DNA of 64,000 nt from Apostichopus japonicus (lineage: Eukaryota > Echinodermata > Holothuroidea > Aspidochirotida > Stichopodidae). Below, one piece after another: positions 1 to 64,000 of this stretch. The first letter of the stretch is position 1, and each line of letters starts with the position of its first letter. The position numbers and the translations under genes are program-made. Under the pieces are notes generated by a model, which was given only the letters and a program-made list of their open reading frames with translations, was not told the DNA's origin and searched no databases. The stretch lies in NCBI RefSeq assembly GCF_037975245.1, contig NC_092574.1, positions 5,634,713-5,698,712 on the forward strand. The letters run 5' to 3'.

Positions 1-1496
1 CCCCTTCACAATATTCAAACCATTCACTAACAGCATTCTAACTTCATAGTTAGTTCAATGATTCACAAATATAAACCAGATTCTAATGTTAAGGTCAAAG
101 GTCATGTACTTTTAACATAAACAAACCTCTTGTCCTTTACAAGGGATATATATATATATTACAATAACTTATCAATTCTTAATTCTCGTGCAGTGAAGTG
201 CTTTGTTCAATTTAAAGTGTGTGCTCGCCTCATCTAAATGCATTGAAAACCCAACCAAGGTTTGAGGTATGGTACCAAAAGTGAATTTAACATGTAAAAA
301 CCAAAACCAGAACTTTTTCCCATTAATAATAAGTACATATTTACACTGAAATGATGATAAACAACAACAAATTGAGTCAGTCGTCGCTTAACGTTTGGTC
401 AAGTCACGAAAGAGAGCATGTTCCCTTCCACATCGAGTGAACATTTTTTCTACAGTCGTCGAACTCGAAACGAAGACAAAAATCATATATGAAAGGTTAT
501 AATGAAAGACACTTTGAATTAAAAAAACACACAAAAGAAGAAGCAAAAATTCAATTAAAAATAAGAAATACCAACAGCTTAAAGATAAAAATTGGTTGAA
601 TTAATAACCAATGACAAGGCAAAGCATCAATTTAAATTTGATAAACAACCTTAAATGAAAACAAACTTGATTTCAGACTTCCTTTTATTTAGAAATGCTG
701 TACTTTTTATGAATGAAAGATATTGCTATCGGACATTATGAAGAAAAATTTTGTTTTTATACAATGATTTTTTGTTTTTGTTTCAAGTTAATTGTTTCAA
801 CTTTAAAGTTAATGGTTTCAACTTTGGACAGAACGGAACGGTGCAACCTAGTTTTACTAAGTACGCCAAACTAAGGCACAACGATAAATTAAATTACTAA
901 ATCTGGCAGAAGAAAGGTACAGTAATTCTCCGACTCTTCTTGAAAGTGTACCTTACATAACCCTCCTCCCCCACCTCTCTTGCCCCTCCCCATCTTTCTT
1001 GCCCCCCCCCTAAAAAAGGAGTACTAGCATAGTCAGTTAAGAATTACATATTTTCATAGTGACCCATATAGATTTACAAGACGAATCTGTCCAACAGCTT
1101 TCAACAGAAACAAAGAATTGTAATGGATGAAGGTGCGCTTAAAAATGGCAAGGTTAAAGTGGATGATAAATAAAGCCTATTTCTAAAGTACCTCTACATA
1201 CACGCTACATTTCTCTGTGTGTCTTGCTTAGATATTACAGAAAAAGGAAATCATGGCAAAAGATATGCAAGTATTCTTTGTTTTAGAAAGATATATATAT
1301 TAATAAAATAGGTATGAGGGGGAGGTGGGAGAGGTGGAAATGGGATACTTACCTCTCCGCTTCTGGCAGATTGCCACATTTGGCTGTATTTATCTATTGG
1401 TTAATACTGCCTGTAAATTATTTAGCTTCAATATTCCAATCAAATCCACATACAACTCTAGCAGCATCATTGCACAAATACAGTGACATACATACA

Positions 1497-2085
1497 TATG
1501 ATATTTGGACTGTGTCACATACACACATGTGATAGTTGGACTGTGTCACATACACATATGTGACGTTTGGACTGTGTCACATACACACATGTGATAGTTG
1601 GACTGTGTTACATAAACACATGTGATAGTTGGACTGTGTAACATACATACACATGATATTTGGACTGTGGCACATACACACACATGATATTTGGACTGTG
1701 TCACATACACACATGTGAGTTGGACTGTGTTACATACACACATTGAATAGTTGGACTGTGTTACATAAACACATGTGATAGTTGGACTGTGTTACATAAA
1801 CACATGTGATAGTTGGACTGTGTAACATACACACACATGATATTTGGACTGTGACACATACACACATGTGATAGTTGGACTGTGTCACATACACACATGT
1901 GATAGTTGGACTTTGTTACATACACACATGTGATAGTTGAACTGTGTTACATAAACACATGTGATAGTGTGACTGTGTTACATACACATGTGAAAGTTGG
2001 ACTGTTACATGCACACATTCAACAGTTGGACTTTTACATAAACAACTGTGATAGTTGAACTGTGTTACATACACACATATTCTGC
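1497..2085. repeat. Minisatellite, about 31-bp unit, about 18 copies
   Basis: The unit is close to GTTGGACTGTGTTACATACA followed by CACATGTGATA. Units vary by a few bases, and the CACATGTG core is self-complementary. Open frames over it are a by-product of the repeat. Flanking 1-1496 and 2086-3500 show nothing but AT-rich DNA and homopolymers. Confidence 0.9.
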
Positions 2086-3506
2086 AAGCTCCAAATTTAC
2101 CCCCTCAACAATTGTTCAGCAACATAAAAGAAACTTACATGTGACCATCTGGTTTGAATAACATACAAAGTAACCTAAATGTGAGATAGATCACACTAAA
2201 CAGGAATGTAAGGACAAGTATGTCCACAAAAGATTCCAACTTTGGCAAAAAAACAAAAAACAGGGTGAAAAAGTATGATGAAATCTTTGGCAATTGTTAG
2301 AGTTAACAAATTAGTACAAAGTGCAGTCAACTGAAATTTTATCTGAAATAATGCAGTTGTTTCAGTACCGAAAAACAAAAGTCAAATTGACAAAGAATAT
2401 GAACCTCTTTCCACTCACAATTACATACAGTTAAAACTGAAATGGAATGTCCTTGGACACAAAACTACATTTCATGAAACACAATACATTCTTTAAAAGA
2501 GATATAAAAAACTACATAGTATTAAATAGATATGCAGTTTAGTTAAACGTTCTTACAGGCACGGCTTACTTTAACTTCCTTCTCATTGAAATGGATCTTG
2601 TTCTTTCAAAGAGATATATCAAACTTTTAACTTCTTACACACAAAAAAATTGCTCTTTTAGCAATCTAGAATAATATTTCATTTAAATCTCCACCTCCCA
2701 TTTTTAAACAATCAAAATTAAGAAAACAAACTTGTTCTAATGTCTTCTACTTTTCACAGAATACTGGACAAGCAATAAATATGAGTTTGTGCGTTCAAAT
2801 AAAAAGTGTTTTTGTTTCTTTCGTTTTTGATCATTTTATTTATTGGTTATTGTTCTGTTTTTTTTTGGGGGGGGGGGGTTATTTTAAAGATGTTAAAATT
2901 CTCTTAAAGTCAGCAAACAATAGGTATGTCTCTGCCTTGTATGTTATTCATTTCCTTTTTTTTTTTTTATTTATTTATTGTTTAATGTTTTTAAAAATCT
3001 CGAAGCAGCACACAGTAGCTTTCATGTTATCCCTATTTAGTATGGTTTTAAATTCTTAAACTGAATAACACAAACCCAACTATTACAAAGACAGACCCTA
3101 CCACAATGAAAGTATATCCTAGTCTCCTAGCGTCTACAACTAGACCTGATATGATTTAAACTATAAACCTCTTCCTCACTATCAAGATGTTCAATAACAG
3201 ACTCGTTCCAGAAAATGAATTTAGGAAAAAGAAAAAAAACTTGAAACAAAAGAATTAAATTAACGAAACAGAAATCACCTTCTTAGATTTGAGTAAAGAT
3301 CGGAGATTTACAATGGAATGTCTTCCTGGGATGCGAACATGAGAGTAACATACAATTGATGCGAGTGGTACATAATAATGATATCCCCAAATGACTATAG
3401 GGGCAAAACTAAACTAATTGTTGACAACATTCAGATAAGTACCTTCACTCACATCCCTTTAACTATCTCTGTGAGATTTTAAATTTTACAACTTCATTCG
3501 TAAATT

Positions 3507-3512
3507 TTTATT
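3507..3512 (-). terminator. Candidate poly(A) signal of the TBC gene
   Basis: AATAAA on the minus strand about 435 nt past the inferred stop codon at 3947-3949. It would give a short 3' UTR. AATAAA hexamers are common in DNA this AT-rich, so the assignment rests on position only. Confidence 0.35.
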
Positions 3513-3946
3513 TTGAAGAATGGGTGAGTGTAGTGTGCTGACTAAGTGGCCAATATCGCCAAAAGTATTAGTTTTAAATTTCTTATCTGTGAAACCTTCT
3601 TACACATTTAAATATTCGAGACGTACTTGAAAAGTTAATTTCCTGCCCTGGAACCGGGGTGAGTTGTAAGATACTAATAGGTAGACCACTCTGTTCCTTT
3701 TTCGTTTTACAGATAACGGTTGAAAGATTGGGAAACAAATAATGGAGATGTATTGGTGTGTGAAAGGTTTTACAATTTAGCAGATAGTTTGAAGACAAAA
3801 GGTTTGCTTTTACACATTTACAGCAAAATCAGAAAGCAACAGTTTCAAGAATAAAAACAGAAAAGAGCCTCATCTCCATTAAATCAAGGTCCAAAGAGTG
3901 GCACAAGTATAAAAGGTATTTAACTGGTGAAGAGTTTGCAGCTAAG

Positions 3947-6900
3947 TCAGCTGTCTGAAACAAACATATAGCTTATCGAGGATGACAATTCCGCTAGCTA
4001 GTTCATACGTGCCTGTTTACCATTTCAAAAGCTGCTTAATGTAACTGACTTGCAACAGAGTGACTCGCTTGTAGTAAAAGTACTGAAGTGGAAAAGAGTT
4101 TGAAGCTAGTTGGTTGTTTCAACCAGATAGCTCGCTTGTTAAAGTTGACCAATATCTTGAAGCTAGCTAGTTCAGTAGTACATGCCTGCTCTCACTCGAC
4201 CATCTCAAAGCTGTTGGAAATGACGGACTTACGGCAATACTCCCGCACGAGCCCTTCGGCTTGGGTGAGAACTTGTTTGAGGTCCAGTTTGTGAGTTAAT
4301 CTGTGGGACAAACAAAATTGAGATTGAACAAACAAACAAACAAAAAACTTGGAAATATCACAATCAAGTGGAAAAGTTAATTAATAGTTGACCATGCTGA
4401 CTTTATGATAAGTACCGCTTGATATGTTTTGCAATATAGTTACAACACCATTCGGATGATTATTAGCTGTAAAATCTATCTTTTAATGAATTTTCTGGAT
4501 GGATAGAACGACAATGGACTCACCCGTTAATAAATTGGAATACTGACGCTGAATCATTGCACTTCTTAATGTCCTCCCTATGGTGGTGCAGGATGGCCAC
4601 ACATATAAATAACTCAAATGTAAATTCGGTATTGATATCCGCCACGGCTAATCTCTGTCGGCCACCTATCAGACGAAGAAAGAAAGCGAATCATGAGAAC
4701 CTCCGGTAATATATCCATGTAGCCACTGGTTACTGTAACCACTGGTTACTGTAACCATTGGTTAACCAGAAAAGCCAGTGGGCTTATTGTGATTCCTTGC
4801 CAATTGAGATTATAATCCCAAGCTTTCGTCATTGTTGATTAAATTGATCAGAGTTCTTTCACTGACTGTGGACCTACCAACTAAATATGTTCACTTACCA
4901 TGTTTACAAGCTACTTTTAGCAAAAATCACTTTAAGCCCTGCCCCCTAATAAATGTGCATGATGTCACATTGAACATACATTATCTGGTACCGGCTATCT
5001 ACCAACACCTTCACACAAAGTATGATTCAATTCTGAAAATGTTTACATTTGACCCTGTGACCACATTAATATTCTCGAGATGAGCACCAAAATCAATAGG
5101 GCTCTTCTACTCACTATGGCGCATATATGTATCAAGTACGACTTCAATCCAACTTGTCGTTGTTCAGTTACCGTTTTACAAGCTATTTTAGTGAAAATAA
5201 ACTTAAGCCCCACCCCCAAATAAATATGCATAATATCAACTTGAACATATATTACCATGTACCCACTATCTACCAACACATTAATACCAAGTATGAATAA
5301 ATTCTGACTTCGATTGTGGAGTTATTTCAACCCGTGACCTCATTATTATTCATGAGATGAGCAACAAAATCAATATGGTTCTTCTACTAAGTATGGTGCA
5401 TCTATGTACCAAGTATGACTTAAATCCAATAAGCCGTTGTTGAGTTATCGTGTTTACGAGCCAAGGGCGTCACATACACACACACACGCAATCACAATCG
5501 CATAGATTCCTTGAGCCTTCGGGCAAGGAATAAAAAATGCCAGCAGTTTTACTTGAAAAGGTTTATATGACCACCGACGCAAATCACGAGTAGCTTGCAG
5601 AAATAGAGAAGCAAATATAGTAGGAAGTTTCACTTTGTGAATGCAAGCAAAACATTACTTAACAGAAACAAAGGAAGCCACTTGTATTGCCAATTGAATT
5701 GATACACACTTGAACTGACTAAATGGGGTCAAACTTTATTCGCCTTGTTCGTCGTCTATACTTTCAATATCACAAAACACCTAATATCATACTGCATCAC
5801 AGGTATTTAACGTAAAAGACATATACGAATATCCCCAGCTGTTTGAATGTCCACTGACAATTTGTTAACACACAATTCAATTTCCTTTATAAAACAACTG
5901 TAGGATTACAGGAGAAAGTTAAAAATTTTCCAACAAAGTGTCTACGGTTGGTCTAATCCCTCCTGGGTTATGTTAATGAGTTCTCATAAAGATTCATGGT
6001 TCAGTGTTACTGTGCATAAATTTCATATCCCACACAAAGCAGGATGCAGGCAACCAATATCAGAAGGTTGTCATATCTGTGACAAAAATTCCCGCTAGAC
6101 GAGAAGAAAATATCACTCCTCATAAGTAATTCTGTTACATTATTGTCAATTCCACTCGTTTCTTTGGAGAAACGAACCTCCTCAAAAACAATGTTAGCAG
6201 CCTACTCAAAGCATTTGAGTTTAATTTGCGGAAGTAATGCCCTCCTATGTGGTCAATCTTTATAACCCACATGACAATCTTCCATTAATAAAATTACTAA
6301 ACTTTCCAAATGGTATCTATTATCTAAATTTAGAAGATTCTAATCAATATTTCTGCATAATTTCCACCCCACATCTTCCCCTTCACTCACTCACCCGCCC
6401 CCCTCCCCGTCCCCCAATCCACCTCCCCACTGCACCAACATATCACTAAAGTCACATAAAATATTGCATCTTATCTCTGTTTAAGTCATCACCTTCTCGC
6501 AGAAAGTCCTTTGCTCTCTCCACTTCTCGGAGCCTTTCGGCTTCATCTGAAGTCAGTTCCAGATGTTGGCTGCTGATAATTTCAAAAAGCTCTATACATT
6601 CCTCAAACACAAATTCTCTTTTGAAACTCAACAAAAGCCATCTGAAAGAAGAGACCAGCAAAAGGCTATGTGAAGATATAAATTAAATTATGTTTGAATT
6701 ATTATCGATCACTAAAAAAAAAAAGATCAATAAAATCATTCCTCTCACTCTAAACAATATATATATATTTTGGAGCCCTTTAAGTGAAAATAATTTTGTC
6801 TGCTCAAACTAGGTAACCTTCTTCACGATGAAAAAAAAATTCAATGCATTACTTCAGACCTACAATGGTACATTTTTATTGCATATATTTATCCTGAATT

Positions 6901-9900
6901 GTATCATTAGAGTGCAAAAAACTAGATATAAATCAAAAGAAAGAAGCAGTTTGTTCTAAATGTGGAAAAATGTCTTTTCTGTTTCAACTTCCATTAAATT
7001 CACATCATGATTTTTTTTTCACACATCTAGAAAAGCATTCACATTTGTGAGGTTGTTACAATGGATGTCTTATTACGTAGTTTAATTGTTTCCTCTGAAT
7101 GGAGTGGTAAAGTAGTTTGAAAAAAATTATTCTGAGAAAATTCACTGACTTGCTAATGTTTACTTTAATAATAAACACAAGTGTCGTTTTAATGTGAAAA
7201 GGTCTGTTTATAGTTAAATGTCTCTCTAAAATAATATCAAGGAATTGTATAATTTTGAAAGCCATCTATTGTAGTTGGTGATTTAAGGGATATCACCCAT
7301 GTCATGTGGTACAAATGAAAAGTAAAATAAGATAAGGAAATAGTACAAACTATAAGCCAAGCACAGACATTAAATCCAAACAGTTTCCATAGTAACACAC
7401 TAAATTCTGTTCTTAAGCTTTTACTGTGTCCACCCTACCTGTGACAGAACATCAAATCCCCAACATCACAGATTGCAAGATGTTGAGAAAGAAATGGATC
7501 AATTTCTTGAAGGAGCTTCTGAACTGATTCTAGAGGAAAAAAGAATATATTGATTCCAAACAGAGTTGTGCAAATACCAAACTTGATAAACATGATGTTA
7601 ACATTCTGTCCATTTAGTTCATAACTATATTTCCCACTGCCCATCAGTTCTCCCTTGCCCAGCATTCCCTCACCTCCCTTTTTCCATCCCATCTCATTCT
7701 CGCTTCTCATCTTCATCAGCCTACCTCCAATTCCTTCCCAAACATGACACTTCCTGATCTGAAATCAATGCCATCATCAAGTCATGTATTAACATGAAAT
7801 TCATCAAAATAATAATCATAATAATCATAATAATATGCAACTTATATAGCGCAATATGCAAAGGCTTGAAAGCGCTTTATAAAACATAATACGTAAAAAC
7901 AAAGTCGTAAAACATAAATACAAAACCAATACACCTAACGAAGATAAAATTACACGATGTGTAAAGTAGAGGAAATGTTAAAAATACAGTGTAGAACTAC
8001 ATCAAATATGTGAAAAACTACTAAAATAACTATATAACTATTTTACACTATACAGAATCAATAATAGCATGAAAAAAAACATAGCAAATATATATTGCAC
8101 AACTATTGCAATGGAATTCAGTTATGTAAAATGGTGACACTAAAACAGCCATAAAATGAAAGATGTATTTATGTGTCATAGAAATGCAGCCGCAAAACAT
8201 CTCAAGGAAGGACATAAATTACCCAAAAGCACTGAAAACAATGATTTAATTGATTTGTCATAAACTTGTGACGTCATTAGCCAAGTGTTTGAAATAACAA
8301 ACGGAAATGATGTTGTTTTCATATTATGTTATATCTGATACAAAGAAAATATACAAAAACCTTTCCATCCATTGGGATGCAGAACAAAACAAATTGGGTA
8401 AAAATTATGTCAAATATATTTGCTACCATCTAAAATGCCCAAACGTTCAATATAATCTCTTTCACCCTTACCTAGTTTCTTCAGCATGCCATGTTCTAAG
8501 AATTCGTTGGTTATTTTCTCCAAGTAGTTGGTGAAGCACCAATAGGCTTCCACTTCGTTGTTTAACACCACTAGAAAGCGGCTCAGAATGTCATTCATTC
8601 CTTGTGCATAGGTCACGTCTGGTTATCGAAAGATCAAACGGATATTTTTATGAGACCGTTAAAATTTAACTTTCCACCAGTTACAAGATCAGACCTTAAT
8701 CCAGGAAATGTTTCATTTCCCAAAGACTAATAATCTTCCCACAATACTCACTGTTGTTTTGTTTTGATTGCACAAAATGTAATACAACTAGTGTTTTCTT
8801 CTGTATGAACAATACAACCTATTTCCTTTCAACTGAGATTGGTGCAATTAGCTGCAAATATATGAAATCAATAAACAACAACTACTTCAGTCAGCAGCTA
8901 GATATGTAATCTAGGCTCTGTGTTGACAGATCTACTAGGATAGCTTATAAGACTAGACTAAGCATTAATATTAGTATTGCCCGTAAGTTGTGGCACTACC
9001 CTGTCCAATAATGACATACTTTTGTTAAACTAATTGCATGCTGGGATATGTTTCCCAGCAATAACAATAGCTTCTTTGAACAAAATTACAAACCAAACAC
9101 ATCGTCATTGAGAAATTTACTTAAGGTTAGTTTATGATATATACCAAAGTCAGTTTCCGATATTTACTCAGGTCAGTTTCCGAGGTGGGGGGGGGGGGTT
9201 TGGTTGGTCCGCCCCAGGTACCAGTCAGAGGGGGGGAGGTTCCATGCCACATTCCCCAAACAATTTTCCCTATTCTTGTAAATCATTGTGTAATCAGTTC
9301 ATAGCTTTGCCAAAAGATAGCACCATTATGCATCTACAGGAGAGCCACCTTACATGAACAAATTTTTCTCAAAGGGGAGTGGAACCCTCCCCCAGGACGG
9401 CATCCCCTGCACGGGGTGAAAAAGGAAGGACCCGCCCCTGGTGCAAACTATTCTCAGTGTGCCCACTGACCCTACCCTTCCCTATTTGAACCATTACCAG
9501 TGCTTGATTAAGAGCTGGATACTGATTTATATGCAAATTAAGATGACAACAAAGAAACTTGTGGCTAAGGAGGTCGGCTTACCTGGATGGAAGACAGCAA
9601 ATGTCACCAGTATATCTCTCAGTTTCTCCAGGTTTTGGTTATTTTTACCACTGCAAAAAAAAAGACAGCACTTAATGAATACTTTATATCCGGTCTGGCA
9701 TTACTGTGCAAACTTTAAAACTATATCATAAACCTCCATGTTTGTAGTTATGTCATCATCGGTCCTAAGTGCGGCATTTTGTTTGAAGACCAAAAGAAAT
9801 GACCATATATCTTCCACTAAAAATTGATCGAAAATTGCAAGAGTACTATTTTGGACGTTCTGTTCCTTCAAATCAGTCTCAAAGATTGATGAGTATCTAC

Positions 9901-12460
9901 TTAGAATGAGACAGACAAACAGGTGGTTCCTCTCAAGCTTCCTCGGAAACCTGCGTAAATTTGGCGGTGATATTTCTAAAATCGTCAGCATATCCTTCCA
10001 TCATCTCATGTCACTAGTTAACCAGTGTCATCCCTTTGGACACTTACTTGCTCTTTTGAAGAACAGCAAGTGGGAACTTAAAAATGACCTTAAGTTTACT
10101 TATTCCTGGGAAAATAACTTTAGCCACGATTGGCCGATACTAACCAATAGCTGACCGTGAGGCAATGCAGACTTCAATATACCGAATCATTTCCGAGCAA
10201 TGTCTGAAACAAAAATCTCTCTTAATCGTGGATAAGGAGCCGACAATCAAATCTTACCTAAAGAACGGCAAATCTCTATCCGTACGAGGGACATCTTTGT
10301 CAATTATTCTTAGAGTCTTCTTTAGACCCTTTAAGTTCTCCTCTATTGGTTGTCTGTTGGCATATATCTGTCCCAAGAAAAAAGGAAAAATTCAGAGAAA
10401 GAAAATAAGGGATTGGACATGAGACTACTTTAAAATGTTGTCGCATGATGAAGAAACAATCAGTATACACCACTGGTAGCAACCGATGGTCTTGTTTTTA
10501 TTTTTAAAACAGCAAATGCCTTTCAACACCTCACTTCAGAAGCACTAGATGAAAACTTATTTGTTTGAAGGATGATTGTTACCATGTACATGTACACAAT
10601 CTTCATCCATGCTTAGATTAATCTATTCTTCCTTACATTATTAATCATTTCTAATTGTAACATTACATTCTATTCTTCCCTGTCTATCTTACTATTAACT
10701 TCTTGCTGCTTAGTTGAGCACTAAGCAACAAGTGATTAAACACAATGGAAACAGTTTTATGTGCAAAATGAGGATGCCAAAAGAGCTGCAGAAAGCAAAA
10801 AAACAAATCAAATACCTTGGCTTGAATTTCAAAAAACTTGAATCTATGAAGGTCGTCGTGTAAGTTATTGGGAAGAGAGAGATCTTCTCCGAGCTTCACT
10901 ACCGTTGAAATGTGTTCTGTGAGTTCTAGGCAGCCTGTCACAAATGAGCAAAGTAAACATTTTTGAAGTACTCAAAAAAAACAAAAAACAAAACCTTCAT
11001 ACTGTTTTGTCTTGCTTCAAGAGAACTCCTTTACATTAAAATTACCAAGAGTAAAATCCACTCATTATTTTAAAGCCAATCAAATTTTACTTGTCGTAAA
11101 AACTCTTCAAATCTTAAACTGTCTAGACAGAAAATTATCAACTACTGTGTATTGCTTCATTGACTGTTACATACAGCTTTCAAGAGCCTCTACTAGTTGC
11201 TGGTACAATTTCAGACTTTGCATGGGATTTTTGTCAAAGTCTTACTCTGAAAGATTTTCTGCTGAAATCTCAATGTGAAACACATGTAGATTGATATATT
11301 TTGGATCTATTACAGTTGCTTGTTTGGAGAGCGAAGGTGGGGGGGGGGTGTTAAGGGGGGCCAGGTTTAACTGTAAACTATAGCAATTTGTCATTAGAAC
11401 TTCAACATTTCAATTCATAGATTACCATTCTGAGATGGGCTGTGTATCTGTTTTGTAGTATTTGGGGAAGGCTGTTTCATTTCCTCTTCTTGCTCTCTCT
11501 CCTCTGACCAGGAACCCAGGACGGATTTCCACCTGGCCTTCAAAGCTTCATATCTGTAGTGGAACTCCACATCTGATGCCTCCCTCTCCCTGTAATGAAA
11601 AAACGATGAAATTTATGAGTAAAATTTGGCCAGTGTCAGGAAGATCCCCTGTGAGAACAATTAAGGAGGCATAAGTGGGACATCATCTTTGACATAGCCA
11701 TGTCTTGAATTAAGAAATACCATAAGAATCTATCAAGGGACACTTGTAAGATATTATTGACAATTTTGACTGCTAAATATTGTTATTTACCGTTTGGTAG
11801 ACTGAAATGGATAGTACCCATAAAGAAATTTCCATGCTTCTTTCCGAACTTCTGGAGAGACTCCACCTGCAATGTGAGCAATGGGAGGGATAAATTTACA
11901 CAATGGAATAAATTACCATGACTCATGAGTGTATTAAAGGAGAGTTCATAACCAGGTAGGCCTATGTCCAATATCTATTGTACATAGCCTTATTGACATA
12001 CACCAGTTGAAAATTTGAGAAATATGTTGGAGCAGATGTTCTGCCTTAATTGACAAACCTATCAATAAATGTTAATACTAGAATACACATGGTGCTTGGT
12101 GCTGCTAGTAGTAGTACGCCTAGGCTAAGTTAGGATATCAAGTTAGTATACAAAGTGTGATGTTTACAAGCAAGTGTTGCAGAACATTGACTTGTTAGGA
12201 TACATAGGTCTACGCTTAAGACAATGTTTGTGCTTGTAGGCTAGAAAAACATGATTGTTACCTCTAAATACGGACTTTCGAAAACATTGTTCATCGGCAA
12301 TTCTACCATCTTGATCGAAGAACTTTTCAAACTGGGCCCTGTCAATAGGGGACTCACGAAAGTCTTCCTCCTCCACAATGGTGTTCCAATGCAAAGCGTA
12401 TGGCAGTAATTGTTCAAAGGATGGATCAAAACTGCAAGCCCTGGAAAACTCTTTTGCCAT
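3947..12460 (-). CDS. TBC-domain Rab GTPase-activating protein, TBC1D15/16/17/25 (Gyp7)-like, 12 coding exons, 440 aa
   Basis: Stimulates GTP hydrolysis by a Rab GTPase (family knowledge), probably on vesicle membranes. Exons read on the minus strand: 12460-12262, 11866-11791, 11589-11426, 10934-10816, 10367-10258, 9650-9583, 8618-8472, 7529-7439, 6641-6493, 4647-4524, 4300-4233, 3954-3947. All introns are GT-AG and the sum is 1323 nt, 441 codons with stop. The TBC domain starts near residue 64 (FRGGVSPEVRKEAWKFL). The arginine finger IDKDVPR (residues 208-214) and glutamine finger YAQ (249-251) are intact, followed by MFCHRWLLLSFKREF. The start ATG at 12460 follows an in-frame TGA. Exons 1-8 and most of exon 9 are secure. 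Exon 10 (LFICVAIL) and exon 11 match the C-terminal helices of TBC1D16/25. The exon 9 donor (GTGATG) and the 8-nt last exon are inferred. It lacks the long N-terminal region of human TBC1D15/17 and the PB1-like region of TBC1D25, so I give no symbol. Confidence 0.88.
4895..5500. repeat. Two diverged tandem copies of a dispersed repeat, period about 270 bp, ending in (CA)n
   Basis: Copy 1 (about 4895-5165) and copy 2 (about 5166-5475) share AAGCCC(T/C)(G/A)CCCCC, AACATA(C/T)ATTA, TCTACCAACAC and TGAGATGAGCA blocks in the same order. The pair ends GGGCGTCACATACACACACA. No gene is in this stretch; it lies in a TBC intron. Confidence 0.6.
7797..7885 (-). mobile_element. CR1/L2-type LINE or SINE 3' tail
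   Basis: On the minus strand it reads TTTATAAAGCGCTTTC, then GCGCTATATAAG, ending in (ATTATG)n/(ATT)n. That is the same tail type as the LINE fragment at 21110-21734. No body is recognisable. It lies in an intron of the TBC gene. Confidence 0.55.
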
Positions 12461-12832
12461 TTGCTTCACGACCAAATCGTTTAGCCTACTTCACTTTATC
12501 GACAATGTTCTTCTTCTGTATCACCAAATTCATTATACCATGCCGTTCAACAACTTACACGTAACAATCTCTTTTCGTTCCAACTTAATCTTGTGATACT
12601 GGTAGTTTATCACGCTACCTCCGCACACTAACTACTGTTTTGCGGATTTGTAAGTTGACATCATAAAGTACGGTCCTTATGCAGCAGCAGTGCTTTAGTA
12701 TGTGAATACACTGTGTACGTAAGCTGTACCTCACGAAAAATGTCAAGTCCCACATACTCATTTGTCAACATCAACAAATGTGTAGTGTGCGTATACGCTG
12801 CCACATGACAAGGATACGGTATCGAAACAGTA

Positions 12833-12840
12833 TGACGTCA
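12833..12840. promoter_or_regulatory. Perfect CRE/ATF octamer TGACGTCA upstream of the TBC gene
   Basis: The palindromic CRE core lies 373 bp upstream of the TBC start codon, in the interval shared with the divergent SCLT1 gene. CREB/ATF-family factors bind this octamer in animals. A second TGACGTCA is at 8268-8275 inside a TBC intron. No TATA box or CpG-rich stretch was recognised nearby, so promoter function is an inference. Confidence 0.3.
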
Positions 12841-13246
12841 TCTTGCGGGACGCAAGAAACGGGATGTTTCCCGTCAAATCAACGATTTTATGGGCAACAA
12901 GCTCAATGAATAAACACAGCAAAGCGGAACTTGGGGACAAACCAACGGACTTTTCACAAACATAGCCTAAACGTTGTTTGGAATATGGCTTACTAATTTA
13001 TTAATTCCCACACTCCGTCCTAGTCCATGGATTCGATGATGGCTCAATGCGTCAGTATATTCTGTTTTTACCTTCATGGTATAACGGAAAGTTGACTACT
13101 CGAGTCCTGGGGGCTCGATCGAGAGCCATATCGGGGCCCTAGGATAATATGCTATCAGACCCCTCTGTTGAGGTCTTCACTTTTTTCTTTTTTAAGTGTA
13201 AGCAGTGTCTTAGCAAGAATCAAAGGAGCACTAGGGCCCGTTGTAG

Positions 13247-13279
13247 CATGGAGGTAAAAACACAGTTTTTACCTCCATG
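13247..13279. mobile_element. 33-bp perfect palindrome with 7-bp flanking direct repeats (micro-foldback insertion)
   Basis: Arms CATGGAGGTAAAAAC and GTTTTTACCTCCATG surround an ACA loop. GTTGTAG occurs directly on both sides (13240-13246, 13280-13286), as a target-site duplication would. A related imperfect palindrome (CATGGAGG...CCTCCGTG) is at 44883-44907. Confidence 0.6.
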
Positions 13280-13732
13280 GTTGTAGTAACAGAGATTACA
13301 GTTGGCCATTACTTGACTGGGCTTCATTGAGGACGTGAACAATTTTGGATATTTGGTAACAATGTAACGCCATGATCTGGCACTCTTAATTAAGCTTTAT
13401 AAACCGAGGACAGGATTCCGTTGAATTCCTTTCTTTTCCTTCTTCCTGTTTTTCAATATTTAATGACACCTACTTTTCAATCTATTCTTACACGTCCTGT
13501 TAATCCCCTCAGGATTCAGTTACCCCAAGTATGTGCTTTCCTTTCTTTCGCAGTTTCACTTCCTTTTTAATATTATAGATACGTCATTGTTTATTGTGTA
13601 GTATTAAATTTCATGAGCACTTGACAAAAGACTAACACATTAGAGCTATCATGTACCATGACAATGCCGATCAGGAGGCCGTATCCATTGCATACGTACA
13701 ATTAAATACAGTAGGCCTATACGTGTGTTTAG

Positions 13733-14105
13733 CAAGGGCGTAGGAACCGGGGGGGCTGGGGGGCGCCAGCCCCCCAGTGAAAAATATGGGGGGGGGGGCG
13801 GAAGTATCGTTCCGCCCCCCCGCTCCGCAAGTCAGAAAACCCCTTTTTCATTTCCAAATGAGAAAAAAATCTCATTTGAAGCACCAAATTGCATCTAAGG
13901 CCAGGTGAAAATGCAAAATTCTTTACAAAATGGAGTGGGTGGGTTGAAGTGTGCTATATTGCACCAAATTGCATCTGAGGCCACCTGGAAATGCAAAAAA
14001 ATCCAAAGGGGAGGGGACACCCCCTCCCCTTAGACCCCTCCCCTAGGCCGGCCATCAGTCTTCAGCCCCCCCCCCCCCACTCAAAAGTACCTTCCTACGC
14101 CACTG
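13733..14105 (-). mobile_element. hAT-type MITE, family A copy 1, 8-bp TSD
   Basis: Exact 8-bp direct repeats GTGTTTAG flank it (13725-13732, 14106-14113). Termini are imperfect inverted repeats, CAAGGGCGTAGGAACC and CAGTGGCGTAGGAAGG (the latter on the minus strand). Ends are G/C-homopolymer rich and no ORF is present. Same family as 50202-50566 and 57491-57826, here in the opposite orientation. It lies in the TBC/SCLT1 intergenic interval. Confidence 0.85.
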
Positions 14106-14113
14106 GTGTTTAG

Positions 14114-15706
14114 TATTATAGTTAGGTATAAGTTCTGGCTTTTCTCGTTCATCGTCCTAAAACACTTTGAGCGTTTACTTCATGATTAGACCATCTTTGG
14201 GACTGAATAAATATTTCTACTTTCTCTGTATTGATAACTTGATATTATTTTTATAAAACCTCTCATGCTTTTGTGTGATACAATTTTGATAAAATCAATT
14301 TCTATGCATTATTTGAAATGAGTAAGTTAAAATGACTTTGTGGTTTGGCTTTGGATTACCAAAATTATTCCAGCAATGGTCAACTTATGTGGGTAAACTT
14401 TAGGGACAAACAGCTATGCGGCAAACTTATGGGACAGCAAACACTGCTATTTTATGTCCGACATGTACCATATCTTTGTTAAAAAATCGAGGGCGCACTT
14501 TCGATAAATTGTTTGGCGGACAACTTCAAGCAATGTAATATTGATGTAGTGGAACTAATACCAATGAAATGTGATTGGCCTGTTTGCAAATATTTGATCT
14601 ATATTGAAACAGAACTGTTTCTTAGTATTAGGGCACAATAGTTTCTGTGAAAATGAACTCCGTTGCACTCCCGCTGTGAGATGGCAACAGAAGATCTCTC
14701 TTTCCTCAACGACCAGGGTAACTTTTTCGGCCTTACTTGTTGTCCTGTCTCATGCAAAAGCTCTCTTACTTCAATGTTTTCTTACTTTATAAATATACCA
14801 GTCTTTAATTAAACTCAGTAGCCTAGCTCAGACCCTACAAAGTACAAGTAAAAGGCTACAGTTGGCCTAGGCTTGGCGTTAGGCCTAACGAGCTTGGCTG
14901 CATCAGAAGAATTGTCACAAGAAAAGAAAAACACTGCGACATATTACCATTGTTTCAGTATATAACATTAGTTATTTGGAAATTCAACCTAGACTATGCC
15001 CTAGAGGACCTAAGGCTAACCTATTCCTATATTTACATCTCAAGTCAAAGATTTATCTTACCAAACCAAATGCCTGTATTCCTCGGCTTAGACTAGAGAG
15101 AATTCTTTAGTCTGAACATCTGGTGATCATGATACTGTAGGTAACCATTGTTGCAATTGTCCGAATTTGTGAAATATTTAACAACCTATCGACTATCAAG
15201 ATTTGCTGGCTGTTTAACTTTGATAAATCCATGGTCTAATATGATCTACCCTTTCTTAGAACTGAGGCCTTCACCTAGGCCAACAGTAATAATTTTGTTT
15301 TCATGTTAATTTGCCTAAGCAAGACAAATAAGGGATGTATCAATTAATGTAGTAGTAGTATCTAACTAATCAGAGTGCACAACTTTCCACTCTTGTACGC
15401 AAAAAGGATGAATAGTACAACACAATATAACATGTTTGTGTGACTGGAAAGCAAATAGCATGATGCGTTTTACTTATTCAATTGGCAGCTGGACACTTTA
15501 GCAAGTGCACAATGCCTGATTTGTCCACCTGCTATGCGAAAAGTAAGGGCGCACTACCACCTTGTGGCTGCTGGGCCAATATATGCGACCTAATTTCACT
15601 TTTAGAGACTGTGTATATCTAGTGAAGTTGGCCAAAACTTAAATTTACTTTTACATCATGCAAAGTAACTGACAATTGCCGTTCTCATTCGTTACACACA
15701 GTCTCC
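14114..15706. other. Intergenic / 5' flank of SCLT1, no gene seen
   Basis: AT-rich sequence between the MITE and the tentative first exon of SCLT1. No credible exon, TATA box or RFX X-box was recognised. The true SCLT1 start could still lie here. Confidence 0.4.
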
Positions 15707-18700
15707 ATGGCCAAGAAGAATTTGACAGAGTTTATCTTCAAGCAGTGGTTGGAAAGAAGTGATAGTGACATTATTGTCAATATTACTTAATTTGACATTA
15801 TTATTTTATACCTTTCTCCTTCAGTGCGGAGGCTTAATGCTGCCCTTTCTGTCTATCAAGAAAAGTACCCACCATTATCTGATGAGGAACAGGTAATATT
15901 TGCTGTCTTAACATCAGCTGACTGTATTTGATAAAATGTTCCTCAGCAAGTAAAGTCATAGAATCTCTTGCTGCTATTTGATCATTTTTTTATTTTTCAG
16001 GCCATCAAATGTCAGCTCTTCTCTTCCACATATCCCTTTGTAAACAAACTATTAATGTAGGAGTGTTATCTCAGTGGTTAACGCTGGTGCCTTCCAATCA
16101 TAAGGTCCCCTGTTCGAGTCACTCCAAGATTAATGTATGTCGTCCAGTTACAGAGTTGTTGACAATTCATAATCATGGACGTTAAATATGAATGTAAGAG
16201 ACTGACTTCGGTCAGCTTGTGGCTTTGATAAGCCAATGAGGCTTCTTCGCGAGTTCCTGCTTGCAGGAGGATCTAAAATACATACATGTGAAGCTTTGTT
16301 AAAAGCAGGGAAGAAGCATTGAGGATCACAAAGTTTTTGTTTTTCTCCTTTCATTCTCCAGTCTGAGCTCAACAAGAGAAGTAACTACCTTCCTCCGTTG
16401 CTGACTGATCAAAGGTTAGTTTTTGTTTACAAAAGTAGATGGAGGCAATTAGATTTTGTAGTTTAATATGATAGTTATTCCTTTTAGGTTATCATGTTTA
16501 AGCTTTCTATTTAATAGTATCTTCATAAAATTAAGTTAATTCATCCTCGATGGAATATTTATCAAGGTATTAACAGGTCCGGCCGCAATGAACTCTTGTT
16601 CTAAAAATTTGGAATTGTCTGGTGGGAGATTTTGATAGATTGTACGTACAGTGTACAGCCTACCATGCCAGTTTGTACGTACATAGCATTGCACATAATA
16701 CACTTCTCACACTCAAACCACAGTTCATAAACGGTTCTTCAAAATTGCTGAAATAAATTCACGGATCAACTTTAGGGAAAATGAAGCTTCTGTAGTATCA
16801 CTTGAAAAGTATTTGGAACAACCAAAGGTGAAACATGGCGGATATATATTGTCAGAGAGCAGAATGTAGTACCAGGAAGCTTAGCCTTCGTAAAACTGTC
16901 CGATTGTAAACTTTACAGGAGCCTACGTGCGAACATTTTTCGCATTGGAGCTGGACAGCGCAATGTAAAAAACAGAGACTGCTGTTCAAACTAATATTAG
17001 CGTTCTCATACTTTGAAAACATGTTTGGAAAATTGTTTATCATATTTTTAAGGTCACTTCTGAAGGCTACCAAAAAATTCTCTAAAGTCATAAACCTTGT
17101 CCATGATATAGCAAAATATATACATTCTTTCTTTGTTTTCATCTTTCCTTCAGCATACTCACACCTCTTATCCTTGAATATGATTCAGAGAACTGTGCTC
17201 TCCGACAGCAAGTAAATACTTACAGGGTAAGGGTCTGAAAGTCTCTTCATAATCTAGTGATTGAGAGCACGAGAGGTCAGAGTTGTAAGTCGTTCAGAGG
17301 TACGTGGAAGGGTGGGGAGGTGATGGGAGGTGGACATTAGTGAAGAAGAGGTGCGGTGGTGTAAAGGGTATGTTGAAATTTGGAATAGGCAAGAGAGAGG
17401 TGGAATCTAGGAAAAAGATGAAGTGGAGAATAACTATTAAACAGTTTGTGTGGAGTGTTTCAGTTGTGATATGGAAATTACAATGAGTTGGAGGTCTCAG
17501 GAAGGGGGGGGGGGAGGGGAGGTACTTGGGAATAGGGTGGGTGTATATTGAAGGAGGTATGTGTGATCGTTGGAGATTTTGAAAGGGGAGAAAGTAGTAC
17601 AAATGAGTGTTTACGTGAGCTATAAACGGGGTGCAAGTGGAAATGGAATTGGGTAAAATGTGTGGATGAGAAAGTTACTTTGAGAGGGTGAGACCATCTA
17701 GAGGAACAGGCATTTAGTGCAGTTAAAAGGTATGGTATTTAACGTACTTATATATTGAATTACTAAGTTTTGAAAATGTCTTTGTCTTTGTTTTCTAACT
17801 TCTTCTAAGGTTGAAACTGAAGGTCTGAGAACAAAGGTAGAGAAACTTGCGAAGGAGAATGAAAGGTAAACAGAAGGCTATTGTTTTAATTTTGCATCTA
17901 AAAGAAGTCACCTTTGGATTTAAATAAAGGATTGTAGGGTTTGCAAAAGTCCTATGCTTACCCCCTTGTTTTTATCTTCTTTTTTTTTGAAATGTTCTTG
18001 TTGCTTATGAGGGTTTGAGTTTTGGTCCAGGTACCAATCTTGGTTGTCCAATCAGATTGCCAGATGATCCAGTACTGTTTTGATGAGTTATCTAATCGAA
18101 AATGTGATTTCACCTATACTGATATAATAGTATTGATAGATTGCAGTCCATATATGTTAACAAAATTGTACTGTTTGTGTTAAGGTGGAAAAAATTACCA
18201 AAGATATTGGCTAAACGTTTCAGTCCTATACCATTTTAGAAATGGTGGTCAAATGGTTAAGGTAATGAATTGTGATCTAGCTGGCCAGATCACAGCGTTG
18301 TGTCCTTGGTCAAGGCTTTTAATCTCACTCGCCTCTATCCCCACTCAGGTGCTAAATGGTGATCTGTGGAGTATCTTGTAAATATATTGTGGTCGCACCC
18401 TATGGGATGCCCCAGAGGGAACAAGTATTGTGGTCCACCATAGTGCCCTGGGGGTGGGGAGGGGCAGGGGCAGGTATTGCACACACTTGAGTGGGTAGGT
18501 GTGACAACTGATCATTGTAAAGTCGTGTCAGAAGACCTTTGTCTATACACAATACTGTACACCTTATGTAACTCTATAGAATGTGCAAAATGTCAAATAG
18601 AAAACTAAAAAACGAAAGATAAAAAGGAAAAGACAGCTTTTTTGAATTACCATGTAAAACAACAACTTTGGTATTTGATTTCCTGTTTGACACAATTGGA

Positions 18701-21700
18701 AAAGAAATGGGACAGTTTTATATCATTTCCAGTATTTATGAATATAAATTGATATTTAATTCCATCCTGAACATTTTCCCCATCATCATGAACGAATGCA
18801 TGTGATCACCACTACCCCTTCATAAGCTGCTTTTGCTGTTGCCATGAATGAAATAGAAATAGAAGTTTCCTACTCTCTGTACAAAACCACCCACACGAAA
18901 ATATTGTTACAATATCGTATTACTGTTTTGTTGCAATATTGTAAACAGTTCTTTGATGGAGTTTCATGCTTCTTCCTGCGTGGGTTAAGGTATATCTCAT
19001 GTCACAGATGGACATGGATATTCAAGCTGGATAAGATATACCTATATCCTGTAGTAATAACGTAATTTAAAAATAATTTACCTTACTTCCTTGTATAATG
19101 TTAGTAAAATATTTCAATCCAGTCGTCTGTACTAAAGATAAAACAAATGAAGCTGCCTGCTGCTATGTTGTTCTCTGACCATTTCTGTTTTCCATTGAGT
19201 GAATTAAATTAATGACACATTAACAAATTTATCAGGATTTCGTTGAGGGCTCCTCTGGAAAGCAGTGCTCTGCACTGAGCAGGACTACCCTCATTAAAGA
19301 TGACAATAATAAAAAATAATAAAAAAATTGGAACTATTGTGTGACTTTGACTATCATAACTGACCCTCGGACTACTTGTTACCGTTCAGGAACTATTTAA
19401 AGATTCAGTCACTTTCTTCTCTATCACACTTGCAGAAGTTGTCCCAATAATTGACAAATCAAAGCCTTTCATCCTTGTTTTTCATTGGCTGACATAGACA
19501 GTCATGTCAATTCCAGCTTACAGCGTTTTAAGTTCTGCTATTTTTTCTCTCGTTTGCCGTTCCACTCTTTCTCCTTCAGACTGCAAACAGAGCTGAAGGT
19601 CACAGTTGAGGGCCAGTTGGAGGCGATGGGTTGGAGTGGTGACATTAATTCTAGCAATGATCACCTCATTTCTCAGCTTCAAAAACAAGTATCAAGTCTG
19701 CAAGAGGTATGGACACTCCTAAGTGAGCTTTCAAATCCAATCAATGAATAAAAGATGTGAGAAAGTCGCCAATATTATTTTCTTCAAATGTCTGGCATAT
19801 ACATCATGTTAGCTTAAGGAGGCTTGCTTCAGTGAATTCCAGGTTAAGCTCCTTCCCTGTATACTTCTGTTGCCATCTTTCCACCTGCAATCTAGATAAC
19901 ATAAAAAGTTGGAATTTCTTACTTTGAGACGTACAAACCCTTATTACCCATAAACTTGAAAAGAAAACTGCTGACACTGTTGCACCCCCCACTCACCCTC
20001 TCCTGCCCCTTCCCAATATGTACCTATATGTGCTGTAACATGTGAACAAACCTGTGCCTCCCCTGCCCCTTCCCAATGTGTCCCTATATGTGCTGTAACA
20101 TGTGAACAAACCTGTGTGTAGTGCAAGAGTCTGGCACTTGGTGAATTTCATAGGTAAACATTGTTTTAATTGTACATCACAGTTTGTTTAGTAGAATGGA
20201 ATTAGGTTTTCAACTTTATAAGTATTACCAATAATGACCCCATTGTAACTCTCGGGGAGGTTTATCTGGCTGAAACAGACCATTTCACACTTGGTAGCAT
20301 CTGGAGAGTTTTTAAACGGGTTAAGCCCCTTTGGAAAGTTTTAGCAACATTAGCACCCAAAATTGTGGATGATAGGTGTATTGTCAAGATGGCCCCTTTA
20401 AAAGAGTAGGTTTATAAATATTCATCAGTCATCTTTGATTTGCATATTTTTCTATCCTCAGGAGAAAGAAGCTGCTCTTGATTTGTGGAGAACCTCATCT
20501 CAGCAATACGAAGACATAAACACAAAGTTCAGGGTAAATCTGCTGTTTGTATTTTGAAACAACCAGATAAATTAGCTGTCATTTGCATAATGAATATTCA
20601 TATGTTTCTTTTAAGTCCTCGTCTTGCTGATCTCATATTATGTCGGTCGAGTTGGCCGTGTGAGGAAGCTATTGATGACATAAAGCTGCATTCTATGCAA
20701 AATTTTCATGGTAGAATCAAAAGTGTCTTTAATATCTGCGAATAATTTTCAGTGATATTATTTGGGCAAATGTTTAATTTTACTGTGTTTAGCATTGTGT
20801 AGCACAGTGTTTGACTTTGGGATTTACTACTCACAGAATTTGGAAAGATGTCGTATCTGTCTTAGTCAAGAATTATGAAGAGTCTTCTCGCCAAGTTTCA
20901 GTTGTTGTTTTTATCGTGTCTTGCTGAAGATGAGGATTAATCCTTGGAAGGCACATTATGACAAAGCCAAACTGTGGAATTGGTTTGGAAACTTGATCAG
21001 ACTATCAGTTAGATCACCCTAATAGGGTAGGTTGGTGGAAAGAGGGACATAAGTTCTTTTCGCATCTGATAACAACAATGTCAGGTTTTCTATTTAATAC
21101 TAAACTATTAAAGACAAAGCGTTGAGTTGAGGTTAGGATGCAGTCATTTAGAGACTGTTGTCCTTCTCTCCTACATTTCTGCCTCGCATCCTTCTGAAAG
21201 GTAACATTCCTTTGACTCTTTGGCTGCCAGTATCTCAGCGGATTAGGTTCATATTCCTTCTTCTTGTGTTCAAGTGCCAGAACAACATGGCACCTCCATA
21301 CCTGGAAGATCTCATCCATCTTTATCAGTCAACAAGAGTCCTACGGTCTGCTGGTCAGAGTCGTCTGGAGGTGCCGATCACCAAGACAAACAGCTATGGG
21401 AACAGAGCATTTTGCGTGGCTGGGCCACGCCTCTGGGATGAGCTGCCGGCTGAACTCAGAACTGTTTCTAGTCTAACAACATTCAAGTTAAAGCTGAAAA
21501 CCTACCTATTTAGACCGCATTCCTGCAATATATAAACTGTTTATTCAACTCTATTCATGTGCAGTACTCAAAAACACTCAAGCCTGCATGCTTTTTATTC
21601 TTCATACTCATCTATATTGTATTTTATTCTGCAGTTTTACTACATTTTATGTGTCATATATTTTTTTACTGTTACGTAGCGTTTTAGAGCACTTTTGTGG

Positions 21701-24700
21701 ACTTTACGCTTTATAAAATAAATTATTATTTAAGGAAATTCGTTTGACTGAGCAAGCGGAGAAGTTATCACAGCAAGCACTAGAGGACAAGGCGGAGCAA
21801 CTCCTGAGGAAGAACGGTGAACTGATGACGACGAAACAAAAACTAGAGAGAGCTAACCAACACTTACAGGAAATCTATAATACCCACAGCAAGGAACTGG
21901 CAGACACCAGGGAACAGCTCAAGATTACCCGAACAGATAAACATACTGCTGAGGTGAAATTAGCAGAGATGGATCATGGGAAATCTCTACTGGAAGAAAA
22001 GCTTTATATGAAAGTATGTGGTTCTTCAGGCTCCATGTTATGTGTATGCAACTTAGCCAGAATCCAGGCTACTATATTAGGATTTTTTTTGTTTTTAATT
22101 GAAAATTTTTGTAACTATTTTTAGCCACAGTCAAGTTAATCTTCCCTTGTGTTATTTCTCAACTTTTCATTGTTATAACCATAGATCATATTCAAGGACG
22201 TTATAATTTTTTAGTATTCAATTATTTATGACGTTTCGTATATAATGTGTAAACTACAATAGTATAATCTGTAACTGTGACACATGGGATACTGCGAGAG
22301 TGTCAGGAAGAGGGAAATAGGGTTATCCTACTCTGTGTGTTTCCAGGTTCCTATTAATCAATTTCATTAAAAATCATTCCATTAGTTGATAAGATACTTT
22401 ATATCCCAGGAACCTAGGATTGCAATCAGTTTGGGTATAACTTTAATAGCAATTGTCAGAAAGAGGGGGTCGTAGGAGAAGAAGTTAGACTCGGAAAGTA
22501 TCGCAAAGAGGTTTATTAAAGGAGAAGTTGACCCATCATTTGGCTCATTCTTAATAGCGTCCGTTCCCTCGCTACCTGGTGTTCCATCATAGGTGCCAGG
22601 CAGAAGCATGCCATGTGATCTAACATTAAAATCAGTTTTAAAAAACAAGACATGAGTCGGAGTTCCAGAAGATGTGAAGCTCGTTTAAAAATCCTCTCGT
22701 ACTCATCGTGAGGTTTGATATTTCCTCTATTGCAGATTAAAGAGGCCGACACATTCAAACGTGATTCTGAATCGACCAGATCAGAGTTGAAGGAGGTAAG
22801 CCTCTCCTTGATAACATTGCAAGAAGAGATGGGACAGATTTCCAGCGAGAACGAAGCTCTGAGAGAGGCCAGGGTGGAACTAGAACAGAAAGTTAAGAGT
22901 CTCCATTGGAAATGGTAACAAATATTCATTATTTGAAATGTGTGTGTGGTTGCATTTTCGTAACTCCCATGTAACATTCCATGTTTACTGCCATGCCATT
23001 AAACTTCAGCATAGACTGAATTTGTTTATTGTTTTGCATTGCTGTTGGCACAGGATTACATTTAGTTTTGTTTATTTATTTATTTATTTATTTAGAGATA
23101 AAATTGTCACAGCTGTCATCAATTGTATTTGTATGTATTTTAGATCCTCCTGTAAGCAGGAACTCGCGAAGAAGCCATCATTGGCTTATCAAAGCCGCAA
23201 GCTGACCGAAGTCAGTCTCTTAGATTCATATTTAACGTCCATGATTATGAATTGTCAATTGTAAACAACTCTGTAACTGGACGACATACATTAATCTTGG
23301 AGTGTCTCGACCCGGGGTCTTTATGATTGGATGACACCGGCGTTAACCACTGAGCTAAAACTCCTACATTAATAGTTTGTTTACAAGGGGAAGCCTCATT
23401 GGCTTATGAAAGCCGCAAGCTGACCGAAGTCAGTCTCTTACATTCATATTTAACGTCCATGATTATGAATTGTCAATTGTAAACAACTCTGTAGCTGGAC
23501 GACATACATTAATCTTGGAGTGACTGGAACTGGGCACCTTATGATTGGAAGGCACCGCCGTTAACCACTGTGCTAACACTCCACACTCCTAAAAACACAC
23601 TCCTCAAATTCTTGTTTGCTTGCAGTGCCGAGGCTGATCGTCGAGAATTCGAAGCGGTGAACCAAGTACGCGAAAGCATTCAGATGGTGGAAAACTCTCT
23701 CTTGGAGAAAGATGAGGTTTGTAGATTTACTTACAATATTAGTTATGATTATTTATTTTGTGTACAATCACTGTGATGACAGCATACCTGGTTAGCTCTG
23801 TGTCAGACAAAATAACTTTGATGTAATATTAGTTCTGATTATTTTGTGTACAGTCACTGTTATGACAGTGTACCTGGTTAGCTCTGTGTCAGACAAGATC
23901 AATTTTATGTAATAGTAGTTATGAGTATTTTGTGTACAGTCACTGTAATGACAGCATACCTGGTTAGCTCTGTGTCAGACAAGATCAATTTGATGTAATA
24001 TTAGTTATGATTATTGTGTGTACAATCTCTGTGATGACAGCATACCTGGTTACCTTGGTGTCAGACAAGATAAATTTGATGTAACATTAGTTATGATTAT
24101 TTTGTGTACAGTCACTGTAATGACAGCAAATCTGGTTAGCTCTGTGTCAGACAAGATCAATTTTATGTAATATTAGTTATGATTATTTTGTGTACAATCA
24201 TTGTAATGACAGCATACCTGGTTAGCTCTGTGTCAGACAAGATCAATTTGATGTAATATTAGTTATGATTATTTTGTGTACAGTCACTGTTATGACAGCA
24301 TACCTGGTTAGCTCTGTGTCAGACAAGATAAATTTGATGTAATATTAGTTTAGATTATTTTGTGTACAGTCACTGTGATGACAGCATATCTGGTTAGCTC
24401 TGTGTCAGACAAGATAAACTTTGATGTAATATTAGTTTAGATTATTTTGTGTACAATCAATGTGATGACAGCGTACCTGGTTAGCTTGGTGTCAAACAAG
24501 ATCAATTTGATGTAATATTAGTTATGATTATTTATTTTGTGTACAATCACTGTGATGAAAGCATACCTGGTTAGCTCTGTGTCAGACAAGATAAATTTGA
24601 TGTAATATTGTTGTTAGTCAAAGGGTTATTCCGGTGACTGAAGACGACTGGTTGATAAAAATCAAGGAAATGATTTTGTGTTTCTTTATAATTTTTAACT

Positions 24701-27700
24701 CACTTAAATTCACAGAGGAAAGTAAATATTTCTACAAAGAAGTTGCATTTTGGTGAAATTATGAATACAGAGCTGAACCTAGGCAGGCATTAAGTATTCC
24801 ACATTTATTCAGGTTTCAAGGATAAATCAAGGAGAAGAATATAATAGGAAGTTTAGTTTTTGAAGAACCTTTTGCAGATATGATATCACAGACCACCCAC
24901 TGTGACCTACTCCAGGGATACATGAAGGGTTTAGCCTGACAAAATCAGTTCCATTCAATCCACCATATCTCAAGTTAGGAAAAAGGGATATGAGAAGGTA
25001 TAATCAACTAACAATGTGCCCTGTGGATCATTTTTCTTTTACCATATAAGCATCGCATTGTCTGCCACCAAAGTATCCCTTTAATAGTACATTGTAAAGC
25101 CGACTTCACAGTTTATTACCAGATGCGAAAATTAAAATATCCGCGAAGCGACGTTCGTATTCAGGATATTTGTGTTTAAAAAACTCGCCCCAAACCGTGT
25201 GCGGCCATCTGAAAAAGTTAACTTTCCGTTGCTGGCAAGTGACGTTTTGTTCGTGTCGCTACAAAATGCAGACAGTAATGAAAGGTGGTACCTTAATTGT
25301 TATCTTTAGCTGGACCTGAGATGTCCATCGCTGTATCGTTTGTATACTTTGCTGTGGGTATTGACCGCAGCTGTATGTACTGAACGTACACTAGTGTCTA
25401 ATTACCGACGGTAGCAAGCTGTGTGTGTATTTTCTGGGATCGATGGTGGTGTCTAACACTTCTGTTACACCTCATCCGAATCTAGGTCATATTACTGGCA
25501 TTAGACGTTTCTTTTTGCGCGAGTCTTCACACCCTTTAATAGTACGTTGTATAGCTGACTTCACGGTTTATTGCCGGATGCGAATATTAAAATATCCACG
25601 AAGCGACGTTTGTATTTGTGTTTATTTGTGTTCCATTTGGATATTTCATGTGTTTCATGTAGATATTTGTGTATAAAGTCTCTGCTTTATCGTTGCCAGG
25701 CTCTGATCAGAGAGAAGCAGAAAGTTGTCGAGATCGAGAGGTTGCAGCAGGTGATGGAGAACCTGTTAAACGAGGCGGGCAAGAGGACGAGGCAGGAGGT
25801 GGACACGGTCAGGAAACAGTGCAACATGAACATCTCTAAACTCATGGACGAAATACAGGCCTTAGAAAATGTAAGGGGAGTTTACAAACAACAAAATTAG
25901 TCTTGCAGGGTTTTAAAAGAAAATGAGGTCAAAATGCTTTGACATCTTTGTAACAGGGTGTAAAGCAGCTTTGTAGTATATCAAGATCGAATGGTTATGT
26001 CTAAGAAAATTCCTGTGTGGTTTGCTGGCTTGGAAGCTGCAGACTGTTTCAAAACGTCACAGGTTTTAGATGTGTTGAAAAGTAGTTTAGCAGGGGACAA
26101 TTATGTCACCAGGACCCCTCCATAGCACGTCATCACACGTTTTAGATGCGTTGAAAGGTAGTTAAGCAGGGGACAATTATGTCACCACGACCCCTCCATA
26201 GCACGTCATCACACGTTTTAGATGCGTTGAAAGGTAGTTTACCTGGAGACAATTATGTCACCAGGACCCCTCCATAGCACGTCATTGCACGTTTTAGATG
26301 TTTTAAAAGGTAGTTTACCAGGAGACAACTATGTCACCAGGACCCCTCCATAGCTTGTTGTAGACATTACTGTCTTCTTTCCATGCAGAAGATGTATCAT
26401 CTTGTTGTCTGTATGTAGTGAGGCCGATATACAAAACATGTGCAAAACATTTTCTGAATTGATGAGTCATTATTGTTAGGAAAGAAATGCAGAACAATCT
26501 ACTAGATAGAGTCTCGACAGTTAGAGATGCAATCTGTTTAAGAAATATTGGATAGGTAAGCTTGACAGGAGGATTATTTATGTAAGTCACCAAACAGTAA
26601 AATGTTCTCCATGGTAACCAATCAGTATCATGGAGTAGAATCAGTATATGCAAACCTGAATTCTTGTTGATTTATGTGTTATTAATGCAAAAAACTCACA
26701 CTATATACTTTTATCCATCCAAAAACTATACGATATCTGCATATATTTTAAAAAACTTTCGAAGGAACGGAGATAAAATTTTGAGTGACAAGTTATTGTG
26801 GTGGCATCTCTCTCTCTATTTTTTTAATATTTTTGTGTACGGATTGCATATAGCATATTTTACGGTCAATATCTGGAATATTATTCCGTAGGAGACTGGT
26901 CAGAAACAAGCAGAGATTGAGAGACTCTTAAGAGAGAAAAGAGCAGTGGAGGAAGAACTGGAAAATGTGAGTCTGATTAATTAAAAGCTAATGAATATGC
27001 ATTTATGCAAACACCTTATCTTCACAGATTGACGAATATGTAATGAACAAAAGAACACATTTCCTATACATACGTCCTTGCACAGTGAACATATCCTATG
27101 GATATATACAAGACAAAAAGTGTGCATAGTTGTGCATTTCAGTAACATAATAGAAAACATTTTGTTGCTCAGACGATATTGTTGTAACTTTAATATCCAC
27201 AGAAAATAAAGAGAAATCTGTTTTTTTTCCAAAAGTTTTTGAATTTTTTTAAAATCTAAAACCAACTGTTAAAGTGGTAATATATAAAGAAAATAATGTG
27301 TTAACTATGTCATTGAAATATGCACTATACTTCTATGGATTTCATTCTGTTTGCCAACAATATTAACAGTATTCTCTCTTTGTTGTATTCACAACCTAAC
27401 GAAGTTCAGTTCTTTATAATTGATCTTTCCTCTCATTGATAAAGTTTACTTTACAATATCTCTTTTGAGACATGAGACAAAAGATGCAAATAGCTTGATT
27501 CATGACGTTCCTTAGAAAATGGAAATATATTTCCCGAGGTTGGATATGTTTTTATTCAGTTCCTTATTCAAGCCTCAAAATTCAGGTCAACTTTTGCCAT
27601 TTGACAGTAGATGACAAAAAAATGCACTGGCATTTGTCTGCCAGTGCAAATTAATGTTTGCTTAATGCAAGAAAATTGCAAGTGAGAATTTGATGTTAGC

Positions 27701-30700
27701 CAGTAGATTTCTTATGCACTGGCATTTTTTAGCGAGTGACTGTAATTCTAGGCCTGATACCTTAAACCTCTATAACGCTTCACCAATACTCAGTAATAAA
27801 TATTGCTAATTTATATATGACTCTGAGTAGTACATCTCTATGCCTTACAGTTTACTGGTATTGGTCAGTTTATCTGATGTTTATTCATTGTATCTCTCCA
27901 ATGTTTGTCCGTTTGTATATACTACAATGATGATTTTTAACTATATTTTCACATCTCTCTGTTGTTTCTTACAAAGCTCTATAGAGAAGGGTCAGCTGAA
28001 ATGAGTGACCAGCGGGTCGGTCAGATGCAGGACCGACTCATATCGGCCGAGAGGCAGAAGGAGGAAGCTTTGATGAAGATGGAGAGCTTAGAGAAGGAGA
28101 TTAAGAGAAAAGAATTGAGGTAAGATGAGAAGAGACCATGATAAGCATTTTAGTTTACATATCTTTAAATTAAAATTTGTTCACAACTGCAAGTGTGCGT
28201 CGCTCAAAAAACGTATTGAAAATATGTGAGAACACCTTATTTCCTTTATTACCTTATCTCACATATTGGGCATGCCTTGTTTCTCACATATTGGGCATGC
28301 CTTGTTTCTCACATATTGGGCATGCCTTGTTTCTCACATACTGGGCATGCCATTTTTCTCACATATTGGGGCATGCCTTGTTTCTCACATTTTGGGCATG
28401 CCTTGTTTCTCACATATTGGGCATGCCATTTTTCTCACATATTGGGCATGCTTTGTTTCTCACATATTGGGCATGCCTTGTTTCTCACATACTGGGCATG
28501 CCATTTTTCTCACATATTGGGGCATGCCTTGTTTCTCACATATTGGGCATGCCATTTTTCTCACATATTGGGCATGCCTTGTTTCTCACATACTGGGCAT
28601 GCCTTGTTTCTCACATATTGGGCATGCCTTGTTTCTCACATATTGGGCATGCCATGTTTCTCACATACTGGGCATGCCATTTTTCTCACATATTGGGCAT
28701 GCCTTGTTTCTCACATATTGGGCATGCCTTGTTTCTCACATATTGGGCATGCCATGTTTCTCACATATTGGGCATGCCATGTTTCTCACATATTGGGCAT
28801 GCCTTGTTTCTCATGCCTTGTTCCTGAAATCAGTCTTGCCCATGGTATTCCATGTGAGTTGACTAGAGCGATATTAAAATTCCTTTCTTTTTTTCTTTAA
28901 ATGTTTTTCATTTATCAAGCCATAATGACAAACAAACTCAGCTGTCAAATAAATACCAGGAGATGAGGCAACGGACGGAGAGAGCAACCAAAGAGGCGGA
29001 GGGCCTAGCGGAGGAGAAACTGAGGTTGATTCAGGAGGTGGACCGTCTCAAAAAGAACCAGACTGCGGTCCAGAAAGAAAGAGATTCTTCGGAGAGAAAG
29101 TTTAATAAAGAAGTAAGATTTCTTGAATAGAACTAACTACTTTTCCAGGAAATGATAGTTGAATTTAATGGTTGGTAATTGTACTAGAAAATAAATATTT
29201 CAACAAAACTTAAGATTATGTCTTGGTTTTCCTGACAAGTGAGTTGCTTTTTCCTATTTCTCTGTCTCCTTTTTTTTTCACCCTGAGCTTATCATTTCTT
29301 GAGCAAAATTTGGTCTGTTACTTATCTTGAAGGTTCTGCCTTTTACATACATACACAAATAACAGTTTCTTTTAGCTTTCGGTAATTTGAAATCGTTAAA
29401 TCTTTATTCCACAATTGCCAGAAAATGACTTTGTTTTTCCATTTTAGTTATCAGCCGTCCAACAAGAAATCATGTTGCTAAAGGCAGAATACGAGGCTAA
29501 GGTTGACAGCGTGGAAGAGAGCAGTCGTCAGTCGAGTCGAGAACTCCGTCAGATGTTAGCAACACATCAAAAAATCAGTGCCAAGTAAGTCTCAAGAATA
29601 ATTCACTTTCATTAAAATAAAAAAATTTAAAAAAGGATCTTTTTCTGTGTTTTATAGTTTTTTAGCTCAACTAGTTGAGCTATTGTCATGGCAATGCGTC
29701 TGGCCGTCAACAATTGCTCAAAGGCCTGCTGTTTGCAGGTTCTTTGATGAATCCTCATCAAACTTTGTCAGTTTGTAGCAGATATCAAGATCTTGAGTAA
29801 AATGGAGACAGGTTGTAGGTCAAAGGTCATTTGGGGTCAAGAGAGGTCAAAAAGTGAAATCACAAAAAAGCCTACTCCTCCTAGTGTTAATGTTGGATTT
29901 TCATGAAAGTCATCCATAGTGTCCAGTATATGATAGGTCATAATAGTTGTACTTTACTTACATGTCAAAGATCATTTGGGGTCACAAGGGGTCAAAATGT
30001 AAAATTCATTCAGGAGCCTATGGGTTTTGTTTAATGTTTTTGACTATGTGCAACATAGTTCTTGAAGGGCGCCAACATCTGTGCTTGCATCAGTTTGGGT
30101 TGCCAGGAAAATGAAAAATATAAGTTAAGTACAAATGGAAAAAACCTTTATAATGGACAGAGAATACTGTGAATATTAAAGATATGAACAAGAAAGTGTC
30201 AAGGATTGTATTTAAACATCGTTTTATGTAAAGAAATCAGTAAATGCTTTTGCAGAGCCTTGAGAGATTTATTTACCAAAATGTGAAAAATCTTGTTTCG
30301 TTCGTTGACAATGCTTGACAAGCACGGCAGTGTGGCCACAAATCCATTAGCGATTTCTCGAAAAGTAATCACGAAGTTTCCCGGAATCCTGATTTTATTT
30401 CCTGAAATAAAGATTGCCTGATTGATAAGGTACACTACAAGAAAAAATTATTTCCCGAAACGTTTCCTTAAATCGTTCCAATTTCCTGAAGTTTACCATT
30501 TTAGTAGTTGAGCTACAATGTCATTGACATTCAAGTTTTTAAAGTTTTATATCGAATTGACAGTATTCATATATCATTTGTAGGAATCACCTTTCGTTTG
30601 ACACCACTAATTCTAATATTTAGTCTCTTTGAACATTAAACCTTCCCACCCTGGCCCTCTGTCTGTCTCCCTTGTTTCAAGCAGCTTTTCCGGGTACGGT

Positions 30701-33700
30701 CAAGAAGTCTGCCAAAAACGATGCGTTATTTCCTACAATAAGATTACAGAAGATCAAACTATTAAATATGCACACCTAATTAAAATTTCACCGACCAAAG
30801 GTGTAAATGAGAGTGAGCAGTTACTCAATTTTGATTTAGTTTGCCCCATTTCGTCGATCAGACACTTTTTCATATTAGTATTAACCTCATTCACACAGCA
30901 AAACTTCAAGACTTTTCACTTTTACTTTAAATTAAGAAGTTCAGGTAATTTAACTTCATTGTCATGATATTTTAATAAAGAATAGCATCTCAAAATATGA
31001 TAAATATGAATTAAGAAAGCTCTTGTAATTCTTTGCATTATGCTGTTTTATGTACGTGACGCGTTATGTCTAATTTGTATGATATGTATGCATGTGAAAG
31101 TGTTTAGAAAATTGGGCTACCTATGGTTTGATCCTTTCTCTTTCAATGTTTAATATTTAATCACATACATAATGACCAAGCAGAGTCCTGTTTGTTGTAA
31201 TATTAAAATGAAATATGCACCATCATGCTTTTGCTACAATATCAAAGTATAAAAAAGTAACATTTGACTTGTGGGTTTCATTCTGTAGAGTTAATTTTCA
31301 TATTTTTTCTCACCCCTTTATATTACTAACAGGTTTAAGGAAGAGTGCAAGTCTTTGACTGCCAAATATGAATCCAAGCTGGCTGAAACCAGGTAAGTAT
31401 GGATGTTAAAAGACTGGAGTATGTATGTTAAAGGCTGGAGTTTGGATGTTAAAAGGCTGGAGTATGAATGTTAAAGGCTAGAGTATGGATGTTAAAAGGC
31501 TGGAGTATGGATGTTTAAAGGCTGGAGTATGGATGTTAAAAGGCTGGTGTATGGATGATAAAAGGCTGGTGTATGGATGTTAAAATGCTGTAGTATGGAT
31601 TTTAAAAGGCTAGAATATGGATGTTAAAAGGCTGGTGTATGGATGTTCAAAGGCTAGAGTATGGATGTTCAAAGGCTGGAGTATGGATGTTCAAATGCTG
31701 TAGTATGGATTTTAAAAGGCTGGAGTATGGATGATAAAAGGCTGGAGTATGGATTTTACAAGGCTAGAGTATGGATGTTCAAAGGCTGGAGTATGGATGT
31801 TCAAAGGCTGGAGTATGAATGTTTAAAGGTTAAGAGTATGGATGTTAAGAGGCTTGAGTATGGATGTTATATTCTAGTCATATAGTAGTATAGATATTTG
31901 TGATAGCTAGTGATAGCCGACAATTCAGAACAATGTTTGACTCAGGATTGGATTGGCATGTTACATATGATATAGATCACGCAGGAGTGACCAAGCAGGC
32001 TTGGAGGATGAAATTTGCAGCTATCTGGGACGGGATGTAAACAAATAACTGTGGTACTATCTTGCACATATTTGGAAATCACCTCACTGAAAATTCTTTC
32101 ATGGTCTAATCACACCCAAAAAAATAGGGACATTGAAAAAAATATTTATAGCATGCTCTACAAATTCAACAGTATTTCTATAAAAAGTATTATTATAAGA
32201 AAAATATCATTTTTCATGTTGGAGAGAGGACACTTCTGTTGAATTGCTGAAACATTTTTGGTTTAGTGAAATTGTCATAACAAACGTATCAAAACATTAT
32301 GCGTGGCAGAAAGCAAGGCAACCAAATGATGTTGTTTTTCTTCAAGTCCTGTAACCTGATCCGTAATCTCATTCCCAGCTCTCAGCTCGCAAGATTAAAG
32401 AAGAGGAACGATGACCTTTCACAACAGCTATCGCAATCAAGAGAAGTGGTTTTACAGGTCTGTTTAAATGGAATTATAAACTCTGTGTTGGTAACATGTC
32501 TAGGAATGTAACTATAAAAGTGGTTAGAGGTGGGGACCTGCCTCCAACTATCTCATTCAAGAGAAGTCAGTTTAGAGGTGTGTTGAAGGAATTATTGACT
32601 CTGTATTGTCACATTGCCAGGAGATTGTGTAAAACCAGGTCAAAGTGGAGGGGGGAGGGGGGGGGGGTGGGAGAGTGAGAATGGTAAATTGGTATCTGCT
32701 GGCCTGCCTTAAACTGATTATGTTGTACTTTTTGTGGTAAATTAAAGTGAGTTTGCTTTAAGGATTTTGAACATAATTGTAAAATATCGTTATATTACAT
32801 ATTTTAGGAGAGAAAATTTCCCATTTTTTTTTACTTTTCAAGACCAACATTTTCTGTGCAACTATGCCCTTTTAGAAATATTTGAGATTAAATATGATAA
32901 AGTCTTTAATACTTCTTATTAATTTGTAATTAATTTTATCATATCTAGCGCTCGTCACTCGTTCATTTCTTTTACTTTGAAATCTTCACAGGCAGAGCAA
33001 CGTCTTTCACAGCAGTTGAGTGTGAATCGAAAGCTTAGCCAATCAGCAGCTGAACATGAACATAGAGCTGATGAATTATTCATGAAGGTGAGATCCGTTG
33101 AGGTTACATAAGAGAAGTTTACATTATTGTTAAAGATCTAACATCCCAGACAACAAAAGTTGTTTTTTTTTTCTCCAAAATTTACTGTATCATTTTTATG
33201 CATAATAATAGCATGTATGATCAGAAAGATGAGAAGTTTTAAATTCTTTAGGAGGGTATATTGTAAAAGTATAGTCACTAAAATCATTATGAGTGATACA
33301 CTGTGAGTGGCATCACAATGTGTGACATCACAGTGAGTGACATCACATTGAGCAGCATCACAGTGTGTGACATGACATTGAGTGACATCACATTAAGCAG
33401 CATCACAGTGTGTGGCATCACAATGAATGACATCACATTAAGCAGCATCACAGTGTGTGACATGACACTGAATCCCATCACATTGAGCAGCATCACAGTG
33501 TGTGACATGACATTGAGTGACATCACATTAAGCAGCATCACAGTGCGTGGCATCACAATGAATGACATCACATTGAGCAGCATCACAGTGTGTGACATGA
33601 CACTGAATCCCATCACATTGAGCAGCATCACAGTGGGTGACATGACAATGAATGACATCACATTGAGCAGCACAACAATGTGTGACAAATGGTCAATGGA

Positions 33701-34703
33701 AGATGTTCCTGTCTATTGTTTCCATATACAGTTATTTTTTGTACCTATTGACTGTTGCTTTAAATAACAATTTTCAATATACTTCTGCAAATATTGCAAT
33801 AAGTAAGGGAATTGTCTTCACCTCCTCCTACCAGCCACCAATACAACTATTTTTCTAGCTCACATTACTTTTTTTTCTTGTTCTAACACTGATGTATCCC
33901 AAGAAATCACAAGGTCTATTGGTTTCATTTCTTCTAGCTTGCCGAACAGGGTGCTACTGAAAAAAGACTCTTACAGGAGAAGAAATATTTTGAAAGAGAA
34001 ATGAACAGAGTGAGGCAGGATAAAACCTACCCACGGAGGTAAAACAAAATCACTTTTCTGATTCTGTGCTCGAATTATGAATAATAGCTCAGGTGAAAGA
34101 ATGTTAGCATAGCAACTTTGGGTTGGTAGTAAAATTCAAAAATGAATTCATCTTTTTTTATGTTAAGTTTTACAAGTCAGCAGAAAGACTGTTTCTCAAC
34201 ATTTGAGCATAGCATAACGAATAAGGCTTGAAAGTTGGTTGAAAAATGAATTTGAATAGCATTTCAATTCTAGTAATGTATTGACAATAATATTATAGAA
34301 ATTCTCTAAATTATACATGCTGAAGCTCTGTGCGTGTACCTTGCATTTTTCAATATTATTTGGAGCAATTATTGTTGCGAGTAATTTTTACTCAAATACA
34401 GTGTATCACTGTTAGGAAGCAACACCATCTTAGTAAGGCATAAAATGAAAGAAGTTAACAACGAAAGTGTAAACCAAATTCGAAAGAGCAAGGAATGTTT
34501 GTTTCTTCAAAAACCGACATAAAGAGAAAGAAATTGAGAATTGTAATATTTCACACAGATCCAACACCAGCAGTGCCAGGAATTCCTTGAATGAGGGCAG
34601 CAGACGTGACCAAAGGGCAGGCGGTATCAATGGACGTCAACGTGAGATATCCGACTTCCGTTCGTCGTCACTGGATAGCGAACATTCCTCAGCTGATATT
34701 TGA
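15707..34703 (+). CDS. SCLT1: SCLT1, sodium channel and clathrin linker 1 (centriolar distal appendage coiled-coil protein), 20 exons, 749 aa
   Basis: SCLT1 sits at the distal appendages of the mother centriole and helps dock it to membrane for ciliogenesis; the human protein also binds clathrin and a sodium channel (family knowledge). Exons: 15707-15758 (tentative), 15825-15892, 16362-16414, 17154-17226, 17810-17865, 19580-19706, 20462-20533, 21735-22013, 22736-22914, 23626-23716, 25700-25870, 26892-26966, 27977-28119, 28920-29112, 29448-29584, 31333-31392, 32379-32457, 32992-33087, 33938-34038, 34559-34703. Every junction is GT-AG and phases agree, giving 2250 nt. Matches to human SCLT1 (688 aa, from memory) include LTPLILEYD near the N-terminus, VRKQCNMNISKLMDEIQALE, ERLLREKRAVEEELEN and LYREG. 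The protein is almost all heptad coiled coil with a Ser/Arg-rich tail of about 48 residues after exon 19. Exons 2-20 are firm. Exon 1 (MAKKNLTEF) would imply a 66-nt intron, so the true start may lie further upstream. Confidence 0.93.
16040..16285 (+). mobile_element. tRNA-derived SINE, family 1 copy 1
   Basis: The head has tRNA-type internal promoter boxes: TCTCAGTGGTTAACGC (A box) and GTTCGAGTCAC (B box). A unique body follows (GACTGACTTCGGTCAGCTTG) and ends GAGGATCTAAAATACATAC. Two further copies lie at 23130-23583. It is in SCLT1 intron 2. Confidence 0.78.
18228..18400 (+). mobile_element. tRNA-derived SINE, family 2 copy 2 (degenerate)
   Basis: Shares with the copy at 36836-37131 the head TCAAATGGTTAAGGTAATG and the body ...GTTGTGTCCTTGGTCAAGG and TAAATGGTGATCTGTG. 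The B box is lost and the LINE-like tail is not seen. In SCLT1 intron 5. Confidence 0.65.
19240..19332 (+). mobile_element. Possible LINE/SINE 3' end
   Basis: AAAGCAGTGCTCTGCACTGA, then GACTACCCTCATTAAA and an (AATAA)n tail, has the look of a retroelement 3' terminus. No coding part is present, so the class is open. Confidence 0.35.
20001..20120. repeat. 60-bp direct tandem duplication
   Basis: Two nearly identical units containing CTGCCCCTTCCCAAT and GTGCTGTAACATGTGAACAA, in SCLT1 intron 6. Confidence 0.85.
21110..21734 (+). mobile_element. CR1/L2-clade LINE, 3' fragment with C-terminal reverse transcriptase remnant
   Basis: The frame from about 21158 to 21535 encodes the conserved LINE C-terminus: LWLPVSQRIRF, NNMAPPYLEDLIHLY, YGNRAFCVAGPRLWDELP, LKTYLFRP and a stop. 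The 3' tail (21670-21734) has the CR1/L2-type ending ...GCTTTATAAAATAAATTATTATTT. Only the last 120 or so codons survive. It lies in SCLT1 intron 7 and ends at the acceptor of exon 8 (21735). Confidence 0.88.
23130..23395 (-). mobile_element. tRNA-derived SINE, family 1 copy 2
   Basis: Reverse-complement relative of the copy at 16040-16285 over its full length, including the TAAACAAACTATTAATGTAG leader and the GATCTAAAATACATAC tail. The B box is degraded to GGTCGAGACACTCC. In SCLT1 intron 9. Confidence 0.78.
23390..23583 (-). mobile_element. tRNA-derived SINE, family 1 copy 3 (3'-truncated)
   Basis: A second minus-strand copy in tandem with copy 2, lacking the distal tail. Its tRNA head ends 42 bp before SCLT1 exon 10. 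The two neighbours differ at many positions, so they look like separate or anciently duplicated insertions. Confidence 0.7.
23735..24612. repeat. Minisatellite, about 87-bp unit, about 10 copies
   Basis: Each unit carries GATTATTTTGTGTACAGTCA, TGACAGCATACCTGGTTAGC and TCTGTGTCAGACAAGAT. It starts about 20 bp after the donor of SCLT1 exon 10. Confidence 0.92.
25180..25535. mobile_element. TTAA MITE, copy 2, flanked by about 95-bp direct repeats, in SCLT1 intron 10
   Basis: Closely similar to the element at 54612-54968 over its length, with a shortened left terminus and an intact right terminus (GAGTCTTCACACCCT then TTAA). Direct repeats of about 95 bp (25081-25175 and 25536-25631), beginning TTAATAGTAC, sit against both ends. 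It ends about 165 bp before SCLT1 exon 11. Confidence 0.78.
26054..26352. repeat. 76-bp tandem repeat, 4 copies
   Basis: Units carry GTTTTAGATGCGTTGAAAGG, GACAATTATGTCACCAGGAC and CCCTCCATAGCACGTCAT. In SCLT1 intron 11. Confidence 0.92.
28256..28815. repeat. Minisatellite, 25-bp unit, about 22 copies
   Basis: The unit is TTGGGCATGCC plus TTGTTTCTCACATA, with two main variants (TTGTTTC or ATTTTTC). All three forward frames stay open because the unit has no stop, which gives false 200-residue ORFs. In SCLT1 intron 13. Confidence 0.95.
29655..30080 (+). repeat. Interspersed repeat with palindromic start
   Basis: Begins with the palindrome AGCTCAACTAGTTGAGCT and has GGTCAAAGGTCATTTGGGGTC twice in variant form. 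A degraded relative starts at 30496. Such sequence looks like a dispersed repeat of marine invertebrates, but I cannot name its class. In SCLT1 intron 15. Confidence 0.45.
31396..31875. repeat. Minisatellite, 21-bp unit, about 23 copies, starting at a splice donor
   Basis: The unit is GTATGGATGTTAAAAGGCTG plus GA. The first unit begins inside the GTAAGTATGG donor of SCLT1 exon 16, so the donor and the array overlap. Variants change TTAAAA to TTCAAA or ATAAAA. Confidence 0.93.
33287..33690. repeat. Minisatellite, 15-bp unit with higher-order pattern
   Basis: Units of the type AGTGACATCACATTG, AGCAGCATCACAGTG and TGTGACATGACATTG follow one another in a repeating order. As 15 is a multiple of three, both strands show long false ORFs. 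In SCLT1 intron 18. Confidence 0.93.
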
Positions 34704-37655
34704 CACTCCAAAACCCGAACTTGTAAATTGGAAGTATTTTACAGCAAACGTTTTCCTGTGAAAAAGTTTTAAATAGTTTTTCAAATTTTAACATGGGTTT
34801 TAGAATTCTTTAGAGAGATGTTTTGATGAAAGCAATATGCCATTTATGCAAGGACTTATTTCCGAGAACAGAACACACCAGAGTGTGACCAGTTTTCATA
34901 GAATAACAGATTTTACCCAGTGTTGGTTTCCAAAAAGCCCCCAAAAAAAAGCAGATATTGTCATTCATAAACGTGTTATGTGCATACATCTTTACATCGG
35001 CAAGTCTAAACAAATTTGTTATTATTTTATCGTCCAAAAATGTTAGTATTATGCAATATTCTCTCTCATGACTTTTTCATGAATATTCATTCATTAACAT
35101 CCCCAGCAATTTCCCTCACCTTGAAAGTAACAAACATTGTTTTTAATATATTACAACTAGGGTTTGGCTCAGTTTGTTAATTTTTTTTTTTTTTACAATT
35201 TTTCTGGTACGTATTTATTAGTTCCAATTCCAAATTGCATCTGAAAACATATTCAATTTAGTTTCTTAAAATTTTGATTTGAAATTTTTCAACAATTGTT
35301 GTGTGCTATGTAGATTTTGCCTTTATTTACAGCAATCCCTGCAGGTCCTTGAGAATATCAGTTTATTTTGCCACTAAAAGTTAAAACTAATTTGTTTATA
35401 AATACAAGACATTATCCTTTGCTGTACTACTCATGTACACATTTCTATCCCATGTATCACTAAGTGGTCAGATTGTTTGTAGTAATAGCAGGAACCACTC
35501 ATAAATCAGATTAAGTGGCATTTATACCACTTAAAATTTGATGCAATAACTCCTTTCATTTCAAATTTATTTAATGCCATTCTTATCTCAGTATTAGAAT
35601 TTGAGCTGTCAATCGCTTTACAAACTTAGAATTGACCCATTTTAAACCTTGTTATTGTACTTGGATATGATCTAAATGCATGATATTGCATCTTAGGCCC
35701 TATTTATAGTGTAAATCTCTTAAAAGATTGATCAGGTATTCTGTTGAGACTGACCATTTGTACATTCCCACATATCTGTTAGTGTGTGTTTTCTAATTTG
35801 TATTCAGTATAATGTTGCTTTTGTTGTGTAATACTTCATCTGTATCACCTTGTATTCACGTAGTTGCTAGAAGTCTCTTTATTCTTATTGCTATTCTGCC
35901 TTGAATTATTGCTTAAAGTGTCCTGAACTATAGGACTGTTGTTATTGCTTTTGTTACCATTCTGCTACAGGGTTTATCATGAGCCTCATGAGTTCATGTC
36001 TCCTTGTGAAGTTGTGATTCACAGTTCCCAAGGACAGTTTAACCTTTGCAAAAGTTGCTTTTCTCACAATTGTTATTTTATCCTGTTAATAATTATCTTA
36101 CAGACCTTGCTAAGTTACAGTAGTAAGTTTCCCTGTACTACAGAATTTAATGTTAACGCTCACAAAGTGGAAGTATACTGCTAGGTCATCGTAAGGTTCT
36201 GATTTTGACATATGTTCCGTGCGACTCTGGGCTACGGTAAAAGGTTCTTGTAGTCAGTGTAAGTACTGTTAACTTGTTTCCGTTTGGTATTCTCATAATT
36301 GTTAGTATTCTTATATCATCATTCTCATACATTTGTCTTAAATTGAACTTTAATATTCATCCACATATTTTGCATCTGTTTCTCTTTAAATATGTGCGGC
36401 ACATGTCAAACCCTCCAGGGGTTGCTTTGAAACAAATTTTACTTTTTTCCAAGGGATCACTAAATCCTCTTTAGAAATGTCAAACTATGATTTGAGTTGT
36501 CGTTTAGCACATTTCGATTACTTATACTAATATCATCTTCAGCTCTTTTCACATTTAGTTTGCTGAACTAGGAACCTTTCATTATGGCTTCTTGGGAGCT
36601 TTTAAGTTAATATGTCTCTGTGACTGACAGATCCTGTAAAGGTTCTAGTGTCTAGGGTGTATTAAATAGGTCCACATTTTGCATAGTCAATTTGTGAATG
36701 GAGAAATGTAACCACGTTTAATAGCATAATAAGGAATGTCAGTATCGCTAATGCCAACCATAGCTGATACTTGTGTGATGTCATTATAAGGTCATAAAAG
36801 TGAGGTGTAAAATGCAGAGTTATGGTTGGTGCAAAATAATAATAATAATAAAAATACTGAGGATTTATAAAGCGCAGACATATCCACCGATAACGCTGCT
36901 CAAGGCGCATAGGAATATTACCCTGTCAAACTTATCATGGCAGCAGCTAAACGATGCCCAATTGACAGTTTAACTCACAGGTCACCATTTATACACCTGG
37001 GTGAAGAGAGGCAATGGAGATAAAGTGCCTTGCCCAAGGACACAACTCAATGATCTGGCCAGGACTCGAAACCTGCAAACCTTAGATCACAAGTCCACTG
37101 CCCTAACCACTTGAACCACAACGCTCTCATAAAAATGCAATTAGTGGACTCTTTGGTTTCCTGACAAGCCAAAGGAATGTTTGTTAATATTATTTTTTCA
37201 AGTGTGGATTTTTGACAGATCACATGTTGTCCAGTGTTAGCATAATGTCCTTGTATTTTTGCAAATAGTCACACTGTTGGCTGTTAAGTCATTAACATCA
37301 GGTTTGATCAATTTCAGAGTCACTCTTCAATAGATCATCACAAGTTTAACTAAACTGTTTGGCATAGGAGACGACTGCAAAGTTTCTAACTACACGAATA
37401 CATTCCCGAGACAACTCCATGATATTGTCACAGTATTGTGTTAGGACAGTCATTAAATACTATAAAACATATATATGCAAAATACCTGACCTGTTCATCT
37501 CAGGTTTCAATCGGTTGATAAATGTTATCGTTGTAATGTAGCTTTTGTATATTTTGGCACGTAAAGTAATGAACATATTTGTGTGATAAATTAATCTCTT
37601 GCATTAATTATATTCACAAAGCCCTGTCATAAATAAATGATTTGAATATAAAAGG
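34704..37655 (+). other. Probable SCLT1 3' UTR and downstream flank, with candidate poly(A) signal at 37632-37637
   Basis: AT-rich sequence after the SCLT1 stop has no acceptable exon. The first clear AATAAA outside a repeat is at 37632, preceded by long T-rich tracts. That would make a 2.9 kb 3' UTR, which includes a SINE at 36836-37131. An earlier cleavage site is quite possible. Confidence 0.35.
36836..37131 (-). mobile_element. tRNA-derived SINE with CR1/L2-like tail, family 2 copy 1
   Basis: Read on the minus strand: A-box-like GTTCAAGTGGTTAGGGCAG, B-box-like GGTTTCGAGTCC, body with TTGTGTCCTTGGGCAAGGCA, then GCGCCTTGAGCAGCG and a GCGCTTTATAAATCCTC tail followed by (TTATTA)n. The tail resembles the LINE fragment at 21110-21734, a plausible mobilising partner. 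Confidence 0.78.
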
Positions 37656-37886
37656 ATTGTTCAGTTATGTAGATTTTATCAATCGTTTATTCTTTCATAT
37701 TCTAAGTAAAGTTAATAATAAGTAATTAATTAATGAATTGTAACAGGATAGGATATTGACTTTGTGCTGTATATATAATTACCTGTGGAAACGACACTAC
37801 GTAAATGTATTATCATTGATTAGTAGTGACCCGTCTGTTAATACCTAAGTTGTTATGGTGCTACTAGTAAAGGGGGTACAAGCCTG

Positions 37887-38158
37887 TCCAGGAAGCGTAT
37901 TTTTTTTTCCCAGGATGCACGTGGGTTTCAGGTTTTTCAGGAATTTACAAATTCGTTTGAAATCAGAGTTAGGGTTTAGAAAGTGGGTTAGGGATCCAAT
38001 TTCTACGAAAATGGAGGATTGTCGTTCATAATCTGGGGTCAAAACTAGGAAAAAAGATTCAGAACATGTTTTTTGAAAAAGCGTCACATGTTTGGAATCC
38101 AGGGATTTGATTGGCCGATGCCCACGTTTGTCTGGGAAAAAAAAATACGCGTCCAGGA
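37887..38158. mobile_element. Probable MITE with 27-bp terminal inverted repeats
   Basis: The left arm (37887-37913) and right arm (38132-38158) are inverted repeats matching at about 24 of 27 positions, built around GCGTATTTTTTTTTCCCAG. Length is 272 bp, with no ORF and no clear target-site duplication. The superfamily is unknown. Confidence 0.6.
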
Positions 38159-38855
38159 ATGCAGGTCTTTCAGGAAGATGGTGTTAAGGTGGCAATTACA
38201 TCAACGTTTTCACTGGAAAAGTATACCTCCTGATAATGCGTAATAGGCTGTGATATACATTTAGACTTTAAAGAAATCTCACTAGTTCCCTTTCAATACT
38301 GGACGGCTGATTGAACAATTGTAGAAGTATTGTGGCATGAAAAGGGATTGCAATTTGGTATTCAGGTATCTCTTTGTTAGTTAACACTATTACCAATTGT
38401 TACATTGTATCAGAAATAGGTATCAAACAAGTTTTCCTCACCCCACCCCCTCCCTTCTCTCTTAGTCTACTAAATTATTTTACTATTGGAGATTTAGAAT
38501 TCAGAGCATGATCAGAACAAAATGGGGGGGGGGGGTAGAGAGAGGAGTAAAAATTGGTGACCCCATGTTTTGAAAAACCTACTGTGTATAGCATTTATTA
38601 TCTAATGACAAAATGTTGTTTTGGGGATACTTGGACCCCATACCCCCCATCCCCACCCACACACATATTTTCGGGGTAAAATCATACATACACAGACAGA
38701 ATATATCGATTTGTAAAGAAAGAAAGAAATATTGCAAAGTTCCTATGTATGTATTTAGTATACTCATGCTTCCCACCCAGGGCGGCACTGACCCAAAGCC
38801 TGTTCAAAAAATGAAACTGAAATATTGAGCCGTCTCAAGGTGTGAACTTTATCAG

Positions 38856-41800
38856 TTTTTTAGTAGACTATTAAATTGCTCTGCTATTAAACTTTTTGAT
38901 AAGGTTATGTCCTTCCACTCAACTAGTATTATCTCGAAGCTAAGTGTCAGTGCTACGAACCAGGCCACGGTTATTTGTTTTTATGGTGAGTACAGGTATG
39001 TTGACGTTTGTACTTATGCAAGAGAGAGAGAGAGAAAGAGTTGGTGTCAAATAAACCCTCGAGTTAATATTGACTTTTGGTCGATACCAATCTGTCAATA
39101 TATTCAAAGCTGTCGTCATTGTCGTGTGGTACTCTCAATGACATGATTTTTGCTGTTATTATAGCAATACTTGAATTTATTCATTTACCTTTGTTCACAT
39201 CCGACTACCAAAAGAAGACTCCTTATATATCTTTATGTTTCCTTAACATCAGCACCAGATATTATTGCACAACCCTAACGGAACTTTCCGATGTGTTCTA
39301 TAGCAACGTTACATTTGTAGATGCTGAGGAAACAGACTTATGTCCACAAGATGTGATTCTTTCAAACCATGAACAGCTGAACTCAAGATCTCAACTGTTA
39401 TTACCAGAAGAGGTTTTAACTATCAAGTGCCATTATCTGGTGAGTGACACGTTTTGATACAAGTTTTGCTATGAGTTTTGATGCTTTATTTCAACACTAA
39501 ATTCTTAAAAAGTGTTTGGATTCTTTGCATGCATTATTGTAACTGTCTTTTAGTAGTTAATGTTTACTATTAGTGGGCACCTATTATGTTTTTCCAAAAA
39601 AAGAAAATGCTCATATGAATTTAACAAAAATTGTATTTCCCACCCCCCCCCCCCCACCCCCCAAAAAAATTATGTGAGCCATTCACTCATTTTGAGCAAA
39701 ATCAAAATGGTGCCACTTGTTCCAACTTTGTGGAATAATTTTCTGATATCACATATCAAAATGTTATTTAATTATTACAATTATTATTAATTTAATTATG
39801 ATTCAAAGATACAAAACTGTACAGGAAATCTTGGGCATATAACAGGAGCATTTTTCAATACTTTCGTTGGTAAACAAAAGTTCATAAACCTCCAAATTTC
39901 TATGTGAACATAACTGAAGGTTACACACCAACCTCTCCTGATGGAAGCCAATGTAGCATGCAAATGACAGGTGTTTCTTCAAAGGACAATGTATCTAATT
40001 AAAGTCACTCTTGTATGATAAGACTTCGCTCAATCTGAATGGCATTGGGTCATTCGTAACATGGGAAAAAGTCTCTCAGAAGTCTCTTCTTTTATTGAAA
40101 GCAAGTTTTATTTTTTATTGGTTTTATCTTATTTATTATTGTTTGCATTTAAAATATGAATGTTTATCAAAAGTGTTATTGTTTGTTATTTTAAATTCTG
40201 AGAAATCTACTTTCTGCTAATCATTAGTCTATAGATATTAAGTATACTATTGATATTAATGGCTGGTTGCTATATAGGTTTTAGGTCAATACTTTTTTTA
40301 AATAGAAATAATAAATTGGGACAACTACTTGTTATCATGGTTCAGTAATCAATGACAGAAGAAGATATGTGGAGCAAGTTTATGACTAGAAATGACTTGT
40401 CTTTTAATCCTGGAATACATTCCCTATACCCCGTTAATACAAAACCCTGTTCAACTTTTGTTACTTAAACTATACTAAAACTAGTGCAGTTCCAAACATG
40501 TTCCAGTACATTCTTCATTCTGGTTGCTAGGGCAATGTTCTCAGCAAATATTAAGGAGTTCTTCTTTTCACTAAACATGTTACAATTAGGCCAGGCACTG
40601 CTCACAGAACATCAATAGCAACTTCTGTACAGAGACCTGTATGTAAGTTAAGATATCGGTGCAACAAAAGTGTTCTGGGCCTCCGCTAAGTTTTGACCTT
40701 TATTTTGAAACAGAAACAGACTTGATTAAGGATTATAATGCTTGTTGTGACAACAGAGCAACAATCAGTTTAACAATCATGATACTGTACTTGTTCACAG
40801 GTGGCAACAGTGTCACATTGTAAACATAAAAAAAAAACTATCAGACCTTTTCCGCCTTTCTTTTCTTGTCAGATTAGCTTCGCCAACATTTTCATCCATG
40901 TCTCATTGTTTGCGTAGTTCAGAGATTACTGACACAGGCAACTTTAGTAGTGAATAATTGTCTAAAAGCTTATAGAGGGCCAGACTTTTAGATCCTAGTG
41001 GAATCTTCTTGAAAGACAATTTGAAAACGGAGAAACGAACGGGTAAGTCATCAAATATTTCATGTATTTGGTTTTTAACTTGTGTCTGCTTGACCAATTA
41101 TCGACTGACTCGATGTCCTGGGTTCAAATTCTGACCAAAACGGTATTCTCATACTTTGCATAGTTCGAATATTACACAGGCAACTTTAGTAGTGAATAAT
41201 TGTTTAAAAGCTTATAGAGGGCCTGAGTTTTAGATCCTAGTGGAATCTTCTTGAAAGATAATTCAAAAACAAAGAAACTAACAGGTTACCTGTCAAATAT
41301 TTTATATAAAGTTATTAACTCGTATATGCTTGACCGATATCGACTGACTCGATATCCTGGGTTCAAATTCTAACCAAAACGTTTCTTCGATACTGTAAAC
41401 TGTTTAGACAATTTCTGTTTACCCTGTTTAAGCATGCAGATGAGCTTTAAAAAAAACAAGTAACCATAATTATATCTTAAACCTACTACTTTTCACAAAA
41501 ATATTCTCAATGACAATTTTATATCACTTCTCAATGAAAATTTTATATCACTTGAAATGGGCGTTGAAGAGCAGCATTGTTATAACCCCACTATACATAC
41601 AGACAGCATGCAGTCAGTAAATAAATTTCAACCCTTTTCAAATATTTGTTATTAGATGACCAAGTTTTACCTTTTTTTAAGACTTTCCCAAACTGGAAGG
41701 AAAAAAAAAAACTGTAGGAAAGATTAATATCTTTATCACACCGGGTTAATTATAGTATAGATTGTAAATATTGACTCGATCAAAACGTGTAATGTATTTG

Positions 41801-44800
41801 CATAGTAACTGTGTACAAGAGACTTGAAGTACTGGCTCCTTTCTTTATGATTTAGAATCAATTCAAACATTGCATGGTTTGATATCAGTTTGAAAAAGAG
41901 TGATAAATGGCATAATATTTTCAAATTTAGGATCAGTTTATGTAAACAATTGCTTGAATTAAACCACTGTTGTATATCTAAGTAGGTTGAAAGAGAATTA
42001 AAACCAAATCATTATGTTTGCATTACATGTAAGTTATAAAAAGAAGGCGGACTCCTCCAAAGTTGTATAAGTAAAGTCCAGTGGCAGAGCTAGGGGTATT
42101 GGTCAGGGGGGGGCGAGAATGGTCTGTAGGGGCGCTTTCGACACTATCTAAGCAGAACGCCACCACAGGTTGGAGCGGAGCGCACAGAATTTTTTTGAGT
42201 ACAGATACTAGATCGCCGGAAACGACCCTTTCAGGGCCTTGCTAATTTGCAGCTAAACGAAGAATAGATAGGTGTCATCGCCATTTGTGACAACTAGGAA
42301 GTTTATATGGGTGTTGAAAGTACATGCGTTTCATCACAATCCCTGTGGTATCTTTGCAAAAAAAGTCAATAATCGCAAATAAGTAAAAAGTAGTAAAAAG
42401 CTGAAAAGGGCGCCAGCAGTCCATTTGACTCCGTCAGGGGGGGGCATCCGCCCCCCCTAACTGTATGGACGCTCCGCCACTGGTAAAGTCGTCCTCCAGT
42501 TTACAGATATCATGGTCCAATAGTGTAATCAGAAGCCTGGCACTTTGTCACTGAGTGATGTCATAGTGTCACCAGGATATGAAACCTTTTTTTCTTTTCA
42601 CCTTTGCGTTTATTTTCATATATTAATGCTGCAAGTAACCAATGTTGCTAATCTATATAATATATGATATTATAATCTATAGACTATACCAGTATAAGGT
42701 CAAATTGAACAATTAATTTTTTGTGGAATCTGCATTGTCAAAAGCCTTTAACTGCACCTGTGAAAATGAACGGTACAGTAAATAAAGAGTTTGGCACAAG
42801 TGACTCAGTGATGCCATTTTTAGACTTACTCAAGTCTTAACTCTTGTCGTTAAAACCATGCTATCTTGCAGATGGCATAAATATTGTTCTTTACTGTTTT
42901 GGAAGTGTAGTTTATCATAAGCATAGAAATGTTTGTTTCTCCTTTTATAAAAATGATTAATAAAAAGTGGTTGAAGTTGACAATTAGTGTAGACTTCAAG
43001 TTATGGAGCTTTGTATTAAAGCTGTATTTTGTTCACTTATAAACTGATCAATTTTAATTCAAAGGATGTCACCTACATGTGGCTTGTATTTAATCTCCCT
43101 CCACTGCAATCATGTCGTAAAGATGTAATTGTATGTTATGGAGGAAATACAGGCTGAAGAAAATTCTTTTGAGTTCATTCCACCAGATGTCAAGGGGGGT
43201 GGGGGAGGGTATAAAAGGGAGGATGGGTTAAAAGATAGTTTTATTAAATCCTTACTTGCACGCGATCAATCTGAGCCAGTAGTGAAATCTTATCAATGTG
43301 TCTGCAGGACACAAGTATTCCCAGATTTTAAAGTGGTTTGTATTGTTTATAAGGATTTACCTTAATCCCATATTGGTTTCTTCCTGTTGGTTCAATCATG
43401 GCTTTTATCACCCAATTTGGCTGAAATGAAGCCACCCATTAGGAGAAATGGACACCTATTTGAGATGAATACCAAAATAACTGTCTTATCAAAGAATTGA
43501 TAGGCATTATTGCACTTGTTGAATCATTGAGGGTATTGAACTGGAGCCATTGATATATTCATAGATTGAGGCCTGGAAAGATTCTATATAGATGTAAGGT
43601 TAACAACTCAACAGTTTAAACAGATAAGGCTTTATATTCTCTATGAACTTGCAGTTTGCTACAGAGACTACTGTACATACCCATAGATATATTGTGATAA
43701 ATTACTGGTTATAATAGCAGATTTCTTCTGGTTTGGGACCTCCGGGCACAGTAAGGCAAAGTGGTTTCATAGTTTTGTGATTTGTAATGCAAGTTTAATT
43801 CTCCTTTACTAATGCATCCCATTCCCAATTAAGACCCCCCCACCCCCCCCACAATGAATCCTCACCCCATCCCCTCTCTCCCACCACATGGTAACCTCAT
43901 ACAGGGTGGGAATTTGGCAAAAAAAGTTGGTAAGCATTTTCTCATTTTTTGATGAAATGTGCTTACCAACATGAGCCAAGAGTTCTCAGTTGGTAAGCAC
44001 AATTCATGAATCGGTAAGCACATCACAATGACCTGAAAAAGCAAATATCAAGTCGTGTTGTTTATAATACAATATGCGACCAATCAAATGAAGGCAAGTA
44101 CAACCATACCAGCACATCCTGTGATCTAGTATCCAGTCAGAGCCACATAGAGGGTGATGCAGATGCACATTGTTGCTAAGGCAAATTCGGCAATTGCGTA
44201 GTTCATGTGTGAAGTTGGAATAATTTGCGATGCATACACAGTTAGTCGTAGGTATGTGACGGTCCATGCACGATCGCTGAGCTAGCAGCCAGCTGTGTGT
44301 GGCCTGCTCGTTGGTGCTTTTTGATAGCTTCGCGACAAATTAATCCTCCGTAACTTAGAAGCAGATTGCAGATAAGCATACTACAGTCCGATGCAGTCAC
44401 TTTTTGGTACGCTCATTACAAGGGTGTGTAGTACTAGGCCCATTTGATTTTCTTATTTTGGTAAGCCATATTTTCATTCCAGTACGCTAGCGTACCAGCG
44501 TACCGTAAAATTCCCACCCTGACCTCATATATACATTGATGTGGATGTACATTGTATTACTTTTTACCCAGTACTGAAAGAGAATTATTTCACATAAGTA
44601 ATATTTATCTGCAGTTAATATTTACAAGTTAACTTGTGCAAGAATATTACAAATTTATGATTGTACCATAATATAATAAATCAAAGGAAACTTGTACAGC
44701 AAAATCAGTAATGTCATGCCCTGTAAACAGCTAAATTATTCAAATTTTGGCGGTTCAATATGACACTACTTGCGTATTCATATGCTAAGACCTATTTTCA

Positions 44801-47800
44801 TTGAGCGATAAACTTAAACTAGCCTGCTTTTATTTTAATTACCCTCCAACAGTGATATCCTCATTAAGGATCTATGTGTAACCATGGAGGCCTGTTTTAC
44901 CTCCGTGGTGTATTACCAATCGACTGCAGAGTTGATGAAATTAAGCGGTGTTTGATTTGCTGTAAGGGTTAATTATTAAACAGGGCTTGAGGTCTCTTGC
45001 GATCTTTTATGTGCAGAGTAACAAATCTCTCCTCTCTTTTTGAAAACTAAATCGCTTTATTTGCGAAGCTTTCAGTTTCATGATCATGATTAATCTCCTG
45101 GATCTATCAGTCAGTCTCTCCTCAGACTGTTTCAGATTGAGAGGTGGATGGTGCTAAGAACTCATTATTACTTTTGACACTTAAGACATCTGAGATCACT
45201 CAAAAGATTCAACTGTTTTAATATTCAGCGGAGTATATAAATCAGTTTATTTATACAGAGTTTACTCAAGGCATTTTGCCATTGTGTACTTGTACTAGAC
45301 AGTTGAACTAAAACGTATCAATCTTTTAAAAAATAAGCTACATGATTTTGTTGTTGTGGACAGGAACAGGCTTATCCTCATCTGTTCTCATTTCCTTTCC
45401 CCTTAAACAGGAACAGCTGGTCTCCTTTATCTATGTACCAGCTCCCTTTTCAAACAGATTAACAATGTTAAAGCAAGGAGTCATAGAACAGTATAAAAAT
45501 GAGGAAGATACACTAGAATTTAATTTTGTTATTTTTTTAAAGCTTGTTATCATCCCTATTTCCTTCTTCTTTTTCATTTGTTTTGATGTTTGCTTTATTT
45601 TATTTTATATGGCATGTTAAAGCATGTAGTGTATGCATTATCTTAATATAAGAGTAAAATCAGTCTAAGCGTCCACACGTTCTCCATGCTGAATCGCCTG
45701 TATTATAATAAGGCACAATATGTGATAATTTAGGATTTATCAGTATATAATACGTTTCATGGTTTGCAACCTCTTGTCACCCATATTTATCACATATTGA
45801 TCTTGTCAAGCTTTTAACTTTGCTTTCCTAAGAAGGTATAAAACGATATATTTGGCTGCAAGATATTATACCAAATCAGCCCTGGTTGTACCATACAACA
45901 GTAACAAGTTACAACAAATATTAAGGTAAAATCGTTTGAGTACTGCTAGCTACTATAAAGCACTGTGCCGACAATACAACTTCTTCCCCTCAACCAAGGA
46001 AACCTAAGAAGCACCTCTACAATCCAAGCAGGAAGCCTGGTTTGTTAAGTGGAACGGTACACATGAAGAAATCCCACCTCAAAATCTTCCTATCTTATCT
46101 TCTGTAGAGTACACACATATCCCCCATCTTCCCTTTCCTCTGTCCCTCTCCCCACCCCCCCCCCCTTCCTTCTTCCCTTCCTCTTCCTCTTCCCTGTAGT
46201 TTTTAAGACTCATGTATTTCAGGACAAAGTTTTAAGTAATTTTTTTCTGGTTGTCCCTTGGACAACTAGGTCTTACTTCTTAGTTTTGGAAACAGCAAAC
46301 AAAGAATGACCAATATGTACACTGTAGGAGAGATATGTGTAGGTTTGGTGAATAGAACACCAATATGTACACTGTAGCAGAGATGTTTAGGTTTGGTCAG
46401 TAGAACACCAATATGTACACTGTAGGAGAGATGTGTAGGTTTAATGAATAGAACACCAATATGTACGCTGTAGGAGAGATGTGTAGGTTTGGTGAATAGA
46501 ACACCAATATGTACACTGTAGGAGAGATGTGTAGGTTTGGTGAATAGAACACCAATATGTACCCTGTAGGAGAGATGTGTAGGTTTGGTGAATAGAACAC
46601 CAATATGTACACTGTAGGAGAGATGTGTAGGTTTGGTCACCAATACAGTAGCGCTTTGGGCCAGTCGAAACCCCCTTCAGGTCGATCATAAACCTACCAC
46701 TATCTTCAAAGGGATGGAGGGTGATACCATTTTATCAATTTGACCTATTTGCGGTACTACTTACAGAAATTTGCACGTCATGCACCACTTGATCGAAGAA
46801 GGTCTGCATCCTGTGTTTTTAAAGTGTACTGCGCTAAATTTATAGACGTTCAGAAAACAAAACTTGAACGCATAGGTCTTCATTGTCTAGACAGGATGTA
46901 TGATATCTATTACTGACTGAAGCATTTTAAACTCTGCATGGTAGCAATTCTGGTGAATTTCAAGCTATTTATATCATTAGCAATTAATCTATGAAAGGTT
47001 GATGATGAGAGGCTAGCTGCATTTTAACCAGATTTAAGATATAAGAAAAAAACATTGATGTTCACAAATTAGACCATTCTAGGAGCTCATGGTCAGTTAT
47101 ACATGGCCCTTGCCATGGTAGGGAAGGGCAGGGGAACTGCCATGTCCCCACCCCCTCTCTCCAATAATATTCATAGCAATGTCCTTAATGTGGAAAAGAT
47201 TACACCATAGCTGTCACTTTTGACACCACTGAATATTGGCCTCACCCATTCCCCCCCCCCCCCCCTTACTGGAACATCAAACGTGTTTTAGAGTCCCTAG
47301 TTCTCTATAGATTTATTAACCATAAAGTATTCTGTCCTGGAACACTGATTGGATAATTTTATTTAGAAGGCATGGGCCAGGATAGGCAAAAGGGAGAGGA
47401 GAATGGCCCTCTCATAGACACTGAAGGCAGTGAAGGGACAGTATAATGGCCCTCTCATAGGCTGAAGGGTACAGTAGAATGTCCCTCTCACAGACTAAAG
47501 GGACAGGACAATGGTCCTCTCATAGACTAAAGGGACAGTAGAATGGCCCTCTCATAGACTAAAGGGACAGTAGAATGGCCCTCTCATAGACTGAAGGGAC
47601 AGTAGAATGGCCCTCTCATAGACTAAAGGGACAGTAGAATGGCCCTCACATAGACTGAAGGGACAGTAGAATGGCCCCCTCATAGACTAAAGGGACAGTA
47701 GAATGGCCCTCTCATAGACTAAAGGGACAGTAGAATGGCCCTCACATAGACTGAAGGGACAGTATAATAGCCCTCTCATAGACTAAAGGGACAGTAGAAT

Positions 47801-50800
47801 GGCCCTCTCATAGACTAAAGGGACAGTAGAATGGCCCTCTCATAGACTGAAGGGACAGTAGAATGGCCCTCACATAGACTAAAAGGGACAGTAGAATGGC
47901 CCTCACATAGACTGAAGGGACAGTATAATGGCCCTCTCATAGACTGAAGGGACAGTAGAATGGCCCTCTCACAGACTGAAGGGACAGTAGAATGGCCCTC
48001 TCATAGACTAAAGGGACAGTAGAATGGCCCTCTCATAGGCTGAAGGGACAGTAGAATGGCCCTCTCATAGACAGAAGGGACAGTAGAATGGCCCTCTCAC
48101 AGACTGAAGGGGACAATAGAATGGCCCTCTCATAGGCTGAAGGGACAGTAGAATGGCTTTCTCATAGACTAAAGGGACAGTAGAATGGCCCTCACATAGA
48201 CTGAAGGGACAGTATAATGGCCCTCTCATACACTGAAGGGACAGTATAATGGCCCTCTCATACTGTAGACTGAAGGGACAGTAGAATGGTCCTTTCATAC
48301 ACTGAAGGACAGTATAATGGCCCTCTCACAGACTAAAGGACAAAATGTACCTTAGCCATACTGCACTCTAAGTATAAACATAAAAGCCTTAAACTGTTTA
48401 TTGCTCCTCTTTGGTATGCATCTTTCATTTCTCCCTCTCCCTTTCTCCTCTTCTAATTCCCTCTCCTCATGAACCCCTCTCCAACCCCCTCCTCAATCGC
48501 AAGGGAAAGGCTACACCCATAGTTGCATATATATGTGTGGGGTCCTTTTGACAGCCTTTTCACCAGATATTGAGTGAGGCCACTATAGGGCATTATTTGT
48601 ATTAGTGAGGTACAATCACTGCATTTGTAAATTGCATTGTACAATGCACTCCACTGATGGAATTTATCACTTGTTTTCTTTCCATGGTAACAACTTACCT
48701 CGCCATAGGAACTCATAAAGAAAGGGTTTGTGAAAAAGATGAAGTTTTGTTGAACTTTGTATAAAATTGCTTCTGCGGTATTTATTGGAATCTAATCAGG
48801 GCAATGCACACAGACACACAGATTCACACAGTTGCTATAACCTTGACTGGCAGCTTAAGGGATTCTCATTCAATGCATATCGAATCGCTGTTTAGATTTT
48901 AACCAGCTCTATTCCAGTTCAAAATCAAATGAACACTTTATATCAATATTTATGAAGAGGTGAAACTTGTAGATCTGAGGTCAGCCAAACCGCTGGAGTT
49001 GTGAGAAATTTTGAGAAATTTACTTTATTCGGAAATTAGCCTCAGGCTTCTGGGTTTTTCAAACGAAGAAGGCCATATTCAATGACAGATGGCAAAGAAT
49101 CCCGAGTACCGTGGTGTGGAGTTACTCGCTTCTCTTACGCACGTACGTCGGTTAAATCCGCAATCCTGCATGGAGTATATAGTTCTTGATTCCTTCCTGA
49201 AGGTAAGTGAAAATAGGACAAATTAGATCTAATCTCAAGCGATAATTTGTATTAAGCCTCTAAACAATTAGTCTTATCCTGTCGTACAGATCAGTTCATT
49301 CCAATAATCTTTATGCAGAAGTTGTTACACTTATGTCACACAGTTTCTACCATTCAGTTACATTCGGTTCTGTAATGTTCTGTTGCATTCAGTCAACAGT
49401 TTTGTAGGTTTTAAGGTAAGCTATGAATCTAGGCATAAGTTTTGTGCCCTATAGTCCCATTACGATACAACTCCTTAACAAAACAAAAATGCTCCAATTT
49501 TACCTCAAAATTTTTGAGAAATTATTTTTGTTCTTGAATATATATTGAATCTAGAGATTAAATCTCCTTTGGCTCCAACTTTGCATATAATTAAAAACAC
49601 AAATACAAGTCTATAAAGAAATAAGTTGAATAAATACCATAAAAATATTAAAGTGCTGTTATCATGATAAAAAACATGCTCAAGAGCACTGTACAAAAGA
49701 ACCAATACCTGGAATATAAAATTACCAAACTTTAGAAACCTAAAAGTAATAACAACAGCAATAAAAGTTAAAAATGATATAAGACAGGGTTATAAACCAC
49801 AATAAAGAACATAAAAATATAAATATACATAAAAATGGGCACAGTAATTGTGAATAAAACAACGAATAAGATTAATGCCCATACTCAAGCCTAAAAAGAT
49901 AAGTTTTGAAATGCTTCTTAAAAGTGTCAATAGATGTGATATTTCTCAAGTGATGAGAAATATGTAAAATTGAATGAAATTGGTGTTAAAATTACTCCTT
50001 TACTTATAGTCCAAAAGGTGTTTTATAAGTATATGGATTATTTTAATGAAATAAATCTTGGTTTCGAGAAACTAATTGCCCTACTGATGCTCAAATAGTA
50101 TGAAATGGCAAATATCACCATTCCGTTTTCCTTTCATGTGGTCTATAAGCGGTAGTAACCATTCTCTTTAGAGCTAACAATAGTATGTAAATTACTTCTC
50201 TCAGTGGCGTAGGAAGGTACTTTTGAGTGGGGGGGCTGAAGACTGATGGCCGGCCTGGGGGAGGGGTCTAAGGGGAGGGGGTGTCCCCCTCCCCTTTGGA
50301 ATTTTTTGCATTTCCAGGTAGCCTCAGATGCAATTTGGTGCAATATAGCACACTTCAACACCCACTCCATTTTGTAAACTTAATTTTGTATTTTCACCAG
50401 GCCTTAGATGCAATTTGGTGCTCCAAATGAGATTTTTTTTCTCATTTGGAAATGAAAAAGGGGTTCTCTGACTTGCGAAGCGGGGGGGCGGAATGATACT
50501 TCCGCCCCTCCACATTTTTCACTGGGGGGCTGGCGCCCCCCAGCCCCCCCGGTTCCTACGCCCTTGACTTCTCTCTAATTAGTTGAGTTTGGTATCATGC
50601 TAGTTATCATTCCAATTATGGTCTACAAGTTTCAATTTTACATATTGCCACACATACATCTTATCATATTACGCTTGGTTTCTTACCATGGGGTCCTTAA
50701 TCTTTCTATATTATGCTTGGTTTTATTCCTGTTAGCTCATACACATACATCTTTCTGTATTATGCTTGGTTTCTTACCATGGGGTCCTAAATCTTTATAT

Positions 50801-52141
50801 ATTATGCTTGGTTTTATTTCTATTAACTCCTACACATACATCTTTCTGTAATTATGCTTGGTTTCTTACCATTAAGTTCTAAATCTTTATATATTATGCT
50901 TGGGTTTATTCCTGTTAACTCCTACACATACATCTTTCTGTATTATGCTTGGTTTCTTACTATTGCAGTCCTAAATCTTGATATATTATGCTTGGTTTCT
51001 TACCGTGGAGTCCTAAATCTTTATATATTATACTTGGTTTATTACTGTATATTCCTACACATACATCATTCTATATGATGCTTTGTTTATTACTATATAT
51101 TCCAACACATACATCATTATATATTATACTTGGTTTATTACTGTATATTCCTACACAACCATCTTTCTGTATTATGCTCGGTTTTTATTCCTGTTAACTC
51201 CTACACATACATCAAGTTAATATGCCATGAACTCAATTGTCTGTTGACCTTGTTAAGAATTCCCCTTGACTGAATATATTGTTATTGCTACCCTAGTAAC
51301 ACATATCAACACAACCATAATATCTGCGAATTACAGCTTAAAAGAGATTATCTTCGTCTGTTATAAACATCAAAATTATTTCTGTATCCGAGCAGAACTA
51401 TAGCCTCAATCAAACAGCTGAGTAGTACCTACAGTACACTAGTTTCAACAGTGTGGATAGTTTGACGTAATTCTCAACTTGTAATATGGTAATATATGTT
51501 ACTTTTCCCCGTCTTTTTTGGGGGACTGGGGGGGGGGGAGGAGGAGTGATATCATATATTTTACCTTTTCTTCCCTGTAATGGTGACATATTAGCACATG
51601 CCTTTCCTTCTATAGAGATCATTTTAATTAGTAACACATATCAACACAACCTTAATATCTGCAAATTGCAGCTTAAAAGAGATTATCTTCATCTGTTATA
51701 AACATCAAATCATTCTGTATCCGAAATCAGACATCTGAGTAATACTTACAGTACTAGTTTCAACAGTGTGGATAGTTTGACATAATTCTCAACTTGTAAT
51801 ATGGTAATATATCTTACTTTTCCCTTCTTATGTTGGGGGAGGGGGACAGGGGAGGGATATCATATATTTTACATTTTCCACCTTGTAATGGTAATTTCAA
51901 CACATGCCTTTCCTTATATAGAGATCTTTATTTTATTAGACCGTAAATTAAAGTATTGAATCAATAGTAAATGTTATTGGTTTACATCCATTTCTTATTT
52001 TCTTTCTGGTTTTCTTTACAATTTAATATTCCAAGTTTTATGTTTCCTATGCTTTGTAAAAGTGTTATGACAAATCAGAAAGCTAAAATTGAAGCTAGAT
52101 TGTATAGGTGGATGCAAGTGAAATTGAGGGCAAGTCATTTG
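38856..52141 (+). CDS. Unidentified plus-strand gene, candidate exons 38856-38985, 39165-39439, 45411-45490, 52063-52141
   Basis: I do not recognise the protein. Exon A opens after an acceptor at 38855 and contains ATG at 38907 (MSFHSTSII); it ends at a GTGAGT donor in phase 1. Exon B follows a T-rich acceptor, resumes in phase 1 and runs 275 nt to GTGAGT in phase 0 (contains TELSDVFYSNVTFVDAEE). Exon C has an excellent polypyrimidine acceptor and encodes EQLVSFIYVPAPFSNRL, but its donor (GTATAA at 45491) is weak. Exon D' at 52063-52141 continues in phase (KIEARLYRWMQVKLRASHL) to GTAAAA. All four join without a stop. The product would be helical, without visible signal peptide or transmembrane segment. 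Exons A and B are the most credible. The frame is open upstream of the ATG, so exon A may be internal. Confidence 0.42.
40917..41390. repeat. Tandem duplication, period 242 bp, with tRNA-like B-box
   Basis: Copies share CAACTTTAGTAGTGAATAAT, TAGATCCTAGTGGAATCTTC and CTGGGTTCAAATTCT. The last resembles a polymerase III B box, so the unit may be SINE-derived. Identity is roughly 85 percent. Confidence 0.75.
42079..42482. mobile_element. hAT-type MITE, family B, 8-bp TSD
   Basis: 404 bp with terminal inverted repeats CAGTGGCAGAGC / CAGTGGCGGAGC (one mismatch), flanked by exact GTAAAGTC duplications at 42071-42078 and 42483-42490. Eight-bp TSDs and CAG..CTG termini are hAT hallmarks. The interior has no ORF. 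It lies in an intron of the candidate gene at 38.9-52.1 kb. Confidence 0.88.
43902..44521. mobile_element. hAT-type MITE, family C, 8-bp TSD
   Basis: 620 bp with 14-bp perfect terminal inverted repeats CAGGGTGGGAATTT, flanked by exact ACCTCATA duplications at 43894-43901 and 44522-44529. The left arm has several GGTAAGCAC-type repeats and the right arm a CGCTAGCGTACCAGCGTACC block. No transposase is encoded. Confidence 0.88.
46283..46640. repeat. Minisatellite, 48-bp unit, about 7 copies
   Basis: The unit contains AACACCAATATGTACACTGT and AGGAGAGATGTGTAGGTTTG. The unit length is a multiple of three, so minus-strand ORFs of up to 125 codons here are artefacts. Confidence 0.93.
47395..48345. 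repeat. Minisatellite, 32-bp unit, about 30 copies
   Basis: The unit is ACTAAAGGGACAGTAGAATG plus GCCCTCTCATAG, with ACTGAAG and CTCACATAG variants. It is the longest array in the window, at about 950 bp. Confidence 0.95.
49089..49202 (+). CDS. Candidate 38-codon exon of unknown gene
   Basis: A single open frame of 114 nt lies between an AG acceptor (or a start codon: ATGGCAAAG directly follows an in-frame TGA and CAG) and a strong GTAAGT donor. It encodes MAKNPEYRGVELLASL, then HVRRLNPQSCMEYIVLDSFLK; the other two frames are closed. Composition is protein-like and clearly richer in GC than the flanks. Its phase (0/0) does not fit between the neighbouring candidate exons at 45411 and 52063, so it could be a first exon of a separate transcript or belong to a chain with a missed exon. 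Confidence 0.4.
49600..50170. repeat. Probable dispersed repeat remnant
   Basis: AT-rich sequence with AAAAGATAAGTTTTGAAATG and CTTAAAAGTGTCAATAGATG, phrases typical of old LINE/SINE tails in marine invertebrates. No terminal structure is visible and the class is unknown. Confidence 0.3.
50202..50566 (+). mobile_element. hAT-type MITE, family A copy 2, 8-bp TSD
   Basis: Flanked by exact ACTTCTCT repeats at 50194-50201 and 50567-50574, with CAGTGGCGTAGGAAGG / CAAGGGCGTAGGAACC terminal inverted repeats. The interior closely matches copies 1 and 3, including two copies of GATGCAATTTGGTGC. Non-autonomous, no coding capacity. Confidence 0.85.
50640..51215. repeat. Degenerate tandem repeat, about 85-90-bp unit
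   Basis: Repeated blocks TATTATGCTTGGTTTCTTAC, GTCCTAAATCTTTATATATT and CTCCTACACATACATC. It starts about 65 bp after the family A MITE at 50202-50566. Confidence 0.85.
51297..51945. repeat. Tandem duplication, about 335-bp period
   Basis: Copies 51297-51631 and 51632-51945 share TAACACATATCAACACAACC, AGTTTCAACAGTGTGGATAG and CACATGCCTTTCCTT in order. Each has a central G-rich run of variable length. Confidence 0.85.
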
Positions 52142-52544
52142 GTAAAACTGACATTTTCATCCCTTTCCTCTTCTTCACATATATTGCATTTATGCTTACA
52201 AAATTAATGTGAAGCTTTTCACAGGTAAATTGAAACATGACATTCTTTCAAATATTCTCTTAATTCAGTAATTATTCTTGGTAAGTATCTCTAACTATTT
52301 CTCAGTGACCTGATTTCTATGACACAGTTCAATTCTATCCAGATCTTATTCCTAAGAGGCTTTAACCATCTCAAGATTACGATTTGAAAGAGGTTTATAG
52401 CGATCAAGGGATTCAAGGCACAAAAGTCCTGGTTATACTTATGTCATACCTTACATTTGTGCATAAAAGACTTCAAAATAAGATTGAATCTATAAGGTTC
52501 TGCCATCCATTAAGATCTTTTTACATCATTGATTAAGTTAACAG

Positions 52545-52747
52545 ATCGCTTCTCGGCCTTTTGGCTAAGATCATGTGTAGTATCTGTTCCCTTTCGAGGG
52601 GAATGAATGGTGATGCACACCTGACGATCGATGATCACACAGTCACAGTCCCGATGCAAGGGGACTGGGGTTGAGAGCGGATCAGTCGTTCGGTAGTTTG
52701 GTTTTCGTGCCCAGGTTCTTTCCTGGGTGACTTTTCTTAAAAGGTAC
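52545..52747 (+). mobile_element. U2 snRNA-headed structured retroelement (SINEU-like), with 11-bp target-site duplication
   Basis: Positions 52545-52589 match the 5' end of U2 snRNA with a single mismatch, from ATCGCTTCTCGGCC through the branch-point recognition GTAGTA to ATCTGTTC. After that the sequence leaves the U2 consensus but stays structured: hairpins at 52587-52603 (TTCCCTT/GAGGGGAA arms), 52646-52667 (CAGTCCC/GGGACTG) and 52710-52727 (CCCAGG/CCTGGG). The body is bracketed by TAAGTTAACAG at 52534-52544 and 52748-52758, an exact 11-bp direct repeat typical of LINE-mediated insertion. There is no poly(A) and no recognised RNA polymerase III box. SINEs with snRNA-derived heads are described in crocodilians; a one-off template-switch pseudogene is the alternative. 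Confidence 0.82.
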
Positions 52748-52971
52748 TAAGTTAACAGATCCTACTACACTAGTATTGAAACATTTTGTACTTGTTTGCA
52801 CATGTGTGGTAAATGCATATGTGTACTTGTATAGTCAGTCATATTATATGGAAGTCAGTACAGGATCAAGTAATGTTGTTAGGCTCTATTAGGTTCCATC
52901 TTGAATGAAAAATTGTTTTAATTTTGCTTCAAATTATGTTATCAGTAATGTTCGACACACACATCATGCAG

Positions 52972-62941
<9,970 letters not shown>

Positions 62942-64000
62942 GAACAATTTGGAGAGTAAAGACCTTCAGGAAGGTACTTTTTTGAAAACTTCTAGCAATT
63001 ATAGCGTGCTATATTTTTGGGCCTATACTGACTACCTTTAATATCATCATGAGCTAGCTGTCAGTGTAGTAGTGCATATAAAGTTGATAATTAACAATTC
63101 TTTGCAATTTAATGTCAGCGTAAAATTTGTAAGAGCTGATGCTCTATTTGCTTATTAACTTGCATTGATTATTAATGCAATAAAAAAAAACCCACACAAT
63201 TGCCAACCTGGATTTTTTCAAAATTTGATCCATATTACTTAAATTCTAATATCTAGGTCAGTGTAAATTATACAAACACAAGCCAGTATCAGACTGGTGC
63301 TTTACATGTATATATATATTTTACATGACGTGGGTGTTGGCGAGGGGTTGGCAGGGCAGGGCGGGGGGGGGGGGAGATTGGCACTTGCCTATCAAATCAA
63401 AGTAATAAACAATAAGAAGCCAAACCTGCCATTTTGTCAAAAATAGAATTAAATGATTAATTCTATAACTTATTAAAAGTTAGTTAATTCTTTGGAAGGT
63501 TAACTGGTTATCCAAAACTCAAAGATTACCCCCCCCCCCCCCTTTGGATTTTCTTTTCTGCAAACGTCCACGGCCATTTACCTTGTACAGTAGAGTATTA
63601 ATGCAAAGAATTAGAGATAAGAATTGGCCATATAACATTCTTTTTCTGGGTCACTGGTTTGTTTAATCTCAATATTTCATATATCTTATATAAATTGTCA
63701 AGAATAATATATAGGATAAAATTCCATAGTTTTAGAAGTTGAGAAGATTTATCAATCAAAATACTGACCATATCTAGACAAACTCTCTTGTTAGTCTCAC
63801 ATTGTTAAATTACGCTTTATGTAGTTGGAAACTATATATGAATCAACTACTGTAGTTGTCATCAGCTTGCCTGTCTAAAGATTTGCAAAATAAAAGCTTG
63901 TGCATGACTTCACTTGAGCAGTTGTAGTTGGGATCTATGAAACAACCTTTCACTCATGAATGTTTATCAAGGGATGACAAAATAACATTTCACATAAACT
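62942..64000. other. AT-rich 3' flank, nothing recognised
   Basis: After the last candidate stop codon only AT-rich DNA and G or C homopolymers (for example 63361-63374 and 63530-63542) are visible. Several AATAAA words occur, but none is distinctive. Confidence 0.4.

Follow-up and report, generated by a model that had tools for sequence, protein, structure and literature searches.

A U2 snRNA-headed SINE family in the sea cucumber Apostichopus japonicus with copies inside U2 snRNA genes

Results

The stretch of DNA analysed here, called the window in the following, covers 64 kb of contig C14 (C14:5634713-5698712) of Apostichopus japonicus and was searched against the genome of this species (671,581,487 bp, 35 contigs). 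At positions 52545-52747 of its forward strand lies an element that consists of 45 nt of U2 snRNA followed by an unrelated structured body, flanked by target-site duplications (TSDs). The head (52545-52589) represents U2 nt 1-45. In a preliminary description based on the letters of the window 44 of these 45 positions had been counted as matches, and against the host's own U2 genes the agreement is complete (45/45). The Rfam U2 consensus differs from the head by a mismatch at position 30 and at one lower-case, less conserved position; the U2 genes of the host share these letters with the head, the T at position 30 among them, which accounts for the full identity. Rfam detects U2 at 52545-52625 (53.1 bits, gathering threshold 46, E 1.1e-07) as the only match at gathering threshold within the 64-kb window. 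A known RNA as the source of the body was rejected, since a permissive Rfam search gave only sub-threshold matches besides U2, the best within the body being sR28 with 18.9 bits against a threshold of 39. ARAGORN identified no tRNA gene in the window. Read from the sequence, the head contains TTTT at U2 nt 15-18.

The body of about 150 nt (52590-52745) has a close relative located directly after U2 nt 45 in U2 genes of an array on contig C16, which is described below. It begins within a junction hairpin GTTCCCTTTCGAGGGGAATG (52586-52605), the most variable part between subfamilies, followed by the predicted hairpins CAGTCCC-loop-GGGGACTG (52646-52667) and CCCAGG-TTCTTT-CCTGGG (52710-52727) and by a small 3' terminal hairpin with the conserved end CTTTTCTTAAAAGGT (52731-52745), for which the family form is CTTTTTCTTAAAAAGT, then A; all these features are on the forward strand. 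The hairpins noted earlier are thus recovered as predictions, with a modest excess stability of the window copy (z -1.97, 8 of 200 shuffles being as good). Two 4-nt duplications in this copy are absent from most of the seven other copies compared, and a U-rich stretch that may resemble an Sm site can be seen in its letters. The exact direct repeat TAAGTTAACAGATC of 14 bp is present at 52534-52547 and 52748-52761, and with one mismatch it extends to 16 bp, giving a left TSD copy at 52532-52547 and a right one at 52746-52761, both longer than the 11 bp originally assigned. As the last three TSD letters (ATC) are also the start of U2, the 5' boundary of this copy is ambiguous by 3 nt. Elsewhere in the window, minisatellites with units of 25, 32 and 86 bp are located at 28257-28813, 47431-48339 and 23735-24609, respectively, and an ORF at 21152-21535 looks by eye like the C-terminus of a non-LTR reverse transcriptase; two window ORFs including this one had no Pfam match at E <= 0.01.

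Whether the element is one member of a SINE family in an invertebrate or a single template-switch pseudogene had been left to a genome-wide search for the junction and the body. Using the head/body junction as query (51 nt, up to 3 mismatches) we obtained 615 genomic matches (308 + 307), and the 36-nt tail gave 1,788 (919 + 869), with 0 matches for the reversed-pattern controls of both queries. A single occurrence is thereby ruled out, and together with the copy-specific TSDs these numbers support a U2-headed SINE family in an invertebrate. An abundant LINE with the same tail did not show up among the loci inspected: 20 loci, chosen among 100 of the 1,788 tail matches listed and mostly absent from the head list, were all SINE copies, 18 with U2-derived sequence and 2 truncated within the body, with no other head in any of them. 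The 83 copies analysed in detail show a median divergence of 3.1% from the consensus, in a set that is biased to young copies as most of them were picked by an exact junction match. A TSD score of at least 8 was found for 52 of the 83 copies but only for 3 of 245 shuffled pairings, the null set having lost 20 rows (10 without a tail, 2 without an end, 7 duplicates and 1 at an edge); the remaining 31 copies score below 8, and the median TSD length is 15 bp among the 44 copies with a score of at least 9. The element is therefore a real SINE, being short, non-coding and present in many dispersed copies with individual TSDs and a head from a cellular RNA gene. The annotation of a published A. japonicus assembly assigns no more than 159,644 bp, or 0.02% of the genome, to SINEs (PMC10344927), so that the present family was perhaps not classified as a SINE in that work.

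Exactly AAAAGT forms the end of 53 of the 83 copies. The next base is A in 49 of these 53, the second position is T in 28 (p 0.0018) and the third C in 27 (p 3.8e-07). Compared with the U2 site, the off-target sites match on average 3.3 of 8 positions against 2.1 at control offsets, a weak resemblance to which the first A may contribute as a base of the element itself.

Several loci show the SINE in unusual arrangements. A further junction class with U2-like letters up to nt 49-50 has 50 matches (up to 1 mismatch, control 0), of which 12 form six inverted pairs 2-3.4 kb apart on C2, C3 (two), C7, C16 and C19. In the locus L158 (C19:27864800-27867760) the SINE copies are part of long inverted repeats of 801 nt with 100% complementarity. 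Judging from the six pairs, the SINE may have been captured by another element that has long inverted repeats, and these 12 copies probably owe their number to the multiplication of that element. The junction classes at nt 45, 49 and 50 may go back to separate U2 insertions or to substitutions. At C3:3634700-3635990 (L146) a partial U2 head and the body make up a satellite-like tandem array of about 171 bp, and at C2:21947300-21948500 (L145) repeated insertions took place at one spot, with AAAAAGTATCCTAT joining the units, as if the SINE end recreates its target. A region of 6.3 Mb (C17:18.2-24.6 Mb, about 1% of the genome) harbours 20 among the first 100 listed of 123 matches to the junction type found in U2 genes. 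A cluster on C5 was rejected as a master locus, as the sequences upstream of its copies differ, a duplication of 680 bp accounts for part of the cluster and no match to the U2 upstream flank was obtained there. Direct head-to-tail fusions were not taken as evidence for template jumps, with just 3 matches at up to 2 mismatches.

On C16 the U2 genes of A. japonicus are arranged in tandem with a unit of 645 bp, and the SINE body is found inside genes of this array. A junction of the SINE end with U2 exists in seven places genome-wide, of which six belong to the array and the seventh is on C20. All six array residents, named here by the start of their U2 gene, have a single common 3' junction at about U2 nt 38/39, which can be placed only within nt 35-39 owing to the likeness of the SINE end (AAGTA) to U2. 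The residents 31059492, 31132509 and 31133952 are of full length and join U2 at nt 45, with one extra difference at U2 nt 43 in 31059492. Resident 31134735 is truncated and keeps U2 to nt 53. In 31021932, where U2 is kept to nt 40, a truncated body and a full one stand in tandem. The sixth, with its junction at 31006752, is truncated and located directly downstream of a LINE insertion. The different 5' joins (nt 40 or 53 against nt 45) at one 3' site indicate several insertions. For the five residents with a U2 5' half the upstream flanks hardly differ from the flank of an intact U2 gene (identity in 451/452, 452/452, 452/452, 452/452 and 406/408 columns, 99.5-100%). In contrast, the C20 case is a diverged U2 gene, its 3' part having mismatches and a single gap in an alignment of 155 U2 positions and its upstream flank being unconserved (233/505 columns). 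The SINE in this gene is, like the window copy, a member of the abundant CCCTTTCGAGGGG subfamily; the six residents of the array are all of other types, leaving the diverged C20 copy as the only representative of this subfamily in U2 genes. A sample of loci covering part of the array provides 43 U2 5' halves. Of these, 28 continue without interruption through nt 73, and the other 15 carry interrupting inserts, which are SINEs in 5 cases and other inserts in 10.

Seven of these ten non-SINE interruptions match the LINEs L151, L152 or L153. We translated L151 and L152 and found open ORFs, with zinc knuckles (zf-CCHC) in their ORF1s and with ORF2s of 1,157 and 1,153 aa, respectively, that contain Exo_endo_phos, an APE endonuclease domain, and RVT_1. 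Such LINEs occupy the same U2 site as the SINE residents: downstream of them U2 resumes at nt 36-39, with an ambiguity of a few nt where the LINE and U2 letters coincide, and their 5' junctions are at U2 nt 45 and 50, that of the SINE being at nt 45. L151 and L152 are thus Keno-like by endonuclease and site. The other three inserts (31033848, 31039807 and 31131066 in the C16 array) interrupt U2 after nt 50, share one common start that has no match to L151 or L152, and possibly represent a further LINE type. Only a weak likeness was seen between the 3' ends of the SINE and of the Keno-like LINEs (nine uncorrected tests, p 0.022-0.335), and a BLAST search of the body against the local Keno-like LINEs gave nothing beyond 14-nt matches, so that the body was rejected as a piece of these LINEs. 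We therefore infer the partner LINE from the shared site and junctions.

The dispersed copy at L145 on C2 is identical to resident 31133952 over 187 of 187 nt, and the resident-type junction has 123 exact matches, including three within the array. In the dispersed copies U2 nt 1-45 are combined with a constant 3' end and with TSDs that differ from copy to copy. A search for the upstream flank of U2 gave no match (E <= 1e-3) in 122 non-array loci (172,638 bases), with at least 65 upstream bases covered for each of the 83 copies. Body copies inside U2 genes at the Keno/Utopia site explain the U2 head, which is the front half of the gene that the SINE invades. Thus, A. japonicus has a SINE family that resides in U2 genes. 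The window element is a dispersed and probably dead copy of a SINE for which U2 snRNA genes with an inserted body are the likely source, and the promoter of the SINE is most likely that of the host U2 gene. To our knowledge, both the origin of snRNA-headed SINEs and their transcription without an internal promoter are unsettled. Here one assembly contains both the candidate parents, in the form of SINE-bearing U2 genes whose promoter flank is intact, and the offspring, hundreds of dispersed U2-headed copies, which makes these questions directly testable.

Where the U2 5' end is complete, a G precedes the first U2 nucleotide in 17 of 33 copies (one near-duplicate dropped), against 8 of 49 copies without the full end (Fisher p 0.0012). 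Copying of a capped RNA would be expected to leave such a G. The base at -1 is clear of a resolved TSD in only 5 copies, 4 of which have G, and part of the signal could come from microhomology. The chimera of U2 and resident body folds far better than the window copy (z -4.49, with 0 of 200 shuffles as good). In its predicted fold U2 stem-loop I is kept and the U2 branch-site segment pairs with the body; this segment is also predicted to pair with the body in the consensus of the main dispersed subfamily, whose predicted fold lacks stem-loop I.

Discussion

We consider it likely that the SINE is a non-autonomous parasite of U2 genes. Its RNA would come from the U2 promoter and be copied by a machinery of the Keno type, with the dispersed copies as dead ends. 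The U2 promoter of a SINE-bearing gene would produce a capped RNA beginning with U2 nt 1-45 joined to the body; it would start at U2 +1 and end with ...AAAAAGUA or read through into U2 nt 39-192. A Keno-type LINE protein might recognize the 3' end of the SINE and start target-primed reverse transcription from a nick. At a U2 gene the U2 head of the cDNA probably pairs with the 5' half of U2 already present in the target and gives a seamless join, so that a new promoter-bearing source gene would arise. Inserted elsewhere, the same RNA would yield a U2-headed copy that has no promoter and leads no further, as proposed for the window element. This life cycle, with the U2 promoter, the Keno machine, a homology-guided 5' join and dead dispersed copies, is to our mind the best-supported reading of the sequences.

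The head might also have been acquired only once, by a template switch from LINE or SINE RNA to U2 RNA, after which a few dispersed masters would have spread an ordinary U2-headed SINE and the copies in U2 genes would be incidental. Crocodilian SINEU with their U1/U2 heads would be in keeping with this. R2 elements with U12 snRNA or tRNA 5' ends also suggest template jumps onto small RNAs (PMC3414825). However, a single 3' site at about U2 nt 38/39 is common to the body copies in the array, the upstream flanks of the residents equal those of an intact U2 gene, a dispersed copy (L145) equals resident 31133952 and the U2 upstream flank is absent beside the 122 non-array loci, and we regard this origin as improbable. 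Even less credible is a transfer of dispersed SINE copies into U2 genes by gene conversion or recombination through the shared 45-nt head. It would account for the seamless join of the full-length residents at U2 nt 45, but on the 3' side U2 restarts at about nt 39 and repeats nt 39-45 at the site reported for Keno/Utopia (PMC4640811), and truncated residents without the U2/body junction have the same 3' site, both being typical of target-primed insertion.

As for the enzyme, mobilisation by a LINE other than Keno, of the Utopia type or from a dispersed family, is rather unlikely but the most plausible of the alternatives considered. The weak 3' similarity of the SINE to the Keno-like LINEs observed and the three LINE-like starts in the array that match neither L151 nor L152 speak in its favour. 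Nevertheless, L151, L152 or L153 account for 7 of the 10 non-SINE interruptions, and the nt 45 junction is common to LINE and SINE inserts, the LINEs using nt 50 as well. Utopia itself was rejected as partner, since L151 and L152 encode an APE and not its restriction-like endonuclease.

Returning to the parasite of U2 genes copied by a Keno-type machine, we lean slightly towards a further step in which the target gene provides both promoter and head. The SINE would then persist only in U2 genes by seamless homology-arm joins, the dispersed copies would be promoterless by-products and head and body would be mutually adapted, as suggested by the branch-site segment, which is predicted to pair with the body both in the resident form and in the main subfamily of dispersed copies. 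If true, this could be a general route to snRNA-headed SINEs.

The nearest known kind of element is the snRNA-headed SINE, represented by SINEU. These crocodilian elements were reportedly described by Kojima in 2015 with U1 or U2 snRNA heads and are said to be linked to Tx1-Mar LINEs and Mariner targets. That work is listed among the references of PMC7245038. Both families combine an snRNA-derived 5' head with an unrelated body, and the U2 head found here falls into the U1/U2 range of SINEU; in contrast to SINEU, which by description is tied to Tx1-Mar LINEs and Mariner targets, copies resident in U2 genes are seen here. As far as the open-access literature examined shows, no U2-gene-resident SINE has been reported, and to that extent the U2-resident copies are what is new in this work. 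Among LINEs, Keno is an APE-type U2-targeting element and Utopia a U2-targeting one with a restriction-like endonuclease; downstream U2 is reported to begin at nt 39 for Utopia, and the 3' flanks of Keno are identical (PMC4640811). The SINE residents use the same U2 insertion region as these two, but the SINE is short, non-coding and also present outside U2 genes in hundreds of copies. The array LINEs L151 and L152 share the APE type and the reverse transcriptase with Keno, together with the resumption of U2 at nt 36-39, and differ from Utopia by the APE domain in both ORF2s. Another parallel is found in the SIDEs of R2, short non-autonomous elements in 28S genes (PMC3414825). Like them, the SINE is a short parasite of a multicopy RNA gene that would use the machinery of a site-specific LINE. 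Whereas SIDEs combine the LINE's own 5' ribozyme and 3' end, the SINE body has no detectable homology to the local LINEs, and its dispersed copies retain the 5' end of the target gene itself as their head.
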